In this document: positions 1 through 64,000 of the stretch, piece by piece
Layout of the letters: the number at the start of each line of letters is the position of its first letter
Position numbering within the stretch: the stretch's first letter is position 1
Source of the DNA: Lachnospiraceae bacterium G41
GTDB lineage: Bacteria; Bacillota; Clostridia; Lachnospirales; Lachnospiraceae
DNA length: 64,000 nucleotides
Assembly: GCA_900100245.1 (NCBI GenBank)
Contig: FNEU01000009.1
Coordinates: 1 to 64,000 of the forward strand
Direction: 5' to 3'
Notes under the pieces: generated by a model
Seen by the model: the letters and a program-made list of their open reading frames with translations, nothing else
Told to the model about the DNA's origin: nothing
The model's database searches: none
Made by a program: the position numbers and the translations under genes

Positions 1-170
1 CGGTAAATAAACATCAAAAAATATACGCAGGAGATTCGGTATGCGATTACTTCCTAAAGAAAAGAGAAGAAGGTAAACCTTATCGTGTAGCAATGTTTGC
101 AGCATACAATAAGTTCCTTCGAATATATCATTCAAGAGTATCGGCGCTTTTGAATGAAACAGAAGCATAA
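1..170 (+). mobile_element. 3' end of an IS110-family transposase gene
   Basis: The reading frame is open from the window edge (first full codon at 3) to a TAA at 168-170. The last 55 residues contain YFLKKREEGKPYRVAMFAAY followed by NKFLRIYHS. This matches the C-terminal Transposase_20 domain of IS110/IS116/IS902 transposases, where a Y..K+.EGK.Y.VA...A.NKL.RI pattern is usual. The N-terminal RuvC-like DEDD domain would lie outside the window, so it cannot be told whether the element is intact. IS110 elements lack terminal inverted repeats, so no element end can be placed from this sequence. Confidence 0.6.
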
Positions 171-209
171 ATAAATTCCTACAAAACCCAACGAAATACA
201 AAGAATTAG

Positions 210-233
210 AAGGTCAGTAAATTGTCTGGCCTT
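210..233 (+). terminator. Hairpin after the transposase
   Basis: AAGGTCAG and CTGGCCTT pair across an 8-nt loop with one G-T wobble, followed by ATTTGT, which is only weakly T-rich. It sits 40 nt after the transposase stop and may end that transcript. Its 3' half overlaps the -35 box of the next promoter. Confidence 0.4.
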
Positions 234-250
234 ATTTGTCGTGGTATAAT
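222..250 (+). promoter_or_regulatory. Sigma-A-type promoter for the TIGR04076-like gene
   Basis: TTGTCT at 222-227 and TATAAT at 245-250 are separated by 17 nt. The following gene starts 87 nt downstream with a strong AGGGGG ribosome binding site. Confidence 0.6.
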
Positions 251-336
251 TTAAGATAGTTATAAAAAGATGAAAAACAGATAAAAAAAGACTTGCAAAC
301 TATTAGCAGGTTTTACTGATTAACAGGGGGATAAAT

Positions 337-702
337 ATGAAAAAATGGTATGATGAAGAATATGAATTTAATATTGAAGTGACGGGCTTTTTGCATGGAG
401 ATCATACGGAAAGATATTGCAGAAATGGTGAAGAAATAGGTGATAAGTATACGTGTACTTATGGTTGCCCTGTGAATAAAGAAGGGTATGGAATCTGCTC
501 AAAGACTATGATGATGCTTTATCCTTTGATGGAAGCAATTCGAAGCGGAGGAGATTTGACAAATTTAGGTGGTGACAGTAAATACACCAAAACAATAGTA
601 TGTCCTGATGGATGCGTCATATTTAAACTTACTGCAACCCCGTTGGGAAACGAAAACTTTCATAAAGGCGGATTCTGGGAATATCCCGATGAAACCCAAT
701 AA
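337..702 (+). CDS. TIGR04076-like small cysteine-containing protein
   Basis: A 121-residue soluble protein. The pattern resembles the TIGR04076 family: an N-terminal beta segment (FNIEVTGF), a CPVNKEGYGIC segment, a middle helix (LYPLMEAIRSGGD), and a C-terminal CPDGCVIFKLTA strand. The family's function is unknown. The cysteines (C29, C40, C44, C53, C89, C93) could bind a metal or be redox active, but that is inference. The start follows AGGGGGATAA with good spacing, and its own promoter lies at 222-250. It lies between an IS remnant and a lipoprotein, which fits an accessory position. Confidence 0.6.
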   Translation: MKKWYDEEYEFNIEVTGFLHGDHTERYCRNGEEIGDKYTCTYGCPVNKEGYGICSKTMMMLYPLMEAIRSGGDLTNLGGDSKYTKTIVCPDGCVIFKLTATPLGNENFHKGGFWEYPDETQ

Positions 703-811
703 AATGCCAGTTTTGCTCAATAGACATAGAAAAAAGTGCATTGCTAATAATGAAAACAAAATAGAAAATAAAAATTTACTGAAAAAGATTTACGAAATAG
801 GTTAAGAGAAG

Positions 812-3088
812 ATGAAAAGAACTTTATTTGGATTTGCAATTATAATGACAGCGATAAGCATGTTTGTGTTAACATCATGTGGCAAAAAAAGCGTTCAAAA
901 TGAAGAACAAGCCATAAAAACTTATACTTGTCCAAACGACAATATGTTTGGATTTGAAAAGGCTGATGTATATGAAGATGGCGTGGTAGCCGTTTTTGAC
1001 AAGAAGATCAGCGATTCAGGTTACGGCAGTATGTCATATGATGAAGACATGAATAAATTCCCTGCTTCTGCTAATTATACTAATCTTTTAAAATCCAAGA
1101 TTACAGAAAGCAGTATCATAGAAAAGAACGGGAAATATATTGTGTCGATGAAATTTGAATATGATGAAGCTGACAAATCTAACCCGGATGAAAGTGTTGA
1201 TATAACGGGCTTTGTTGTTCTCGGTAGGGAAGTTACATTTAACGACGGTGATATTAAACTGTTTTACACGATAGAAGGTGGAGATTGCTTTGATGATTAC
1301 TGGCAGGTATATTCTCAAAACTCAGAAAGATGGGGAGAAATACAGCACGAATTAGTTTCCTGGCCGTTAATTACTGTTGACGATGATTTTTCGGATATTG
1401 AAAAGCAGATTGAAATAATCAAAGAGTATATGTCTGAAAACGATTTGAGTGATGTGGAGTATTATACTATTGCGGATCTGAATAATAATGGACGTATAGA
1501 GCTTCTTTTGTCAATTGATCAGTACATTGTAGATTTTTATGAGATTTCCGAAGATTATCAATCATTGGAAAAGAATGGCGATATGATTCTGTCAGTATAC
1601 GGAACAGGCAGCATGACGCTAAAATATTATGAGTACGAAGATGACAGTAATAATGTTTTTGTTGGGTATGGTTCGGGTGGATGCAAGTATATTTACTATG
1701 CGGAACCCGACGGTCAAATGACAAGTAGAATGATCCATAATCCGAGCATCAGACCAATGCTTTTGGATGATGGTAATAATGGTGTACTGGTTTCGGATAA
1801 AGACAACCGCTTAGTTGAGAGTGAAAAAGCTGAGAAGGAATATTTTGCAGATGCTATTGGGAAAAAGATTATCACTCTGAATTGGTACGAAAAAAATGAC
1901 AGTTTGGATAGTGAAAACCTGCTTGAATTATACGAAAAAACGTCTTTAGAAGAATGTCCGGATATGGATGAATGGGACAGTCTTTATGGATTTACAGGAG
2001 GAAGAATCTATATTGCAGATAAACTGGATTTATCGGATGATACATTTGAACTGTTTGGCGAGTGTGCCATGTATTTATGGAAAGATGCGGATGTTTCCAA
2101 AGGAGATGCCATTAGTTCAAAAGGTTATCCCGACTTTAAGGAATTCCTATTCTTTTTGTATCACAACAGAGCGGAAATAATTGAAGATTATGAAGAGTAC
2201 GAACATCGATTATCAAAAGTTGAACGTAACGATTTTATCAATCTTCTAAAAGAAGTATTTAATGAACAAAATCCTGAAAAAGTAATAGATTTACTTCCTA
2301 ATAAACCTGATGGGGAGGAGAATATTTATTACAGTTTAGAGGATAATTGTATTTATCTTGAAGTTGGTGCTTTGGGATGGGATCAACTCTTTTATGAGGT
2401 GAGCAATGTTGAAAAAAATCAGGATGAATATGTAATAACGTATGCTGTTTTCTCTGACTTTTCCTGTGGTGAAGGTCCGGTCGAAACCGTTAATGTCACC
2501 ATAAAAGAAGCAGACAATCCATGTGGGTATAAGTTTGTATCTTTGAAGTATGCTCCCGAGGATTTGTTTGATCAGTTTATAAAGGGAGAGATTGATGCAA
2601 CGGTTTTGAAGCCCTTAGAACCCACAGAATGGGGTTGGGACTATGATAAAATTACCGCTGTTGATATCGACGATTTAAATGTTAATCATGTATTATGGTC
2701 TTTTATGGAATACAGTGAAGGTGAGCGTTTGGATCTTGATAATGACGGTGAGAACGAACTTGTTATTGACGGCCCGTATGGCGGAATGTATTTGGATGCC
2801 ATAGACGGAAATCTCTATGTTTTCGCGGCTGCAAGAGGCAATGCGGGAGGCCTGCGGTATGCATATTATGACGATGCATATTGGATTGTATATCATGATA
2901 CGACTCATGGCGGACGCAGTTGCTATTGGTTATACAAGTACGAAGGCGGAGATAATGTAGTAGACACCATGACACTTATGGGGTTCTGGAATTCCGAAGA
3001 AGATAAAGAATTCACCTTTAACGGCGAATCAATAACGGAGGATGATTATATCAGAATCCACGATGAGATATTCAATAAAGAAAGATAA
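812..3088 (+). CDS. Large surface lipoprotein with calcium-loop-like motifs
   Basis: 758 residues. A classical lipoprotein signal (MKRTLFGFAIIMTAISMFVL, then lipobox LTSC with the modified Cys at residue 23) predicts export and lipidation by Lgt/LspA, leaving the protein on the outer face of the membrane. Two segments, IADLNNNGRIELLL (about residue 222) and LDLDNDGENELVI (about 640), have the D-x-[DN]-x-[DN]-G-x-x-E-L spacing seen in VCBS/EF-hand-like calcium loops of Lachnospiraceae surface proteins. There is no enzyme motif, so function is unknown. The same motif type recurs in the lipoproteins at 4697 and 8110, which makes the three a family. The RBS is AAGAGAAG just upstream. The gene ends 4 nt before the DUF4111 gene. 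Confidence 0.75.
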   Translation: MKRTLFGFAIIMTAISMFVLTSCGKKSVQNEEQAIKTYTCPNDNMFGFEKADVYEDGVVAVFDKKISDSGYGSMSYDEDMNKFPASANYTNLLKSKITESSIIEKNGKYIVSMKFEYDEADKSNPDESVDITGFVVLGREVTFNDGDIKLFYTIEGGDCFDDYWQVYSQNSERWGEIQHELVSWPLITVDDDFSDIEKQIEIIKEYMSENDLSDVEYYTIADLNNNGRIELLLSIDQYIVDFYEISEDYQSLEKNGDMILSVYGTGSMTLKYYEYEDDSNNVFVGYGSGGCKYIYYAEPDGQMTSRMIHNPSIRPMLLDDGNNGVLVSDKDNRLVESEKAEKEYFADAIGKKIITLNWYEKNDSLDSENLLELYEKTSLEECPDMDEWDSLYGFTGGRIYIADKLDLSDDTFELFGECAMYLWKDADVSKGDAISSKGYPDFKEFLFFLYHNRAEIIEDYEEYEHRLSKVERNDFINLLKEVFNEQNPEKVIDLLPNKPDGEENIYYSLEDNCIYLEVGALGWDQLFYEVSNVEKNQDEYVITYAVFSDFSCGEGPVETVNVTIKEADNPCGYKFVSLKYAPEDLFDQFIKGEIDATVLKPLEPTEWGWDYDKITAVDIDDLNVNHVLWSFMEYSEGERLDLDNDGENELVIDGPYGGMYLDAIDGNLYVFAAARGNAGGLRYAYYDDAYWIVYHDTTHGGRSCYWLYKYEGGDNVVDTMTLMGFWNSEEDKEFTFNGESITEDDYIRIHDEIFNKER

Positions 3089-3092
3089 AAAT

Positions 3093-3830
3093 ATGTTACC
3101 GGAACAGACTGAAAATCTAATCAATGAATTTGTTGAACAATCGAAAACAATCCTAAAAGACAATCTGGTCGGAATATATTTACACGGATCTGCGGTCATG
3201 GGTTGTTTTAATCCGTCGAAAAGCGATTTGGATTTAATCGTGGTTGTCGAAAGACCTATCTTAGACGATGTAAAAAGATTGTTCATGGATATGGTAATCA
3301 AATGTAATTCATCGGCACCCGCTAAAGGGATAGAGATGAGCATAGTTCTGAAAGATGTCTGCAATCCGTTTATTTATCCCACACCGTTTGAACTGCATTT
3401 CTCTAAAATGCATTTGAAATGGTATGAAGAAAATCCTGAGGATTATATCAGTAAGATGAAAGGCGAGGATAAAGATCTCGCTGCACATTTTACAATCCTT
3501 ATAAAAAGAGGCGGATGTTTGTACGGTGCTTCGATTGAAGATGTCTTTGATGATGTTCCGGCAAATTATTATATGGACTCCATATTGGACGATGTTTCCG
3601 ATGCGCCGGATGATATTGCAGAGAACACAATGTATCTTATTTTAAATCTGGCAAGAGTACTGGCATATAAAGAAGAGCAGCTTGTTTTGTCTAAAAAAGA
3701 AGGCGGAGAGTGGGCTTTAGAACATCTTTCGACGGAGTATAAATCTTTAATCGAAACAGCAATGACTGAGTATCTGGAAGGTGGCAAGCCTGATTATGAT
3801 ATGGATTTGGCTAAAAGATATGCTGAGTAA
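3093..3830 (+). CDS. DUF4111-type nucleotidyltransferase (aminoglycoside adenylyltransferase-like)
   Basis: 245 residues from ATG 3093. I preferred this start to upstream in-frame ATGs because it avoids overlap with the preceding lipoprotein and follows an AAAGAAAGA ribosome site. The N-terminus carries the nucleotidyltransferase signature GIYLHGSAVMGCFN, then KSDLDLIVVV, i.e. the G-S...D-x-D metal-binding pattern of the polymerase-beta fold. The C-terminal half (LARVLAYKEEQLVLSKKEGGEWAL) matches the helical DUF4111 domain found in ANT(9)/ANT(3'')-like enzymes. Relatives transfer AMP to aminoglycosides. Whether this one is a resistance enzyme or has another substrate cannot be read from sequence. 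Confidence 0.75.
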   Translation: MLPEQTENLINEFVEQSKTILKDNLVGIYLHGSAVMGCFNPSKSDLDLIVVVERPILDDVKRLFMDMVIKCNSSAPAKGIEMSIVLKDVCNPFIYPTPFELHFSKMHLKWYEENPEDYISKMKGEDKDLAAHFTILIKRGGCLYGASIEDVFDDVPANYYMDSILDDVSDAPDDIAENTMYLILNLARVLAYKEEQLVLSKKEGGEWALEHLSTEYKSLIETAMTEYLEGGKPDYDMDLAKRYAE

Positions 3831-3873
3831 ATGACAACTCGGATAAAAGGATAGCAAAAGAATGGTGATAAAG

Positions 3874-4407
3874 ATGAACGTTATAGAAACTATAAGCAAA
3901 AGGCACAGTTATCGCGGAACATATAAACCGGATAAAGTTCCGAGAGAAGATCTTAAAAAAATAATGCAGGCGGGATTGGATGCGCCGTCAGGATGTAACA
4001 AACAGACGACAAGTTTGATATGCGTGGATGATTCAGACACCCTAAAAGAAATACATGCTGTTATTAATCCGCCCATAGCCGAATCAGCCCCGGCGATGAT
4101 TTGCGTTTTAACAAAAAGAATTAACGCATACAGAGATAAGTGTTTTGCTATTCAGGATTATTCTGCGGCTATAGAAAATATGCTATTGGCAATAGTTGAA
4201 TTGGGATATCAGAGCTGCTGGTTTGAAGGCCATATTACAGACGATGACAGAATATGTGATAAGATTGCAAAGATACTAAATGTACCTGAAGAATATGATT
4301 TAGTTTGCGTTCTTCCTGTCGGAATTGCGGAAAACGAACCTCTGCTTCCGAGGAAGAAGGAATTTAGTGAAAGAGCATGGTTTAACTCTTTTATGAGTAA
4401 GGAATAA
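3874..4407 (+). CDS. Nitroreductase family protein
   Basis: 177 residues from ATG 3874, which has GGTGATAAAG directly upstream; an alternative ATG at 3862 is less well spaced. The N-terminus ISKRHSYRGTYKPDKVPRED and the APSGCNKQ segment form the FMN-binding start of the nitroreductase fold. IENMLLAIVELGYQSCWFEG is the second conserved helix-strand, and VCVLPVGIAE is the usual C-terminal strand before an arm. Such enzymes bind FMN and use NAD(P)H to reduce nitroaromatics, quinones or related compounds; the substrate is unknown. The gene sits in a loose same-strand series with the DUF4111 gene and the broken HAD gene. Confidence 0.8.
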   Translation: MNVIETISKRHSYRGTYKPDKVPREDLKKIMQAGLDAPSGCNKQTTSLICVDDSDTLKEIHAVINPPIAESAPAMICVLTKRINAYRDKCFAIQDYSAAIENMLLAIVELGYQSCWFEGHITDDDRICDKIAKILNVPEEYDLVCVLPVGIAENEPLLPRKKEFSERAWFNSFMSKE

Positions 4408-4425
4408 TATTACGGATTTATTGAT

Positions 4426-4682
4426 ATGAACAAAATTCTTGAAAACAAAAAAGTTATATTTCTTGATGTCGGTTATACGTTAGATGCGCCTGCTTCGGGC
4501 GACTGGATGCGCTTGGCAAATGCGGTGTTCCCGCTGAAGAAACGGTATTTGTGGATGACAGAGTCGCCAATCTTGAGGGCGCGGCAAAGGTAGGAATTAC
4601 ACCAGTTCTGATTACGGTCAATCGGGGGTCTGATCGGGAAACATCTTTTACGAAAATAAAAGAATTAAAAGAATTATTATAA
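4426..4682 (+). pseudogene. HAD-superfamily hydrolase, internally deleted and frameshifted
   Basis: From ATG 4426 the frame encodes a HAD motif I start (VIFLDVGYTLDAP, then ASGDWM) typical of DxGxT-type HAD-IA hydrolases. After GDWM the original frame reads nonsense and stops. Another frame then encodes ALGKCGVPAEETVFVDDRVA and NLEGAAKVGITPVLI, i.e. HAD motif IV and the usual C-terminus, ending at TAA 4680-4682. The cap domain and motifs II/III, roughly 130 residues in relatives, are missing. The deletion joined codons out of frame near 4505-4515, so no functional hydrolase can be made. Confidence 0.8.
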
Positions 4683-4696
4683 AGGCGAGAAAAACA

Positions 4697-6784
4697 ATGA
4701 AAAGAGTTATTCAAATAATTATAGTTTTATTATGTTTATCGGTGATATTGTCGTGTTCTATCATTGGGAAAGACAATAAGGATAACAGTACGCTTACGCC
4801 GACTGATGATACGCCTATCGTAACAAACGATAATGTTGAAGATGATAAAAATTCCGAAATAGTTCCTGACGACAAAAACATCATAAAAGAATCTGAAGAC
4901 GACAGCTTTTATGATATGGGCAAATGGATGGGGTTTGATTTTGAAAAGCTTGGAGTTAAACCGCATACTTACAATACGACTGAGACTTTTGAGTTAAGTG
5001 AAAATATGCAGCAGGCAATTGCCAATATGTATTCGGTATGTGGCAATTGGAGCTCACAATTTGCTAATCAAGATGAGTATTGGAAGGATTCTTTTATAAG
5101 CAACTTTATTCTTAATTCGTGGTACGAACCTGAATACATTCAGGGCAAGAGTACTGTTACCAAGGATGAGATTGAATACGTTCAGTATTCGTTAACAGGC
5201 GCGAGATTATATTTTCCGATGGGTGATGATGAGGTAATTGACAGAAGCAAGGCTTCGAGCCCTATTAACGAAACCCATATGGAGTCATATTCTGTTTCTA
5301 AAAGAGACGACGGATATTTAATCTATGCCGATATTTTAACAAAAGTAAAATATATAAATACTGATGGCGACATTGATGTAAGAGATGATTATGATTACGT
5401 TGCAATCATATTGAAGGAGAATCCCTGCAGCTGCTTTGATGGATACAGCATTGACAGCATTACAATGATGCCGACTCAGGTGAAAGATTACGATGAAGAG
5501 TTTTTTGAACTTGTTGCAATGCTTTTATGGGAAAAGGATGATATAAAAACTTCGGACTATCTTGCGGCCGATTTTTTGGGCGAAGAGTTTGAAAGTAATA
5601 CAATTACATTAGAAGACGGTACACAGCGCTTTTCGTATAAAAGAGTACCTGCAGACAAACTGGAACGCTTTTACAAAGAAGTCTGGGGCGAGGACAGATC
5701 TTTTAACCCATCTGAAAATAATTTGGGCGAAATATGTGTATATTCAGCTGAAGACGGGTATTGTTATGCGATAAACGGAGCCGGTATTCCGGATTATGCA
5801 GTTATTTCACGTGTTGATTCTTATGTGGAGTATATTTCTGTGACGGCTGTTATGATGAATGGCATAACAGGTGAAGAGACAGGTACTATAACATTTAATG
5901 TAATTCCTTCGGATAATGAATTCGGTTATGTGGTGAGAAAATACACAGAAGAAGAGATGATAGAAGGAATACGTAAAAGATATCCGTATGCACCACCATA
6001 TTATTGCGTGCTTGACCACATTCAAGATGGGTTATATGTATATCACGCATACGAAGAAGTGGATAATATTGAGGAACAGCATACTGCGACTGCGGAATGG
6101 TTTACTGTTGATCCGTATACGGGGAAAATAGAAACTATGCGTGATGAGACAGTCTTTTATATTAAGGAACCGGATTTGTCTTACGGATGCAAAAACGCAT
6201 ATCAGGCCTATGCCTATTTTATATTGAACAGTGATAAGTTTGAATGGTATAAGTTTTATGATGATGAGTATTATGCTTTTGACGGATTTAAGTTAGTTGA
6301 TTTGGATTCGGATACGGATTTTGAACTAATTGCCACAATCAGCAGAGAGAATAGATTTGACTACGGAATGCAAACATATGTGATAGTTGATTTTGATCAT
6401 GAAATGTTCTTTATAAACGAAATCTGTGATGGTGTTGCAGGAGGAGGCGGTTATAGAGGAGATAAGTATTATATTGAGGGTCAGGGCATAATCTATGACA
6501 TATCGTACAATGCCCCGTACGGCGCTGAGGGTGCTTCTGTGTATACATATGAAAACGGAAAACTTGTATTTACAGTAGGCGGATACGTAGATCCCAATTC
6601 GGATTACGAATATCCCGAAAATATTGAAAATGGCACATGGTACTGGGATAGCGATGAGGTATCCGAGGAAGAGTATAACGAGAATTTAAATAAGGCAACA
6701 TTGAATCTGTCAGGCAAGGCATTTAACAAGATAGACTATTTGGATAAAGAAACAATGTTGAGTCTTCTAACCAAAAAAGATTAG
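4697..6784 (+). CDS. Large surface lipoprotein with calcium-loop-like motif
   Basis: 695 residues. The signal MKRVIQIIIVLLCLSVIL, then lipobox LSCS, places the lipidated Cys at residue 20. A long Asp/Asn/Thr-rich linker follows (about residues 25-70), typical of a tether through the cell wall. The C-terminal third contains FKLVDLDSDTDFELIATIS (about residues 533-551), a degenerate form of the acidic loop seen in the lipoproteins at 812 and 8110. No catalytic motif is recognised. The gene starts 15 nt after the remains of the HAD gene and is followed 7 nt later by the cobalamin-gene remnant, so it sits between two decayed genes. Confidence 0.7.
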   Translation: MKRVIQIIIVLLCLSVILSCSIIGKDNKDNSTLTPTDDTPIVTNDNVEDDKNSEIVPDDKNIIKESEDDSFYDMGKWMGFDFEKLGVKPHTYNTTETFELSENMQQAIANMYSVCGNWSSQFANQDEYWKDSFISNFILNSWYEPEYIQGKSTVTKDEIEYVQYSLTGARLYFPMGDDEVIDRSKASSPINETHMESYSVSKRDDGYLIYADILTKVKYINTDGDIDVRDDYDYVAIILKENPCSCFDGYSIDSITMMPTQVKDYDEEFFELVAMLLWEKDDIKTSDYLAADFLGEEFESNTITLEDGTQRFSYKRVPADKLERFYKEVWGEDRSFNPSENNLGEICVYSAEDGYCYAINGAGIPDYAVISRVDSYVEYISVTAVMMNGITGEETGTITFNVIPSDNEFGYVVRKYTEEEMIEGIRKRYPYAPPYYCVLDHIQDGLYVYHAYEEVDNIEEQHTATAEWFTVDPYTGKIETMRDETVFYIKEPDLSYGCKNAYQAYAYFILNSDKFEWYKFYDDEYYAFDGFKLVDLDSDTDFELIATISRENRFDYGMQTYVIVDFDHEMFFINEICDGVAGGGGYRGDKYYIEGQGIIYDISYNAPYGAEGASVYTYENGKLVFTVGGYVDPNSDYEYPENIENGTWYWDSDEVSEEEYNENLNKATLNLSGKAFNKIDYLDKETMLSLLTKKD

Positions 6785-6790
6785 AGAAAA

Positions 6791-6901
6791 ATGACCGGTA
6801 AACTATTTGCCGTCGGAGTCGGACCGGGGGACCCGAAGCTTCTGACTTTGAAGGCTGTTGAAACAATTAAAAATGCAGACTGTATAGGAAAATTAGTTTG
6901 A
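6791..6901 (+). pseudogene. N-terminal remnant of precorrin-2/cobalt-factor-II C20-methyltransferase
   Basis: ATG 6791 opens 36 codons reading MTGKLFAVGVGPGDPKLL and then TLKAVETIKNADCIG, ending in TGA at 6899-6901. The VGVGPGDPxLLTLKA pattern is the glycine-rich start of CobI/CbiL tetrapyrrole methyltransferases in cobalamin synthesis, which are normally about 230 residues. The other roughly 85% is absent, and the TTG start of the next gene overlaps the stop. This is a relic of a deletion and no other cobalamin genes are present in the window. Confidence 0.75.
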
Positions 6902-7563
6902 AAAGACACATCATGAATTTAACGCCTTCTCCGCTTAAGATGATTAGGGAAGGCACTAAAACAATTGAACTTCGTTTGCTCGATGAAAAAAGAAAAGACA
7001 TTTCCGTCGGAGACACAATTGTATTTAATAACACCGAAGATGAGAATGATTCTTTGTGTGTGATGGTTGAGGATTTGTTTGTCTTTGATTCGTTTGAAGA
7101 ACTGTATGCGAACCTTCCTTTGCTCGAGTGCGGTTATACAGAGGAAGACATAGATTCTGCATCTCCCGAGGATATGGAAGCGTATTATTCCAAAGAAAAA
7201 CAGGCGCAATATGGTGTAGTCGGCATTAAGGTAAAGCCGATAGTCGGAATGACTGTCAAGGGCATAATTGACCGCCCGATTGGAAGTCATCACCCGAGAC
7301 ATCCTGAAAATGTATACCCTGTTAACTACGGATTTGTCGAAGGAATTATAGCTCCTGACGGCGCAGAACAGGATGTATATGTACTTGGTACAGATAAGCC
7401 TTTATGGACCTTCGAAGGAAAGGTAATTGCGGTATATCAGCGCTTCGACGACGTCGAAGACAAATGGATTGTATCACTCGACGGAAGCGATTATTTAGAC
7501 GAAGAAATCCTAAAAATGATTGATTTTCAGGAGCGATATTTTAAAGGAAAGTTGGTAAGATAG
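6898..7563 (+). CDS. ASCH domain fused to a family I pyrophosphatase-like domain
   Basis: 221 residues from TTG 6898, chosen because family N-termini begin MK-H-MNL and an AGGAAA site lies 7 nt upstream; ATG 6913 is the alternative. Residues 1-112 are an ASCH domain (MNLTPSPLKMIREGTKTIEL, then RLLDEKR), a PUA-like fold associated with RNA binding. Residues 116-221 resemble family I inorganic pyrophosphatase: VKGIIDRPIGSHHPRHPENV, YPVNYGFVEG, and DGAEQDVYVLG. In the last segment the usual DxDxxD metal signature is reduced to D154..D159, so activity is doubtful. It may be an RNA/nucleotide-related housekeeping or sensing protein. It is 8 nt upstream of the GNAT gene. Confidence 0.65.
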   Translation: MKRHIMNLTPSPLKMIREGTKTIELRLLDEKRKDISVGDTIVFNNTEDENDSLCVMVEDLFVFDSFEELYANLPLLECGYTEEDIDSASPEDMEAYYSKEKQAQYGVVGIKVKPIVGMTVKGIIDRPIGSHHPRHPENVYPVNYGFVEGIIAPDGAEQDVYVLGTDKPLWTFEGKVIAVYQRFDDVEDKWIVSLDGSDYLDEEILKMIDFQERYFKGKLVR

Positions 7564-7571
7564 GATATAAA

Positions 7572-8096
7572 ATGAAAACATATTTAGATGACGGAAAAAT
7601 AAAAGTTAGAAGCATGATTTCGGAAGATGCGAAGGTTCTTTACGATACATATCTGTCGTACGGATGGCACCCGAATATCGAAACATACGAAAATTATTTT
7701 AAAGATCAGGAAGAAGGAAAAAGACTCGTTTTTATAGCTGAGTATGAAGGCAGAGTTTCGGGCCAGTGTACGCTTGTTTTGAATCCTGATGAAGGCTACT
7801 TCGCCAACAAAGGAATTCCCGAAATAGTGGATTTGACTGTGTTCTTTGATGTTCACAACAAAGGCATCGGAACTAAGATTTTAGACGCGGTGGAAAATGA
7901 AGCTTCTAAAATATCGAAGCAGGTTTATCTGGCAGTCGGAGTTCATTCGGGATATGGTGCTGCGCAAAGACTGTATGTTAAAAGAGGTTATGTTTTCGAC
8001 GGCAGCGGAGTTTGGTATCAGGGAAAACAGCTTGAACAATATGCACCTTGCGTTAATGACGATGATTTGGTTCTTTTTATGATAAAAGATTTGTAA
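7572..8096 (+). CDS. GNAT family N-acetyltransferase
   Basis: 174 residues. The acetyl-CoA binding core is visible as IPEIVDLTVFFDVHNKGIGT followed by KILDAVENEA (the R/H-x-x-G-x-G/A motif appears as HNKGIG). The C-terminal strand-helix YLAVGVHSGYGAAQRLYVKR is typical of small-molecule GNATs. The acceptor is unknown. It follows the ASCH fusion gene by 8 nt and precedes a lipoprotein by 13 nt, so all three may be cotranscribed. Confidence 0.8.
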   Translation: MKTYLDDGKIKVRSMISEDAKVLYDTYLSYGWHPNIETYENYFKDQEEGKRLVFIAEYEGRVSGQCTLVLNPDEGYFANKGIPEIVDLTVFFDVHNKGIGTKILDAVENEASKISKQVYLAVGVHSGYGAAQRLYVKRGYVFDGSGVWYQGKQLEQYAPCVNDDDLVLFMIKDL

Positions 8097-8109
8097 TAGA
8101 GGGAATCAA

Positions 8110-9423
8110 ATGAAAAAGAGATGTTTTATAACAATATTGACCTTGGCGCTGGCTTTAACTGCATGCACTATTACGCCCGATACAATAGAGGTGTCGATTA
8201 ACAAGGATGAAAATATAAATTACCATGCTAACATTGTTTCTACAACAACTGCGCCCGATGTTAATCAGCCCGCAGTCAATCCCGGAAATGATAACAATGT
8301 TGATACAAATGGCGGTGATAACAACGGAGTCGATACGCAGGTTGTCGATGATTCGTGGAAACAACTCTATGCTAATTATCTTGAGAATGAAATGGATGCA
8401 TATTATAGCGAGCATAATCCTGACTGGGCTGACGGTTATACATTTGGATTTATATTCGTAAATGATGATGATATTCCCGAGCTTGTTATAAGCACAGGAT
8501 ATGAAGCCGGAGGAAATACAATTTTAACGGTAGTCAATGATGAATTGTATTATTTGGATACCAGGAGACTTGGTTTCTTTTATGATGAATACAACAATAT
8601 TCTTATCAACTCCGACGGCCATATGGGCGTTTATTATGATTATGTTTATACAATAGGTGATGATGGCTTTGAACTCCTCGCAGACGGCGAATATTACGAA
8701 CTTTATGATGATGCAGACGGATATGCGAATGAGTTTGAATATTATATAGACGGCGAAAAAGTCAGCATGGAAGAATATACCGACATGCTTGAATCATACA
8801 TCCCTAACTCAGACAGATTACAGTGGAGCTCGGGCAGCAGTTATAAAAGCGTATTGGATTATTTAAAAGGCAACGTTTATTCGAATTACAAAGAGGCATT
8901 CAGAGCGGTTGTAGAGGAAACGCTCGGTCGTGAAAACTACTATTACGCATTTATAGAGTATGATTCTGACTCGCCCTATCTTATTCTTGATAACAATGAC
9001 TGGATGTATGTTTATTATTATCAGGATGGCGTGGCTTTCAGAGGAGAGGATTTTTATGCAAGCGATTCAGCCATGAACACCTTATATCTCGACACGGGCA
9101 TTATCCACGTCTACTATGAAACACCGCAATCTCTTGGAATTCACAATTACATTTACACCGCGAATTTGGGATCAAATATTTTTACTTATGCGAACAGATA
9201 TGGCGAATACGATGAAGACGGAAACCTCCTAAAAGACGAAGACGGAAATTACGTTTTCGACTGGGTAATTAACAGCGAGTCAGTATCTGAGAGCGAATAT
9301 GAAGATTATCTTAAGCAAGTAACAAGTGGTAAATCCGTCATAATTAATCCGCCAAGCGAAAGCAATGATGAATATTACGCATATCATACTCCGGAGGAAA
9401 TGTATGATTTGCTAAGTGAATAA
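8110..9423 (+). CDS. Lipoprotein with acidic repeat-like loops
   Basis: 437 residues. The signal MKKRCFITILTLALALTAC puts the lipidated Cys at residue 19. An Asn/Asp/Gly-rich spacer (residues 45-75) precedes the folded part. GFIFVNDDDIPELVIS (about residues 117-132) corresponds to the acidic D-x-x-x-x-x-E-L loop of the lipoproteins at 812 and 4697. The rest is rich in Tyr and Asp, e.g. DDADGYANEFEYYIDGEKVS. Ligand and function are unknown. The RBS is GAGGG (8099-8103). Confidence 0.7.
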   Translation: MKKRCFITILTLALALTACTITPDTIEVSINKDENINYHANIVSTTTAPDVNQPAVNPGNDNNVDTNGGDNNGVDTQVVDDSWKQLYANYLENEMDAYYSEHNPDWADGYTFGFIFVNDDDIPELVISTGYEAGGNTILTVVNDELYYLDTRRLGFFYDEYNNILINSDGHMGVYYDYVYTIGDDGFELLADGEYYELYDDADGYANEFEYYIDGEKVSMEEYTDMLESYIPNSDRLQWSSGSSYKSVLDYLKGNVYSNYKEAFRAVVEETLGRENYYYAFIEYDSDSPYLILDNNDWMYVYYYQDGVAFRGEDFYASDSAMNTLYLDTGIIHVYYETPQSLGIHNYIYTANLGSNIFTYANRYGEYDEDGNLLKDEDGNYVFDWVINSESVSESEYEDYLKQVTSGKSVIINPPSESNDEYYAYHTPEEMYDLLSE

Positions 9424-9437
9424 CAGAGGACTTTAAG

Positions 9438-9995
9438 TTGAAAACATTGATTTTAAACGGATCTCCTCGCAAAAACGGAGATACCGTCAGCCTCATAAAA
9501 AAACTGACATCAGAGCTGGAAGGTGTAATAAAAATCATCGATGCTTACCGTTGCGATATTTCGCCCTGCATCGACTGCCGTTATTGTTGGAAGAACAGCG
9601 GATGCGCCATAAATGACGAAATGCAGGAAGTTTATAAGTATATCGAGGATTGCGATAATATCGTTATTGCATCGCCCATATATTTTTCCGAACTTACCGG
9701 AAAACTGCTCGATGTCGGCAGCAGACTTCAGACATTATTTTGTGCTAAATATTTCCGCAAGGAAGATTTAAACATAAAGCCTAAAAAAGGGGCAGTAATT
9801 CTTGTTGGTGGTGGCGACGGCAGGATTGAGAAGCCGTACGAGACAGCCTGCACTCTTTTACATCATATGAATTGTTATGATATTTATGATGTGGTTTGCA
9901 GCTTTAACACCAACGAAGTTCCGGCTTTGGAAGATAAGCAGGCAGTTGAAGGTGTCGAGAGTGTTGCACGTTTTTTAGGAGCAAAAAATAAATGA
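9438..9995 (+). CDS. NADPH-dependent FMN reductase / flavodoxin-like protein
   Basis: 185 residues from a TTG start with AGAGGA 8 nt upstream. The N-terminal LILNGSPRKNGDTVSLI is the phosphate-binding loop of the flavodoxin-like FMN reductase family. ISPCIDCRYCWKNSGCAIND is the four-Cys segment common in this group (C-x2-C-x2-C-x5-C), and IVIASPIYFSELTGKL is the flavin-contacting strand. Such proteins reduce free or bound FMN with NAD(P)H or act as redox carriers; some Cys-rich members are iron-sulfur flavoproteins. The physiological partner is unknown. Confidence 0.8.
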   Translation: MKTLILNGSPRKNGDTVSLIKKLTSELEGVIKIIDAYRCDISPCIDCRYCWKNSGCAINDEMQEVYKYIEDCDNIVIASPIYFSELTGKLLDVGSRLQTLFCAKYFRKEDLNIKPKKGAVILVGGGDGRIEKPYETACTLLHHMNCYDIYDVVCSFNTNEVPALEDKQAVEGVESVARFLGAKNK

Positions 9996-10010
9996 TTTTA
10001 GGAGGGGAAA

Positions 10011-10373
10011 ATGTTAGTAAAAAACAAAGAAATCACAATGCGCGAGGTAATTGAACATGTTGCCGGTCTTTACAAAGAGAAAGGAATGTCCGGATTCTAT
10101 GCTGAAGAGGGCTGGAACTTATACAGCGCGGATGACGAAATAGAACTGGATACAATTTGTGTTATAGAAGATCCGGTAGATATCGATGACGATGACAATG
10201 AAATTCTTCCTGAGAGTATCGTTGAAAGAAATATGGTTTTCGTATGGAGCGATGAACTGGTTCAGGATTGTGTATCGAGCGCCATTGACCAAAAGGCCGA
10301 TGCTTCTCCTGAATTAATGCTGGAAGCAATCCACTATTACAATGCAAACGATGATTTTATGACAATTGAGTAG
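10011..10373 (+). CDS. Hypothetical acidic protein (possibly DUF7716-like)
   Basis: 120 residues, strongly acidic, with a good TTAGGAGGGG ribosome site. A central segment reads LDTICVIEDPVDIDDDD, and a C-terminal helix reads LVQDCVSSAIDQK and then ASPELMLEAIHYYN. The pattern of a 'C-ile-x-DP' strand followed by an acidic loop and a C-terminal helix resembles DUF7716-type proteins, but I am not sure of that assignment. No function can be stated. Its stop codon is followed 10 nt later by the first hairpin of the 63-bp array, which acts as its terminator. Confidence 0.5.
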   Translation: MLVKNKEITMREVIEHVAGLYKEKGMSGFYAEEGWNLYSADDEIELDTICVIEDPVDIDDDDNEILPESIVERNMVFVWSDELVQDCVSSAIDQKADASPELMLEAIHYYNANDDFMTIE

Positions 10374-10383
10374 ATTTTTGAAA

Positions 10384-10433
10384 AATTACGGGTGTAAAGA
10401 GCAAAAGCTTCAAAAAACCCGTAATTCTTTTTA
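10384..10433 (+). terminator. Terminator formed by the first unit of array 1
   Basis: The perfect 10-bp stem AATTACGGGT/ACCCGTAATT is followed by CTTTTTATT, unlike the later units, which lack a T tract. It lies 10 nt after the stop of the gene at 10011-10373. The stem is rather A+T-rich and the loop is long (23 nt), so efficiency may be modest. Confidence 0.55.
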
Positions 10434-10678
10434 TTAAGCCTCGGAAAATTACGGGTGTAAATGCAAAAACCTCAAAAAAACCGTAAATTTTGACAGGATG
10501 CCTCGGAAAATTACGGGTGTAAATGCAAAAACCTCAAAAAAACCCGTAAATTTTGACAGGATGCCTCGAAAAATTACGAGCTAAATACGAAAAAACGTCA
10601 AATAGCCCGTAAAATCCGGCATCATTCCCCGAAAAATTACGGGCTAAACGCAGAAAACTACAAAAAAGCCCGTAAATT
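10384..10678. repeat. Array of five 63-bp hairpin units (array 1)
   Basis: Five tandem units start at 10384, 10447, 10509, 10572 and 10635, with steps of 63, 62, 63 and 63. Each has a 5' arm AATTACGGGT or AATTACGRGCT, an A-rich loop of about 22 nt, and a 3' arm ACCCGTAATT or AGCCCGTAAAT. Units 2 and 3 are nearly identical over the whole period; units 4 and 5 diverge in loop and linker. The change GGGT/ACCC (units 1 and 3; unit 2 has lost one C) to GGGCT/AGCCC (unit 5) is compensatory, so the pairing itself appears to be maintained. No repeat/spacer split as in CRISPR and no cas genes. Compare the array at 53153-53383. Confidence 0.85.
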
Positions 10679-10696
10679 CTTCTCGTCGCTATTTTA

Positions 10697-10726
10697 TTGC
10701 AAGAATACGTGAAAATGTGCTAAAAT
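10697..10726 (+). promoter_or_regulatory. Promoter for the hybrid histidine kinase gene
   Basis: TTGCAA at 10697-10702 and TAAAAT at 10721-10726 are separated by 18 nt, directly after the hairpin array. The 97-nt leader that follows contains a weak GCAGG/CCTGC pairing with no recognised riboswitch. Confidence 0.5.
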
Positions 10727-10822
10727 AAAGCGGTATATGGGCAGGCGGGGTAATAGTCTCGTGACCTGCTTGTTTTGCATGTAAAAAATCAGTGTGGTTT
10801 AGCTTTAATTTAAGGGGAATAA

Positions 10823-13624
10823 ATGAGTCTTGCAACAGTACTGAACATGCGCAATCTGTTTAATATTCTGTTATTCGGAGTACTTGTGGTATTAGTAATA
10901 ATACTGCTCGTTCTTTTGTATGCTATTGCAATGCATTACAGGAGAAAAAATGCGACCGGCAAAATAAGTGACAGAAAGAGAAGATTCAACTTTGCGTTTA
11001 CGCTTACAGTAACATTCCTTCTCATGCTGTTTGCCGTTGTATATACTTCAAGACTCTTTTATCAGGAGTCCGTCTCGACTTTGTACGGAGAGTGCGAGGA
11101 CAAGGTTTCGAAAATAGCCGACAGCCTTTCGACTTACCTAAATACCTCCGAAGCCGTTTTGTGGGTAACCGGCGACTCGGCGGACCAGATGTACCAGGAC
11201 GGCGCGAGCACGGAAATCATTCATGATTATTTAAGATCCGAAACTTACAGTCAGCAGGTAAAATTCGATGAAAACTTCATGGGATTTTATGCGGTAATAG
11301 ATGATGTATTTATGTCCGGTATCGACTGGATAGCTCCGGATGATTATAATCCTTACGAGCGTGACTGGTACAAAGCCGCGGTTAAAGCGGACGGCGATGT
11401 AGCAATCGTAGAGCCTTATCTTGATGCGCAGAGCGGTGACATTATCATTTCTTTTGCGAAGCTTTTATCAGATAAAAAGAATTCGGTATCGCTTGACGTA
11501 TCGCTTAATCATATCCAGGAAACCGTTGAGGAAATCAATATTAACGGCAACGGCTACGGAATGGTAATAGATAAAAACGGCGGAATTATCGCTCACAAAG
11601 ATCCGTCTTTAAACGGTCAGAACTGTTCGGAAGTTTTTAATGACGATGCCTTTCTAAACGCAGTATTAAATACTCGTAACGGCAGAACCGAAGCGGTTAT
11701 TGACGGTTATAAATATACAATTTTCGTAAACGAAGTTTTAAATCAGTGGTATACGGTTGTACTTGTTAAAAACATGGAGCTTTTCTCCGAGACCAAAGTA
11801 CAGCTCATCGTAAACGTCGGCGTATACTTAATTATTTTCTTCCTCATCACGTTCTTCTACTACATGAGTTACATGAACGAGCAGAGTGCGAACCAGATGA
11901 TGGAGGAGCTCGTTATAAGCAAGCAGAAGCAGGAATACGAGGCGAAAGTATTAAAGCTTGAGAAATCCGCCGCTGACGATGCAAACAAGGCTAAGAGCCG
12001 ATTTTTGGCGGATATGTCGCATGAGATTAGAACGCCCATCAATGCGGTGCTTGGTATGAACGAAATGATACTTCGTGAGACCGAGAGCGAAAGCATCAAA
12101 GAGTATTCACAGAATATCCGTTCTTCGGGACGCGCACTGCTTTCACTGATAAACAGTATCCTCGACTTTTCGAAGATTGAAGACGGCAAGATGGAAATTG
12201 TTCCCGTTGATTACAGCGTTGTCGACATGATTCATTATCTTCAGAATTCAATCGCCGAGAGAGCCGCTGCCAAGAGCCTCGCATTTATCGTGGATGTGGA
12301 TCCTTCGATTCCGAGAACGCTCCACGGCGACGACATGAGAGTAAGCCAGGTCATCATGAACCTCCTTACCAATGCCGTAAAATACACGAAGGCCGGCGAA
12401 GTCAGACTGACTGTTAAAAACAGTGGTATTTCTGACAAGGACCTTTTACTTTATGTCGAGGTAAAAGATACCGGCGTCGGCATAAAAGAAGAAGACATGC
12501 CCAAGCTCTTCGAGTCCTTTGAGAGACTTGATAAAGAAAAGAACCGTAACATCGAAGGTACGGGACTTGGTATGTCCATAGTTACAAGGCTGCTTTCAAT
12601 GATGAACAGCCACCTTTCCGCCACAAGCAAATACGGAGAGGGTTCGACATTCTCATTTGTGATTAAACAGGGAATCGTGGACGAAACTCCGATTGACGAT
12701 ACATTCATAAAACTGTCCGAAGGAAGCACATCCAAAGGCGAGAAGGCTTATCACGAATCATTCACTGCGCCTGATGCCAGAATACTTATAGTGGATGACA
12801 CCAAGATGAATCTTAATGTAGCGAAGAATCTTTTAAAGAAGACTCTTTTAAACATCGAAACCGCATTAAGCGGCGACGAAGCATTAAGCTTATGTGCATC
12901 CAAAAAATACGACGTAATCCTAATGGACCAGCGTATGCCCGGCCTTGACGGCACACAGACGTTGCATTTAATCAAAGAACAGTTTGAAGGTTATAATATC
13001 GACACGCCCGTCATCTGCCTCACTGCGGACGCAATAAGCGGAGCCAGAGACAGATATCTGGCAGAGGGCTTCTCGGATTATCTTACCAAGCCCATAGAGG
13101 GCAGCGAACTTGAGAAGATGCTTCTTAAATATCTGCCTGAGGGCAAGATAGTTAAAGGCGAAAACCAGATCACATTCGACCTTGAAAGTGAAAAAGAATC
13201 GCCTAAGGAAGATTCTTTTATCATAAAAATAAAAGAACTTGGCGTGGATACGGACACCGCCTTGTCATTCTGTCAGAACGATGAGGATATGTATAAAAAC
13301 GTTCTTTCCGAATACATCAAAGAAATGCCCGAAAGAACGGATAAACTTAATTCCTGCCTTGAAAATTCCGACTGGAATAACTATGCTGTTTACGTTCATT
13401 CGTTAAAGAGCACATCCAAAATGATCGGTGCATCAGAACTTTCCGAAAAGGCTTTAAAACTTGAGGAAGCGGCCAACAGGGAAGATGCAGACTTCATAAA
13501 AGAAAATCACGCGGAAGTTTCAGACGGCTACAAAGACCTTGCAACAAAAATGGCAAAAGTTCTTGACATCGATTTATCGGCAAATGATAAAGACGATGAC
13601 ATCATGGAGTTTTTGCCTGAATAA
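10823..13624 (+). CDS. Hybrid sensor histidine kinase with receiver and Hpt domains
   Basis: 933 residues. Hydrophobic segments lie at about 14-36 and 51-72, followed by an extracytoplasmic Cache-like sensor (about 75-325; DWYKAAVKADGDVAIVEPYL is typical of dCache) and a third membrane span (about 327-347). The cytoplasmic part has HisKA (FLADMSHEIRTPINAVLGMN, phospho-His400), an HATPase with N, G1 (DTGVGI) and G2 (GTGLGMSI) boxes, a receiver (LIVDDTKMN, phospho-Asp702 in VILMDQRMPG), and a C-terminal Hpt (VHSLKSTSKMIGASEL, His859). No output domain is attached, so the Hpt would pass phosphate to a separate regulator not seen nearby. The ligand is probably a small molecule. Confidence 0.9.
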   Translation: MSLATVLNMRNLFNILLFGVLVVLVIILLVLLYAIAMHYRRKNATGKISDRKRRFNFAFTLTVTFLLMLFAVVYTSRLFYQESVSTLYGECEDKVSKIADSLSTYLNTSEAVLWVTGDSADQMYQDGASTEIIHDYLRSETYSQQVKFDENFMGFYAVIDDVFMSGIDWIAPDDYNPYERDWYKAAVKADGDVAIVEPYLDAQSGDIIISFAKLLSDKKNSVSLDVSLNHIQETVEEININGNGYGMVIDKNGGIIAHKDPSLNGQNCSEVFNDDAFLNAVLNTRNGRTEAVIDGYKYTIFVNEVLNQWYTVVLVKNMELFSETKVQLIVNVGVYLIIFFLITFFYYMSYMNEQSANQMMEELVISKQKQEYEAKVLKLEKSAADDANKAKSRFLADMSHEIRTPINAVLGMNEMILRETESESIKEYSQNIRSSGRALLSLINSILDFSKIEDGKMEIVPVDYSVVDMIHYLQNSIAERAAAKSLAFIVDVDPSIPRTLHGDDMRVSQVIMNLLTNAVKYTKAGEVRLTVKNSGISDKDLLLYVEVKDTGVGIKEEDMPKLFESFERLDKEKNRNIEGTGLGMSIVTRLLSMMNSHLSATSKYGEGSTFSFVIKQGIVDETPIDDTFIKLSEGSTSKGEKAYHESFTAPDARILIVDDTKMNLNVAKNLLKKTLLNIETALSGDEALSLCASKKYDVILMDQRMPGLDGTQTLHLIKEQFEGYNIDTPVICLTADAISGARDRYLAEGFSDYLTKPIEGSELEKMLLKYLPEGKIVKGENQITFDLESEKESPKEDSFIIKIKELGVDTDTALSFCQNDEDMYKNVLSEYIKEMPERTDKLNSCLENSDWNNYAVYVHSLKSTSKMIGASELSEKALKLEEAANREDADFIKENHAEVSDGYKDLATKMAKVLDIDLSANDKDDDIMEFLPE

Positions 13625-13660
13625 AAATATATAAATCATCATTTTAGGAGGATTTTAAAA

Positions 13661-15403
13661 ATGAAATTAAGTAACATGGTTGGTGAAAGATTCAAAGAGC
13701 GTCCCTCGGACTGCGTAATTGATTCACACGCATTTTCCGTAAGAGGAGGTTATATTAAATACGTTTCTAACGGTATTTATTCGCTCTACCCACCCATGAA
13801 GAGAGTGACTGCAAAGATAGAGAATATTATCAGAGAAGAAATGGATGCGGCTGATTCGCAGGAAGTTTTATTCCCCGTAGTTTTACCCGGTTCACTCTGG
13901 GAAGAATCAGGAAGATTCGAAAGCGTAGGCGATGAACTTTTAAGATTTAAGGATCGTAACAATGCTTCAATGGTTCTCGGTATGACTCATGAGGAAGCAG
14001 CCGTACAGATGGTTCGCGAATGGGGTAATACCTATGCTAAATATCCTTTCTCGATTTATCAGATTCAGACAAAGTTCCGTGATGAGGCGCGCCCCAGAGC
14101 AGGTCTTATCCGTGTAAGAGAATTTACGATGAAGGATGCATATTCCTTCCATACATCGCAGGAGGATCTCGAAAAGTATTACGATGTAATGGCAAATGCA
14201 TACTTCAGAGTATTCGAGCGTGCCGGTATCCCTGAGGTTATTTCCGTTAAGTCCGATTCAGGTATGATCGGAGGCAGCGTATCGCACGAATACATGCTTT
14301 TGGTTGATGCAGGCGAAGATTCTATCGTTTTATGCGATGAATGCGGTTACAGCGCAAATATGGAAGCTGCAGACACCACTGTAGACAATACGGGATGTGC
14401 ACCTGCAGGCGAACTTAAAAAAGTAAATACACCCGACTGCAAGACCATCGAGGAAGTATGCACATTCTTAAACAGCAAAGTTGAAGAATCCTGCAAAGCA
14501 GTTATTTATCAGGCAAACATGACTGACGAATACATCGTTGTATTCTTAAGAGGCGATTACGAAGTAAACGAAACCAAGTTAACCAATCTTTTAGGAGAAA
14601 AGGTTCACGCAGCAACGATTACACCCGAGTGCGGACTCTGTGCAGGCTTCTGCGGACCTTACAAGCAGGAAGCAAAGTGCAAAATCATTTATGATAAATC
14701 ACTTGAGGGAATCGAAAACCTTGTATGCGGTGCTAACGAAGTTGACTACCACTACACAGGACTTAATATAAAGCGTGATATCGGTGATGTAGAGTATGTG
14801 GACGTTGCCAAGATTAGAACCGGTGATATCTGCCCCTGCTGCGGCAAAAAGACCATCAGAATCAGCCGTGGTATTGAAGTAGGCAACATCTTCCAGCTCG
14901 GTACAAAATATTCCAAATCAATGGGAATGACATATACGGACGTTGACGGCAGCGTTAAGACACCTATCATGGGCTGTTACGGCATTGGCGTCGGAAGACT
15001 TGCAGCCAGCGTTATGGAAGCAAAGCATGATGATTACGGTCCCATATGGCCCATCACAATCGCTCCCTGGCAGGTACATTTATGCTGCATGAGACCTGAC
15101 AAGGCTGAATGCAAAGAGGCAGCAGACAAGATCTACGATGACCTTCTTAAGGCAGGCGTTGAAGTAATCTACGATGACAGAAACGTTCAGGCCGGCGTAA
15201 TGTTCGCGGATGCGGATCTCCTCGGTGTTCCCGTCAGAGTAACCATAGGACCCAAGAACATTGCCAACGGACAGATAGAAATATCTACCAGAGACAAGAG
15301 CGTAAAAGAACTTGTAAACGTTGAAGATGCAAATGCACAAATCAAAAAAGTAATCGACAAACTCTTCGACGAAATCAATTCAAAGGTCAGAGACAGAATC
15401 TAA
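13661..15403 (+). CDS. proS: Prolyl-tRNA synthetase, bacterial type with editing insertion
   Basis: 580 residues, the usual length for the bacterial-type enzyme that charges tRNA-Pro. The class II motif 2 region is FRDEARPRAGLIRVREFTMK, and motif 3 is GCYGIGVGRLAASVMEA. Between them lies the YbaK-like editing insertion (about residues 240-390), including PECGLCAGFCGPY. The C-terminal anticodon-binding domain begins near IAPWQVHLCCM. The RBS TAGGAGG is strong. It lies 36 nt after the kinase gene with no T-box between them, and a terminator follows at 15412. Confidence 0.95.
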   Translation: MKLSNMVGERFKERPSDCVIDSHAFSVRGGYIKYVSNGIYSLYPPMKRVTAKIENIIREEMDAADSQEVLFPVVLPGSLWEESGRFESVGDELLRFKDRNNASMVLGMTHEEAAVQMVREWGNTYAKYPFSIYQIQTKFRDEARPRAGLIRVREFTMKDAYSFHTSQEDLEKYYDVMANAYFRVFERAGIPEVISVKSDSGMIGGSVSHEYMLLVDAGEDSIVLCDECGYSANMEAADTTVDNTGCAPAGELKKVNTPDCKTIEEVCTFLNSKVEESCKAVIYQANMTDEYIVVFLRGDYEVNETKLTNLLGEKVHAATITPECGLCAGFCGPYKQEAKCKIIYDKSLEGIENLVCGANEVDYHYTGLNIKRDIGDVEYVDVAKIRTGDICPCCGKKTIRISRGIEVGNIFQLGTKYSKSMGMTYTDVDGSVKTPIMGCYGIGVGRLAASVMEAKHDDYGPIWPITIAPWQVHLCCMRPDKAECKEAADKIYDDLLKAGVEVIYDDRNVQAGVMFADADLLGVPVRVTIGPKNIANGQIEISTRDKSVKELVNVEDANAQIKKVIDKLFDEINSKVRDRI

Positions 15404-15411
15404 GATTATTT

Positions 15412-15455
15412 GGACGGTTCATGATGGTTAACTCCTAAAAGAACCGTCCTTTTTT
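15412..15455 (+). terminator. Terminator after proS (GGACGGTTC-type element)
   Basis: GGACGGTTC (15412-15420) and GAACCGTCC (15441-15449) form a perfect 9-bp stem across a 20-nt loop, ending in TTTTTT. The same GGACGGTTC/GAACCGTCC arms recur at 26493-26539, so this terminator is a copy of a dispersed element. Confidence 0.8.
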
Positions 15456-15521
15456 GACTAAAAAGTGACCCCTAAAAAGGTTGAGTTTAACACGTATAAT
15501 TTAAAAGGGAAGTATTATAAA

Positions 15522-16073
15522 ATGACAGATGAAGAACTGATGTGGAGTGTGAAAAAAAGCGAACAGATACTTCATACCCCGATATTTGATGTTGAAAAAA
15601 GAAACGAAGAATCAGCCACCGGTATAAACGGAGATTACATGGTAATCAATGCGACCGAGTGGGTAACGATTATTCCGATTTATCAGGGCAATTTTGTGCT
15701 GGTAAGACAGTTCAGACATGGCCTTGGCAAAATCACCGCAGAGTTTCCGGGAGGAATGTGTGATGCGGGTGAAGACCCCGTAGAAAGCGCATACAGGGAG
15801 CTTGAGGAGGAGACCGGATTTAAGACCGGAAAGATGACCGTACTCGGAGTATGTTCACCGAACCCTGCGATTTTTTCGAACTCTATTACGGTATGTCTTG
15901 CGGAAGATTTGACACCGACGAATGAACTTCACCTCGATGACGACGAAGTATTGATGTATGAGACGGTTCCGATTGATGAAGTCATTGATTCTTTTTGCAA
16001 GGGAGAATACGTAAACGCATTTATGGGTACCGCTCTGGCACTTTATATGCGACACATTCAGTCAGAAAAATAA
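15522..16073 (+). CDS. Nudix hydrolase, ADP-ribose pyrophosphatase-like
   Basis: 183 residues from ATG 15522, which has AAGGGAAG upstream; a GTG at 15465 would add 19 unsupported residues and start close to the proS terminator. A complete Nudix box GMCDAGEDPVESAYRELEEE, then TGF, matches Gx5Ex7REUxEExGU. The upstream VLVRQFRHGLGKITAEFPGG matches ADP-ribose pyrophosphatases (the QYR...E.PAG region). Such enzymes hydrolyse ADP-ribose or other nucleoside diphosphate sugars with Mg2+. The exact substrate is uncertain. Confidence 0.85.
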   Translation: MTDEELMWSVKKSEQILHTPIFDVEKRNEESATGINGDYMVINATEWVTIIPIYQGNFVLVRQFRHGLGKITAEFPGGMCDAGEDPVESAYRELEEETGFKTGKMTVLGVCSPNPAIFSNSITVCLAEDLTPTNELHLDDDEVLMYETVPIDEVIDSFCKGEYVNAFMGTALALYMRHIQSEK

Positions 16074-16121
16074 TGGTTTGTGATTTTTTAATCCTGTGAG
16101 CATGTGTAAAAGGAGGCCGAT

Positions 16122-17342
16122 ATGATAAGGATTAGAAAAAAACTTTCGTTAGCAACAAGTATTATATTGATTTTTCTTTTATTATTCTCAACGGCTTGTA
16201 AAGAAAAAACAATATCCTTGGAAGATTATCCCGAGCCCGAGTCAGTTGTAAAAGAAGAGAAAGAGCGACAGGAATATACAAGTGAAGCGGATTTAAGCGG
16301 TGCAATGACCGATGAGGAGTTTGAAGAATTCATCGCCAATCCCGATCCGTTTGAGAAAAACGGTAATTTTATATATAATCCTGCCAATATTCCGGAGAAT
16401 CTTTGCAGGAAATACAGAGATAATCCAAAGGTTATTAAGAATGCCAGACACATTCTGTGTGCTATCTATAATTTCGATTCCGAATTTGAAATTCCGACAG
16501 AAGATGTTTTAAGTGCGGAGGAATTCTTCCTTGCTTACGAGCTTGCATATGAGGCGAGCCCGATGACTTACGGTGCAACTGTTGATTCGGAAGATTACCA
16601 GCATTTCACCGTATCATATTTACCAAGTTTTGCGGTATATCAGGAGGATGACGGGTCTTTTACGGCAGAAACGATAGAGAATGATAATCCGGCTCATGCC
16701 AAGGAAGTATTTGAAGGCTTTATTGAGTATGTTACAAGTACTATAAATAAAAATGTTGATAAAGATGCTCCCCAGATGGAAAAAGCCAAGGCAGTATACA
16801 GAGCTTTAGCCAATGATTTTACAATCGACTGGGATCTTTTCGGCATGACACTAACCGAATCGGATGATTTTACCGACGGCTCGATTGATATAATTTCCAA
16901 AAATACATTGATTGAAGGAGTGTGGGAAAAGAAGCTGGACCAGTACCAACTCGCACAGTTTTATCAGTTTATGATGTATCAGCTTAATATCGAATGCATG
17001 TGCGTCTCGGGTTCAGGAACCTATCATAAAAAGAATATCGAAGAACTTGACAATTATATGGCTGATTTGTGGCAGAATACCTGGAATGTGGTTGTTTCAG
17101 ACGGTAAAGCTTACAATTGCGATTTGTTTATGGAAATCGCGGTTCTTGAAAATCGTAAAATAACCAATCCGGGAAGCGAGGCTGATTTGACATATTTCGG
17201 GATGAGTGATGACACTCACGATAAAACATATACAGTTAACAAGGCAAGCTTAGGCACATATTCAACTTATTACGGATATGGGGCTGTCGACGGAGTGGAA
17301 GAAAACAAAGTTCCCGAATGTGTGGAGGATTATTACTTTTAA
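16122..17342 (+). CDS. Lipoprotein with pseudo-transglutaminase domain, paralog 1 of 4
   Basis: 406 residues. Signal peptide followed by lipobox FSTAC (Cys 26), then the family tag LEDYPEPES. A conserved MTDEEFEEFIANPDPFE segment follows. Residues about 270-335 match a transglutaminase-like core: FYQFMMYQLNIECMCVSGSG, then NTWNVVVSDGKAYNCD, then YFGMSD. In active relatives the helix before LGI carries the catalytic Cys and the HAWN motif the catalytic His. Here the Cys position (14 residues before LNI) is Gln and the His is replaced (NTWN); only the Asp of YNCD remains. It is probably a binding protein rather than an enzyme. RBS AGGAGG. Confidence 0.75.
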   Translation: MIRIRKKLSLATSIILIFLLLFSTACKEKTISLEDYPEPESVVKEEKERQEYTSEADLSGAMTDEEFEEFIANPDPFEKNGNFIYNPANIPENLCRKYRDNPKVIKNARHILCAIYNFDSEFEIPTEDVLSAEEFFLAYELAYEASPMTYGATVDSEDYQHFTVSYLPSFAVYQEDDGSFTAETIENDNPAHAKEVFEGFIEYVTSTINKNVDKDAPQMEKAKAVYRALANDFTIDWDLFGMTLTESDDFTDGSIDIISKNTLIEGVWEKKLDQYQLAQFYQFMMYQLNIECMCVSGSGTYHKKNIEELDNYMADLWQNTWNVVVSDGKAYNCDLFMEIAVLENRKITNPGSEADLTYFGMSDDTHDKTYTVNKASLGTYSTYYGYGAVDGVEENKVPECVEDYYF

Positions 17343-17392
17343 TTAATTGGCATTTATGCGCCAAGAACAGGCAGAAAACAGGGAGGCTCAAT

Positions 17393-18646
17393 ATGAACAC
17401 TGCTAAAAGATTTGTAACCCGGTTAACCGCTTTTATGCTCGCAATTTGCGTAAGTTTTTTATCTTCGTGTGCGCCAAAAAAAGTTGTAGTCGAAGAATAT
17501 CCCGGAATCGAAACGGTTGAAGAAACCGAGACTGAAATTCCTGAAAAAGAGGAGGAGAAGGAAATTCCGGTTGAAGATTTTGATGCTTACCCCGGTGGCA
17601 TGACAGACAAAGAATTTGAAGAATTTATAGCCATTCCGGATCCCTTTGAGGAAACCGGCAAATTCCGATTTTGCCACAAGGCTATTCCGGAATACTTAGC
17701 CAGACAATACAGAGAAAAACCGGAGATAATTTATGTAGCCAAAGAAATGATGGATGCCGTATATAACGGCAAACCGGAATTTGATATTCCGCCGGAATAT
17801 GTATTAACTGATTATGACCCTTTAATAGCTGAAGACCTGGCGAAGAAGTCCTGCCCTTTGGCTGATGCCTGCACTTTTGGTATGGATGAAGATGGGCTTC
17901 ATTATTATATTAGTTATTTTCCGAAGGTACAATTCCAATTGGATGAAGATGGCAATTTGGCTGACGAAATATCTGATTATTCTCTACTTGAACAGGATGA
18001 AGCCATAATAATGGTTGAAGACTTCACGGATTATATTCAGACATTAATAGACAATAATGTTAAGGCTGAAGATTCCGATATGGAAAAAGCGGAGAAAATC
18101 TTTGAAGCACTGACAAAAGAAATATCTTACAGGGAAAGAAAAACCGGAGAAGATCAGATGTTTTTTGAATCCGAGGAAGAGATGGTTGAAGCTTGGAACA
18201 ATCAGACTTATCTGGTCGAGGATATTATAAATGATAAAGCAACGACTCAGCCCAGACTTGCTATGTTGTATCAGTACATCCTGACACAGCTTAATATAGA
18301 GTGCATGACAGTTTCTTCATCGGGATCATATAACAATCAGGGCATTGAAAGACTTGATAATGAAATGGGCACCAGAGGACGAAATATCTGGAATGTGGTT
18401 GTAGCAGACGGCAAAGCGTATAACTGCGATCTGGCATGTGAAATACTTACATATGAATATGATAAAAGTTTTAGTGCTGACTGCGAACCTCAAATGAAGT
18501 ATTTTGGCATGAGTGATTCCACTATGGCAAAGACATTTATTATATCATCCAGATCAAGGTTGTTTTATTATGATGCCGATTTATGGGCAATGGAAAGCGG
18601 CCCGATGAATATGGTTCCGGAATGTGTTGAAGATTATAAACATTAA
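17393..18646 (+). CDS. Lipoprotein with pseudo-transglutaminase domain, paralog 2 of 4
   Basis: 417 residues from ATG 17393 (GGGAGG at 17381-17386). Lipobox LSSC, Cys 25. The family tag appears as VEEYPGIE and the acidic segment as MTDKEFEEFIAIPDPFE. The transglutaminase-like core reads LYQYILTQLNIECMTVSSSG, then NIWNVVVADGKAYNCD, then KYFGMSD. The Cys position is Gln and the usual catalytic His is Asn (RNIWN). It starts 50 nt after paralog 1 and is followed 39 nt later by paralog 3, so the four genes read as one tandem duplication series. Confidence 0.75.
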   Translation: MNTAKRFVTRLTAFMLAICVSFLSSCAPKKVVVEEYPGIETVEETETEIPEKEEEKEIPVEDFDAYPGGMTDKEFEEFIAIPDPFEETGKFRFCHKAIPEYLARQYREKPEIIYVAKEMMDAVYNGKPEFDIPPEYVLTDYDPLIAEDLAKKSCPLADACTFGMDEDGLHYYISYFPKVQFQLDEDGNLADEISDYSLLEQDEAIIMVEDFTDYIQTLIDNNVKAEDSDMEKAEKIFEALTKEISYRERKTGEDQMFFESEEEMVEAWNNQTYLVEDIINDKATTQPRLAMLYQYILTQLNIECMTVSSSGSYNNQGIERLDNEMGTRGRNIWNVVVADGKAYNCDLACEILTYEYDKSFSADCEPQMKYFGMSDSTMAKTFIISSRSRLFYYDADLWAMESGPMNMVPECVEDYKH

Positions 18647-18685
18647 TTGATGGTGAATTATGCGTTATGCGAGGAGGAAACAGAC

Positions 18686-19939
18686 ATGATTGGAAAACGT
18701 AAATTTGCTGCAGGCACTAAAAGAATTTTCACCTTAATCATCTCAGTAATAACGGTTTTTTCACTTTTGCCGCTTACAGGATGTGAAAAAGAAAAAAAGA
18801 TAGAGGATTATCCCGAACCCGAGATAATCGAAACAGAGAACACTAATTCCTCAGAAATTCCCGAAATAATGGAAGTGGCAGATGAATTTCCGGATGAAAT
18901 GACCGAGGAGGAATTTGAAGAATTAATCGCAATTCCCGATCCCTTTGAATCAGATCATTTTGTTTATTGTCCCGATGCCATTCCGGTTTCGTTAGCAAGG
19001 GGTTTCAGAGAAAAACCTAAAATAATCAAAAATGCAAAATATATTCTGATGGCTGTGTATGAGGGAAAAAAGAATGTGGAAATTCCCGAAAAAGATGCTA
19101 TCAGCAACCATGATTTTCAGGCAGCTATAGATTTGGCAAAGCTTTCCAATCCCATAGCAGCAGGTATTGATGGCGGGAATTCGGAAGACGGAACAGCTTT
19201 CTTTATAATGAATTTTCCAAGAATCATTTTACATGGAGACGAAGTGGCCGGAGATGAAGTCGAAGTGGAAGAAGCCGATGCAGATGAAATTAAGTCTAAA
19301 ACCGAAAGCCTTCTTGATTATGTAGTCGATACGATAAATAATAATGTTTCGCCTGAGGATTCGGATATTGAAAAAGCAGAGGCTATATATAAAGCACTGG
19401 CTTCAGATTTCACCCCCGTGATGAGACAACATAATGTAGAAGAATATGTTATTGACGACGATGGTACGGCCTACGTTCAGCCTACTCTTTCACATACTTT
19501 GATTGAAGATTTTCCCGAAGGAGAACTGGATAATCTGGAAATCTCTCAATTATACCAGTTTATATTGACCCAGCTTAATATCGAATGTATGACGGTTGCT
19601 TCATACGGTAATTATACGTCACAAAATGTTGAAGAACTTGACGACTTGATGTCCGACAACTGGTATGAGGTATGGAATGTTGTAGTTTGCGACGGAAAGG
19701 CGTATAATTGTGATTTGTTTTTTGAGATTGCGGTACTGCAAAAACAAAGAATAAAGAATCAGTATGCCGATCCTGATATGACATACTTCGGAATGAGCGA
19801 TGCGTTAAGAAACAAATCATTTGAAGCGAACAAAGATAAACTCGCAGAGTATACATTTAAGGACCCGTACGAAACAGAAGCTTGTCAGGTTAAGGGCAGT
19901 ATAGTCCCGGTATGCGTTGATGATTATTACTTAAGGTAA
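18686..19939 (+). CDS. Lipoprotein with pseudo-transglutaminase domain, paralog 3 of 4
   Basis: 417 residues from ATG 18686 with GAGGAGG 8 nt upstream. Lipobox LTGC with Cys 33, followed by IEDYPEPEI. The acidic segment is MTEEEFEELIAIPDPFE. The core reads LYQFILTQLNIECMTVASYG, then EVWNVVVCDGKAYNCD, then YFGMSD. The catalytic Cys position is Asn and the His position is not His. Identity to paralogs 1 and 2 is highest in this C-terminal core and in the EDYPEPE tag after the lipid anchor. Residues between about 160 and 260 vary most among the paralogs. Confidence 0.75.
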   Translation: MIGKRKFAAGTKRIFTLIISVITVFSLLPLTGCEKEKKIEDYPEPEIIETENTNSSEIPEIMEVADEFPDEMTEEEFEELIAIPDPFESDHFVYCPDAIPVSLARGFREKPKIIKNAKYILMAVYEGKKNVEIPEKDAISNHDFQAAIDLAKLSNPIAAGIDGGNSEDGTAFFIMNFPRIILHGDEVAGDEVEVEEADADEIKSKTESLLDYVVDTINNNVSPEDSDIEKAEAIYKALASDFTPVMRQHNVEEYVIDDDGTAYVQPTLSHTLIEDFPEGELDNLEISQLYQFILTQLNIECMTVASYGNYTSQNVEELDDLMSDNWYEVWNVVVCDGKAYNCDLFFEIAVLQKQRIKNQYADPDMTYFGMSDALRNKSFEANKDKLAEYTFKDPYETEACQVKGSIVPVCVDDYYLR

Positions 19940-19990
19940 TATTTTTCATAAAATAAAAAACAGTGTCTAAAAGACACGCAAAGGAATTAT

Positions 19991-21226
19991 ATGAATAAAA
20001 GAAATGCCGGTTACAAAAAATGTTTAAAAAGACTTTTGTCTTTTATGATGTCTGCTTTATTTGTGTTTTCACTTTTCGCAGGAAGCGGATGTAACAAAGC
20101 CAAAACAATTGAGGATTATCCCGAGCCCGTTACGGTAACTGCATCTGTGGATACCGAAGAAGACGGCGAAAACGAGAATACTGCAGATACAAGCGCAAAG
20201 CCTGCCGAAGATGAAGAGGTACTCGATGAAGTATTATCACCCGAGTATGATTCATTAAGGGAAAAGGGTGAGTTTGAATTCAACCCTACAGCGGTTAATC
20301 CGTTATACAAAATGGAGATGAAGAAGAACCCCAAGATTATCAAGGTAACCAAGGAAATTCTGGCGGCTGTGCATGATGCAAAACCTTCATTTGAATTAAC
20401 CGACGAGCTATCGTGCAGTGAAGCTGAATTTAAAATTGCCTGGGCGCTTGCGGAGATTTCAAGTCCCGTTGTGTACGATGTGTATTATGATACCGAAGAT
20501 TCGGAAACGTATACCATAACTTATTTCCCTACATTCGAATACAACGAATTTAACGAAAGAAATGTTACTGGCGGAATAAGTGAAGAAGAAGCAAAGGAAA
20601 AAATAGACGCATTCAAAGAAGTCTGCGAGAAAATGATTAACGAGACCCTAACCGATAAAGACGATGACATGCAGCGTGCGGCTAAAATATATAAAAAACT
20701 TATTGAAACATATGAGTTTAGATACCCGGATTTTGAAAGCAGAAATATAGAAGATTCGGAAGAGGGAATTGTGACCGATTCCTTTGAGACGAACACTTTC
20801 CTCGTAGATCAGGTTTTAGAGGGAAAACTTGGCGCATGGCAGTTTTTGGATTTATATGAAGGCCTTTTGGTTCAGCTTAATGTGGAATCCATGATGGTAG
20901 GTGCCTTAGGACAGTACCATAAACAGGATTATTCATTGCTTGACGCTACCATGACCTATGATTCAAGTGACAGCAGCTTTGTATGGACTATAGTTTATTA
21001 CGACGACAAAGCTTACCACTGCGATATTCTAATGGATAAAATGGCACTTGACAGCCAGAGAGAATCCTTTGAAGAATACGAGTCCGATATGCTTTATTTC
21101 GGAATGAGTGATGAGAGAAGACAAAAGTCATTCACCATTTATTTCACCAGAGGATTTGAAACCGTCAACCCCGTCAATTCAACGAGCGTTCCGGTATGTG
21201 AAGAGGATTATAAGCTGGAATTGTAA
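19991..21226 (+). CDS. Lipoprotein with pseudo-transglutaminase domain, paralog 4 of 4
   Basis: 411 residues. The longer signal (MNKRNAGYKKCLKRLLSFMM...) ends in lipobox GSGC, Cys 35, then IEDYPEPVT. This is the most divergent member: the MTDEEFEEF segment is lost, and the core reads LYEGLLVQLNVESMMVGALG, then FVWTIVYYDDKAYHCD, then YFGMSDERR. Here even WN of HAWN has become WT, and the Cys position is Ala. It is separated from paralog 3 by 51 nt containing a small GTGTCT/AGACAC hairpin without a T tract, and is followed by a strong bidirectional terminator. Confidence 0.7.
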   Translation: MNKRNAGYKKCLKRLLSFMMSALFVFSLFAGSGCNKAKTIEDYPEPVTVTASVDTEEDGENENTADTSAKPAEDEEVLDEVLSPEYDSLREKGEFEFNPTAVNPLYKMEMKKNPKIIKVTKEILAAVHDAKPSFELTDELSCSEAEFKIAWALAEISSPVVYDVYYDTEDSETYTITYFPTFEYNEFNERNVTGGISEEEAKEKIDAFKEVCEKMINETLTDKDDDMQRAAKIYKKLIETYEFRYPDFESRNIEDSEEGIVTDSFETNTFLVDQVLEGKLGAWQFLDLYEGLLVQLNVESMMVGALGQYHKQDYSLLDATMTYDSSDSSFVWTIVYYDDKAYHCDILMDKMALDSQRESFEEYESDMLYFGMSDERRQKSFTIYFTRGFETVNPVNSTSVPVCEEDYKLEL

Positions 21227-21246
21227 AAGAAATTATAAAAGAGAGC

Positions 21247-21297
21247 AAAAAAATGGGAGCCGGGCACGCTACGCGAGCCGGGCTCCCATTTTTTTAT
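21247..21297. terminator. Bidirectional terminator built from the GTGCCTGGCTC repeat
   Basis: AAAAAAATGGGAGCC pairs with GGCTCCCATTTTTTT, giving A and T tracts on both sides, so it can end the lipoprotein series from the left and the TIR gene from the right. Positions 21257-21285 (GAGCCGGGCACG, then CTACGCGAGCCGGGCTC) are an inverted copy of the repeat at 21300-21328. Confidence 0.85.
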
Positions 21298-21299
21298 CA

Positions 21300-21328
21300 G
21301 TGCCTGGCTCGCGTAGCGTGCCTGGCTC
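21300..21328 (+). repeat. Dispersed GTGCCTGGCTC repeat, copy 2
   Basis: GTGCCTGGCTC, GCGTAGC, GTGCCTGGCTC: two direct 11-mers around a short GC-rich core. It lies in inverted orientation to 21257-21285, so the two copies together could form a cruciform or long hairpin. Other copies are at 28087, 42672 and 62669. Confidence 0.8.
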
Positions 21329-21339
21329 TGTCAAAATCT

Positions 21340-24333
21340 TTAATCTGCAAGATTATATTTTTCGAGAATCAATTGTGACGGAATATAATTTGCCAGCACT
21401 TTATTTGATTCATAGATCAGATCGTCGTAGCTGTAACGCTTGGTCGTAAATAATGCATTTTCTTTGCCGGAGCTTGCCTGATACAGAAAAGCATTTCTCG
21501 AAGGAATGTAATTTGCTTTAAAAGGAAGGTAAGCAATAGCATCGAGATCTTCATTAAACACAAGTGTTTTAAGATTTACATTCATTACATAGATTTGTTG
21601 CGCAGGATAGTATCTTAATGTATCAAATTCTGCCGAAGTCATGCTGGTAAAGTTGAAGGTTTTAATTAGTTCAACAGTATCGTCAAAACGGTAGAATTCT
21701 ATGATTCCGTCCACGTATGCAATGGAGAAAATATTTGAATCGCCAAATACTCTGAAACCGTCATGATTGCTTAATAATCGCTTGCCGGTGAATACGGGCT
21801 TCATGCCTTTGTCTTTGTATATTTCTATGGCGCCCGATTCTCTTTTAACCGCATAAAAACTTTTATTAAGACCATAAACCGTTATACTCTCATCCGAAGG
21901 AATATCGGGCTTGAAGAGGTCTTCTACGGCACCTGTGGTCAAGGAGTAAAGGAAAATATGTCCTTCTTTGTCTCTTCCGCTGTAGATATAATTTCTGTCA
22001 TTTGTAACGCCGCCTTCATCAAATGCAGGGACGTCTAACGAAGGAACTTCTTTGACTACCGAGCCGTCTGACAGATTGTATATTTTAAGTCCGAATCCGT
22101 AATTTGCAAGATACTCGCTTCCGTCTCCTACGAAGGTAGTGTATGAATAATCCTCCGCCATCTCACATAAAGGAGTGGTTGAATCTAATGAGTATAACTC
22201 AATCGAGTCTGTACTGCTTTCTTTTCGAATAAACTGATCTGCATCATTTAAACACAGGGTGTTCGAATAACCGCATTCAAACAAAGCTTCATCATCGTTA
22301 TCTTTATACTTGAACATTGAAACATACGATGTTCCATGATACTGTACGAACATATTGCCGTAACCAAGCATAAATTTCTCGGCAGTGATTTCAGGTCGAT
22401 TGTTAAAAAGTGCCGAATAGTACAAATCGTTGTATCCGTCAATGTATCCGTATTGATTGCAATCGGAAGTTAATAAAGCCGCACCGTTATTGTCTAATGT
22501 TACAAGATTGCAAACCTTTGAATATGCATTAAGTGTGTTGATTTCATCACCTGTTGTTAAGTCGATGACATAAAGGCAGTCATATCCTGTGGCGTAAATA
22601 TATGTTGAATCTGCGCTTACTTTCATATCGTACACATAACCGGGAAGATGATTTTTCCATTTTTCTTTCCCGGTAGTTCTGTCGAGACAATAAAGATAAC
22701 AGTCTTCGACAAAAAAGCTGTCGGTGGGAGCTGAACCCGCATAGAATATTTCCTCATCGGATATAGCCAGTGCACAACCGTTATCAAGAGGAATTTCCGC
22801 GGAGATTAAACTGTCGGATTCAATATCAAGGATTCCGACAAAAGAAGTTTCCTTAAAGGCTTCGGCACAGGAGAAGCTAAGCGTATTTCCGTCACTTGAT
22901 AATACTACGTCATAGAAGTTTGGAGATGAGAGGCTTTCATCAATCTCAGAGATACTGTGAGTTGAAATGCAGTTTCCTGTTTTAGCATCAAAAACATCAA
23001 TGTCATCACTCGTGATAATAACAAATTTGTCATCCCTTAAGAATCGATACATTTTACCAGGGAAATTCTCAGAGCCGTTAGGATTTGCAAATTCACTTTC
23101 GGTATTGTCGGAAAGATTGAGTTTGTAAATCTTTTTGTTATCACTGTATAAAAGAGTGTCGGAATTTATAAATTCAAAAGTCAACTCAGTTTTGATGTAA
23201 CTTTCGGTATTTAAAGTTTTATAGAAGAGCTCCTTGCCCGTTTCGGCATCCCACACATGAAGATTCCTGCAGGCGTCGAGAGTTGCAACTTTTTTATAAT
23301 CCTGAGATACCTTGGCTGCTTCAATCGTTGATTCCGAATCAAATGTTCTGCCTGAAAAGAGGCAATCATAGTCCGCGTATACTTCTAGTGCATTTGCCAG
23401 AGCATACTCGGTTTTGGCGGTATAAGGATATGAATCATCCTTGGAAGAAGTGGGCATTACACGTCGAAGCGCATAAACGGCGTCATATTTTCTGCCCTGT
23501 TTAATGAGGCTTTCGGCATTGTTGGTTGTTGCCTCTGCCAGATTTATCTGTGCTTCGAGGAACTGTTCCTCAATCTGATTTTTCTGCTCTTGTATCTGCT
23601 TGGACTGAGCCTCTATCTCCGAATACTGTTTTTTAATCTCGGCGTTCTGGTCCAAAATCATTTCAGACTGATTTATGATCTTAAACATAAGACCCATACA
23701 AACCGCACTAAAAAGCATCAAAGCAGCGGCTATGGCAGATACGATAGAGATAGTACGTCTCATTGCACGCTCTTTATGACGCTGTTTTAATTCATCGTAA
23801 TTAAGGCCGAACATAGCGGCACAGATTCGAAGTATTGCATCGTTCATGGCTTTTTTAATGGCCTTATTGTTCTTACCTCTTACATCTGCCGCAAGTGGTT
23901 CAAATATACGATATTTGGTCTCTCTGGTACCGTCGGGATTTATTACTTCATAGGCTTCTTTTGTAAGAGCTTCGGGGAAGGATTCTTCGGGCTCGCCTTC
24001 TGCAAGGACAGCAAGAACCTTATCTCTTCCGTGAAGCTTGATAAAGGTTTCGATTTCTTTTTTACACCATTCCGATTCCGGGAGTCTCGGGGTACAGATA
24101 ACCAAAAGATAATCAGAGTTTTCCAAAGCCTCAGTGATGGGGTCGGACAGATTACTTGCAAGCGGCAGTTCGTCCTGATCGCGGAATACTCTCTCTATTT
24201 TCTTTTTGCCCGTGGGGGATTTAACGTTTTTAGGAAGTTTAAAAGACTCGAGTTTTTTATGAAGAGTCGTTGCGACAAATTTATCAAGTTCAGAATGTCT
24301 GTAGCTTATAAAAGCATCGTATTTACTGCTCAT
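21340..24333 (-). CDS. TIR domain, transmembrane segment, coiled coil and beta-propeller protein
   Basis: 997 residues from ATG at 24331-24333, with GGAAAGGGA upstream on this strand. Residues 3-125 are a TIR domain (YDAFISYRH; SEWCKKEIETF, with the Glu at the TIR NADase catalytic position near residue 93). A membrane span lies at about 195-218, followed by a Gln/Glu-rich coiled coil (222-262) and a helical NNAESLIKQGRKYDAVYALR segment. The remaining 650 residues are WD40/PQQ-like propeller repeats (e.g. NLHVWDAETGKEL, CLDRTTGKEKW, VIDLTTGDE). It has no signal peptide, so the TIR domain is likely cytoplasmic and the propeller outside. Signalling or immune NADase are both possible; no partner gene is adjacent. 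Confidence 0.85.
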   Translation of the reverse strand: MSSKYDAFISYRHSELDKFVATTLHKKLESFKLPKNVKSPTGKKKIERVFRDQDELPLASNLSDPITEALENSDYLLVICTPRLPESEWCKKEIETFIKLHGRDKVLAVLAEGEPEESFPEALTKEAYEVINPDGTRETKYRIFEPLAADVRGKNNKAIKKAMNDAILRICAAMFGLNYDELKQRHKERAMRRTISIVSAIAAALMLFSAVCMGLMFKIINQSEMILDQNAEIKKQYSEIEAQSKQIQEQKNQIEEQFLEAQINLAEATTNNAESLIKQGRKYDAVYALRRVMPTSSKDDSYPYTAKTEYALANALEVYADYDCLFSGRTFDSESTIEAAKVSQDYKKVATLDACRNLHVWDAETGKELFYKTLNTESYIKTELTFEFINSDTLLYSDNKKIYKLNLSDNTESEFANPNGSENFPGKMYRFLRDDKFVIITSDDIDVFDAKTGNCISTHSISEIDESLSSPNFYDVVLSSDGNTLSFSCAEAFKETSFVGILDIESDSLISAEIPLDNGCALAISDEEIFYAGSAPTDSFFVEDCYLYCLDRTTGKEKWKNHLPGYVYDMKVSADSTYIYATGYDCLYVIDLTTGDEINTLNAYSKVCNLVTLDNNGAALLTSDCNQYGYIDGYNDLYYSALFNNRPEITAEKFMLGYGNMFVQYHGTSYVSMFKYKDNDDEALFECGYSNTLCLNDADQFIRKESSTDSIELYSLDSTTPLCEMAEDYSYTTFVGDGSEYLANYGFGLKIYNLSDGSVVKEVPSLDVPAFDEGGVTNDRNYIYSGRDKEGHIFLYSLTTGAVEDLFKPDIPSDESITVYGLNKSFYAVKRESGAIEIYKDKGMKPVFTGKRLLSNHDGFRVFGDSNIFSIAYVDGIIEFYRFDDTVELIKTFNFTSMTSAEFDTLRYYPAQQIYVMNVNLKTLVFNEDLDAIAYLPFKANYIPSRNAFLYQASSGKENALFTTKRYSYDDLIYESNKVLANYIPSQLILEKYNLAD

Positions 24334-24377
24334 ATCCAATTCCCTTTCCGAAATAGACGATAATAACAATCTATGTA

Positions 24378-24386
24378 ATTATATCA
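24378..24386 (-). promoter_or_regulatory. Extended -10 element for the TIR gene
   Basis: On the minus strand this reads TGATATAAT, an extended -10 (TGnTATAAT) about 45 nt before the ATG. No good -35 box is visible at 16-18 nt, which is normal for extended -10 promoters. The rest of the 260-bp divergent gap (24334-24594) shows nothing else I can name. Confidence 0.5.
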
Positions 24387-24594
24387 CATTTACGGGCTTC
24401 GTGTTGTGCGTTTTAATCAAATGTAATATACTTTTATTATGGAGATACTTCTTCTTATAATTCGACTTCTCATTCATCGTTTTTTGCTATCCGAAGTAAA
24501 AGAAGTGAAGACAAAAAATGATATATTATGGGCAGAATATAAGTAGTATATGTTTTTAAACATCGTAAAATGGGAGTATCAGGAGGGTAAAATA

Positions 24595-25716
24595 ATGAGC
24601 ATTGATTTAAGCACTATGCCTAAATTGGGTTTCGGACTTATGCGTCTGCCCGAAAAAGACGGCGTTATCGATCATGAGCAGGTTTGCAAAATGGTTGACA
24701 GCTACATGAATGCAGGCATGAATTATTTTGATACCGCATATGTTTACCACGGAGGCAAATCCGAAGTAGCGGCAAGAGAAGCACTTGTTAAAAGATATCC
24801 CAGAGAAAGCTTTATGATTGCAACCAAGCTTCCTGCATGGGAAATCAAAAGATACGAGGATATCGACAGAATTTTCGATGAACAGTGTGAAAGAGCGGGC
24901 GTTGATTATTTTGATTTTTATCTTCTTCATTCCATCGAAGACGGCTCGAATTATGATACATACGAAAAATATGACTGTTTCTCATGGGGACTTAAAAAGA
25001 AAGAAGAAGGCAGGATTAAGCATTTCGGATTTTCATATCACGGCAGTCCCGAACTTTTGAGCGAGGTTCTCGACAAACATCCTGAGGTTGAATTCGTACA
25101 AATCCAGCTTAACTACCTCGACAGAACAAACCCTGTGGTTCGTTCCGAGGAACTTTACAATATTCTTCACGAAAGAAATATACCCATCATCGTAATGGAG
25201 CCCGTAAGAGGCGGTGCACTTGCATCAATGGCTCCCGAAATCGAAGAGAAGTTTAAAAAAGTTCATCCCGACAAATCCGTTGCCTCATGGGCACTTCGCT
25301 TCGTAGGTTCGCTTCCCGGAGTAATGACAATTCTTTCGGGAATGTCCAGCGAAGAGCAGATGAACGACAATATAAATACTTTTAAGAATTTCGAGCCTTT
25401 AACGGACGAGGAATTCGCGGTTGTAAACGAAGTCACATCGGATATCCTTAATATGAAGCAGATTGGATGTACCGCATGTAAATACTGCTGTGACGGCTGC
25501 CCCATGCAGATAAGCATTCCCGATGTATTCAGAACCATCAATACGCTTCGCCGTTATCCCGATGACTGGAGAGCGAAAAACTTCTACGCAGGCGTGGCTT
25601 CACGCGGCGGCAAAGCTTCCGACTGCATCGGTTGCGGTCAGTGCGAGAGCGTATGTCCTCAGCATCTTCCCATCATAGAACTCATGCAGGAAGCTGCAGG
25701 AATATTGGATAAATAA
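24595..25716 (+). CDS. Aldo/keto reductase with C-terminal 4Fe-4S ferredoxin-like domain
   Basis: 373 residues from ATG 24595, with AGGAGGG upstream. The N-terminal barrel starts LGFGLMRLP. The catalytic Tyr lies in NYFDTAYVYHGGKSE, and the core strand is FYLLHSIED. The C-terminus has Cys clusters CTACKYCCDGCPMQI and CIGCGQCESVCPQHLPI, the 4Fe-4S-binding tail found in a clostridial subfamily of putative AKR oxidoreductases. Probably an anaerobic redox enzyme; the substrate is unknown. Confidence 0.88.
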   Translation: MSIDLSTMPKLGFGLMRLPEKDGVIDHEQVCKMVDSYMNAGMNYFDTAYVYHGGKSEVAAREALVKRYPRESFMIATKLPAWEIKRYEDIDRIFDEQCERAGVDYFDFYLLHSIEDGSNYDTYEKYDCFSWGLKKKEEGRIKHFGFSYHGSPELLSEVLDKHPEVEFVQIQLNYLDRTNPVVRSEELYNILHERNIPIIVMEPVRGGALASMAPEIEEKFKKVHPDKSVASWALRFVGSLPGVMTILSGMSSEEQMNDNINTFKNFEPLTDEEFAVVNEVTSDILNMKQIGCTACKYCCDGCPMQISIPDVFRTINTLRRYPDDWRAKNFYAGVASRGGKASDCIGCGQCESVCPQHLPIIELMQEAAGILDK

Positions 25717-25752
25717 AATAGCAATGAATTAAGTGAATTATAGGAGGGTATC

Positions 25753-26166
25753 ATGGCTTGTTTTTTAGTTCCGGGTACGGAAGCAATCGTAACCACAATC
25801 GTTACGGCGGTTGTAAAAAAGAAAGAAAAAAATGATTTAAAAAAGGCATCATATGAAGGAACAAGTGCCGCAGAAAAGATCGGCACAAAGTTTTCCGTAA
25901 AACTTGGATGGCTCAATAAAATGCTATGGGGCGGAAGTGCACTCCTTGCTTTCGAGCATATCTGGCACGGTGAAGTTATTCCGACATTTCCTTTCCTCAC
26001 CGCAGTTAAAGAAGGCGAGGTAGGCGGAATGCTTGCAGAAATGGGAACCGCGGGCGTAACCATGGCTGTGCTTGTAACTGCTGCATGGGCAGGAATGGTG
26101 ATTGTTTCTTCAATCATCGAAAAACGTCAGGCAGAGAATACCGATTCAAAGGAGGTAAAAGTATGA
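25753..26166 (+). CDS. Small membrane protein, first of a coupled pair
   Basis: 137 residues, RBS GGAGGG. A hydrophobic N-terminus (VPGTEAIVTTIVTAVV), a Lys-rich cytoplasmic stretch, a short span near WLNKMLWGGSALLAFEHIWH and a clear C-terminal span (GVTMAVLVTAAWAGMVIVSS) suggest two or three membrane segments. I do not recognise the family. The stop codon overlaps the next start (ATGA at 26163-26166), which implies translational coupling and a joint function of the two proteins. The next genes downstream are larE-larB-larC. Confidence 0.65.
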   Translation: MACFLVPGTEAIVTTIVTAVVKKKEKNDLKKASYEGTSAAEKIGTKFSVKLGWLNKMLWGGSALLAFEHIWHGEVIPTFPFLTAVKEGEVGGMLAEMGTAGVTMAVLVTAAWAGMVIVSSIIEKRQAENTDSKEVKV

Positions 26167-26480
26167 CACTTCTTATTACAATTTTTGCCGCTATTGCCGC
26201 GACTTTGCTTTGGTACAAAAATGCTCCGGACAATTCTATGAGATACGGTACACTTGCGCTTATATACTGGGGTGCTTCATTGATGTGGTTTGCGGATGCG
26301 ATTTTTGAATATGCAGAACTTGGTGCGGAATTCTTTACACCTGCCGCAGCAGACATGTTAAACGATGCATATCTCGGCCTTTGCGTGGTTGCACTCGGAT
26401 TCATTATCTGGATCGTAACGCTTTTAATCAAAGATCCTAAAGGCATTATCAGAAAAATGTTAGTTAAAAAGAACTTATAA
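26163..26480 (+). CDS. Small membrane protein, second of a coupled pair
   Basis: 105 residues from ATG 26163, with AAAGGAGGTAAAAG upstream inside the preceding gene. Three hydrophobic segments: MTLLITIFAAIAATLLW, TLALIYWGASLMWFADAIFE, and LGLCVVALGFIIWIVTLLI. Acidic residues occur in the second span (D, E), which is unusual for a simple anchor. No family recognised. The overlap with the previous gene argues for a two-subunit membrane complex. Confidence 0.65.
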   Translation: MTLLITIFAAIAATLLWYKNAPDNSMRYGTLALIYWGASLMWFADAIFEYAELGAEFFTPAAADMLNDAYLGLCVVALGFIIWIVTLLIKDPKGIIRKMLVKKNL

Positions 26481-26492
26481 AAAAGCCATTCG

Positions 26493-26539
26493 GGGACGGT
26501 TCTAAAATGGTCAAAAAAGCCAAAACGGAACCGTCCCCT
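26493..26539. repeat. GGGGACGGTTC hairpin element
   Basis: GGGGACGGTTC (26493-26503) and GAACCGTCCCC (26529-26539) form a perfect 11-bp stem across a 25-nt loop. No T tract follows, so it is a weak terminator at best. The arms match the proS terminator at 15412-15455. Similar GGGACGGTTC-type dispersed elements are known in Firmicutes and are often attributed to IS200-like (RAYT) transposases. Confidence 0.75.
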
Positions 26540-26556
26540 ATTGGTTCATTTGTGAT

Positions 26557-27309
26557 ATGAAACTTGAAGAATTTTTTAAAGAATATCCAAAGGTTGCGAT
26601 AGCATTTTCGGGGGGCTGCGATTCGGCATATCTTACGTATGCCGCGCTTAAATATGCCAGGGAAGTGAAAGCGTACTATGTGAAGACCGCTTTTCAGCCG
26701 GAATTTGAGTTAGAGGATGCTCTTAAGTTTGCAAAAGAGTATGCTTTAGACCTGTCTGTCATAGAATGCGACATCCTCTCTGTACAAGATGTGGCAAATA
26801 ACCCCTCTAATCGCTGCTATTTTTGCAAGAATCAAATCTTTGGTAAAATATTAGGCAAAGCTAATGAAGACGGCTATACGACGATTTTAGACGGTACAAA
26901 CGCATCGGACGATGCTTCCGACAGACCGGGAATGAAAGCACTCGAGGAAATGAAGGTTATTTCCCCGCTTCGTCTTTGCAATCTTTCTAAAAGAGATATA
27001 AGGGAATTATCCAAAGCAGCAGGGCTTTTTACATGGGATAAGCCTGCGTATGCATGCCTGGCAACAAGAGTGCCTGAAGGAACCCAAATAACCAAAGAGA
27101 TATTAGAAAAAACCGAAAAGGCTGAAGCTTATCTGGCGTCTTTAGGTCTCACAAATTTCCGTGTCAGATACAGAGACGGCGATGCTTTAATCCAGATTGC
27201 CGAGGGGCAGCAGGATTTATATGAGCAGAACAAAGATAAAATTGAGGCTGAATTAGGGCAATATTATGTAAACTTAAAACTTGATGAAAAGTTGAGAGAT
27301 AAAATATGA
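26557..27309 (+). CDS. larE: Pyridinium-3,5-bisthiocarboxylate mononucleotide synthase (sulfur transferase)
   Basis: 250 residues. The PP-loop ATP-binding motif is FSGGCDS (17-23). LarE adenylates the carboxylates of the nickel-pincer nucleotide precursor and inserts sulfur. The conserved AYACLATR segment carries C167, the position of the sacrificial Cys in the Lactobacillus enzyme. CYFC adds C87 and C90, giving the three-Cys set of LarE proteins that hold a [4Fe-4S] cluster, so this may be the catalytic rather than the sacrificial type. It overlaps larB by 4 nt (ATGA), as expected for a coupled operon. Confidence 0.88.
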   Translation: MKLEEFFKEYPKVAIAFSGGCDSAYLTYAALKYAREVKAYYVKTAFQPEFELEDALKFAKEYALDLSVIECDILSVQDVANNPSNRCYFCKNQIFGKILGKANEDGYTTILDGTNASDDASDRPGMKALEEMKVISPLRLCNLSKRDIRELSKAAGLFTWDKPAYACLATRVPEGTQITKEILEKTEKAEAYLASLGLTNFRVRYRDGDALIQIAEGQQDLYEQNKDKIEAELGQYYVNLKLDEKLRDKI

Positions 27310-28064
27310 AAACAGATCTATATCAAATCCTGGAAGATGTAAGAGACAAAAAAATATCTGTAGCCGAAGCGGAGATTTTAATCAAAAAAGAACCCTTCGC
27401 CGAACTTGATTTTGCCATGCTCGATCTTCAGAGAAAGAACCGTCAGGGAGCCGGAGAGGTGATCTACGGAGCGGGGAAAACTCCCGAGCAGATTAAGGCC
27501 ATAGTCGAGAAGCTGAAAGAACACTCAGATGACGGAATTTTGATCACAAAACTGGATAAAGATAAAGAAAATGCTTTAAAAATAATGTTAAATTTAGATT
27601 TAACTTTTTATGAGGATTCCCAGATTGCAATAGTTGGCAAAAAAAGAGCTGTTGATGGGCTCGGAAAAGTCGTAATTGTGACCGGAGGGACGAGTGATAT
27701 ACCCGTTGCGGAGGAAGCAGCCGTTACGGCGGAGTTTTTTGGCAACGAAGTTGAGAGAATTTACGATGTAGGAGTGGCAGGATTACACAGACTCTTATCC
27801 AAAATGGATTCGCTCATGAGCGCTTCGGTTATCATTGCAATCGCCGGAATGGAAGGTGCGCTTGCAAGTGTTGTCGGAGGTCTTGTGGATTGTCCCGTGA
27901 TAGCTGTTCCGACCAGTGTTGGCTACGGAGCATCTTTTGAAGGACTTTCGGCTCTTTTATCAATGTTAAACTCCTGTGCATCGGGCGTAACCGTAGTAAA
28001 TATCGACAATGGTTACGGTGCAGGCTACTATGCAAGCCTTATAAATCATATGAATAAGAAATGA
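27306..28064 (+). CDS. larB: Pyridinium-3,5-biscarboxylic acid mononucleotide synthase
   Basis: 252 residues. LarB carboxylates and hydrolyses nicotinic acid adenine dinucleotide in the first step of nickel-pincer nucleotide synthesis. The N-terminus reads LDLQRKNRQGAGEVIYGAGK, the usual LarB start. The PurE-like core is VVIVTGGTSDIPVAEEAAVT, then YDVGVAGLHRLL, then VIIAIAGMEGALASVVGGL, and the C-terminus is VPTSVGYGASFEGLSALLSM. It starts inside the larE stop codon. It precedes larC by 79 nt, a gap that holds a dispersed repeat. Confidence 0.92.
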   Translation: MKTDLYQILEDVRDKKISVAEAEILIKKEPFAELDFAMLDLQRKNRQGAGEVIYGAGKTPEQIKAIVEKLKEHSDDGILITKLDKDKENALKIMLNLDLTFYEDSQIAIVGKKRAVDGLGKVVIVTGGTSDIPVAEEAAVTAEFFGNEVERIYDVGVAGLHRLLSKMDSLMSASVIIAIAGMEGALASVVGGLVDCPVIAVPTSVGYGASFEGLSALLSMLNSCASGVTVVNIDNGYGAGYYASLINHMNKK

Positions 28065-28086
28065 TAAAATTATGTAAACCAAAACG

Positions 28087-28120
28087 GTGCCTGGCTTGCC
28101 CAAAGGGCGTGCCTGGCTCC
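28087..28120 (+). repeat. Dispersed GTGCCTGGCTC repeat, copy 3
   Basis: GTGCCTGGCTTG, CCCAAAGGGC, GTGCCTGGCTCC, in the larB-larC gap, 24 nt before the larC start. The inner CCC AAA GGG is itself palindromic. Confidence 0.75.
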
Positions 28121-28143
28121 GAGACCAAGAAGGGAAAATTAAC

Positions 28144-29376
28144 ATGAAAACTCTGTATTTGGAATGTTCAATGGGTGCTGCGGGCGATATGCTCTCGGCT
28201 GCTTTATATGAATTGCTTGATGACAAAGAAGGTTTTATCAACAAAATAAATAACGCAGGAATACCGAAAGTGACGGTTAATGCGGAGCCCATGACAAAGT
28301 GCGGTATCCTCGGAACGCATATGAATGTTCTTGTAGACGGTGTGAGCGAGGGAGAAGAGCATCATCACGAGCACGAACATCATCATGATCATGAACATGA
28401 ACATGAGCATGAACACGAGCATGACCATCATCACGAGCACCATCATTCAAGCTTAAAAGACATAGAAAGCATTATTGATGCCTTAAATGTGCCTGAAAAC
28501 GTTAAAACAGACGCAAAAAATGTTTATGCCATGATAGCCGAGGCTGAAAGCAACGCGCACGGAAAACCTGTTTCTGAGATTCATTTTCATGAAGTCGGAA
28601 CCATGGATGCAGTCGCGGATATTACGATGGTATGTATGTTAATGAATGAAATAAAAGCAGAAAAAATTGTTGCATCGGAAATTCATGTAGGAAGCGGCCA
28701 CGTTCACTGCGCACACGGAATTCTTCCCGTACCAGCACCTGCGACTGCATATCTTTTAAGAGGTATTCCTTTTACTTCAGGCCATATTAAGGGCGAACTT
28801 TGTACACCCACAGGAGCTGCGCTCATTAAATACTTTGCATCACAATACGGCGAAATGCCCGTAATGACCGTGGATAAAATCGGTTACGGAATGGGGAAGA
28901 AGGATTTTGAGCAGGCTAACTGTGTCAGAGCATTCCTTGGAAGTACAAATGAAAAGGCTTCTCAGATAACGGAACTTTCCTGCAATATTGATGATATGAC
29001 GGGCGAGAAAATCGGCTTTGCGATGGAAAAACTCTTTGAAGCGGGCGCACTTGAGGTTTATACGGTTCCTGTCGGAATGAAAAAATCACGCCCGGGCATA
29101 CTTCTTTCGGTAATGTGCAACGAAGCTAAAAAAGACGAAATGGTTTCGATTATCTTTAAATATACAACCACTCTCGGAGTGAGAGAAAACGTAAGTAAAA
29201 GATATACTCTTAAAAGAGAAATCATTAAAAAAGAAACACCTTTCGGAGAAATAAGAATTAAGAAATCCGAGGGCTTCGGAATTGTCAGAGAAAAGTACGA
29301 ATACGAGGATCTTGCACGCATAGCAAACGAGAAAAATATTTCAATTGATGATATTATAAAAGAGTTGGATAAATAA
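28144..29376 (+). CDS. larC: Nickel insertion protein for the nickel-pincer nucleotide cofactor
   Basis: 410 residues from ATG 28144, with GAAGGGAAA upstream; the upstream in-frame GTG lies in the repeat and is not credible. LarC uses CTP to insert nickel into the pincer nucleotide. Motifs: MKTLYLECSMGAAGDMLSAA at the N-terminus, a His-rich nickel-storage-like stretch of about 30 residues (about 75-107), FHEVGTMDAVADI, and HGILPVPAPATAYLL. In lactobacilli larC is split and needs a programmed frameshift; here it is one continuous frame. No larA (lactate racemase) or other LarA homolog lies in the window. Confidence 0.92.
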   Translation: MKTLYLECSMGAAGDMLSAALYELLDDKEGFINKINNAGIPKVTVNAEPMTKCGILGTHMNVLVDGVSEGEEHHHEHEHHHDHEHEHEHEHEHDHHHEHHHSSLKDIESIIDALNVPENVKTDAKNVYAMIAEAESNAHGKPVSEIHFHEVGTMDAVADITMVCMLMNEIKAEKIVASEIHVGSGHVHCAHGILPVPAPATAYLLRGIPFTSGHIKGELCTPTGAALIKYFASQYGEMPVMTVDKIGYGMGKKDFEQANCVRAFLGSTNEKASQITELSCNIDDMTGEKIGFAMEKLFEAGALEVYTVPVGMKKSRPGILLSVMCNEAKKDEMVSIIFKYTTTLGVRENVSKRYTLKREIIKKETPFGEIRIKKSEGFGIVREKYEYEDLARIANEKNISIDDIIKELDK

Positions 29377-29403
29377 TCCTTGACTAAATCAAAGGGAAAC
29401 CGC

Positions 29404-29991
29404 ATGAAAAAGAAGACCATAATAATACTTGCAGGTATATTAATTGTTTTGATTCTGGCATTTGTCGGATGGCTTTTATATTATTTCCCATACAATGTAC
29501 CGATAAGAGGAAAGCGTATGTATGAAATAGCGCACAGTAATGCAAAAATCGACAGATATTACTTCTGCGACTATGGATTTTTCCCTTATCTGTTACCTGA
29601 AAATGCCAAATCGGTAAAGTTTTTTGGCTTTTCCGGTATGATGCAAGCGAGAGCGTTTTTTACACTTTCTTTTAAAACCGATGATGAATATTTTAAAAAC
29701 GAAGTCGGTCGTTACGATAGTTCCAACGTTTATTTGTACAGTGAAAAAATTGAAAATCAATGGTGCGTGATAGAGAAAGACTACACAGGGGAAGTGAAAA
29801 CTTGTAAAGAACTTAAAGAAACATATTCTGCTTCCGATTTCGGGACTGAAATTAGAGTACCTGATATTCCCGAAAAAGAGTATCCCGATACCTGTATATA
29901 TGTAGTGGACGAAAACTGCTATATAGCATATTCTTCGGCGAGCGGAAGGATAGTTTACCATATGGACACCGAACCTACTAAGAACTGGTAA
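29404..29991 (+). CDS. Hypothetical membrane-anchored protein
   Basis: 195 residues from ATG 29404 (AAAGGGAAAC upstream; an earlier TTG is less likely). An N-terminal anchor MKKKTIIILAGILIVLILAF, then VGWLLYYF, is followed by an extracytoplasmic domain of about 160 residues with several Tyr/Asp-rich strands (e.g. YDSSNVYLYSEKIENQWCVI). Without a signal cleavage site it should stay anchored. No family recognised. Confidence 0.6.
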   Translation: MKKKTIIILAGILIVLILAFVGWLLYYFPYNVPIRGKRMYEIAHSNAKIDRYYFCDYGFFPYLLPENAKSVKFFGFSGMMQARAFFTLSFKTDDEYFKNEVGRYDSSNVYLYSEKIENQWCVIEKDYTGEVKTCKELKETYSASDFGTEIRVPDIPEKEYPDTCIYVVDENCYIAYSSASGRIVYHMDTEPTKNW

Positions 29992-30015
29992 GGTTAACTT
30001 TTGAATGGAGTAAAA

Positions 30016-30582
30016 ATGAAAAGAAAATCAGTTGCTCCGATATATTCGATGTGCGTGCAGCCCTCTTTTATAATCGGGACCAAAAATGAAGACGGTACGG
30101 ATAATTTTGCCCCTATTACGTGGGTCAGCGTAACTCATGAAGAAGGTGACGGATACCTGCTTGTTATAAGTATGTTCGGAAGTAAAAGAACGAAGCAGAA
30201 TGTGATAAGAACAGGCATTTTCAGCGCAAATCTTGTAAGCAAGGAGATGCTTCCTCTTATGGATTATTTTGGCTCAAAGCATGCTAAAGACGGAAAGAAA
30301 AACGATATGGAATATGGTGTGAGCAGAGGAGCCGTTTTGGATGTTCCGACACTTGATGAAAGCCCGTGGGTTTATGAATGCGAGGTTGCAAGAAGTTTGG
30401 AAACCGGTGATTCAACCACATTTTTCTGCCACATAAAAAACATCCAGATGGATGAAAGGCTTTCACCCAAGGATACATTCGATATTGACCTGACTGTACT
30501 TGACCCCGTAATTTACTCGGGAAAGTATCACAGCCTTGGCGAAATGCTTGGTGAGATCGGTGATTTTCATAAAGCTGATTAA
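30016..30582 (+). CDS. Flavin reductase family protein (FMN-binding split barrel)
   Basis: 188 residues from ATG 30016, with GGAG 6 nt upstream. The order of motifs fits the flavin reductase/DIM6-NTAB split-barrel family: SMCVQPSFIIGTKNEDGTDN, then FAPITWVSVTH, then GSKRTKQNVIRTGIFSANLV. Such proteins bind FMN and reduce flavins or other electron acceptors. It lies 24 nt after the hypothetical anchored protein and is followed by a bidirectional terminator. Confidence 0.75.
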   Translation: MKRKSVAPIYSMCVQPSFIIGTKNEDGTDNFAPITWVSVTHEEGDGYLLVISMFGSKRTKQNVIRTGIFSANLVSKEMLPLMDYFGSKHAKDGKKNDMEYGVSRGAVLDVPTLDESPWVYECEVARSLETGDSTTFFCHIKNIQMDERLSPKDTFDIDLTVLDPVIYSGKYHSLGEMLGEIGDFHKAD

Positions 30583-30586
30583 ATTT

Positions 30587-30612
30587 AAAAAGCCCCTTTG
30601 CAGGGGCTTTTT
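30587..30612. terminator. Bidirectional intrinsic terminator
   Basis: AAAAAGCCCC TTTGCA GGGGCTTTTT: a compact GC stem with A and T tracts on both sides, located between the convergent genes ending at 30582 (+) and 30630 (-). Confidence 0.92.
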
Positions 30613-30629
30613 GAATTCTGCAAAACAAA

Positions 30630-31406
30630 TTATTTCTTAGCCTTAATCCCTGCTGCGATTCCGAATGCGAGATAAAATACAGTTGCCAGAATCACGAAGA
30701 TTAAAACAAAGTAATTGATTTCCTCGCTCCATTTAAAGAGAACTGCCGAGCCTGAAAGGATAAGCATTATAAGCGGATAAACGAACGAAAAGCTTGTCAC
30801 GCCGTTCTTATAAAACTTAAGCAGCATAATTCCGAATACCGGAATTAAGATGAATGCTGCGGCAAATTCCGCAATATAAAAGAGATAAAACTGCGGAGCT
30901 CTTAGCTTAAGTGCTATATAGCACACAGGTACGGTCATTGAAAACAGTGTAAGGTAAATCACCGATACTATCGAAGGAAACGCACTTTTTTTATCTTCGA
31001 TACATTTTTCGACACATCTTACTACCATGGTTGCGATTAAAAATCCGTATGCGACGAATTGCATGGGAGCCAGTGTGAAACCTGTATGCATCATTCCGCC
31101 ATATAAAAGAGCCATTGCCGCGATTACGATTGCCTTGTAATTGTTTTCAAAATCATACTGTTCCTTTGAAAAGAGTTTTCCAAGCATTCCAACTAACGGT
31201 TTTATCGCAAGGATTGTTCCGACGATAAGGCTTATTACTGTCACGCCGTAAGCGATGTAATTAAAATAACTGCCTGATTTTAGTGCATATACTCCGCCCT
31301 GATTGAAACTGAAAATAACAGCCATCAGACGTTCGGCAAAGAGTATCACAAAATAAAGAACCAGTCCGATAATTTTAAATTTATTTCCAAGCATTCCTTT
31401 TTTCAT
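30630..31406 (-). CDS. Polytopic membrane protein of unknown function
   Basis: 258 residues with about eight hydrophobic segments, among them IIGLVLYFVILFAERLMAVI, YIAYGVTVISLIVGTILAI, FVAYGFLIATMVV, IVSVIYLTLFSMTVPVCYIA, FYIAEFAAAFILIPVFGIML and YFVLIFVILATVFYLAFGIA. It ends in AKK. No transporter signature or catalytic motif recognised. Codon use resembles its neighbours. It is transcribed towards the bidirectional terminator at 30587. Confidence 0.7.
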   Translation of the reverse strand: MKKGMLGNKFKIIGLVLYFVILFAERLMAVIFSFNQGGVYALKSGSYFNYIAYGVTVISLIVGTILAIKPLVGMLGKLFSKEQYDFENNYKAIVIAAMALLYGGMMHTGFTLAPMQFVAYGFLIATMVVRCVEKCIEDKKSAFPSIVSVIYLTLFSMTVPVCYIALKLRAPQFYLFYIAEFAAAFILIPVFGIMLLKFYKNGVTSFSFVYPLIMLILSGSAVLFKWSEEINYFVLIFVILATVFYLAFGIAAGIKAKK

Positions 31407-31445
31407 TTCCCAAACCTCTTTTCGATTACAATCGGTTATTAAAAT

Positions 31446-31468
31446 AAGGCGGACATGATGCCCGCCTT
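31446..31468 (-). terminator. Terminator for the minus-strand oxidase gene
   Basis: AAGGCGG and CCGCCTT pair across a 9-nt loop; read on the minus strand the stem is followed by ATTTTAAT. It lies 14 nt after the stop of the gene at 31482-31874. Confidence 0.65.
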
Positions 31469-31481
31469 AATCATTATATCA

Positions 31482-31874
31482 TTAGAAATTAATTACCTCG
31501 GGAGCAGCCGTAAATGATGAGAATGTTGCGGTTGCGTTCTTAAAATATAATACTTCCGTATTGTCATCATCTTCTGAATACATTCCGCGAAGTTCGGGAT
31601 AATCATCAAGCATTGCTTTCTTAACTTCCTTACGTTCATCCCTTACAAGTTCGCCTGCAACACGAAGCCATGTGCCTTCGGCAAAGCAGCATATCTCAGC
31701 TTTGGGATTGGCCTGAATCTGTTTGGATACATCTTTGCTCTTGCCTGTCTGGATGTAGAGCTTGTCTTCAAAAAGAAGAATTGTTCCGAAAGGTCTTACT
31801 CTGGGCTGATCGCCGTCAACTGTTGCAAGATAGTAAGTTCCGCATTTTTTGATAAAATCATAAACTTTTTTCAT
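31482..31874 (-). CDS. Pyridoxamine 5'-phosphate oxidase family protein
   Basis: 130 residues. The order of motifs is that of the small split-barrel PPOX-like proteins: FIKKCGTYYLATVDGDQPRV, then RPFGTILLFEDKLYIQTGKS, then ICCFAEGTWLRVAGELV. These bind FMN or a deazaflavin or heme; most clostridial members have no assigned substrate. The RBS is GGAGG (plus-strand CCTCC at 31882). It lies 27 nt downstream of the L,D-transpeptidase gene on the same strand and may be cotranscribed. Confidence 0.8.
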   Translation of the reverse strand: MKKVYDFIKKCGTYYLATVDGDQPRVRPFGTILLFEDKLYIQTGKSKDVSKQIQANPKAEICCFAEGTWLRVAGELVRDERKEVKKAMLDDYPELRGMYSEDDDNTEVLYFKNATATFSSFTAAPEVINF

Positions 31875-31901
31875 AATAAAACCTCCGTATAAAATTATTA
31901 T

Positions 31902-32867
31902 TTATTCCTGAACTTTCCATGGATTGCCGGGATCTGAATCCGTGGGATCCCAGTTATGTCTCGGATCGTTTCCGTCAAGTTTAATGGGCTCGGGTTTTCC
32001 GAGGGGTCCGGGGTTATCCGGGTCATCATAGATTTCAATCTGCGTGCCGGCTTCACAGTTCTCATATATCCACTGTGCATCTTCACAGCAAAGTCTGATA
32101 CAGCCGTGCGAACAAACTGTTCCGAGTTTGTTGTATTCACCCCAGAGCAGTGTGTCGGGATAACGTTTGTAGTACATTACCGAATGGAACCATATATGGC
32201 CCGTGATTCTTCTTGCGTACTGGCCTACGGTTCCTTCTTCAAACTGCAGCCATCTTGCCTGCTGGCCTAATGAAAATGTTCCGAGAGGCGTTGCGTTTCC
32301 GCTTGAACAAACCATTGCTTTGTAAGGCACTGTATAGTTGCCTGCTTCATCCTTTGAATAAACGGTAATACAGCAGGCTCTGCGGTTTATCTTGATATAA
32401 TATGTTGCTGCTCCGGTAATTGCCTTAGGCGGTGCGGTAGCATTGACAACCTGACCTTCGAAAGCCATACGGCCTTCTTTTTTGCCATACCTTTTGTAAT
32501 GGTTGTAAAGCATGTTTTCGTTGGTTCCGAAAACTGCCACTACATCGGGATAAGCCGCGGCATAAAACGTCGGGTCAAAAAGAGTTTTGTCTTTCATGAC
32601 CTTTACACTGCCGACAGTTTCCGTACTGCCCGTGCAGGCCCTGCCTTCGGCTCTTCCGTAAGTTACGTAGTGAGACCAGAGATCTTTTTCGTTGTAACCG
32701 AATGCAGCCTTTAAATCACCGTAAGTATCTGCATAGTAAATCGGATCAAAGATCGTTCCGTCAGGCATGTTTAAAGGCGCTGCCTTTGACTCGAATTTAA
32801 GAGTCGATAAAAGACCGATTGTAACCAAAAGTAAAAGAAACAACCGGAAAGTATTGAATTTTTTCAT
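31902..32867 (-). CDS. L,D-transpeptidase (YkuD) with two N-terminal surface repeats
   Basis: 321 residues with a signal peptide (about residues 1-29). Two repeats follow: residues 38-77 (FDPIYYADTYGDL ... HYVTYGRAEGR) and 94-134 (FDPTFYAAAYPDV ... HYKRYGKKEGR), a repeat common on Lachnospiraceae cell-surface proteins. The YkuD domain spans about 155-282, with His228 (WFHSV) and the catalytic SHGCIRL (Cys256). The enzyme would form 3-3 or anchoring links on peptidoglycan. The tail after 283 is Pro/Asp-rich. A TTGTAA-17-TAGAAT promoter precedes it. Confidence 0.9.
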   Translation of the reverse strand: MKKFNTFRLFLLLLVTIGLLSTLKFESKAAPLNMPDGTIFDPIYYADTYGDLKAAFGYNEKDLWSHYVTYGRAEGRACTGSTETVGSVKVMKDKTLFDPTFYAAAYPDVVAVFGTNENMLYNHYKRYGKKEGRMAFEGQVVNATAPPKAITGAATYYIKINRRACCITVYSKDEAGNYTVPYKAMVCSSGNATPLGTFSLGQQARWLQFEEGTVGQYARRITGHIWFHSVMYYKRYPDTLLWGEYNKLGTVCSHGCIRLCCEDAQWIYENCEAGTQIEIYDDPDNPGPLGKPEPIKLDGNDPRHNWDPTDSDPGNPWKVQE

Positions 32868-32898
32868 TACATATCCCCTCCACTTAACGTGTAAGAGA

Positions 32899-32927
32899 AT
32901 TCTATCACAATTACTTTAAGTTTACAA
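32899..32927 (-). promoter_or_regulatory. Promoter for the L,D-transpeptidase gene
   Basis: On the minus strand TTGTAA (32922-32927) and TAGAAT (32899-32904) are 17 nt apart, about 30 nt before the start codon. An AAGTTTAC direct repeat lies around and upstream of the -35 box (plus-strand positions 32918-32937). Confidence 0.6.
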
Positions 32928-32963
32928 TTAAGTTTACTTATATAAGATAGACTGAAAAAGCAG

Positions 32964-32979
32964 TTTATGATATCATAAA
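32964..32979. promoter_or_regulatory. Perfect 16-bp palindrome, candidate operator
   Basis: TTTATGATATCATAAA is a perfect palindrome in the divergent gap, 47 nt before the spermidine-synthase-like gene and about 37 nt upstream of the -35 box of the transpeptidase promoter. No regulator gene is adjacent. Function as an operator is inference. Confidence 0.45.
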
Positions 32980-33025
32980 AGCGCTTGTTTTAAACTTGGG
33001 AAAAATAAAAAAAGGGATATAAATA

Positions 33026-34648
33026 ATGGCTGATATCGAAAAAAGACCGATACTTAAAAACAGAGTTTACCTCTACTTAACCGAATTCTTCGCAGGAATG
33101 TCGGTAATGGCGGTAGAACTTGGCGCGAGCAGACTGCTTGCACCATATTTTTCGTCGTCTCAGATTGTTTGGACGATTATCATCGGAACCATCATGATAG
33201 CGATGGCGCTCGGAAATATTTACGGCGGAAGAACTGCAGATAAAAATCCGAATCCCGACAGACTTTACGCAAGAATAATCATTGCATCAATCTGGATTGC
33301 TTTAATCCCCGTGCTCGGCAAATATGTGATAGTGCTTATCTCGGGACTTCTTATCTTTGCGGTAAACAACAATTTCCTTATTATCGCAGGCTTTGTTGCA
33401 TGTATGGTAATCTTTGTATTTCCGCTTTTCTTACTCGGAACGGTTACGCCTTCCCTCGTAAAATACACAGTCGACAATCTCGACGACAACGGAAAACTCG
33501 TCGGAAACTTAAATGCAGCCAACACCATCGGAAGCATCATAGGTACATTTGTACCGACTTTCATCAGTATCCCTACAGTCGGAACTTCGGTTACGTTTTT
33601 AATCTTCGCAGGTATCCTTTTGATTCTCTCGGCGGTTTATTTTATCACCTCGAAAATCAGCATGAAAAAGATCAAACGCCTTCCCGTCGGAATGGTGATT
33701 TTCGCACTTTGCTGCGCATTCGGATGGAAGAGCGATTTTGCTTTCTGGCAGGGCAATCTTTTATACGAAGGCGAGTCGATTTACAACTATCTTCAGGTTT
33801 ATGACGACGACAGAGCGATTTATTTTTCGACTAACGTACTCTTCGGAATTCAGTCCGTCTATTTAAAAGAAAAAGGCCTCACGGGCTACTATTACGACTT
33901 TGCTATGGCGGCTCCTTTTATGAGCGGTGTCAATGAAAAAGATTCGCTGGATATCCTGATTTTAGGCAACGGAACAGGCACTTTTGCGACACAGTGCGAA
34001 AGATATTTTGACAAGGACCTTAACATCACGGGCGTTGAAATCGACGAGAAAATCACGAGATTAGCAAAGGAATATTTCGAGCTTCCCGAAGACATTGAAG
34101 TTATCACATACGACGGCAGAGCGTATTTAAATGCAATAGATAAAAAGTACGACGTAATCATGGTGGATGCGTATCAGGACATCACGATTCCTTTTCAGAT
34201 GTCATCGATTGAATTCTTTACGCTCGTAAAAGATCATCTAAAAGACGACGGCGTTATGGTTGTAAACATGAACATGAAAAGTAACGCCGAGGGCGGCATA
34301 AACGATTATCTTTCGGACACCATCTGTCAGGTATTTTCGGAAAGTTATTTTGCCGACACATCCGCACTCGGAAATCGTGAATTTTTCGCTTCCAACAATC
34401 CCGAAATGCTTGATGTTTTTGCAAAGAATATCGCGATGGAAGAGGATGCGGATTTATCTTTTATGATGGAACAAGTTTCCGACCGACTCACCGACTATGA
34501 GGCAGGCGACCTTGTGATGACTGATGACAAAGCGCCGGTGGAACTTTTGGGAATGAAGGTTATAGATGAAATCATCCAGACGGAAATGGCTTATTACAAA
34601 GGAGTTTTCAAAGAGGGCGGAATCAAAGCCGTAATTGAAAATCTGTAA
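33026..34648 (+). CDS. Membrane-fused spermidine synthase-like protein
   Basis: 540 residues. The N-terminal 220 residues have about six or seven transmembrane spans (e.g. MAVELGASRLLAPYFSSSQI, VFPLFLLGTVTPSLVKY, NTIGSIIGTFVPTFISI). The C-terminal part is a polyamine-synthase Rossmann domain: LDILILGNGTGTFATQC, ITGVEIDEKI, VITYDGRAYL and VIMVDAYQD. Fused proteins of this kind are widespread and annotated as MFS/spermidine synthase-like; the donor/acceptor pair has not been settled and the substrate may not be putrescine. It ends 1 nt before the MATE gene. Confidence 0.85.
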   Translation: MADIEKRPILKNRVYLYLTEFFAGMSVMAVELGASRLLAPYFSSSQIVWTIIIGTIMIAMALGNIYGGRTADKNPNPDRLYARIIIASIWIALIPVLGKYVIVLISGLLIFAVNNNFLIIAGFVACMVIFVFPLFLLGTVTPSLVKYTVDNLDDNGKLVGNLNAANTIGSIIGTFVPTFISIPTVGTSVTFLIFAGILLILSAVYFITSKISMKKIKRLPVGMVIFALCCAFGWKSDFAFWQGNLLYEGESIYNYLQVYDDDRAIYFSTNVLFGIQSVYLKEKGLTGYYYDFAMAAPFMSGVNEKDSLDILILGNGTGTFATQCERYFDKDLNITGVEIDEKITRLAKEYFELPEDIEVITYDGRAYLNAIDKKYDVIMVDAYQDITIPFQMSSIEFFTLVKDHLKDDGVMVVNMNMKSNAEGGINDYLSDTICQVFSESYFADTSALGNREFFASNNPEMLDVFAKNIAMEEDADLSFMMEQVSDRLTDYEAGDLVMTDDKAPVELLGMKVIDEIIQTEMAYYKGVFKEGGIKAVIENL

Positions 34649-34649
34649 A

Positions 34650-36023
34650 ATGACGCACGAAGAAAAGTTTATCAAAATGACAACAGAGCCCATACCGAAA
34701 TTAGTCGGACGCCTCGCCGTACCGACTATTTTAAGTATGCTTGTCACCTCCTTTTACAACATGGTTGACACATATTTTGTGGGTAAAATAAATACATCCG
34801 CATCAGGCGCTGTAGGAATCGTTTTTTCGCTGATGGCAATCATTCAGGCATTCGGATTTATGTTCGGACACGGCTCGGGCAATTTCCTTGCAAGGAAGCT
34901 TGGCGAACAGAAGGAAGACGAGGCTGAGGTAATCGCCAACGCAGGCTTTGCCTTCGCATTTTCATTCGGAATCATTCTTGCGGTGGCCGGCCTTTTGAAT
35001 CTTGACAGACTTGCGTATCTTTTAGGATCGACAGACACCATCCTTCCGTATGCACGCTCCTATATGGGACCTATTTTGGTCGGCGCTCCGTGGATGATGG
35101 CATCAATTGTTTTAAACAATGAAATCAGATATCAGGGCAATGCGAAAACCGCAATGTTCGGTATTATGGCAGGTGCGGTAATCAATATCGGACTCGATCC
35201 GCTTTTGATGTTTACGTTCAAACTCGGCATAATGGGCGCTGCAATCGCAACGATTTCGGGACAGCTCATAAGCTTTATCATCCTTCTTCTAACTACGAGA
35301 AGAGCGGGCAATATAAAGATTACTCTTAAAAGAAACCCATTCGCATTCAGATTCCTTTGGGAGATTGTTTCCGGCGGACTTCCTTCGCTTTTCAGACAGG
35401 GTCTTGCAAGCATTTCAGGTATTCTTTTAAATGTTGTTGCTAAAAGAGTCGCAGGTCCCGAGTTTGCCGATGCAACCATCGCCGGTATGGCGATAGTCGG
35501 TAAAATCAGCATGTCGCTTAACTCTTTTGTTATAGGCTTCGGTCAGGGATTTCAGCCTGTGTGCAGCTTTAACTTCGGTGCGGCCAAATACAAGCGCGTA
35601 AAAGAAGCGTTTCTTTTCTCCGTAAAAGTTTGTGCGGGACTTATGGTTGTTGTCGGTGCATCATGCTTTGTCTTCGCACCTCATATAGTCGAGCTTTTCA
35701 GAAAAGGCGACGCAAAGGTAATCGAGGTAGGTTCCTTTGCACTTCGTGCACAGTGCGTAACATATGTTTTCGGAGTGTGGATTATCCTTACCAATATGCT
35801 TTTGCAGGCTTCAGGCAGAGCGTTTGGCGCGACAGTTATTTCATCCTGCCGTTCGGGACTCTGTTTTATCCCCGTAATCCTCGTCCTTCCGCTTTTCCTT
35901 GGTCTCACAGGCGTTCAGATCTCGCAGGCTGTAGCGGATATGATAGCATTTTTCATATCGCTTGGAGGCGGACTTTACTTTCTTAGAAAATTAGACAAGA
36001 GCGAAGGCTCAGTTATTAAATAA
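34650..36023 (+). CDS. MATE family efflux transporter
   Basis: 457 residues from ATG 34650, one base after the stop of the previous gene; a TTG at 34635 would overlap it. N-terminus EKFIKMTTEPIPKLVGRLAV, then PTILSMLVTSFYNMVDTYFV, is the usual MATE beginning. FGHGSGNFLARKLGE and FGQGFQPVCSFNFGA are the conserved loops of the two six-helix halves. It exports cationic drugs or metabolites using a Na+ or H+ gradient. Tight spacing suggests coexpression with the spermidine-synthase-like gene, which hints at export of a polyamine-like product (inference). Confidence 0.92.
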   Translation: MTHEEKFIKMTTEPIPKLVGRLAVPTILSMLVTSFYNMVDTYFVGKINTSASGAVGIVFSLMAIIQAFGFMFGHGSGNFLARKLGEQKEDEAEVIANAGFAFAFSFGIILAVAGLLNLDRLAYLLGSTDTILPYARSYMGPILVGAPWMMASIVLNNEIRYQGNAKTAMFGIMAGAVINIGLDPLLMFTFKLGIMGAAIATISGQLISFIILLLTTRRAGNIKITLKRNPFAFRFLWEIVSGGLPSLFRQGLASISGILLNVVAKRVAGPEFADATIAGMAIVGKISMSLNSFVIGFGQGFQPVCSFNFGAAKYKRVKEAFLFSVKVCAGLMVVVGASCFVFAPHIVELFRKGDAKVIEVGSFALRAQCVTYVFGVWIILTNMLLQASGRAFGATVISSCRSGLCFIPVILVLPLFLGLTGVQISQAVADMIAFFISLGGGLYFLRKLDKSEGSVIK

Positions 36024-36143
36024 TTTTGAAAAATAAACGCGCTTAAATTGCCGTAAAATCAATATTTTTTTGTATCGTGTGAATATAAAATATATAGTGA
36101 GTAAAAAGGGTGTTTTCAGAACTTAACGTTTTGGAGGAATGAT

Positions 36144-37223
36144 ATGAATATTAAGTGCAATTACTGCGGTTCCGAATTTGATGAAACTCTCGAAAAGTGC
36201 CCGAGTTGCGGTGCTTCCAACATTAATGTAAAGCGTTCTACAATCGATCAGCCGACAACAATTGAAGAACTGATAGAATGGTATTCTCAAAGAGGCCTTC
36301 CGGCTTACGAGACTACCAGGTTTTTTATTGGCATAGATTACAAAGGTCCGAGAGCATTCGGCATCTACAAGGACGAACGTTCGGGTAAAATTATCGTATA
36401 TAAAAACAAAGACACCGGAGATCGCGCCGTAAGGTATGAAGGTACCGATGAAGCATATGCGGTAAACGAACTTTTCATGCGTCTTAAGCAGGAAATCCTC
36501 GAGCAGAAGGTCAGAAATTACGGCATCACATCCGATGCTGACGAAGGCGGCAAAGAGGAAGCATACAAGACTTTTACTCAAAGGGATGAACATGAAGAAG
36601 CCAAGAAGGAAGCATATTATTACTATTTAGATAAGGCAAGAAAAAGGAAAAGACTTGTTAGGACGATTTTGCCCGGTGCGGTGCTTGTACTTGCTATTGT
36701 AGTAATATTCATTGCTACGATATCTTCAGCCATAAAATCAAAACCGAAGTATGTTAATTATGGAACTACATACAGCCCTTCAACGAGTTCTTCAGATACA
36801 GTCTATAACGATGAAAGAACTAAAGAAGGCTACTACAAACTCGGTGATGACTATTATTATCATAACGGAAGAGACGTTTATTCGTGGTTTGTATATAACG
36901 ATAATATTTCTGACTGGGATTACGTCGAATCCTCCGATGTTCCGGAATCTTTGAAACTTGACAGTTCTGCAAGTTCCTACAGCTACACACCGGACTGGGA
37001 AGAAGAATCCTATGTAAGTGATTTTTCAAACACCGATGCATATGCAGGCACGCATCATGACAGCACCGAATACACATACACTTATGATGACTCCTACAGT
37101 TCAAAGAGTGACAACTGGTGGAGCAGCTCCGACGATTCATGGAGCTCTTCGGATTCGTCATGGGACTGGGGAGGAAGCGATTCGTGGGATTCAGGCTCAA
37201 CCGACTGGGGAAGCGACTGGTAA
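36144..37223 (+). CDS. Zinc-ribbon membrane protein with Ser/Asp/Trp-rich tail
   Basis: 359 residues, RBS TTGGAGG. Residues 4-22 form a zinc ribbon (CNYCGSEFDETLEKCPSCG). Residues about 35-130 are a soluble cytoplasmic part with no family recognised, and one span lies at about 174-196 (ILPGAVLVLAIVVIFIATIS). The outer part contains GYYKLGDDYYYHNGRDVYSW, and the C-terminal 35 residues are almost only Ser, Asp, Trp and Gly (SDSWDSGSTDWGSDW). It may sense or organise something at the cell surface; function unknown. Confidence 0.7.
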   Translation: MNIKCNYCGSEFDETLEKCPSCGASNINVKRSTIDQPTTIEELIEWYSQRGLPAYETTRFFIGIDYKGPRAFGIYKDERSGKIIVYKNKDTGDRAVRYEGTDEAYAVNELFMRLKQEILEQKVRNYGITSDADEGGKEEAYKTFTQRDEHEEAKKEAYYYYLDKARKRKRLVRTILPGAVLVLAIVVIFIATISSAIKSKPKYVNYGTTYSPSTSSSDTVYNDERTKEGYYKLGDDYYYHNGRDVYSWFVYNDNISDWDYVESSDVPESLKLDSSASSYSYTPDWEEESYVSDFSNTDAYAGTHHDSTEYTYTYDDSYSSKSDNWWSSSDDSWSSSDSSWDWGGSDSWDSGSTDWGSDW

Positions 37224-37235
37224 AAGGATAAAAAT

Positions 37236-37715
37236 ATGGATAACAAAGATAAAAAAACTCCCGTGCTTTCAACACTCTGCCACATCATAAAAGATGACTG
37301 TTATCTTATGATGCACAGGGTTAAAAAAGAAAACGACATAAACAAAGACAAGTGGATCGGAGTGGGCGGTAAATTCGAATACGGTGAAAGTCCGGAAGAG
37401 TGTCTTTTACGAGAAGTTAAAGAAGAAACCGGCCTCACGCTCCTTAATTACAAGTTCAGAGGAATTGTGACATTCTGCTACGGCGAGGATGTCGTCGAAT
37501 ACATGCATCTTTTTGACGCGGATGAATTCGAGGGCGAGCTTACCGACTGTGATGAGGGAGAACTGGTCTGGGTTCCCATAAAAGATGTTTGCAATCTTCC
37601 AATCTGGGAAGGCGATAAAATCTTTTTTAAGCTTTTGGCCGAAAATGCGGATTTCTTTTCATTAAAACTTGTTTACGATACCGACGATACGCTTAAGGAA
37701 GCTGTTGTTTACTGA
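37236..37715 (+). CDS. Nudix hydrolase, MutT / 8-oxo-dGTP diphosphatase-like
   Basis: 159 residues. A complete Nudix box is seen: GKFEYGESPEECLLREVKEE, then TGL. TLCHIIKDDCYLMMHRVKKE at the N-terminus and the KWIGVGGK segment match clostridial proteins annotated as 8-oxo-dGTP diphosphatases. It would sanitise oxidised nucleotides, though substrate is not provable here. It starts 12 nt after the zinc-ribbon gene, with AAAAGGA as ribosome site. Confidence 0.85.
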   Translation: MDNKDKKTPVLSTLCHIIKDDCYLMMHRVKKENDINKDKWIGVGGKFEYGESPEECLLREVKEETGLTLLNYKFRGIVTFCYGEDVVEYMHLFDADEFEGELTDCDEGELVWVPIKDVCNLPIWEGDKIFFKLLAENADFFSLKLVYDTDDTLKEAVVY

Positions 37716-37775
37716 TTGGCGTAAAAATGGTAAAATAAATATGTTGTGGGTATGAAAAAACCTTGGAGGTTACTT

Positions 37776-37964
37776 ATGGAAGAGAAGAATTCAAGTATTG
37801 TCTTTTATATCCTGATTACGATTATCGTTACGGGATTGTCTATTTTGCTTGCGCCGAAGTTAATCAATGTATGTTCGTCGTATATTTACAAAAAGCAGAA
37901 ACCCAAAGTAAACGTAAAATTTGATAAAAACTACGGACCCAGAATCGTGAAGAAGAGAAAGTAG
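37776..37964 (+). CDS. Small single-span membrane protein
   Basis: 62 residues from ATG 37776, with TTGGAGG 7 nt upstream; the GTG at 37746 has no such site. One hydrophobic segment (IVFYILITIIVTGLSILLAP) precedes a short Lys-rich C-terminus (YIYKKQKPKVNVKFDKNYGP). No family recognised. It lies 15 nt upstream of the DUF697 GTPase gene and could be its membrane partner (inference from position). Confidence 0.6.
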   Translation: MEEKNSSIVFYILITIIVTGLSILLAPKLINVCSSYIYKKQKPKVNVKFDKNYGPRIVKKRK

Positions 37965-37979
37965 GAGGCTAAAACAGGC

Positions 37980-39152
37980 ATGGATGCTTTAATGACGGAT
38001 AATGTAGCGGAGAGAATAATGGCAGCAATCAGAGATGTTCAAAAAAATATGACCAAACTGAATATCATGGTTATGGGAAAAACGGGTGCCGGAAAAAGTA
38101 CCCTTATTAACAATGTGTTCAGCAGAAATCTCGCGCAGACAGGTATAGGAAAACCTGTCACACAGTCCATTCGTAAATACGAGATAGAGGATTTCCCTCT
38201 GGCAATCTATGATACGCCCGGTCTTGAGCTTGGCGGAGAAAATGCCATAGATGAACTCCTAAAAGAATCAAAAGAAGTTCTTGCAAAGGGTGCCATGCGC
38301 GGTATTTCCGAATCGATTCACTGTATATGGTACTGTGTTTCCACACCTTCTCATCGTTTTGAAGAGGCTGAGGTGGAGTTTATAAAGAAATTCCTCGATG
38401 AAGCAAACGAGTTCTGTGTTCCCGTAATAATCGTTCTTACACAGTCTTATTCGAAGAAAGACGCCAAAGCGCTGATGTCGGAAATCGAAAAAGAGAACTT
38501 GAATGTGGTTCAGATAGTTCCCGTACTTGCTTCAGACGTGGATATTGATGAAGATTACGTGATTAAGGCATATGGCCTTGATACACTTATAGATATCGTA
38601 AATAACGTAATTCCCGAGGCTTTAAGAAATACCCTTGCGGCAGTTCAGAAGGCTAACCTTAAGATGAAATTAAGAAAAGCCAATGCAATCGTTGCTACGG
38701 CAGCAGCTGCAGCAGCGGCTACAGGCGCCATTCCTATTCCTTTTACGGATGCTGCAGTGCTTGTACCCGAGCAGATTGGTATGATTGCATCGATTACGGC
38801 GGTATTTGGCATTCCTATCGAAAAAGCAACCCTTACGGCTCTTTTATCAGCTACCATCGGTACGGTCGGAACCACTGTAATGGGTAAAACCGTTGTTTCC
38901 GGTCTTCTTAAAATGATTCCGGGTGTCGGAACCGTGGCAGGCGGTGTTATTTCCGCATCTGTTGCGGCAGCGCTTACAGCAGCCCTTGGTGAAGCCTATA
39001 TCGCTATCATGATGATGGTTTCAAAGGGCGAAATGAGTGTATCCGAGCTTGATACCGACGAAGGAAAAGCCAAGATTGCCAGCATATTCAAATCAAAACT
39101 TGGCCTTAAGAGAAACGCAAAAGGCAAGCCCGTTGACGAGGAAGAAGAATAA
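37980..39152 (+). CDS. GTPase with C-terminal DUF697 domain
   Basis: 390 residues. The G1 loop is MGKTGAGKST (32-41), G3 is YDTPG, and G4 is degenerate (LTQSYSKKDA in place of TKxD), as in Era/YcjF-like small GTPases. From about residue 235 an Ala-rich hydrophobic DUF697 domain follows: AIPIPFTDAAVLVPEQIGMI, and later KMIPGVGTVAGGVISASVAA. Such proteins associate with membranes, and their targets are mostly unknown. The start follows a GTAGGAGGCTA ribosome site. A promoter for the aromatic operon begins 8 nt after its stop. Confidence 0.85.
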   Translation: MDALMTDNVAERIMAAIRDVQKNMTKLNIMVMGKTGAGKSTLINNVFSRNLAQTGIGKPVTQSIRKYEIEDFPLAIYDTPGLELGGENAIDELLKESKEVLAKGAMRGISESIHCIWYCVSTPSHRFEEAEVEFIKKFLDEANEFCVPVIIVLTQSYSKKDAKALMSEIEKENLNVVQIVPVLASDVDIDEDYVIKAYGLDTLIDIVNNVIPEALRNTLAAVQKANLKMKLRKANAIVATAAAAAAATGAIPIPFTDAAVLVPEQIGMIASITAVFGIPIEKATLTALLSATIGTVGTTVMGKTVVSGLLKMIPGVGTVAGGVISASVAAALTAALGEAYIAIMMMVSKGEMSVSELDTDEGKAKIASIFKSKLGLKRNAKGKPVDEEEE

Positions 39153-39159
39153 AAAAGTA

Positions 39160-39189
39160 TTGACTATTCTTATGTAGACGGATTAAGAT
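39160..39189 (+). promoter_or_regulatory. Promoter of the aromatic amino acid operon
   Basis: TTGACT at 39160-39165 and TAAGAT at 39184-39189 are 18 nt apart. The leader peptide gene starts 22 nt downstream. Confidence 0.55.
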
Positions 39190-39210
39190 ATGTTTGTTTG
39201 GAGAAAAACA

Positions 39211-39333
39211 ATGAACGCTATCGGCAATAATTCCAAATTAAACAACGGTTTCTATTACTTTATTCAGGCCTACTTTTACGTAAGCCTTTTTGCCTTTTAC
39301 TTTTCTAAGAATAATAATGGGCGTACCGAATAA
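39211..39333 (+). CDS. Phe/Tyr-rich leader peptide of the aromatic operon
   Basis: 40 codons from ATG 39211, with TTGGAG 7 nt upstream, to TAA 39331-39333. Residues 14-31 (FYYFIQAYFYVSLFAFYF) contain 6 Phe and 5 Tyr in 18 positions. The frame ends 32 nt before a perfect intrinsic terminator and 77 nt before pheA. This is the layout of a ribosome-mediated attenuator: when Phe- or Tyr-tRNA is scarce, ribosomes stall in this run and should favour an antiterminator fold. Known analogs are pheL and pheST leaders of enterobacteria. I could not identify the antiterminator pairing by eye; a GGCCTAC/GTAAGCC hairpin lies inside the coding part (39267-39286). Confidence 0.85.
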   Translation: MNAIGNNSKLNNGFYYFIQAYFYVSLFAFYFSKNNNGRTE

Positions 39334-39365
39334 AGAATAGATGCTGACTAAATGTGATTATGTTT

Positions 39366-39396
39366 GCACTGTCCTTGTTCGGGGCAGTGCTTTTTT
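39366..39396 (+). terminator. Attenuator terminator of the aromatic operon
   Basis: GCACTGTCC (39366-39374) pairs with GGGCAGTGC (39382-39390) with one G-T wobble and is followed by TTTTTT. It lies between the leader peptide and pheA, so default readthrough is expected to be low. The pheA ribosome site GAGGTGA begins 3 nt after the T tract. Confidence 0.88.
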
Positions 39397-39410
39397 ATGA
39401 GGTGAAAACG

Positions 39411-40505
39411 ATGTCTCAGATGGATGAATTAAGAGATCAGATAGAAAAAATCGACGAGCAGATGATTGATCTGTTCGAAGAGAGAATGCGCGTCAGCGCC
39501 AAAGTTGCCGCTTTCAAAAAAGAACACGGAATTCCCGTACTTGATGAAGAAAGGGAAAAGATTCTTATTAAAAGAAACGTAGGCAAAGTGAAAAATCGTG
39601 AACTCGATGTTTACTACAAAGAATTCTTCGAAGGCGTATTAAATGTTTCTAAGAAATATCAGCATAAACTGATGGAAGGAGTTAAGGTTGCTTATAGCGG
39701 AATCGAAGGTTCGTTTGCAAGTATTTCCGCGAGCAAAATCTTGCCCGATGCCACGAGAGTGTCCTACGGCAGCTTTTCTGAGGCGTACAATGCTGTAGAA
39801 AACGGCGAATGTGATTTTGCCGTACTTCCTATAGAAAACAGTTATGCGGGCGAAGTAGGAGCCGTTACGGACCTTATGTTTAAAGGTAATCTTTTTGTAA
39901 GCGGAGTGTATGAGCTTGGCGTATCGCAGTGTCTTTTAGGAGTTAAGGACAGTTCTTTAGAGTCAATCAAGACGGTGGTCAGCCACTCACAGGCACTCGA
40001 CCAGTGCAGCGAATATATAAAAAGACACGGATTAAAAAGCATATCCGCAGAAAACACCGCTGTTGCCGCAAAAGAAATCGCAGATAAAAATGATATAACC
40101 ACAGGCGCTATCGCAAGCAAAGAAGCAGCGAATCTCTACGGACTTACAATACTTGATTACGATATAAACGAGAGTTCTACAAATACAACGCGTTTTGCAG
40201 TATTTTCCAGAGAACGCACAATGATTAAGAACAAATACGCAAAAGGCGAATTCATCCTTATGTTTACGGTTAGAAATGAGGCCGGTTCGCTCGCCGATGC
40301 AATTGCTATTTTAGGTAAGCATGGATTCAATATGAAGGTCATAAGAAGCAGACCCGTTAAGAATGAAAACTGGCAGTATTATTTCTACACCGAGGTTGAA
40401 GGAGACCTCCAGACCGAAGAAGGTAAGAAGATGATGACGGACCTTCTGTTTAAATGCAGCAAAATCAAAATAGTCGGCAACTATGCTGCAGATATGAAAA
40501 TCTAA
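39411..40505 (+). CDS. pheA: Bifunctional chorismate mutase / prephenate dehydratase
   Basis: 364 residues from ATG 39411, with GAGGTGA 5 nt upstream. A GTG at 39354 would run through the terminator and is rejected. Residues 1-85 are an AroQ-type chorismate mutase (MDELRDQIEKIDEQMIDLFE). About 90-275 is prephenate dehydratase (VAYSGIEGSFASISASKILP; PIENSYAGEV; the catalytic TRF triplet in NTTRFAVF). About 283-360 is a regulatory ACT domain (NEAGSLADAIAILGKHGFNM, then VIRSRP), implying feedback by phenylalanine. It makes phenylpyruvate from chorismate. First gene of the operon. Confidence 0.95.
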   Translation: MSQMDELRDQIEKIDEQMIDLFEERMRVSAKVAAFKKEHGIPVLDEEREKILIKRNVGKVKNRELDVYYKEFFEGVLNVSKKYQHKLMEGVKVAYSGIEGSFASISASKILPDATRVSYGSFSEAYNAVENGECDFAVLPIENSYAGEVGAVTDLMFKGNLFVSGVYELGVSQCLLGVKDSSLESIKTVVSHSQALDQCSEYIKRHGLKSISAENTAVAAKEIADKNDITTGAIASKEAANLYGLTILDYDINESSTNTTRFAVFSRERTMIKNKYAKGEFILMFTVRNEAGSLADAIAILGKHGFNMKVIRSRPVKNENWQYYFYTEVEGDLQTEEGKKMMTDLLFKCSKIKIVGNYAADMKI

Positions 40506-40519
40506 AAAAGGAAAACAAA

Positions 40520-41542
40520 ATGATCGTAAAAGTAAACCTTCCGATAAATGCATATGAAATAAAAATCGAAAGAGGCGTGCTTTCAAAGGCGGGTAAAGAA
40601 CTTAACTTAAACCGCAAGGTTATGATTGTAACCGATGACGGCGTGCCTTCAAAGTACAGTGAAGTTTTGTCCGCACAGTGCTTAAACGCAAGCGTTTTCG
40701 TACTTAAGCAGGGTGAGGAAAGTAAAAACCTTGATAACTTTGCTGCCATAGAAAAAGCACTTCTTGAAAACGGTTTTTCAAGAAAGGACTGCGTGGTTGC
40801 CTTAGGTGGCGGTGTAGTCGGAGATCTCGCGGGATTTGCCGCATCATGCTTTATGCGAGGCATAGATTTTTACAACATTCCGACCACCGTTTTATCACAG
40901 GTCGATTCATCGGTCGGCGGCAAGACAGCGGTTGATTTTAACGGTGTTAAGAATATCGTCGGAACCTTTTATCAGCCTAAAAAAGTGTTAATAGATCCCG
41001 ATGTTTTAAATACTCTTTCCGACAGACAGAAGGCCAACGGATTAGTCGAAGCAGTTAAGATGGCTGCAACGTTTGATGCAGAATTATTTGAAGAATTCGA
41101 AAAGGTAGAAAGATTTGAAGATCTTGATATCGAATATGTAATCGGAAAAGCTATTCAGTTAAAGGCTGATGTGGTTGAAAAGGACGAAAAAGAAGCAGGA
41201 CTTCGTAAGGTCCTTAACTTTGGTCATACATTAGGACACGGAGTTGAAGCAGCTCTCCAGAACACGGATGCTCCACTTCTTCACGGAGAATGCGTCGGAA
41301 TGGGCATGACGGTAATGTGTGACGAGGATGTAAAAGAACGCATAGTAAAGATACTTGATATGTTAAAGATACCTTCGACATATTCATTTGATTTTGATGA
41401 AGCACTTGAAGCGGTAACACATGATAAAAAGTTAAACGGAAAGACGATTTCCACTGTATATGTTTCAAAAATCGGAACATACGAAATGATAGATATGACA
41501 CCCGACGAATTAGCCGAAAGACTTCGCAAACTTTTGGGTTAA
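40520..41542 (+). CDS. aroB: 3-Dehydroquinate synthase
   Basis: 340 residues from ATG 40520, 14 nt after pheA, with AAAAAGGAAA upstream. The NAD-binding glycine motif is ALGGGVVGDLAGFAASCFMR, the active-site segment IPTTVLSQVDSSVGGKTAVD, and the metal ligand segment LNFGHTLGHGVEA. The enzyme converts DAHP to 3-dehydroquinate with NAD+ and a divalent metal. The length is slightly below the usual 350-360, but all core motifs are present. Confidence 0.95.
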   Translation: MIVKVNLPINAYEIKIERGVLSKAGKELNLNRKVMIVTDDGVPSKYSEVLSAQCLNASVFVLKQGEESKNLDNFAAIEKALLENGFSRKDCVVALGGGVVGDLAGFAASCFMRGIDFYNIPTTVLSQVDSSVGGKTAVDFNGVKNIVGTFYQPKKVLIDPDVLNTLSDRQKANGLVEAVKMAATFDAELFEEFEKVERFEDLDIEYVIGKAIQLKADVVEKDEKEAGLRKVLNFGHTLGHGVEAALQNTDAPLLHGECVGMGMTVMCDEDVKERIVKILDMLKIPSTYSFDFDEALEAVTHDKKLNGKTISTVYVSKIGTYEMIDMTPDELAERLRKLLG

Positions 41543-41564
41543 TGTATTTGAAAAGGATAAAAAT

Positions 41565-42671
41565 ATGAAGAACACATTCGGACAAAGTTTACAGACAACT
41601 ATATTTGGCGAGAGCCATGGCACTTTTATAGGAGTGGTACTTGACGGACTTGCACCCGGAATAGAAGTAAATGATGATTTTATCAAAGAAAGATTGTCTC
41701 TTCGAAGACCAAACGGTGCTATTTCAACAAAGAGAGTTGAGGCGGATGAATATCAGATTGTAAGCGGTGTTTTTAACAATAAAACCACGGGAACCCCGCT
41801 TTGCATTTTAATACCCAACACCAATACAAAGAGTGCCGATTACGACAAGACAGGAAGAGTTGCACGTCCCGGACATGCGGATTATACAGCAATGTGCAAA
41901 TATCACGGCTTCGAAGACTACAGAGGCGGCGGACATTTTAGCGGAAGAATAACTGCAGCAATAGTGGCAGGCGGTGCAATAGCGCAGAGTGCACTTTCAA
42001 AGAAGGGTATTGAAATAGGATCGCATATTTACAAGCTGTCCGATATAACGGACACATCGTTTGATGAGATAGATAACAATGAACTCGTAAAAGAGATTTC
42101 TGTTCTTAACAAAAAAGAATTTGCTGTAATAGATGATGCTAAATCAGAGAATATGATGCAGGCAATTCTTGATGCCGCAAAGGATGCAGACAGTGTAGGA
42201 GGAGTACTTGAAACAGCAATCACAGGTCTTCCCGCAGGTGTCGGTGAGCCCTGGTTTGATTCGGTTGAGAGCATTTTATCTCATGTACTTTTCTCTGTAC
42301 CAGGTATCAAGGGCGTTCAGTTTGGCGCAGGCTTTGACAAGGTTTGTGAGAGAGGCAGCAGCTTTAACGATGCTTTCAGAAACGAAGACGGAAAAGTGGT
42401 TACGGCTACAAATAATAACGGAGGAATTAACGGCGGTATTACAAACGGTATGCCGATTATCATAAAGTGTGCGGTTAAGCCCACTCCTTCGATTTACAAG
42501 GAACAGAAAAGCATAAATCTTAACACACTTGATAACTCTGATATCGCAATAGAGGGAAGACACGATCCCGCTATCATTCACAGAGCAAGAGTCGTTGTTG
42601 ATTCGGTATGCGCACTCGCAGTATATGACATGCTTGCGGCAAGATTTGGTACCGACTATTTTGTGAACTAG
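41565..42671 (+). CDS. aroC: Chorismate synthase
   Basis: 368 residues. Starts MKNTFGQSLQTTIFGESHGT, the conserved N-terminal GESHG motif, then FIGVVLDGLAPGI. RPGHADYTAMCKYHGFEDYR and GGGHFSGRITAAIVAGGAIA are FMN/EPSP-binding segments. It eliminates phosphate from EPSP to give chorismate and needs reduced FMN supplied by other enzymes. Ribosome site AAAAGGA. The gap to the next gene is filled by a copy of the GTGCCTGGCTC repeat that begins immediately after the stop codon. Confidence 0.96.
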   Translation: MKNTFGQSLQTTIFGESHGTFIGVVLDGLAPGIEVNDDFIKERLSLRRPNGAISTKRVEADEYQIVSGVFNNKTTGTPLCILIPNTNTKSADYDKTGRVARPGHADYTAMCKYHGFEDYRGGGHFSGRITAAIVAGGAIAQSALSKKGIEIGSHIYKLSDITDTSFDEIDNNELVKEISVLNKKEFAVIDDAKSENMMQAILDAAKDADSVGGVLETAITGLPAGVGEPWFDSVESILSHVLFSVPGIKGVQFGAGFDKVCERGSSFNDAFRNEDGKVVTATNNNGGINGGITNGMPIIIKCAVKPTPSIYKEQKSINLNTLDNSDIAIEGRHDPAIIHRARVVVDSVCALAVYDMLAARFGTDYFVN

Positions 42672-42701
42672 GTGCCTGACTCACGTAGTGTGTCTGGCTC
42701 C
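42672..42701 (+). repeat. Dispersed GTGCCTGGCTC repeat, copy 4
   Basis: GTGCCTGACTC, ACGTAGT, GTGTCTGGCTCC: a copy with two substitutions in the 11-mers, beginning directly after the aroC stop and ending 16 nt before the aroE-aroK start. Confidence 0.75.
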
Positions 42702-42717
42702 TCAAATGGGAGAAAAA

Positions 42718-43953
42718 ATGGAATACGGACTCATAGGCGAACGCCTCGGACATAGTTTCTCAAAATTAATACATGAGCAGTTCGGTTTTTACGGATATGA
42801 ACTAAAAGAAATCCCGCGTGACGGACTTGATTCTTTTATGAGAGCAAAGGATTTCAAGGGTATCAACGTTACGATTCCTTATAAGGAAGAAGTAATCAAA
42901 TACCTTGATTTCGTCGATGAAAGAGCGCGTTCAATCGGTGCCGTAAATACCGTGGTTAATAAGGACGGCAAACTTTACGGCTACAATACCGATTATTTCG
43001 GACTTAAAACACTTCTTGAATCAAACGGATTTGATTTAAAAGGCAAGAAGGTTTTAATCCTCGGTACCGGCGGTACGAGTAAGACCGCATATGCCGTATG
43101 CAAACACATGGGCGCGTGGTTTTTAAGCAAGGTTTCAAGAAGTGCGAAAGACGGCGCGATTACCTACGAGGAAGCATACGAAAAGCATGCGGACGCTTCT
43201 TACATCATCAATACCACACCAAGCGGAATGTATCCGAATCTTGAAGGAAAACCGATTGATCTTAAAAGATTCAAAAACCTCGAAGGAGTTGCGGATGTAA
43301 TCTACAACCCTTTAAGAACAAGGCTAATCGAGGAAGCAGAGGAACTTGGCATTAAGTGCTGCTCGGGCCTTAGAATGCTTGTTTTCCAGGCTGTTGCGGC
43401 TTGCGAATTCTTCATTGATAAAAGACCTGATGATGCACTTTCAGAATCAATCATAAAAGGCCTTATAGGCGATATCGAAAACATCGTTTTAACGGGAATG
43501 CCCGGAAGCGGAAAGAGTACCATCGGAAAGCTTCTTGAAAAAGAGTTAAACAAAAAATTCATCGATACCGATGCATTGATAGTCGAAAAAGAAAAAAGAG
43601 AGATTTCAGATATATTTGCAACAGACGGCGAAGCATATTTCAGAGACGTCGAGGCGGAAGTAATAAAAGAAGTGTCGCTAAAGAAAAACTGCATTATCTC
43701 AACAGGTGGCGGTGCGATACTAAGAGATGAAAATGTAAAAAATCTTGCTGCAAACGGAAGGATTTATTTCCTCGACAGAAAGCCCGAAGATCTTGTTCCC
43801 ACAGACGACAGACCTCTGGCAAACGAGAAGTCTAAAATCATGAAACTGTATGAACAAAGGCTTCCGATTTACAAATCAACATGTGATGAAATCATTAATG
43901 CCGAGGCAGGCATAGAAGAAACGGTTAAAGCATTGCTTAAAAAAGGAGAATAA
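42718..43953 (+). CDS. Shikimate dehydrogenase fused to shikimate kinase
   Basis: 411 residues from ATG 42718 (AATGGGAG upstream). Residues 1-250 are AroE: LGHSFSKLIHE (shikimate binding), NVTIPYKEEV with catalytic Lys56, YNTDYFG with Asp92, and the NADP loop LILGTGGTSKTA (here SK replaces the usual R-A/K-A). Residues 254-411 are AroK: P-loop GMPGSGKST (260-268), FIDTDALI, YFRDVE, STGGGAILR and DDRPL. One polypeptide would thus catalyse two consecutive steps, dehydroshikimate to shikimate to shikimate 3-phosphate. The frame is continuous across the junction, so the fusion is not a misread. Confidence 0.93.
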   Translation: MEYGLIGERLGHSFSKLIHEQFGFYGYELKEIPRDGLDSFMRAKDFKGINVTIPYKEEVIKYLDFVDERARSIGAVNTVVNKDGKLYGYNTDYFGLKTLLESNGFDLKGKKVLILGTGGTSKTAYAVCKHMGAWFLSKVSRSAKDGAITYEEAYEKHADASYIINTTPSGMYPNLEGKPIDLKRFKNLEGVADVIYNPLRTRLIEEAEELGIKCCSGLRMLVFQAVAACEFFIDKRPDDALSESIIKGLIGDIENIVLTGMPGSGKSTIGKLLEKELNKKFIDTDALIVEKEKREISDIFATDGEAYFRDVEAEVIKEVSLKKNCIISTGGGAILRDENVKNLAANGRIYFLDRKPEDLVPTDDRPLANEKSKIMKLYEQRLPIYKSTCDEIINAEAGIEETVKALLKKGE

Positions 43954-44391
43954 ATGAAAACAATACGTGTAATCAACGGACCGAATTTAAATATGCTTGG
44001 AATCAGAGAGCCGGATATTTACGGTAAGACCGATTATAAATCACTCTGCGAAATGATTGAAAATTATGCCGAGGTAATCGGTGTAAATGTTCAGATAATG
44101 CAGAGCAATCATGAGGGCGATCTGGTTGACTGGATCCAGGAAAGCTACAAAGCAATTGACGGTATCGTCATCAATCCCGGAGCTTATACGCACACCAGTA
44201 TTGCGATTCTTGATGCTGCAAAAGCAGTCGGAATTCCTATGGTTGAAGTACATATCTCCGATGTGGATTCAAGAGAAAAATTTAGACAAACAAGTTACAT
44301 CAGAGAGGCCTGCATTAAATCCATCATAGGCCACGGAATAAACGGATATCTTGAAGCAATGGATTGCATTATGGAAACAATCGGAAGCTGA
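43954..44391 (+). CDS. aroQ: Type II 3-dehydroquinate dehydratase
   Basis: 145 residues. VINGPNLNMLGIREPDIYGK carries the catalytic Tyr of type II dehydroquinases. QSNHEGDLVDWIQES, INPGAYTHTSIAILDA and MVEVHISDVDSREKFRQTSY are the other conserved blocks, including the catalytic His. It removes water from 3-dehydroquinate. The start codon follows the aroE-aroK stop with no gap (TAA ATG), which implies coupled translation. Confidence 0.96.
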   Translation: MKTIRVINGPNLNMLGIREPDIYGKTDYKSLCEMIENYAEVIGVNVQIMQSNHEGDLVDWIQESYKAIDGIVINPGAYTHTSIAILDAAKAVGIPMVEVHISDVDSREKFRQTSYIREACIKSIIGHGINGYLEAMDCIMETIGS

Positions 44392-44414
44392 CTATAATCA
44401 GTTAGGAAATAAAG

Positions 44415-45623
44415 ATGATAAAAGAAATACAAAAATCAACAGCACAGGGAATCATAAAAGCACCGCCTTCAAAAAGTATGGCGCACAGATACATTATTTG
44501 TGCAGCATTGTCTGACGGTGTAAGTACGATTACAAATGTTGATTATTCTGAAGATATAAAAGCTACAATTGATTGTATAAAATCTCTCGGCGCCAAAGTT
44601 GAAACATCAGAAACTTCTGTAATAATCGATGGCACGAATTCAATTTTTAATATGTCCAATAAATCGGACATATCCGAAATTGATTTCATGTGTCGAGAAA
44701 GCGGAAGTACGATGAGATTTTTCATGGGAATTGCAATGACAATTCCTGCTGTCAGCAATTTCTTCGGCAGCGAGACTTTAAGAAACAGACCGTTTGGAAT
44801 ATACGAAAAAATCTTGGGTAATAACTTTAAGAAATGCGAGGATAAAATCGTAATAAACGGCCCCTTAGCACAAAAAGATTTTGAAATAGCAGGCAATATA
44901 AGCAGTCAGTTTGTGACAGGTCTTTTACTTGCACTTTCTCTTAAAGAAGAGGGTGGCAGCATTACACTCATTCCTCCCGTAGAGAGCAGATCCTACATTA
45001 ATATGACCATTCAGGCAATGCGTGAATTCGGAATAGATGTTGAGTGGGAGAGTGAGACCAAATTATTCGTTAATGCTAATCAGAAGTATGCTGCCAAAGA
45101 CATCGAGGTTGAAGGCGATTATTCAAACGCTGCATTTCTTGATGCATTTAACTATATCGGCGGAGATGTGAAGGTCGAAGGCTTAAATGAAAAAAGCCTG
45201 CAGGGTGATAAGGTTTACAAAGAATGCTTTGAGAAATTAAAAGTCGGAAAGGCTACAATAGATATAGCAGACTGCCCTGATTTGGGTCCCGTACTTTTTG
45301 CGGTTGCGGCTGCAAATCACGGAGGATATTTTACATCCACAGCACGCCTTAAAATAAAAGAGAGTGACCGCGGAAGCGTAATGTGCGAGGAGCTTTCAAA
45401 GCTTGGAATTAAGACGCACATGGAAGAAAACAGCATTGAAATCGGAAGCGGACTAAAAGCACCGGGCGAAGCAATATGCGGTCACAACGACCACAGAATC
45501 GTAATGTCGCTTTCACTTCTTTTATCATTGACAGGCGGAACGATTACCGAAGCCGAAGCTGTAAGAAAAAGCTATCCGGGATTTTTCGATGATATCCAAA
45601 AACTGGGTATTGTTGTGAATTAA
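44415..45623 (+). CDS. aroA: 3-Phosphoshikimate 1-carboxyvinyltransferase (EPSP synthase)
   Basis: 402 residues, a little shorter than the usual 425-430. KAPPSKSMAHRYIICAAL is the shikimate-phosphate site. RESGSTMRFFMGIAM replaces the canonical GNAGTAMRPL; the NAG-to-ESG change occurs in glyphosate-tolerant class II-like enzymes, although tolerance is not proven here. ESRSYINMTIQAM, DCPDLGPVLFAVAA, KESDRGSVM and HNDHRIVM follow in order. Condenses PEP with shikimate 3-phosphate. RBS TTAGGAAA. Confidence 0.93.
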   Translation: MIKEIQKSTAQGIIKAPPSKSMAHRYIICAALSDGVSTITNVDYSEDIKATIDCIKSLGAKVETSETSVIIDGTNSIFNMSNKSDISEIDFMCRESGSTMRFFMGIAMTIPAVSNFFGSETLRNRPFGIYEKILGNNFKKCEDKIVINGPLAQKDFEIAGNISSQFVTGLLLALSLKEEGGSITLIPPVESRSYINMTIQAMREFGIDVEWESETKLFVNANQKYAAKDIEVEGDYSNAAFLDAFNYIGGDVKVEGLNEKSLQGDKVYKECFEKLKVGKATIDIADCPDLGPVLFAVAAANHGGYFTSTARLKIKESDRGSVMCEELSKLGIKTHMEENSIEIGSGLKAPGEAICGHNDHRIVMSLSLLLSLTGGTITEAEAVRKSYPGFFDDIQKLGIVVN

Positions 45624-45701
45624 TTGAATAACTTTTATAAAAAGAAAGTCAGGAAAACTCAGACAACTGTTATAAAAAACATACTCCGAAAGGAAACAAA
45701 C

Positions 45702-46565
45702 ATGGAATGGATTAACAAACAAAACGTCCTGATCGTCGGACTCGGACTCATGGGCGGAAGCTACGCGAAAGCTCTTAAAAGAATCGGCTGTCATGTTACG
45801 GCAATTGACAGAAGCGAAGATACGATTAAGTTTGCAATCGAAAACGATATAATCGACGACGGAACAAGCAACGAAGACACAAAAGAGTTCGTAGGAAAGG
45901 CTGACTGCATTATCCTTGCGCTTTATCCTAACGCTGCGGTTGAATGGATTAAGAACAACAGGGAATACATTAAGGACGGCATTCGTTTAACCGATGTTAC
46001 AGGTGTTAAAAGCTGCATCGTATATGCCATTCAGGATGCACTCGGAGATAAGGCGGAGTTTATTGCGGCACATCCGATGGCTGGTAAAGAAACAAGCGGT
46101 GTGGAAAATGCAGACGACCGTATTTTCAGAGATGCAAACTATATCGTGGTTCCGACGGATAAAAATACCGAAGAAGCAATCCTTTGGTGCGAAAACTTAG
46201 GACAGATATTGGGCTTTAACAAAGTCAGCATCCTAAGCCCCGAAGAGCACGACGAAATGATTGCATACGTGTCGCAGCTTACACACTGCATCGCAGTATC
46301 TCTTATGACTTGTAAGGATAACGAGCATCTTAAGGATTACACGGGCGATTCTTTTAGGGACTTAACAAGAATCGCTAGAATCAACGAAAACATGTGGACC
46401 GAACTTTTCCACATGAACAAAGAACCCCTCCTAAAAGAGATGGATTTGTTCATAGACGAAATAACAAATCTTCGCAATCTCATCGCAGAAGATAATTCCG
46501 AGGCAATCAAAGACAAGATGAGATTGTCGACTGCGAGACGTTCGAAATTCAATTCGAAAAAATAA
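45702..46565 (+). CDS. tyrA: Prephenate dehydrogenase
   Basis: 287 residues from ATG 45702, with GAAAGGAAA upstream, chosen over a TTG at 45624. The Rossmann motif VLIVGLGLMGGSYAKALKRI binds NAD(P). HPMAGKETSGVENAD holds the catalytic His region, and THCIAVSLM follows. Oxidatively decarboxylates prephenate to 4-hydroxyphenylpyruvate. No ACT domain is visible after the catalytic part, so feedback by tyrosine is not obvious from sequence. Confidence 0.93.
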   Translation: MEWINKQNVLIVGLGLMGGSYAKALKRIGCHVTAIDRSEDTIKFAIENDIIDDGTSNEDTKEFVGKADCIILALYPNAAVEWIKNNREYIKDGIRLTDVTGVKSCIVYAIQDALGDKAEFIAAHPMAGKETSGVENADDRIFRDANYIVVPTDKNTEEAILWCENLGQILGFNKVSILSPEEHDEMIAYVSQLTHCIAVSLMTCKDNEHLKDYTGDSFRDLTRIARINENMWTELFHMNKEPLLKEMDLFIDEITNLRNLIAEDNSEAIKDKMRLSTARRSKFNSKK

Positions 46566-46648
46566 GTATACAACTGATTAAAAACAGATTTGAAAGGAAT
46601 AATACACGGCAAAGAATAAATGATTTTTGCTGAGTAAAGGAAAAAGAA

Positions 46649-47677
46649 ATGAAAATGAACTTCATCAAAAAACTTGCACTTCCCGTAGAAGTCAAAGAAA
46701 TGTGCCCTTTGACAGGCAAGATGGGCGACCTGGTTGATAAGAAAAAAGCGGAACTTGAAGAAGTATTCGCAGGAAGAAGCGACAAATTAATATTAATAAT
46801 CGGACCCTGTTCAGCGGACAGAGAAGACAGTGTAATCGATTACATTTCAAGACTCTGCCCCATACAGGAAAAGGTTAAGGATAAAATCATAATCGTTCCC
46901 AGGATTTATACCAACAAGCCCCGTACAACGGGTGAAGGATATAAGGGAATGCTTCATCAGCCCGACCCAAATGAAAAATCCGATCTTTTCAAAGGAATTA
47001 TTGCAACCAGACACCTTCACATGCGTGCCATAGAAGAGACAGGCTTTGCGTGTGCCGATGAAATGCTCTATCCCGAAAATTATCAGTACCTTGATGATGT
47101 TCTTGCCTATGTTGCGGTAGGCGCACGTTCCGTGGAAGATCAGCAGCATCGTCTTGTAGCCAGCGGTATTGCGGCACCCGTCGGTATGAAAAACCCCACA
47201 TCGGGTGATATCAGCGTAATGATGAACGGCATTCTTGCTGCACAGCATTCACATACATTTATCTACAGAGGCTGGGAAGTTCATTCGGAGGGCAATCCCT
47301 TCGCGCATGCAATCCTTCGAGGCTATACCAACAAGCATGGCGAATCACAGCCTAACTATCATTTCGAAGACCTCATAAGACTCTGTGATGCATATGACGA
47401 GAGAGACCTTGTCAATCCAGCGGTTATCATTGATACAAACCATTCGAACTCGGGCAAGAATCCTTTCGAACAGCCCAGAATCATCAAAGATGTTCTTTAC
47501 TCTACCAGACATGATGAGAGAGTTAAGAAAATCCTTAAGGGCTTTATGGTTGAAAGCTACATCGAAGACGGTTGTCAGAAAATCGGTGAAGGCGTATACG
47601 GCAAATCAATCACCGATCCCTGCCTCGGCTGGGAAAAGACGGAAAAACTCATATTTGAAATCGCAGATTTGCTATAG
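46649..47677 (+). CDS. aroF: 3-Deoxy-7-phosphoheptulonate synthase, class I (AroFGH type)
   Basis: 342 residues. LILIIGPCSADREDSV, VPRIYTNKPRTTGEGYKGML, ATRHLHMRAIEETGFACADE, GARSVEDQQHRLVASGIAAP, VGMKNPTSGDI and IIDTNHSNSGKNP are the metal and substrate blocks of the class I-alpha enzyme. Makes DAHP from PEP and erythrose 4-phosphate. As the committed step it sits last in the operon. The N-terminus (KLALPVEVKEMCPLTGKM) is of the form found in enzymes regulated by aromatic amino acids. The 83 nt before it contain no terminator. Confidence 0.95.
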   Translation: MKMNFIKKLALPVEVKEMCPLTGKMGDLVDKKKAELEEVFAGRSDKLILIIGPCSADREDSVIDYISRLCPIQEKVKDKIIIVPRIYTNKPRTTGEGYKGMLHQPDPNEKSDLFKGIIATRHLHMRAIEETGFACADEMLYPENYQYLDDVLAYVAVGARSVEDQQHRLVASGIAAPVGMKNPTSGDISVMMNGILAAQHSHTFIYRGWEVHSEGNPFAHAILRGYTNKHGESQPNYHFEDLIRLCDAYDERDLVNPAVIIDTNHSNSGKNPFEQPRIIKDVLYSTRHDERVKKILKGFMVESYIEDGCQKIGEGVYGKSITDPCLGWEKTEKLIFEIADLL

Positions 47678-47698
47678 GAATTATACGGAGGATTGATA

Positions 47699-48232
47699 AT
47701 GAGAAAATACTATGAATTACTCGGAGTCGAAAAGTTTTTTAAACCGCACGAACTGAATGATGCGACAACGGATAAACTCAGGGAATATGCGGACAAAGAT
47801 GAAGCCAAAGCCCTGGAAATATGCGAGGCTTTTTCGGTATTATCCAATCCCGAGGAAAAGAAAAAATATGATTCACTTACCGATGAGGAATATGAATTCA
47901 ATCCTCTGAAGAATATGAAGCTTAAAAATCCCGACAGAATTCTTGCCGAAGCCAAGAGTCAGATTATCAGCTTAAGATATTCTCACAACAACGAAAAAAA
48001 GAGACAGCTCGGCTTAATTGTCGGAGGATTTCTGGCGTTTATAGTTCTTGGAGGCGTTTCGTTGGCTACAATTATACTTCCGTTTCATTTCTGGGTGTTA
48101 TTATTCCCCGCTACGGCTATAAGCGGCCTCGGAGCCGGCATTAAAGGCATCAAAGGATATTTTGACGAGAAAAAACTGGATAAAAGATACAACACCGACG
48201 ATGTGTGGGATAAAGTGGATTTAATGAGTTAA
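47699..48232 (+). CDS. Degenerate J-domain-like membrane protein
   Basis: 177 residues from ATG 47699, with GGAGG 8 nt upstream. The N-terminus KYYELLGVEKFFK and later AFSVLSNPEEKKKYDSL resemble helices I and III of a J-domain, but the HPD motif needed to stimulate DnaK is missing (the region reads HELNDATTDKLREYADKDEA). Two spans follow (LGLIVGGFLAFIVLGGVSLA and FHFWVLLFPATAISGLGAGI). It is not expected to work as a DnaK co-chaperone. It lies 21 nt after aroF and may be transcribed with the operon. Confidence 0.6.
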   Translation: MRKYYELLGVEKFFKPHELNDATTDKLREYADKDEAKALEICEAFSVLSNPEEKKKYDSLTDEEYEFNPLKNMKLKNPDRILAEAKSQIISLRYSHNNEKKRQLGLIVGGFLAFIVLGGVSLATIILPFHFWVLLFPATAISGLGAGIKGIKGYFDEKKLDKRYNTDDVWDKVDLMS

Positions 48233-48238
48233 AAACTA

Positions 48239-48267
48239 TTGACACATATTTTTTGAAGTGATATAAA
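48239..48267 (+). promoter_or_regulatory. Promoter of the T-box-trpB unit
   Basis: TTGACA at 48239-48244 and TATAAA at 48262-48267 are 17 nt apart, starting 6 nt after the preceding stop codon. Confidence 0.75.
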
Positions 48268-48282
48268 ATTATTGTTAAAACC

Positions 48283-48548
48283 AATGAAAAAGTGTAAGTA
48301 GACTTATCCTCTTTCGGATACAGAGAACCGCGGATGCTGAGAATGCGGTATTGAAATGTTAAGTTGAATGGGCTTTTGAGGGCAAAAGGAAACGAAGCAA
48401 TTCGGAGTATTGGCGCCGGGGAAGGGACCCCGTAAACAAAACCGGCATATGACAGTATGCAATGAGAGGATGCGTCTCGCATCAAGCAGGGTGGCACCGC
48501 AGGAAAGATACCTGTCCCGGCATAGTATGAATCTATGCCGGGTTTTTT
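48283..48548 (+). ncRNA. Tryptophan-specific T-box leader
   Basis: The T-box sequence AGGGTGGCACCGC lies at 48488-48500, and a strong terminator CCCGGCATAG/CTATGCCGGG with TTTTTT spans 48516-48548. Upstream, stem I shows AGTA at 48297-48300 and GAATGG at 48366-48371, which places the codon TGG (48369-48371) in the specifier position, i.e. tRNA-Trp. Uncharged tRNA-Trp would bind through its anticodon and CCA end and allow readthrough. The downstream gene is trpB, which agrees with the specifier. Confidence 0.9.
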
Positions 48549-48638
48549 AATACTTAAAAGAACTGCTGCGAAGAAATCCTTATCGTTGGAATATTGTTGA
48601 AATGTAAACAATTTTTTACAACCAGAAAGGAGACAGAT

Positions 48639-50009
48639 ATGTCACAGGAAATCCCTTACAAAATTTATCTTGAAGAAAACGAGATGCCCAAGGCTTGGTA
48701 CAACCTTCGCGCAGACATGATTAATAAGCCCGCACCTTTGCTTAACCCCGGAACATTACAGCCCATGAAGGCTGAGGAACTCGCAGGTGTATTCTGTGAG
48801 GAACTTGTTAAGCAGGAGCTTGACAACGAAACAAGATTTTTCGAGATTCCCCAGGAAATCAGAGACTTTTACAAGATGTACAGACCTTCACCCTTGGTAA
48901 GAGCTTACTGTCTTGAGAAAAAGCTTGGTACACCTGCTCATATTTACTACAAATTCGAAGGTAATAACACATCAGGAAGCCATAAATTAAACTCAGCTAT
49001 TGCTCAGGCTTACTATGCTAAGAAGCAGGGCTTAAAGGGCGTTACCACAGAGACCGGTGCAGGTCAGTGGGGCACGGCTCTTTCAATGGCTTGTTCATAT
49101 TTCGATCTTGACTGCAAGGTATTTATGGTTAAGGTTTCTTACGAGCAGAAGCCTTTCAGAAGAGAAGTTATGAGAACATACGGCGCTTCCGTTACTCCTT
49201 CTCCTTCTATGGAAACAGAAGTTGGTAAGAAGATTAATGCGGAACATCCCGGAACCACAGGTTCGCTTGGATGTGCAATTTCCGAAGCAGTAGAAGTTGC
49301 TGTAGGAAGTGAAGGATACAGATACGTTCTCGGTTCGGTTCTTAACCAGGTACTTCTTCATCAGTCTGTTATCGGTCTTGAGACCAAGGCAGCACTTGAC
49401 AAATACGGCATCAAGGCAGACATCGTTATCGGCTGTGCAGGCGGCGGATCAAACCTTGGCGGTCTTATTGCTCCTTTTATGGGCGAAAAGATTCAGAAGG
49501 GTACAGACTACAGAATCATCGCGGTAGAGCCCGCTTCATGTCCCAGCCTTACAAGAGGCGTATATGCATATGACTTCTGCGACACCGGTATGGTATGTCC
49601 TCTTGCCAAGATGTACACACTCGGAAGTGATTTCATTCCCGCACCCAACCATGCAGGCGGACTTCGCTATCACGGCATGAGCTCCATTCTTTCACAGCTT
49701 TATGATGACGGCCTTATGGAAGCAACAACAGCTAAGCAGACAGAAGTATTCGAAGCTGCAGAGACATTCGCTAGAGTAGAAGGTATTCTTCCTGCTCCCG
49801 AAAGTTCACATGCAATCAAGGTTGCAATTGATGAAGCTCTTAAGTGCAAGGAAACAGGCGAAGCAAAGAATATCGTATTCGGCCTTACAGGTACAGGTTA
49901 CTTTGATCTTGTTGCATACCAGAAGTTCCATGACGGCGAGATGAGCGACTATGTTCCCACAGACGAAGAACTTGCAAAATACAGAGCAAAACTTCCCAAA
50001 GTAGATTAA
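48639..50009 (+). CDS. trpB: Tryptophan synthase beta chain, TrpB2 type
   Basis: 456 residues from ATG 48639 (AAAGGAGA upstream). The length and the N-terminus (IYLEENEMPKAWYNLRADM) are those of the TrpB2 class rather than the ~395-residue TrpB1. The PLP lysine is K116 in NNTSGSHKLNSA, with TETGAGQWGTALSMACSYF and the phosphate-binding GCAGGGSNLGG. It joins indole and serine to give tryptophan. There is no trpA beside it. TrpB2 enzymes are thought to work without TrpA or to salvage indole. A terminator follows at 50049. Confidence 0.93.
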   Translation: MSQEIPYKIYLEENEMPKAWYNLRADMINKPAPLLNPGTLQPMKAEELAGVFCEELVKQELDNETRFFEIPQEIRDFYKMYRPSPLVRAYCLEKKLGTPAHIYYKFEGNNTSGSHKLNSAIAQAYYAKKQGLKGVTTETGAGQWGTALSMACSYFDLDCKVFMVKVSYEQKPFRREVMRTYGASVTPSPSMETEVGKKINAEHPGTTGSLGCAISEAVEVAVGSEGYRYVLGSVLNQVLLHQSVIGLETKAALDKYGIKADIVIGCAGGGSNLGGLIAPFMGEKIQKGTDYRIIAVEPASCPSLTRGVYAYDFCDTGMVCPLAKMYTLGSDFIPAPNHAGGLRYHGMSSILSQLYDDGLMEATTAKQTEVFEAAETFARVEGILPAPESSHAIKVAIDEALKCKETGEAKNIVFGLTGTGYFDLVAYQKFHDGEMSDYVPTDEELAKYRAKLPKVD

Positions 50010-50048
50010 TTCGTTTAAAACTCTTATAAAACTTTTGTAATAATACAG

Positions 50049-50076
50049 GCAGAGGGCTTAAGTCCTCTGCTTTTTT
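50049..50076 (+). terminator. Terminator after trpB
   Basis: GCAGAGG and CCTCTGC form a stem around an 8-nt loop (GCTTAAGT), followed by TTTTTT, 40 nt after the trpB stop. Confidence 0.9.
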
Positions 50077-50188
50077 ATGCCCTAAAATATTGCTTTAAAG
50101 CCCCATTCAAGTTAAACTTAAAGAGTGTGAAAAATGCTTATAGATTTCAGAAAATTCACTTGGCATCATTGTTAAAGGAGGAATAGGT

Positions 50189-50596
50189 ATGAGTGAAAAA
50201 AAAGAAAAAATAATAGCAGCGATTCCATTGATTTTAGGACTGACAGGCATTGTTATATTTGCGGTGTCCTTAATATTAGAATTTACGATTGGCGCAGATG
50301 CATGGGTATTTTATCTTTATATGCCGGTTTGTATTTTTGCTGTCGGTATAGTTTCGGCAATTATTATAGGGATTAGGTGGATAATTAAACGAAAGAGCAT
50401 AAAAATCAAAACCGGGACTAAGATAATATATATTTGCGGGATTATAATTTTATTTATAGATTTAGCCGTACCGGGAATTTTAATCGGAATTTTTTACTTA
50501 TTATTGACTTCCGGGGATCCAAATGGTTTGGCCGATTTTTTTGAAACAGCTATTAAAGGTACTACGGAAATCATGTTCCCGGACAATCCATATTGA
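50189..50596 (+). CDS. Small polytopic membrane protein
   Basis: 135 residues, strong AAAGGAGGAATAGG ribosome site. Three hydrophobic segments: AAIPLILGLTGIVIFAVSLI, FYLYMPVCIFAVGIVSAIII, and YICGIIILFIDLAVPGILIG. Between spans 2 and 3 lies a Lys/Arg-rich loop (IKRKSIKIKTGTK), so the loop is probably cytoplasmic. No family recognised. Codon use is more A+T-rich than in the neighbouring biosynthetic genes. Confidence 0.6.
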   Translation: MSEKKEKIIAAIPLILGLTGIVIFAVSLILEFTIGADAWVFYLYMPVCIFAVGIVSAIIIGIRWIIKRKSIKIKTGTKIIYICGIIILFIDLAVPGILIGIFYLLLTSGDPNGLADFFETAIKGTTEIMFPDNPY

Positions 50597-50623
50597 TGAA
50601 ATCATAAAATAAACGAGGTATAT

Positions 50624-51316
50624 ATGAAAAAAATAGGATTAGTAGGTGGTACGGGACCGGAGTCGACGGTTATGTACTATAAGAAATTAAACAGCGAGAT
50701 AGATTTACTGACAAATGAAAAACATATGCCGGATATTGCGATTGAGAGCGTTGATTTCAGAAGGGCATGGGATTATGTGCAGAACGGTCAGACAGGTGAA
50801 CTGACTGACTATATCTCAGAGAAGGTAAACTGCCTGGTTTCTTCCGAAGCAGAGGTTATTTCATTAACCGCAGTTACAATGCATATGGTATACGATGCTG
50901 TTGTCGAAAAAACGGGTGTTTTTCTTGTCAGCATTCCCCAGGCTGTTTGCGAGGAAATTGTTGCAAACGGAATTAAAAAAGTAGGTCTTTTCGGAACCCT
51001 CGCTACGATGGAACAGGACTATATGAAAAAAGACCTTATTGAGAATGGTGTTCAGGTATTTGTTCCGAATGAAGAAGAGAGAGCTCTCATCGGCAAAAGG
51101 ATTTACGAGGAGCTTGAAAAAGGCATCGTAAAAGAATCGACCCTTGCCGAATTAATAGGCATTATCAACAGAATGAAAGAAGATGACGGCATTGAAGGAC
51201 TTATTTTAGGATGTACCGAACTTCCTTTGATTCTTAGCTCGGATAACTGTCCCGTGAAGTGCTTTGATTCGGTTGAGGTGCATTTGAAAAAGCTTATAAA
51301 GCTGGCGATGGAATAA
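50624..51316 (+). CDS. Aspartate/glutamate racemase family protein
   Basis: 230 residues. GLVGGTGPESTVMYYKKLNS is the standard start of the Asp/Glu racemase family, and ILGCTELPLIL carries the second catalytic Cys (C197). The first catalytic position, normally CNTxH, reads AVTMH, so that Cys is Ala83 (Thr82 precedes it). Some relatives, such as the E. coli L-Asp/Glu-specific racemase, have Thr instead of the first Cys and act on one enantiomer only. Activity here may be one-sided or altered. It is 3 nt upstream of the next gene. Confidence 0.8.
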   Translation: MKKIGLVGGTGPESTVMYYKKLNSEIDLLTNEKHMPDIAIESVDFRRAWDYVQNGQTGELTDYISEKVNCLVSSEAEVISLTAVTMHMVYDAVVEKTGVFLVSIPQAVCEEIVANGIKKVGLFGTLATMEQDYMKKDLIENGVQVFVPNEEERALIGKRIYEELEKGIVKESTLAELIGIINRMKEDDGIEGLILGCTELPLILSSDNCPVKCFDSVEVHLKKLIKLAME

Positions 51317-51319
51317 CGA

Positions 51320-51775
51320 ATGAAAAAGAAATTATTTGTCGGATTTAAAGGAAAGAATAATTCATCGAGTATGCTTGTGAGTTCGATATCATCGGAGCAT
51401 TTTTTACTGACCAATTCTTTCGAAGGAGTAAGAAAGGATATTGATGAGTTATTTGAAGATTATGATGAAGTATATTTGTTTGGAGCAGATAAAAACTTAA
51501 GCGATTCTTTTAGGATTGAGAGGCTTGCAGAAAAAGGTGGCAAGAGGCTTAAATCCAAACTGGATCTGGAGAAAGTAAAGGAGCAATTCGCTTCTTTTAT
51601 GATCAAAGCCGAAATATTAAACACTCCGACAAAATACCTATGCAATGATGCATACTGGTACCTGCTTGAAAAGTATAAGGGAAATGCGGTTTTGATTCAT
51701 ATTCCGACCGTAAAGAATTTTAAAGAAGAATGGATATCCGACGTTAAGAAGGCGATAAAAAGTGCGAGTAAATGA
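51320..51775 (+). CDS. Short pyroglutamyl-peptidase I (C15)-like protein
   Basis: 151 residues, against about 215 in family C15. The blocks that remain are LFVGFKGKNNSSSMLVSSI (N-terminal strand), VYLFGADKNL followed by RIERLA with Glu67, TPTKYLCNDAYWYLL with Cys108, and AVLIHIPTVKNF with His127. This order and spacing match Glu, Cys and His of pyrrolidone-carboxylate peptidases, which remove N-terminal pyroglutamate. Overall identity looks low, so the substrate may differ. The gene begins 3 nt after the racemase gene; a link to Glu metabolism is plausible but unproven. Confidence 0.55.
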   Translation: MKKKLFVGFKGKNNSSSMLVSSISSEHFLLTNSFEGVRKDIDELFEDYDEVYLFGADKNLSDSFRIERLAEKGGKRLKSKLDLEKVKEQFASFMIKAEILNTPTKYLCNDAYWYLLEKYKGNAVLIHIPTVKNFKEEWISDVKKAIKSASK

Positions 51776-51826
51776 CGGAGAAAAAAATAAATATTTTAAT
51801 TATTAGAAGAAAAACAGGAGAGCGCG

Positions 51827-52342
51827 ATGAGCGAATATATAATTAGAGATGTTCGGATTGAAGACGCCGAACGACTGGTTGAAATCTATTCATATTATGT
51901 TTTAAATACAGCCGTTTCATTTGAATATGAAGTTCCCTCGGTCAGCGAATTTGAAGAGAGAATAAAGCATACCACAGAGAAGTATCCGTACCTTGTATGT
52001 GAAAAGGACGGAAAGACAGTGGGATATGTTTATGCTGGGGCATACAGTGTGCGTGAGGCATATACCTGGACTGCAACCACATCGATTTATCTGGATAAGG
52101 ACTATCGAAGACAGGGCATCGGAGCTTTGTTATATAAGGAAATTGAGAAGCGTCTAAAAGAAAAAGGCATTATCAATCTTTTAGCAGGTGTTGCTTATGT
52201 GGAAAATGAGGATGAATATCTTTCGCACGACAGCTGCAAATTCCATGAAAATCAGGGCTACACGGAAGTTGCACATATGAAAACAGTGGGCAGGAAATTT
52301 GACAGATGGTACGATCTTTTATGGTATCAGAAAAAAATATAA
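51827..52342 (+). CDS. GNAT acetyltransferase, phosphinothricin acetyltransferase-like
   Basis: 171 residues. IRDVRIEDAERLVEIYSYYV, then NTAVSFEYEVPSVSEFEERI, is the N-terminus of the PAT/YncA-type GNAT group. STSIYLDKDYRRQGIG-type sequence (TTSIYLDKDYRRQGIGALLY) binds acetyl-CoA, and DSCKFHENQGYTEVAHMK matches the C-terminal block. Relatives acetylate phosphinothricin or methionine sulfoximine, or unrelated amines. RBS CAGGAGAG. Confidence 0.82.
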   Translation: MSEYIIRDVRIEDAERLVEIYSYYVLNTAVSFEYEVPSVSEFEERIKHTTEKYPYLVCEKDGKTVGYVYAGAYSVREAYTWTATTSIYLDKDYRRQGIGALLYKEIEKRLKEKGIINLLAGVAYVENEDEYLSHDSCKFHENQGYTEVAHMKTVGRKFDRWYDLLWYQKKI

Positions 52343-52352
52343 GAGGTAGGAA

Positions 52353-52796
52353 ATGACACACAAAGAAAAAGCATTGGTTTATTTTGGAAACAAATTTCAT
52401 TGTTCGCAGTCTGTCCTGGCAGCATTTGCAGATGAGGTCGGACTCAGCGAAGAGCAGGCATTAAAACTCGGAGCATGTTTTGGCGGCGGAATGCGTCAGG
52501 GCGAAGTATGCGGCGCTGTTACTGGAGCATTGATGGTTTTGGGAATGCTATACGGTCAGCACGACAAAGATGATCTGGAAAGCAGAATGACGGCAAACAA
52601 AGTGAATGATGAGATGATGAAAAGATTTAAGGAGAAGAACGGAACATATATCTGCAACGATTTGCTCGGATGTGATATTTCGACACCGGAGGGAGCACAG
52701 TATTGCATTGAGAATAAACTGTTCGTTGAGTTCTGCCCTAAAATGGTTGAAAGTGCGGTTGAAATACTTGAAGAGATAATTGCGGAGAATAAGTAA
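52353..52796 (+). CDS. C_GCAxxG_C_C family protein
   Basis: 147 residues. The N-terminus CSQSVLAAFADEVGLSEE, then LGACFGGGMRQGEVCGAVTG, gives the Cys pattern that names the family (C-x..-G-x-C-GGG-x..-CG). Two further Cys near CNDLLGCDIS and one in FVEFCPKM follow. Members are thought to be redox or metal-binding proteins and some are found beside transporters. It starts 10 nt after the GNAT gene, with AAGAGGTAGG upstream. Confidence 0.88.
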   Translation: MTHKEKALVYFGNKFHCSQSVLAAFADEVGLSEEQALKLGACFGGGMRQGEVCGAVTGALMVLGMLYGQHDKDDLESRMTANKVNDEMMKRFKEKNGTYICNDLLGCDISTPEGAQYCIENKLFVEFCPKMVESAVEILEEIIAENK

Positions 52797-52799
52797 ACT

Positions 52800-53123
52800 A
52801 TGAAAATGAATTTTTTTACGGCCTTGAGCAGGCGAAAAAATGATTGTACAAATTTTCCTTTTTCGGATAAACCCAATACAGCTTGTTTTACCTGCAGTCA
52901 CGTGTTAGAGGAGCATAAACCTATCTTATATGTATCTCATGATGAAGACGGATACTGGTCGTTTCTCTGCGGAGGAAGTCATACAGAAAAAGAAATGAGG
53001 CTGGTTGCGCTTTCTGAAATTTTGGATATTGACGGTTCCATGGCTGATTTGGCAGGCCTTGATTACGGTCAATATGCAGAAGCTGAGGATGAGAAAGGCA
53101 ACTGGGTTGTAGGGAGAGAGTGA
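52800..53123 (+). CDS. Hypothetical protein with CxxC motif (DUF2185/immunity-like)
   Basis: 107 residues; the alternative ATG at 52806 is equally possible. TACFTCSHVLEEHKPILYVS, then HDEDGYWSFLCGGSH, has a CxxC and a W-x-F-x-C block seen in small proteins of the DUF2185 kind. DYGQYAEAEDEKGNWVV matches the usual 'L-G..A.R' end only loosely. It is 3 nt after the previous gene and ends 29 nt before the first hairpin of the second 63-bp array, which is its terminator. Confidence 0.5.
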   Translation: MKMNFFTALSRRKNDCTNFPFSDKPNTACFTCSHVLEEHKPILYVSHDEDGYWSFLCGGSHTEKEMRLVALSEILDIDGSMADLAGLDYGQYAEAEDEKGNWVVGRE

Positions 53124-53152
53124 TTCATTATTCAAGTATTCTATTTAGAGGG

Positions 53153-53201
53153 AACTACGCGCGGATTAATATAATGTTGAAGAAGGCGCGTAGTTTTTTT
53201 T
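53153..53201 (+). terminator. Terminator formed by the first unit of array 2
   Basis: AACTACGCGC and GCGCGTAGTT form a perfect 10-bp stem running directly into a tract of eight T. The next three units lack a T tract. Confidence 0.8.
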
Positions 53202-53383
53202 ATGAGGTTAGGCGGGACTACGCGCATTTAGGACATTTGTTGAAATAGGCGCGTAGTATTCCCGGAACAGGCGGTCAGGATTACGCGCACTTAGGGCATT
53301 TAATGAAATAGGCGCGTAGTATTCCCAAAACGGCCGGCCAAAACTACGCGCGTTTCCGACATTTAAGCCTTTGCGCGCGTAAT
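53153..53383. repeat. Array of four 63-bp hairpin units (array 2)
   Basis: Inverted-repeat units begin (aligned on ACTACGCGC) at 53154, 53217, 53280 and 53343, exact steps of 63. The 5' arms are ACTACGCGC or ATTACGCGC; the 3' arms are GCGCGTAGT or CGCGCGTAAT. Loops are about 22-23 nt (e.g. ATTTAGGACATTTGTTGAAA). The architecture, 9-10 bp stem, 22-nt loop, second arm, about 20-nt linker, equals that of array 1 at 10384-10678 with a different but related stem (TACGCGC in place of TACGGGT). Confidence 0.85.
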
Positions 53384-53497
53384 ACACGCATATTCATCAC
53401 TTTAAATTGGTAAAATATCATAAAAGAATTAGCATGCAATTAGTAATATTTCACAATAAAAAGGACAAAAGGTGGAAAAGTATGTGTATTCTGCAGA

Positions 53498-53526
53498 TTG
53501 TCCGGGGAAAAAGACCATGCTATAAT
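53498..53526 (+). promoter_or_regulatory. Promoter of the 61-codon orphan gene
   Basis: TTGTCC at 53498-53503 and TATAAT at 53521-53526 are exactly 17 nt apart, leaving a leader of about 70 nt in which I see no further structure. The stretch 53384-53497 holds nothing I can name. Confidence 0.65.
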
Positions 53527-53602
53527 CAGTAAAACTTCAAGAGGGGTCACAATCACGAAGGTACAGACTTAAGGGGCAGACATAAAGAAAGGAAGTGATT
53601 GT

Positions 53603-53788
53603 ATGAACTACATTATTGAAATCGAAAAAGGTCTTTGGTTTCTCGGATGGTCACCACTTGACGGAACTATGCAGACAACCGAAAAAATCGGACTGGCCTA
53701 TCGCATGAGAAGAACAGTAGCGGTAAGAACTCTTCCTAAGGTTGTCGAACATTACGGCAGCGGTCACATAATGGCATCAGCGATTTAA
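53603..53788 (+). CDS. Small orphan protein with its own transcription unit
   Basis: 61 residues, strong AAAGGAAGTGA ribosome site. IEKGLWFLGWSPLDGTMQTT is followed by KIGLAYRMRRTVAVRTL and a short C-terminus ending HIMASAI. It is basic in the second half, with no membrane span, signal peptide or Cys. Promoter (53498-53526) and terminator (53811-53848) frame it as a single gene, which argues that it is real. No family recognised. Confidence 0.6.
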   Translation: MNYIIEIEKGLWFLGWSPLDGTMQTTEKIGLAYRMRRTVAVRTLPKVVEHYGSGHIMASAI

Positions 53789-53810
53789 CCAAATATAATT
53801 AACAAAGATG

Positions 53811-53848
53811 GAATCTTCCGGCAAAAGTCGGGAGATTCTATTTTTTTT
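53811..53848 (+). terminator. Terminator after the orphan gene
   Basis: GAATCTTCCG and CGGGAGATTC pair with one G-T wobble across a short loop, followed by A and TTTTTTTT. Confidence 0.9.
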
Positions 53849-53864
53849 AAAAAATTTTTTAATT

Positions 53865-53898
53865 ACCTATTGACATAGTAGGTTGAAAGTTGTATTTT
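53865..53898 (+). promoter_or_regulatory. metY promoter with overlapping ACCTA/TAGGT dyad
   Basis: TTGACA at 53870-53875 and TATTTT at 53893-53898 are 17 nt apart. The -35 box lies inside an inverted repeat, ACCTA (53865-53869) and TAGGT (53879-53883), spaced 9 nt. A protein bound there would block RNA polymerase; the Rrf2 regulator at 56435 is the obvious candidate (inference). Confidence 0.6.
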
Positions 53899-53903
53899 AT
53901 ATT

Positions 53904-53924
53904 TACCGACCAAACAGGTGGGTA
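53904..53924. promoter_or_regulatory. Dyad at the metY transcription start, candidate operator
   Basis: TACCGACC AAACA GGTGGGTA is an inverted repeat matching at 7 of 8 positions, placed 6-26 nt after the -10 box, i.e. over the start site. It resembles in position, not in proven sequence, the operators of cysteine regulators of the Rrf2/CymR group. Confidence 0.45.
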
Positions 53925-53966
53925 AAAAACAACAACAAATTTCCAACAGGAAAGACGGAGATTAAA

Positions 53967-54047
53967 ATGGCTAAAGATTACATTATTAATTTTGTAAAAA
54001 ACATACTTCTGATTCGAATGTGTTCACGATGTCGATGTTGCTTGTGA
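53967..54047 (+). CDS. Cysteine-rich leader peptide upstream of metY
   Basis: 26 codons from ATG 53967 (AAAGACGGAG upstream) to TGA 54045-54047. The peptide starts MAKDYIINFVKN and ends in RMCSRCRCCL, with four Cys among the last eight residues. A GATGTC/GACATC hairpin (54028-54051) covers the Cys codons and stop. The frame ends 84 nt before metY, whose product makes cysteine/homocysteine. A ribosome slowed by lack of Cys-tRNA would change folding or exposure of the mRNA here. No T tract follows, so control would be translational or Rho-dependent, not by intrinsic termination. Confidence 0.65.
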   Translation: MAKDYIINFVKNILLIRMCSRCRCCL

Positions 54048-54131
54048 CATCCAAAGCTTTATAAGAAACAAGAGAAAATGAACAAAAAGAACAAATGATA
54101 TAAAAACACAATTCGAAAGGAAATAAATAAA

Positions 54132-55415
54132 ATGAGCGATTACAGATTTGAAACATTACAGATACATGTTGGACAGGAGAGCCCTGACATCTCCACAGAT
54201 GCAAGAGCGGTTCCCATTTATGCAACCACATCTTATGTATTTAAGGATTCCAAGACTGCTGCAGGCAGATTCGGACTTACAGAGAGCGGTAACATTTATA
54301 CAAGACTTATGAACCCCACTTCCGATGTATTCGAGAAGAGAATCGCTGCACTTGAAGGCGGCATCGGAGCACTTTCCACAGCTTCGGGTTCATCCGCAAT
54401 TACATATGCAATTCAGAATATCGCAACAACAGGCGATCACATTGTAGCAAGCAAGAACCTTTACGGCGGTTCATATAACCTCCTCGCACACACACTTAAG
54501 GATCAGGGCCTTACAACAACATTTGTTGATCCTTCCGATCCCGAGAATTTCGAAAAAGCCATTAAAGACAACACGAAACTTCTTTATGCGGAGACTCTTG
54601 GCAATCCCAACTCGGATATAGCCGATCTCGAGGCAATTTCGGCGATTGCACACAAACACGGAATTCCGCTTATAGTTGATTCGACATTTGCTACTCCTTA
54701 TCTTCTTCGTCCGATTGAACATGGCGCTGACATCGTAGTACATTCAGCTACCAAGTTCATCGGCGGACACGGAACCGTAATGGGCGGCGTTATCGTAGAC
54801 AGCGGTAAATTTGACTGGGCACAGAACGACAAGTTCCCCGGACTTTCAAAGCCTAATCCTTCATATCACGGAATCGTATTTACCGATGCAGTCGGCGCTG
54901 CTGCTTACATCATAAAACTCAGAACAACTATCATGAGAGATCAGGGAGCTGCATTATCTCCTTTCAACTCATTCCTTTTAATCCAGGGTCTTGAAACACT
55001 TTCATTAAGAGTTGAAAGACATGTGGAAAATGCACTCAAAGTAGTTGATTACTTAAGCAAACATCCTCAGGTAGAGAGAGTAAACCATCCTTCGGTTGAG
55101 GGCGGCAGACAGAAAGAACTCTATGATGCTTACTTCCCCAACGGAGCAGGTTCAATCTTTACATTCGATATCAAGGGCGATGCAAACACAGCAAGAAAGT
55201 TCACAGAGAGCCTCAAACTCTTCTCACTTCTTGCAAACGTAGCGGATGTTAAATCACTCGTTATTCATCCTGCATCAACCACACATTCACAGCTTAGTGA
55301 GGAAGAATTACTTGATGCCGGCATCAGACCTAACACAGTAAGACTTTCAATCGGTACAGAGCACATCGATGATATCATTGAGGATCTCGAGCAGGCATTT
55401 AAGGCAGTTTTATAA
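54132..55415 (+). CDS. metY: O-acetylhomoserine aminocarboxypropyltransferase / sulfhydrylase
   Basis: 427 residues, the usual length for MetY (shorter MetB/MetC enzymes have about 380). [20 protein letters not shown], then [15 protein letters not shown], is the family start. The PLP lysine is K208 in [20 protein letters not shown]. It should make homocysteine from O-acetylhomoserine and sulfide. RBS GAAAGGAAA. Upstream control elements are a Cys leader and two dyads. It precedes cysK by 70 nt. Confidence 0.93.
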
Positions 55416-55485
55416 AAACAAATCATAAAAGAAGAAAAAAGAGTATAATATATACGATGAACTTTGGTTCGGAAAGGAATTAATT

Positions 55486-56418
55486 ATGGGAAAAATATAT
55501 ACATCAGCAGATCAGTTAATAGGAAAAACTCCTCTTTTGGAGCTCACACATATCGAAGAAGCAGAGAAGCTTGAAGCAAAGATTTATGCAAAGCTTGAGT
55601 ACTTCAATCCTGCAGGCAGTGTAAAAGACAGAATCGCCAAAGCCATGCTTGACGATGCAGAAGCAAAAGGCCTTATCAACAAGGATACTACAATCATCGA
55701 GCCCACATCGGGTAACACAGGTATCGGTCTTGCATCCGTTGCAGCAGCAAGAGGATATAAAATTATCATCGTCATGCCTGAAACCATGTCGGTTGAAAGA
55801 AGACAGCTTATGAAAGCTTACGGTGCAAACCTCGAACTTACAGAAGGCTCAAAGGGTATGAAGGGTGCCATTGCAAAGGCAGAAGAACTTTCAAAGGAAA
55901 TCCCCAACAGTTTCATCCCTTCACAGTTTACAAACGCAGCAAATCCCAAGGCTCATTTTGAGACCACAGGTCCCGAAATCTGGGAAGATACAGACGGAAA
56001 CGTAGATATCTTTGTAGCAGGTGTAGGTACAGGCGGAACCGTCACAGGTGTAGGCGAATATCTTAAAAAACAGAAAGCAGGTGTGAAGGTTGTAGCCGTA
56101 GAGCCCGCAGATTCACCCGTTCTTTCAAAAGGAACAGCCGGCAGCCACAAGATTCAGGGTATCGGCGCAGGATTCGTTCCCGAAGTATTAAATACAAAGG
56201 TTTACGATGAAATTATCGCAGTTACAAACGACGCCGCTTTCGAGACAGGAAGACTCGTAGGCACAAAGGAAGGCGTACTCGTAGGTATTTCATCGGGTGC
56301 CGCACTTTTCGCAGCTATCGAACTCGCAAAGAGAGCAGAAAACAAGGGCAAGAACATCGTGGTTCTTCTTCCCGATACAGGAGACAGATATCTTTCTACA
56401 GCTCTTTTTGCCAATTAA
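55486..56418 (+). CDS. cysK: Cysteine synthase A (O-acetylserine sulfhydrylase)
   Basis: 310 residues. [10 protein letters not shown], then [14 protein letters not shown] with PLP Lys47, the substrate loop [12 protein letters not shown], the phosphate-binding [15 protein letters not shown], and the C-terminal [15 protein letters not shown] identify CysK. It makes cysteine from O-acetylserine and sulfide. TATAAT at 55444-55449 may be an additional promoter, though no convincing -35 box accompanies it. Followed 16 nt later by the Rrf2 regulator. Confidence 0.96.
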
Positions 56419-56434
56419 TTGAGGTAAATATTTT

Positions 56435-56857
56435 ATGATGGTTTCCACAAGGGGCAGGTATGCGCTCAGGGTTATGATTGATATAGCGGAGCACTCAAAC
56501 GGCAATTACGTGGCTATGCATGAAGTTGCCGACAGGCAGGATATATCGCTTAAATACCTTGAAAGAATACTGCCGATGCTGGTCAAGGCAAAGTTAATAG
56601 AGGGAGTACACGGCAAAGGCGGCGGTTATCATTTGACCAGAAAACCCGCTGAGTATACGGTCGGCGAAATATTAAGACTGACCGAAGGAGATCTCGCTCC
56701 CGTAAGCTGCTTGGACTGCAGGGGTCCTGAATGCGACAGAAAAGAAGAATGCAGGACGCTTCCCATGTGGGAAAAAATCGACAAAATCGTAAACGATTAC
56801 TTTGACTCGGTTACCATCGAAGATCTGATGTACAAAGACATAACAGCCAACATATAG
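56435..56857 (+). CDS. Rrf2 family transcriptional regulator with IscR-like cysteines
   Basis: 140 residues. The winged-helix N-terminus reads STRGRYALRVMIDIAEHSNG, then ISLKYLERILPMLVKAKLIE and GKGGGYHL, typical of Rrf2 proteins such as CymR and IscR. Four Cys occur at about 92, 95, 100 and 106 (CLDCRGPECDRKEEC), close to the 92/98/104 set that holds the [2Fe-2S] cluster in IscR; B. subtilis CymR lacks such a set. Position directly after metY and cysK points to local control of cysteine synthesis, with Fe-S or thiol sensing. Confidence 0.88.
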   Translation: MMVSTRGRYALRVMIDIAEHSNGNYVAMHEVADRQDISLKYLERILPMLVKAKLIEGVHGKGGGYHLTRKPAEYTVGEILRLTEGDLAPVSCLDCRGPECDRKEECRTLPMWEKIDKIVNDYFDSVTIEDLMYKDITANI

Positions 56858-56864
56858 TTAAAAA

Positions 56865-56891
56865 AACGCTCGGATTCCGGGCGTTTTTTTT
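56865..56891 (+). terminator. Terminator after the sulfur operon
   Basis: ACGCTCGG and CCGGGCGT pair around ATT with one G-T wobble, with A residues before and TTTTTTTT after. Confidence 0.9.
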
Positions 56892-56950
56892 TGGTTGTGG
56901 CAGGCGTATAAAAAAGATAAAATCAAATGAGAGGTTACAAAAAAGTGTTT

Positions 56951-56980
56951 TTAAACCGATAAAACATATGTATGGTTTAA
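56951..56980. promoter_or_regulatory. TTAAACC/GGTTTAA dyad upstream of the galactokinase gene
   Basis: Perfect 7-bp arms separated by 16 nt, 18 nt before the start codon. It may be an operator for the galactoside operon; no regulator gene is seen in the window. The sugar-response role is inference. Confidence 0.4.
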
Positions 56981-56998
56981 CAGAATCAGAGGTGAAAA

Positions 56999-58282
56999 AT
57001 GTCGGACATAAACGAACTTATTTTACAAATCGAATCAGCTGCACTGGATGATAAATTTACGGATGTTTACAGAGATATAAATGCCGTCGGATACCAGAGA
57101 GACAGATACATCAATGCTCTCACCAAGTTTTCGACGTATTATAAAAATACCGACGTGAATATATTTTCCGCACCCGGAAGAAGTGAGGTAATGGGCAATC
57201 ATACCGACCATCAGCACGGCGAAGTCCTGGCGGCGGGAATCAATCTTGATGCGATTGCAATCATAGGTAGGACCGAAGGGAAATTAATCAGAATTGTATC
57301 GGGTCCTTATCCGATGATGAAAATAGATATAGGAAACCTGAATAAGCAGAAAAGCAAAAAAGCTTCAAGTGAAGCGCTTGTTGAAGGCATCTGCAAATAC
57401 TTTTTTGACAGAGGCTTCGAAGTCGGAGGTTTCGATGCTTATATTACAAGCGATGTAATAGTCGGCGCAGGGCTTTCTTCCTCGGCCGCGTTTGAAACAC
57501 TTATCGGAACGATTGTCTCGCATCTTTTCAACGGAGGCATCATAAAAGATACCGAAATAGCCATAGCCGGACAGTATGCAGAGAATGTATATTTCGGCAA
57601 ACCCTGCGGACTGATGGATCAGATGGCATGCTCGCTCGGCGGACTCGTACATGTTGATTTTGCCGATGAGAGCAATCCCGTATCCGAAAAGATTATGTAC
57701 GATTTATCAGACAACGGATATTCACTTTGCATAACCGATACCAAGGGTTCACATGCGAATTTAACCGATGAATATGCAGCCATTCCAAAGGAAATGAAGG
57801 AGGTTGCATCTTTCTTTGGCAGGGAGTATTTACTCGGTGTCACGCTCGATGAACTGCTTGCAAACGCTTCAAAAATCCGTACGCAGTTTTCGGACAGAGC
57901 GCTTCTTCGTGCGATACATTTCGTAAATGAAAACGAGAGAGTAAAGAAAGGTGTTTCGGCACTTAAAAACAATGATACAAACGAGTTTTTAAAACTGATA
58001 AGAGAGTCCGGCAAATCTTCGTTTGAGTATCTTCAGAATGTGTATGCCGTGAATGATTATCTCAATCAGAATCTTTCTCTGGCACTTGCGGTAAGTGACA
58101 GTATACTCGATAAAAACGAGGAGGCATTCAGAGTTCACGGAGGCGGATTTGCAGGTACGATTCAGGCGTTTGTCAAAAACGAAAATGTCAGCGTCTACAA
58201 GGAAAAACTTGACGCCGTATTCGGAGAGAATTCCTGCCATGTTCTTAACATTAGAAAGTATGGCGGAATTCGCATTGTATAA
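56999..58282 (+). CDS. Galactokinase family protein
   Basis: 427 residues. GHMP kinase motifs: VNIFSAPGRSEVMGNHTDHQ (sugar-binding motif 1), VGAGLSSSAAFE (ATP loop), and HGGGFAGTIQAFV (motif 3). Standard GalK has GRxNLIGEHTDYN; here E is replaced by N and DYN by DHQ, a variant found in many Lachnospiraceae proteins annotated as galactokinase. The context of beta- and alpha-galactosidase genes supports galactose 1-phosphate formation, but a related sugar such as N-acetylgalactosamine cannot be excluded. RBS AGAGGTGA. Confidence 0.82.
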   Translation: MSDINELILQIESAALDDKFTDVYRDINAVGYQRDRYINALTKFSTYYKNTDVNIFSAPGRSEVMGNHTDHQHGEVLAAGINLDAIAIIGRTEGKLIRIVSGPYPMMKIDIGNLNKQKSKKASSEALVEGICKYFFDRGFEVGGFDAYITSDVIVGAGLSSSAAFETLIGTIVSHLFNGGIIKDTEIAIAGQYAENVYFGKPCGLMDQMACSLGGLVHVDFADESNPVSEKIMYDLSDNGYSLCITDTKGSHANLTDEYAAIPKEMKEVASFFGREYLLGVTLDELLANASKIRTQFSDRALLRAIHFVNENERVKKGVSALKNNDTNEFLKLIRESGKSSFEYLQNVYAVNDYLNQNLSLALAVSDSILDKNEEAFRVHGGGFAGTIQAFVKNENVSVYKEKLDAVFGENSCHVLNIRKYGGIRIV

Positions 58283-58320
58283 GTGATTTAGGGGAAAAAT
58301 AATCTTAAGTGAGGGTTACG

Positions 58321-60750
58321 ATGGGCAGAAGAATTTATCTTAACAACGACTGGTATTTCAACGAATGTTTTTCCGATGAAATGTTACAGTCCGGTTACGA
58401 CTTTAAGAAAAACACATGTGTGAGAATTCCTCACACCGTAAAAGAAACTCCCCTGCATTATTTTGATGAGCATGAATATCAGAAAGTTGCGGCGTACTTC
58501 AGGGTTATTAATGCGCCCGAAGAATGGCGCGGTAAGGATGTTTTTCTGACATTCGACGGTGTTTTGCATTCATGCATGGTTTATATTAACGAAAAAGAAG
58601 CGGCGACTCATTTATGCGGTTATACCGCTTTTACAATAAATCTCTGCGATTATTTAAAATTCGGCGAAGACAATATTATCATGGTTAAAGCCGACAGCAG
58701 AGAAGATCAGAATTTACCTCCCTTTGGGTTTGTAATCGATTACATGACCTACGGAGGCATCTACAGAGACGTCTATGTCGACGTAAAAGAAAAGGCACAT
58801 TTCGATGATGTTTTTGTATCGGGCGATGCGAACGGTAATCTTCGCGTACAAATATCCGCGAGCAAAGATGCCAACGGAATGATAATCGAAAATTCTCTTA
58901 TTTCCCTTAAGAAAAACGAAGACGGAATACTTGTTTCTACTGACGAAAAAATACTCGGCGAAGCAGAATATTATCCCGATGAAGGAAGTAACGAATCCGT
59001 TAAAACTTATAAGGTTGAAAGTCCCGCGATTTGGGATACGGTGCATCCAAACCTTTATATTTTACGAAGCGTTTTAAAGGATGCGGCGGGGAAAGCAGTC
59101 GATGAAAGCAAAGTAAGATTTGGTTTCAGAAGCATTTTATTTAAAGCCGACGGATTCTATTTAAACGGCGAAAAGTTTAAAATACGCGGCCTTAACCGTC
59201 ATCAGAGTTATCCTTACGTCGGATATGCAATGCCTAAAAGCGCACAGGCAAACGATGCAAAGATCCTAAAAGAAGAACTCGGCCTTAATGCCGTTCGTAC
59301 ATCGCATTATCCGCAGTCGCATTACTTCCTCGATGCATGTGATGAAATCGGACTCCTTGTATTTACGGAGATTCCGGGCTGGCAGCATATCGGTGATGAA
59401 GAATGGAAAGATATCGCAGTTGAAAATGTAAAAGATATGGTGCTTCAGTACAGAAATCATACATCGATTATTTTATGGGGTGTACGAATTAACGAATCGG
59501 TGGAGGACGATGAATTTTACAAACGTACCAACGAGGCAGCGCACTCACTTGATCCGACGAGACAGACCGGCGGTGTAAGATGCTATAAAAAATCAAATCT
59601 CCTCGAGGATGTATACACATACAACGATTTTATCCACAGCGGAGGCAATCAGGGGTGCGATAAAAAATCCGCCGTTACAAGCGATATGAGCAAGGGTTAT
59701 TTTATCAGCGAATACATGGGACATATGTTCCCGACGAAAGCGTTCGACTGGGAAGAGCACAGGCTCGAGGATGCGATAAGACATGCGAGGGTTTTAAACG
59801 ATGTATCCGCGAATGACGATATAGCGGGAAGCTTCGGCTGGTGCATGTTTGATTACAATACGCACAAGGACTTCGGAAGCGGCGACCGTATCTGTTATCA
59901 CGGCGTAACCGACATGTTCAGAAATCCGAAGATGGCTGCATATGTATACGCCGAAATGCAGGATGAAAATCCCGTGCTCGAGATAAGCTCATCGATGGAT
60001 ATCGGCGAGCACCCGGGGTGCAATCGAAACGAGACATATATTTTCACAAATGCCGATTCGGTTAAGATGTATAAAAACGACAATTTCATCAAGGAATACA
60101 TACATGAAAACAGGCAGTTTAAGAGTCTTTACCATCCGCCGATAAAAGTGGACGACTATATCGGAGACGTGCTTGAAAAGGCGGAGAATATGTCACCCGC
60201 GCAGGCAAAGGACGTAAAAGATATTTTAAACGAAGTCGCTAAATTCGGACTGTATAAAATGACGACCTCGGCGAAGCTCAAAGCCGCAAAACTCATGCTT
60301 TTCCACCACATGAAAATGGATGATGCGGTACAGCTTTACAACAAGTACGTCGGTGACTGGGGCGGCAGCGCAACCACCTACAGATTCGAAGCAATCAAGG
60401 ATGGAAAGGTCGTAAAAGAACTTAGAAAAGCGCCGATGACCAAAGTGAATTTCGAAATAAAAGCAGACCATACCGATCTTAAGGAAGACAACACATACGA
60501 TGTATCCTGCATACGAATAAAGGCGGTTGATGAAAACGGCAATCTGTTGAATTACTTTAACGATCCCGTAATTCTTTCGATAGAAGGTGACGCTGCAATC
60601 ATAGGACCAACTGTTATTTCCTTGTCGGGCGGTATGGGTGGAACCTATGTTAAGAGTATCGGAAAGGCCGGCAAAGCGAAGCTTACGGTGAGCGATAATT
60701 ACGGAAAAGTCATGGGGATGACAGATTTTAATATAGCAATAAATGATTAA
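58321..60750 (+). CDS. Glycoside hydrolase family 2, beta-galactosidase-like
   Basis: 809 residues from ATG 58321 with GTGAGGG upstream; the GTG at 58309 is part of that site. Jelly-roll and Ig-like domains fill about 1-290, then the barrel with FKIRGLNRHQSYPYVGYAMP, acid/base Glu392 in ILWGVRINES, and nucleophile Glu464 in GYFISEYMGH. The C-terminal ~210 residues are an added beta-sandwich region. There is no signal peptide, so it is intracellular and splits imported lactose or galacto-oligosaccharides. It follows galK-like by 38 nt. Confidence 0.9.
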   Translation: MGRRIYLNNDWYFNECFSDEMLQSGYDFKKNTCVRIPHTVKETPLHYFDEHEYQKVAAYFRVINAPEEWRGKDVFLTFDGVLHSCMVYINEKEAATHLCGYTAFTINLCDYLKFGEDNIIMVKADSREDQNLPPFGFVIDYMTYGGIYRDVYVDVKEKAHFDDVFVSGDANGNLRVQISASKDANGMIIENSLISLKKNEDGILVSTDEKILGEAEYYPDEGSNESVKTYKVESPAIWDTVHPNLYILRSVLKDAAGKAVDESKVRFGFRSILFKADGFYLNGEKFKIRGLNRHQSYPYVGYAMPKSAQANDAKILKEELGLNAVRTSHYPQSHYFLDACDEIGLLVFTEIPGWQHIGDEEWKDIAVENVKDMVLQYRNHTSIILWGVRINESVEDDEFYKRTNEAAHSLDPTRQTGGVRCYKKSNLLEDVYTYNDFIHSGGNQGCDKKSAVTSDMSKGYFISEYMGHMFPTKAFDWEEHRLEDAIRHARVLNDVSANDDIAGSFGWCMFDYNTHKDFGSGDRICYHGVTDMFRNPKMAAYVYAEMQDENPVLEISSSMDIGEHPGCNRNETYIFTNADSVKMYKNDNFIKEYIHENRQFKSLYHPPIKVDDYIGDVLEKAENMSPAQAKDVKDILNEVAKFGLYKMTTSAKLKAAKLMLFHHMKMDDAVQLYNKYVGDWGGSATTYRFEAIKDGKVVKELRKAPMTKVNFEIKADHTDLKEDNTYDVSCIRIKAVDENGNLLNYFNDPVILSIEGDAAIIGPTVISLSGGMGGTYVKSIGKAGKAKLTVSDNYGKVMGMTDFNIAIND

Positions 60751-60805
60751 AAGTATTCGTTTCTGATAATGAGGAGAATTCTTAAATGGAAACGGAGGGA
60801 GTAAT

Positions 60806-62653
60806 ATGAAGCTTGGATTTAAAGAGAAATTTGCATACGGAATAGGAGCGGTCGGAAAAGACATGGTTTACATGCTTTCCGCAAGCTACATCCTTTATTA
60901 TTATCAGGACATCATGGGCGTTTCCGCATGGGTAATGGGTATCATTCTTCTGATAGCCAGAGTTTTTGATGCGTTTAACGATCCACTTATGGGAGTGCTC
61001 GTTGCAAAAACCAAAACAAAATTCGGCAAATTCAGACCGTGGCTCTTCATCGGTACGCTTACAAATGCAGTGGTACTCTTCTTCATGTTTGCGGCGCCGC
61101 CCTCACTTAATGCAAAAGGCATGATAGCTTACGCCGCTGTATTTTACATTCTCTGGGGCGTTACATATACCATGATGGATATTCCTTACTGGTCAATGGT
61201 TCCCGCATTTACGGAGTCCGGTAAAGAACGAGAGAACATGTCCGCACTCGGCAGAAGCTGCGCAGGTGTGGGTTCTGCAATCATTACAATCGTCACTGTT
61301 CTTGCGGTAGCAGCCATCGGTAACTTCGCACTTTCCAAAACAAACGATAATGTAACAAAACAATTTAATAATACATTCGATTATGACGGCGTGAGTGCTT
61401 ACGTTGCAGAACTTGACGAAGCAGGCAACACTACAGGTAACGTGAAAGAAATCAGCCACGTTAAGATCGATGTAAAAGCCAGTGCAAAAGAGTTTGAAAA
61501 CGAAACATCTTTTAACAACAGTAACTGTAATTTTGACGTTTTCTTTAAAAATGCAAAAGGATATACAACCGGCCAATATACAAAAGATGACTGTTCTATG
61601 GATATCGTTACTGACGACTTAAACTATACGGCTTTGGCAGTAATCTATCTTTCAAGTGACAAGTTCGGGAAGATAGACAATGAAGAAAGTTCTATGAATA
61701 TGAATATTACTTCCACCAAGGAAGTTGACCGACTGGGCTTTAAATATTTCTCTTTGATCGTTGCGATTCTTTTCTTCGTATTCATCCTGATTACCTGCCT
61801 TTTCATAAAAGAAAAGTCGACCGTGGATGTACAGACAGCAAGTATCGGCGATATGTTTAAGGCGCTCGTTCAAAACGATCAGGCCATGGCGATTGTTATT
61901 ACCATTGTGCTTGTAAACTCGTCCGTTTATATTACTTCCAACCTGCTTATTTACTTTTTTAAATACGATATAGGCGGCGCTTCATGGCAGGGCAATTACA
62001 CGCTCTTTAATACTTTCGGAGGCGGCATTCAAATCCTTGCGATGATGCTTTTCTTCCCGATTATGAGGAAATTCATCAATACGCTTAAGATGTTTTATGT
62101 ATCCGTTATTTCCGCCATATTCGGATATGTTGTTTTACTTGTAATGGCACTCTCGGGAGTAAATTCGGTTTATCTTTTCTTCGTTCCCGGATTTTTCATC
62201 TTCGGTGCTGTTGGTCTTTTAAACGTCCTTGTTACAGTTTTTCTTGCCAATACCGTTGATTACGGCGAGATTAAAAACAACAGAAGAGACGAATCGGTTA
62301 TCTTCTCCATGCAGACCTTCGTGGTTAAGCTTGCATCAGGTATCGCAGCACTTGCTGCGGCAGTGAGCCTTTCGGTATTTAACATAAGCAAAACCGACGT
62401 AAGCTTTGAGGCTGTTGACGGAAGTCTTATAACTGGTCTTAAGACAATGATAGAAAACTTACAGGCAAGCGGTGCAGTTTCGGTATCGGGCGGTTCAATC
62501 ATAGGACTCAGATTTGTGATGACCGTTCTTCCGATGATAGTGCTTGTAATCGCGCTCTTTATCTTCAAGGCAAAATATAAACTGAATGATGAGAAACTTG
62601 CTGAGATTACCGGCAAGATAAAAGAAAGACGCGATGCAACTTCAAAAGAATAA
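60806..62653 (+). CDS. GPH-type sugar:cation symporter with extra extracellular domain
   Basis: 615 residues, against about 450-480 in the glycoside-pentoside-hexuronide (MelB/LacS) family. FKEKFAYGIGAVGKDMVYML, then DIMGVSAWVMGIILLIARVF, DAFNDPLMGVLVAKTKTKFG and KFRPWLFIG are the family start. Between TM5 (about 152-172) and TM6 (about 312-335) lies a soluble insert of about 135 residues, Asn/Thr/Asp-rich with two Cys (241, 263), predicted outside. The loop between the last two spans is also long. It imports galactosides for the enzymes on either side. RBS GGAGGG. Confidence 0.85.
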   Translation: MKLGFKEKFAYGIGAVGKDMVYMLSASYILYYYQDIMGVSAWVMGIILLIARVFDAFNDPLMGVLVAKTKTKFGKFRPWLFIGTLTNAVVLFFMFAAPPSLNAKGMIAYAAVFYILWGVTYTMMDIPYWSMVPAFTESGKERENMSALGRSCAGVGSAIITIVTVLAVAAIGNFALSKTNDNVTKQFNNTFDYDGVSAYVAELDEAGNTTGNVKEISHVKIDVKASAKEFENETSFNNSNCNFDVFFKNAKGYTTGQYTKDDCSMDIVTDDLNYTALAVIYLSSDKFGKIDNEESSMNMNITSTKEVDRLGFKYFSLIVAILFFVFILITCLFIKEKSTVDVQTASIGDMFKALVQNDQAMAIVITIVLVNSSVYITSNLLIYFFKYDIGGASWQGNYTLFNTFGGGIQILAMMLFFPIMRKFINTLKMFYVSVISAIFGYVVLLVMALSGVNSVYLFFVPGFFIFGAVGLLNVLVTVFLANTVDYGEIKNNRRDESVIFSMQTFVVKLASGIAALAAAVSLSVFNISKTDVSFEAVDGSLITGLKTMIENLQASGAVSVSGGSIIGLRFVMTVLPMIVLVIALFIFKAKYKLNDEKLAEITGKIKERRDATSKE

Positions 62654-62668
62654 TTTAGATGAATGATG

Positions 62669-62698
62669 GTGCCTGGCTCACGCAGTGTGCCTGGCTCC
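62669..62698 (+). repeat. Dispersed GTGCCTGGCTC repeat, copy 5
   Basis: GTGCCTGGCTC, ACGCAGT, GTGCCTGGCTCC. It lies 16 nt after the symporter stop and 18 nt before the alpha-galactosidase start, the same placement as copies 3 and 4. Confidence 0.8.
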
Positions 62699-62716
62699 GA
62701 CAAAAAGGTAGAAATT

Positions 62717-64000
62717 ATGATACTCACAAAAGACGGCAGATTTGTACTTTCAACCAACAATACAACATATGCTTTTGACACACTTGCGACCGGTCATTTA
62801 GAGCATCTTTATTACGGCGCGCGCATAGATTTTTCAGACGATCTAAAAGAGTTTGAAGTAATCAAACCAAAGCGTGAATTCGCTCCCGGAAATGTCATCT
62901 CGTATGATGAAGAGCATCAGTCATTTGCGCCCGAAGATACATGCTTTGAAATATCATCATCCGGCAAGGGAGATTTGCGTTCTCCTTTTGTTGGCATAGT
63001 ACATTATGACGGCAGCAGAACAAGTGATTTTATCTACGAAAGTCATGAGATAAAAAAGGGTAAAGAAGAGAGAAAAACTCTGCCCGGTTCGTATGATGAA
63101 AACGGAGCCTGCGAGACTCTTATTATCACCCTAAAAGATAAAAGCTACGATGTAAAACTTTTATTATATTACGTGGTTTACGAAGACAAGGATGTCATTG
63201 CAAGATACGCCGATTTAATCAACGAGGGCGAGGAAGAAATAAAGCTTGAAAGGCTTTTAAGTCTTCAGCTTGATATGAATGAATCGGACTATGAGGGCAT
63301 ATTCTTTGCGGGAGCATGGGCAAGAGAAATGCAAAGCTACAGGACACGCATTTCAAATGGTATGCATGTAAGCCGAAGCAACACGGGTACGAGTTCAAGC
63401 CGCGCTAATCCGTTTTTTATGATTGCAAAAGAAGAGACCACTGAAGACATTGGTGAGTGCTTCGGATTTAATCTTATCTACAGCGGAAACCATATGGAAA
63501 TAACCGATGCGAATTCGTTTGGAAAGGTGCGTATTCAGTCGGGAATCAACGATGAGGGATTTTTATATTCTCTTAAAAAAGGCGAAATCTTCGAAGCGCC
63601 GGAAGCTGTTATGTGCTATTCGGACAAAGGATTTAATCTTTTAAGCAACCGCCTCCATGAGTTTGTAAGAGAGAATATTGTTCGCGGCGAATGGAAGAAG
63701 AAAGAACGCCCTGTGTTAATTAATAACTGGGAAGCCACATACTTTAAATTCGATGAGGATAAGCTCGTAAAAATAGCGAAAAAAGCCGCCGAGGTCGGCA
63801 TCGAATTATTCGTAATGGATGACGGATGGTTCGGCGAGAGAAACGACGATACTTCTTCATTGGGCGACTGGGAAGTTAACAAAAAGAAAATACCGGGCGG
63901 CCTTGAAGGACTGTGTAAAAAAATCAACAAACTCGGTCTTTCATTCGGACTCTGGGTTGAGCCTGAAATGGTCAATGTGAAGAGCAAGTTATACGAAGCA
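62717..64000 (+). CDS. Alpha-galactosidase, GH36 (cut by the window end)
   Basis: The first 428 residues of a protein that in this family has about 720-740. The N-terminal super-sandwich domain begins MILTKDGRFVLSTNNTTYAF, then HLEHLYYGARIDF. The barrel begins RPVLINNWEATYFKFDEDKL, then ELFVMDDGWFGERNDDTSSL, then GLSFGLWVEPEMVN. The KWDMNR nucleophile segment lies beyond the window. The enzyme removes alpha-1,6-galactose from melibiose or raffinose-type sugars, and no signal peptide indicates intracellular action. RBS AAAAAGGTAG. Confidence 0.92.
   Translation, partial: MILTKDGRFVLSTNNTTYAFDTLATGHLEHLYYGARIDFSDDLKEFEVIKPKREFAPGNVISYDEEHQSFAPEDTCFEISSSGKGDLRSPFVGIVHYDGSRTSDFIYESHEIKKGKEERKTLPGSYDENGACETLIITLKDKSYDVKLLLYYVVYEDKDVIARYADLINEGEEEIKLERLLSLQLDMNESDYEGIFFAGAWAREMQSYRTRISNGMHVSRSNTGTSSSRANPFFMIAKEETTEDIGECFGFNLIYSGNHMEITDANSFGKVRIQSGINDEGFLYSLKKGEIFEAPEAVMCYSDKGFNLLSNRLHEFVRENIVRGEWKKKERPVLINNWEATYFKFDEDKLVKIAKKAAEVGIELFVMDDGWFGERNDDTSSLGDWEVNKKKIPGGLEGLCKKINKLGLSFGLWVEPEMVNVKSKLYEA

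Follow-up and report, generated by a model that had tools for sequence, protein, structure and literature searches.

Positions 53153-53383 of the window raise the question of what a row of short inverted repeats at exact 63 nt steps represents; the window is the whole stretch of DNA that was analyzed, 64,000 nt corresponding to positions 1-64000 of contig C20 of the genome G000 (2.59 Mb in 22 contigs). The preliminary description took these repeats for one of two arrays of a genome-wide element class, sharing a 63 bp design in which the first unit is a terminator. The repeat is real, as array 2 (approximately 53153-53384) comprises four TACG-N29-CGTA units beginning at 53156, 53219, 53282, and 53345, with a loop of n=29 in each and steps of 63/63/63; the design is common to array 1 (10387-10674), whose five units follow one another at 63/62/63/63. 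An Rfam scan of the window returned no family above the gathering score. The features considered are as follows.

10387 to 10423, unstranded: array 1 unit 1, arm class TACGGGTG/TACGGGCT, with a T-rich tail
10450 to 10485, unstranded: array 1 unit 2
10512 to 10548, unstranded: array 1 unit 3
10575 to 10611, unstranded: array 1 unit 4
10638 to 10674, unstranded: array 1 unit 5
52800 to 53123, plus strand: small gene 5' of array 2; absent together with the array in congener G200, present without the array in G210 and G215
53156 to 53192, unstranded: array 2 unit 1, inverted half-sites ACTACGCGC / GCGCGTAGT, loop n=29, then T8 on the plus strand
53219 to 53255, unstranded: array 2 unit 2, step 63
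53282 to 53318, unstranded: array 2 unit 3, step 63
53345 to 53381, unstranded: array 2 unit 4; homology to congeners picks up again 5-19 nt beyond

Distribution of the Arrays

The two window arrays belong to a class that comprises about 20 arrays and about 85 units in their own genome. The pattern TACG-N28/29-CGTA-N25/26-TACG has 63 forward and 62 reverse matches in the 2.59 Mb, compared to none for the reversed-pattern control, and the array architecture is far beyond chance. Covariance model and pattern searches place arrays on contigs C4, C8, C10, C11, C17 (four), C19, C20 (the two of the window), C21 (several), and C22; those on C8 and C11 may be one locus, as they are nearly identical and the C11 copy lies at the very end of its contig. 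Two arm classes are present, TACGGGTG/TACGGGCT (array 1) and TACG(C/T)GC (array 2). Second-class arrays (L055, L062, L063) show a recurrent AAGCAAGAGAAG-like motif at the unit centre, and other array families have similar purine-rich unit centres; the central motif may be a second contact or cut site. As a separate observation, the assembly is broken at the ends of contigs C3, C4, C8, C10, C13, C16, C17, and C21 by fragments of a multicopy IS200-like Y1_Tnp transposase; no link between these fragments and the arrays was found.

The reading as a class had been offered on the understanding that it would fall if the genome and its relatives held no other arrays; beyond the approximately 20 arrays of this genome, a fixed-spacing pattern searched over 84,980 named genomes recovered at least 108 stretches; the number expected by chance, estimated here from 16 fixed and 4 half-specified bases, is roughly ten or lower. 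Among the matches listed, most are from rumen or gut Lachnospiraceae (Butyrivibrio, Pseudobutyrivibrio), with Treponema, Coriobacteriia, Tissierellia, Ligilactobacillus ruminis, and Spartobacteria as other labels; a few of these other stretches may be due to chance or bin contamination. The same scan of viral contigs gave two stretches. Among 200 genomes of the family the same architecture is found with other tails, namely TACGGAAC (G153), TACGTCCA (G071), and both TACGACA and TACGCGC (G073); the class recurs across Lachnospiraceae and in some other gut bacteria. A 61 bp tandem repeat in G104 was discarded as a false positive, lacking both palindromic arms and the nuclease described below.

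Unit Design

One explanation of the arrays is that they act as RNA, being tandem 3'-UTR hairpins or terminators which stop transcription or stabilize mRNA and are homogenized by unequal recombination. The first units of both window arrays resemble intrinsic terminators, as they carry T tracts and fold well; the hairpin predicted for unit 1 of array 2 is strong and terminator-like (-23 kcal/mol, z -6.9), and the stems covary. A terminator in the first unit is not the rule that had been proposed, however: at least seven T in the 10 nt after the stem occur in 2 of 13 first units, both of them in the window, and in 0 of 57 later units, and a terminator-array model was rejected on this count. Placement after the stop codon of a small gene likewise does not generalize, since divergent flanks account for 9 of 67 arrays vs. 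72 of 504 of all neighbouring gene pairs, leaving no significant 3'-end bias.

The half-sites themselves also speak against an RNA element. When 54 units are aligned, half-sites of the form YTACGNGY alternate in orientation; their core and sixth position hardly vary, in contrast to position 5, and the pyrimidine preceding TACG is kept in both arms without pairing. Stem mismatches on the presumed sense strand comprise 13 G.U and 14 A.C, so that a G.U bias is absent. This pattern looks like protein recognition and not RNA pairing, and a pair of inverted protein half-sites is the better interpretation of the stem.

The ends of the half-sites within a unit lie 36-39 bp apart, a spacing that would suit binding by a protein dimer. 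In TACG arrays, 356 of about 420 pairs have a loop of n=29 (3 in the control). Across 36 nuclease-adjacent arrays the unit steps are quantized at 51-54, 61-64, 73-75, 84-85, and 95-96 nt and their multiples, with none between, giving a periodicity of 10.5 bp (R=0.85, p about 1e-20); TACG-array linkers of less frequent lengths stay in phase as well (R=0.83). The 63 nt step is six helical turns; what stands of the 63 bp claim is the shared design, while the conserved quantity is a whole number of turns (5, 6, 7 or 8) and not 63 as such. Such quantization, together with fixed linkers, is unexpected for RNA hairpins, and in combination with the missing G.U bias it argues for recognition at the DNA level; the RNA explanation is already disfavoured and considered very unlikely.

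The Array-Associated Nuclease

Clustering of the ORFs around 110 array stretches, among the matches listed, gives one dominant family with 17 ORFs in 16 stretches from more than 10 genomes. It is represented by an uncharacterized protein of 265 aa, with an N-terminal coiled coil carrying a β tip (residues 37-60) and a C-terminal PD-(D/E)XK nuclease domain. Whole-protein scans against Pfam and NCBIfam matched no family model, and a sequence search of the PDB found no relative. The C-terminal half matches PDC-S68 and PD-(D/E)XK models among the PADLOC profiles at 1e-24 to 1e-30, the match to PDC-S68 being to its nuclease end. The AlphaFold2 model (pLDDT 88) features an antiparallel coiled coil and a three-stranded tip followed by a PD-(D/E)XK-like domain; structural matches to the predicted nuclease domain are Bax1, DrdV, and the R2 endonuclease (Foldseek E 1e-3 to 0.1; Z 8.3 for Bax1). 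The acidic residues E162, D193, and E208 are invariant in 16 proteins. By fold and acidic residues the protein is a member of the PD-(D/E)XK superfamily, and it is predicted to be an active nuclease. The N-terminal domain modeled alone gives the same model as within the whole protein, and its structure search returned generic coiled coils only.

By profile search, 63 of the 200 Lachnospiraceae genomes contain a member of the protein family or a match to its nuclease domain, with up to eight matches per genome; outside Lachnospiraceae it is rare in a sample of the phylum. The paralogues of the own genome are array neighbours, at C21:48462-49259 and C21:51927-52724; they are 69% identical, about 3 kb apart (L062:3967-8900), and each is adjacent to arrays of the arm class that matches it. 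In the array 3' of the second paralogue, the assembly sequence includes Ns.

The relationship to PDC-S68 and to HEAT_CxxC_PDDEXK proteins, both candidate defence proteins of PADLOC-DB, suggests that the nuclease could be a defence enzyme which the arrays store, or for which they mark self, its release or recruitment leading to attack on foreign DNA. The homologous C-terminal nuclease domain agrees with this, as does the fact that no methyltransferase or other partner gene recurs. The nuclease domain is nevertheless all that is common to PDC-S68; the protein is 265 aa in length in contrast to about 1200 aa for PDC-S68, and unlike it or the HEAT proteins has a coiled-coil N-terminal domain and cognate arrays. 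Defence-island neighbours also do not recur around the arrays, and a role in defence is regarded as highly improbable, more so than the RNA explanation. No mention of PDC-S68 was found in the open literature. A restriction-modification system was rejected, as array neighbourhoods show no recurrent methyltransferase-like partner gene beside the nuclease.

Association of Arrays with the Nuclease Gene

In a set of 62 non-redundant nuclease genes preceded by 150 bp or more of sequence, scored for de novo repeated inverted 5-mers against dinucleotide shuffles, an array lies directly upstream of 45 of 62 genes, compared to 8 of 63 downstream. Nuclease genes known from the protein search alone have an upstream array in 32 of 45 cases; the array is undetectable for a quarter of nuclease genes, some of which are near contig ends. 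The nuclease is more frequent in genomes that have TACG arrays on both strands (10 of 13 vs. 53 of 187, p=7e-4).

TACG is not universal in nuclease-adjacent arms, which include TACAGTT, TACTGC, TTACTAC, TGATGC, CGATGCC, GTACCC, GTGACCGC, TGCGGATAAG, TTAGTCGG, and more; arms divide by nuclease lineage (TACGGGTG, TACGCGC, TACGGAAC, GTACCC, and TGATGC). Same-genus orthologues of paralogue 1 (76-85% identical) have arms TACGGGTG or TACGGGCT, and an orthologue of paralogue 2 (78% identical) has TACGCGCG; same-genus nucleases at 33% identity have TGATGC, ACAGC, CGGAG or TAGGT. The arms follow the protein, being common to orthologues and different between paralogues. Arm similarity correlates with identity of the N-terminal domain (Mantel r=0.28, p=3e-4) and less with that of the C-terminal domain (0.11, p=0.02); at lower protein identity the correlation is weak and in part reflects common descent. 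The N-terminal part of the protein would bind the arms.

Dispersed arrays carry the arm of a nuclease resident in the same genome. The two paralogues of the own genome correspond to its two arm classes, with one class per window array: array 1 matches the 48462 paralogue, and array 2 the 51927 paralogue. The proposal that stems are homogenized locally holds; the apparent concerted evolution resolves, between arrays, mainly into these two classes matching two paralogous nucleases. Elsewhere, dispersed GTACCC arrays occur at two further loci in G101 and in none of three other genomes; those with TGATGC are found in G120, G209, and G218, while five congeners have none. In G222, which matches the window locus at 96% identity, the array is present and no nuclease was detected.

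Turnover of the Arrays

Arrays on C4, C10, C21:51k (nuclease 2), and C21:108k share 67-82% identity across 100-350 bp, which indicates that whole stretches were copied with their loops. At the array 2 locus, neither the small gene nor the array is found in G200, the gene is present and the array missing in G210 and G215, G205 has a different array 3' of the gene, and G222 has altered units. These differences show turnover; the congener comparison displays presence and absence of the array with no target-site duplication or clean single insertion, and loss would also explain the pattern. The spot 3' of the small gene (window 53384-53790; L326-L329) differs from one congener to the next: it contains a sugar-isomerase-like gene, other genes or an array, or is empty. 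In several related genomes array positions are stable.

Ends of multicopy insertion elements are found within 10-40 bp of arrays in two genomes, an IS3-like element in G153 (L103, L104, L105) and a further element with the end TGGGGTACAGTTTA in G071 (L111, L115, L116, L117). This proximity suggests that arrays may be insertion hot spots. Such elements were rejected as carriers of the arrays; since the flanks differ, they are read as insertions nearby.

The stable positions, the location directly upstream of the nuclease gene, and the paired sites in helical phase would all suit arrays that are operators only, i.e. the regulon of a nuclease-like protein serving as a transcription factor or nucleoid organizer with neither mobility nor cleavage. 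Dispersed arrays, however, show no promoter-side bias, the acidic active-site residues are invariant, array presence and unit content vary among congeners, and arms diversify between paralogues; a purely regulatory role is therefore considered unlikely.

Proposed Mechanism

Each array is probably a row of sites that dimers of a cognate, self-encoded nuclease bind, and would have spread through the genome by copying, in a manner analogous to REPIN/RAYT with a different enzyme. A nuclease dimer would bind the two inverted arms of one unit, and units spaced at whole helical turns would allow bound dimers to stack on one face of the DNA. The array directly upstream of the nuclease gene would be the founder and may autoregulate that gene; copies of the array without the gene would spread to other intergenic sites, as REPINs do with RAYT, and the nuclease may both cleave DNA and carry out this copying. 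It is proposed more tentatively, as an idea somewhat more apt to fail than to hold, that a solitary PD-(D/E)XK nuclease amplifies and spreads phased arrays of its own dimer sites, with specificity and arms co-diversifying into lineage dialects.

The match in site sequence between dispersed arrays and those at nuclease genes points to a putative undescribed repeat-plus-nuclease system common in rumen bacteria; the open literature, excluding subscription papers and preprints, yielded no description of it, and one may exist elsewhere. The system would tie a frequent, unexplained class of rumen and gut repeats to one gene family that has no Pfam or NCBIfam model. Dozens of naturally diversified pairs of protein and DNA site, with the sites beside the gene, would provide a data set for a DNA-recognition code; it would also be a second, enzymatically unrelated case beside REPIN/RAYT of bacterial genomes maintaining repeat populations.

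Comparison with Known Repeat Systems

The closest parallel is REP/BIME/REPIN with RAYT (TnpA-REP), which features short inverted intergenic repeats of lineage-specific sequence and dispersed copies with one or a few cognate nuclease-type genes flanked by the same repeat (PMC3733652, PMC3116915, PMC8266576). Here too, the dispersed extragenic inverted repeats are related in sequence to those at the enzyme gene. The enzyme is of PD-(D/E)XK type, in contrast to the Y1 HUH transposase of RAYT, and the founder array is upstream of its gene, unlike in REPIN/RAYT; the general GTAG/CGTC tag of REPINs is absent, CGTA being followed by A or G and non-TACG arms having neither tag. Unlike those of REPINs, the arms are also half-sites in tandem arrays, set apart by whole numbers of helical turns. 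RAYT/IS200 was rejected as the cognate enzyme, as Y1_Tnp is absent from array-bearing G071 and G070 and present in genomes without arrays. Resemblance to CRISPR arrays is limited to a tandem order with a period of about 63 and to repeats that are palindromic in part; just the 7-10 nt arms are kept, and the loops and linkers covary and reappear inside an array, corresponding neither to a repeat of constant sequence nor to spacers that are each unique. Near the arrays there is also no recurrent cas gene. The likeness to intrinsic terminators is confined to the first units of the two window arrays, as other units and other arrays have no T tract.

Additional Repeats of the Window

Three further repetitive features of the window were observed. 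One, at 21301-21338, 28092-28129, and 62670-62707, is another dispersed repeat, which has the motif GTGCCTGGCTC and no relation to the arrays. Several tandem paralogous segments, 62-77% identical and spaced about 1.3 kb apart, occupy 16200-20130. A tandem repeat at 28357-28446 would encode a His/Glu-rich tract (GAGCATGAACAT), which is possibly metal-binding.
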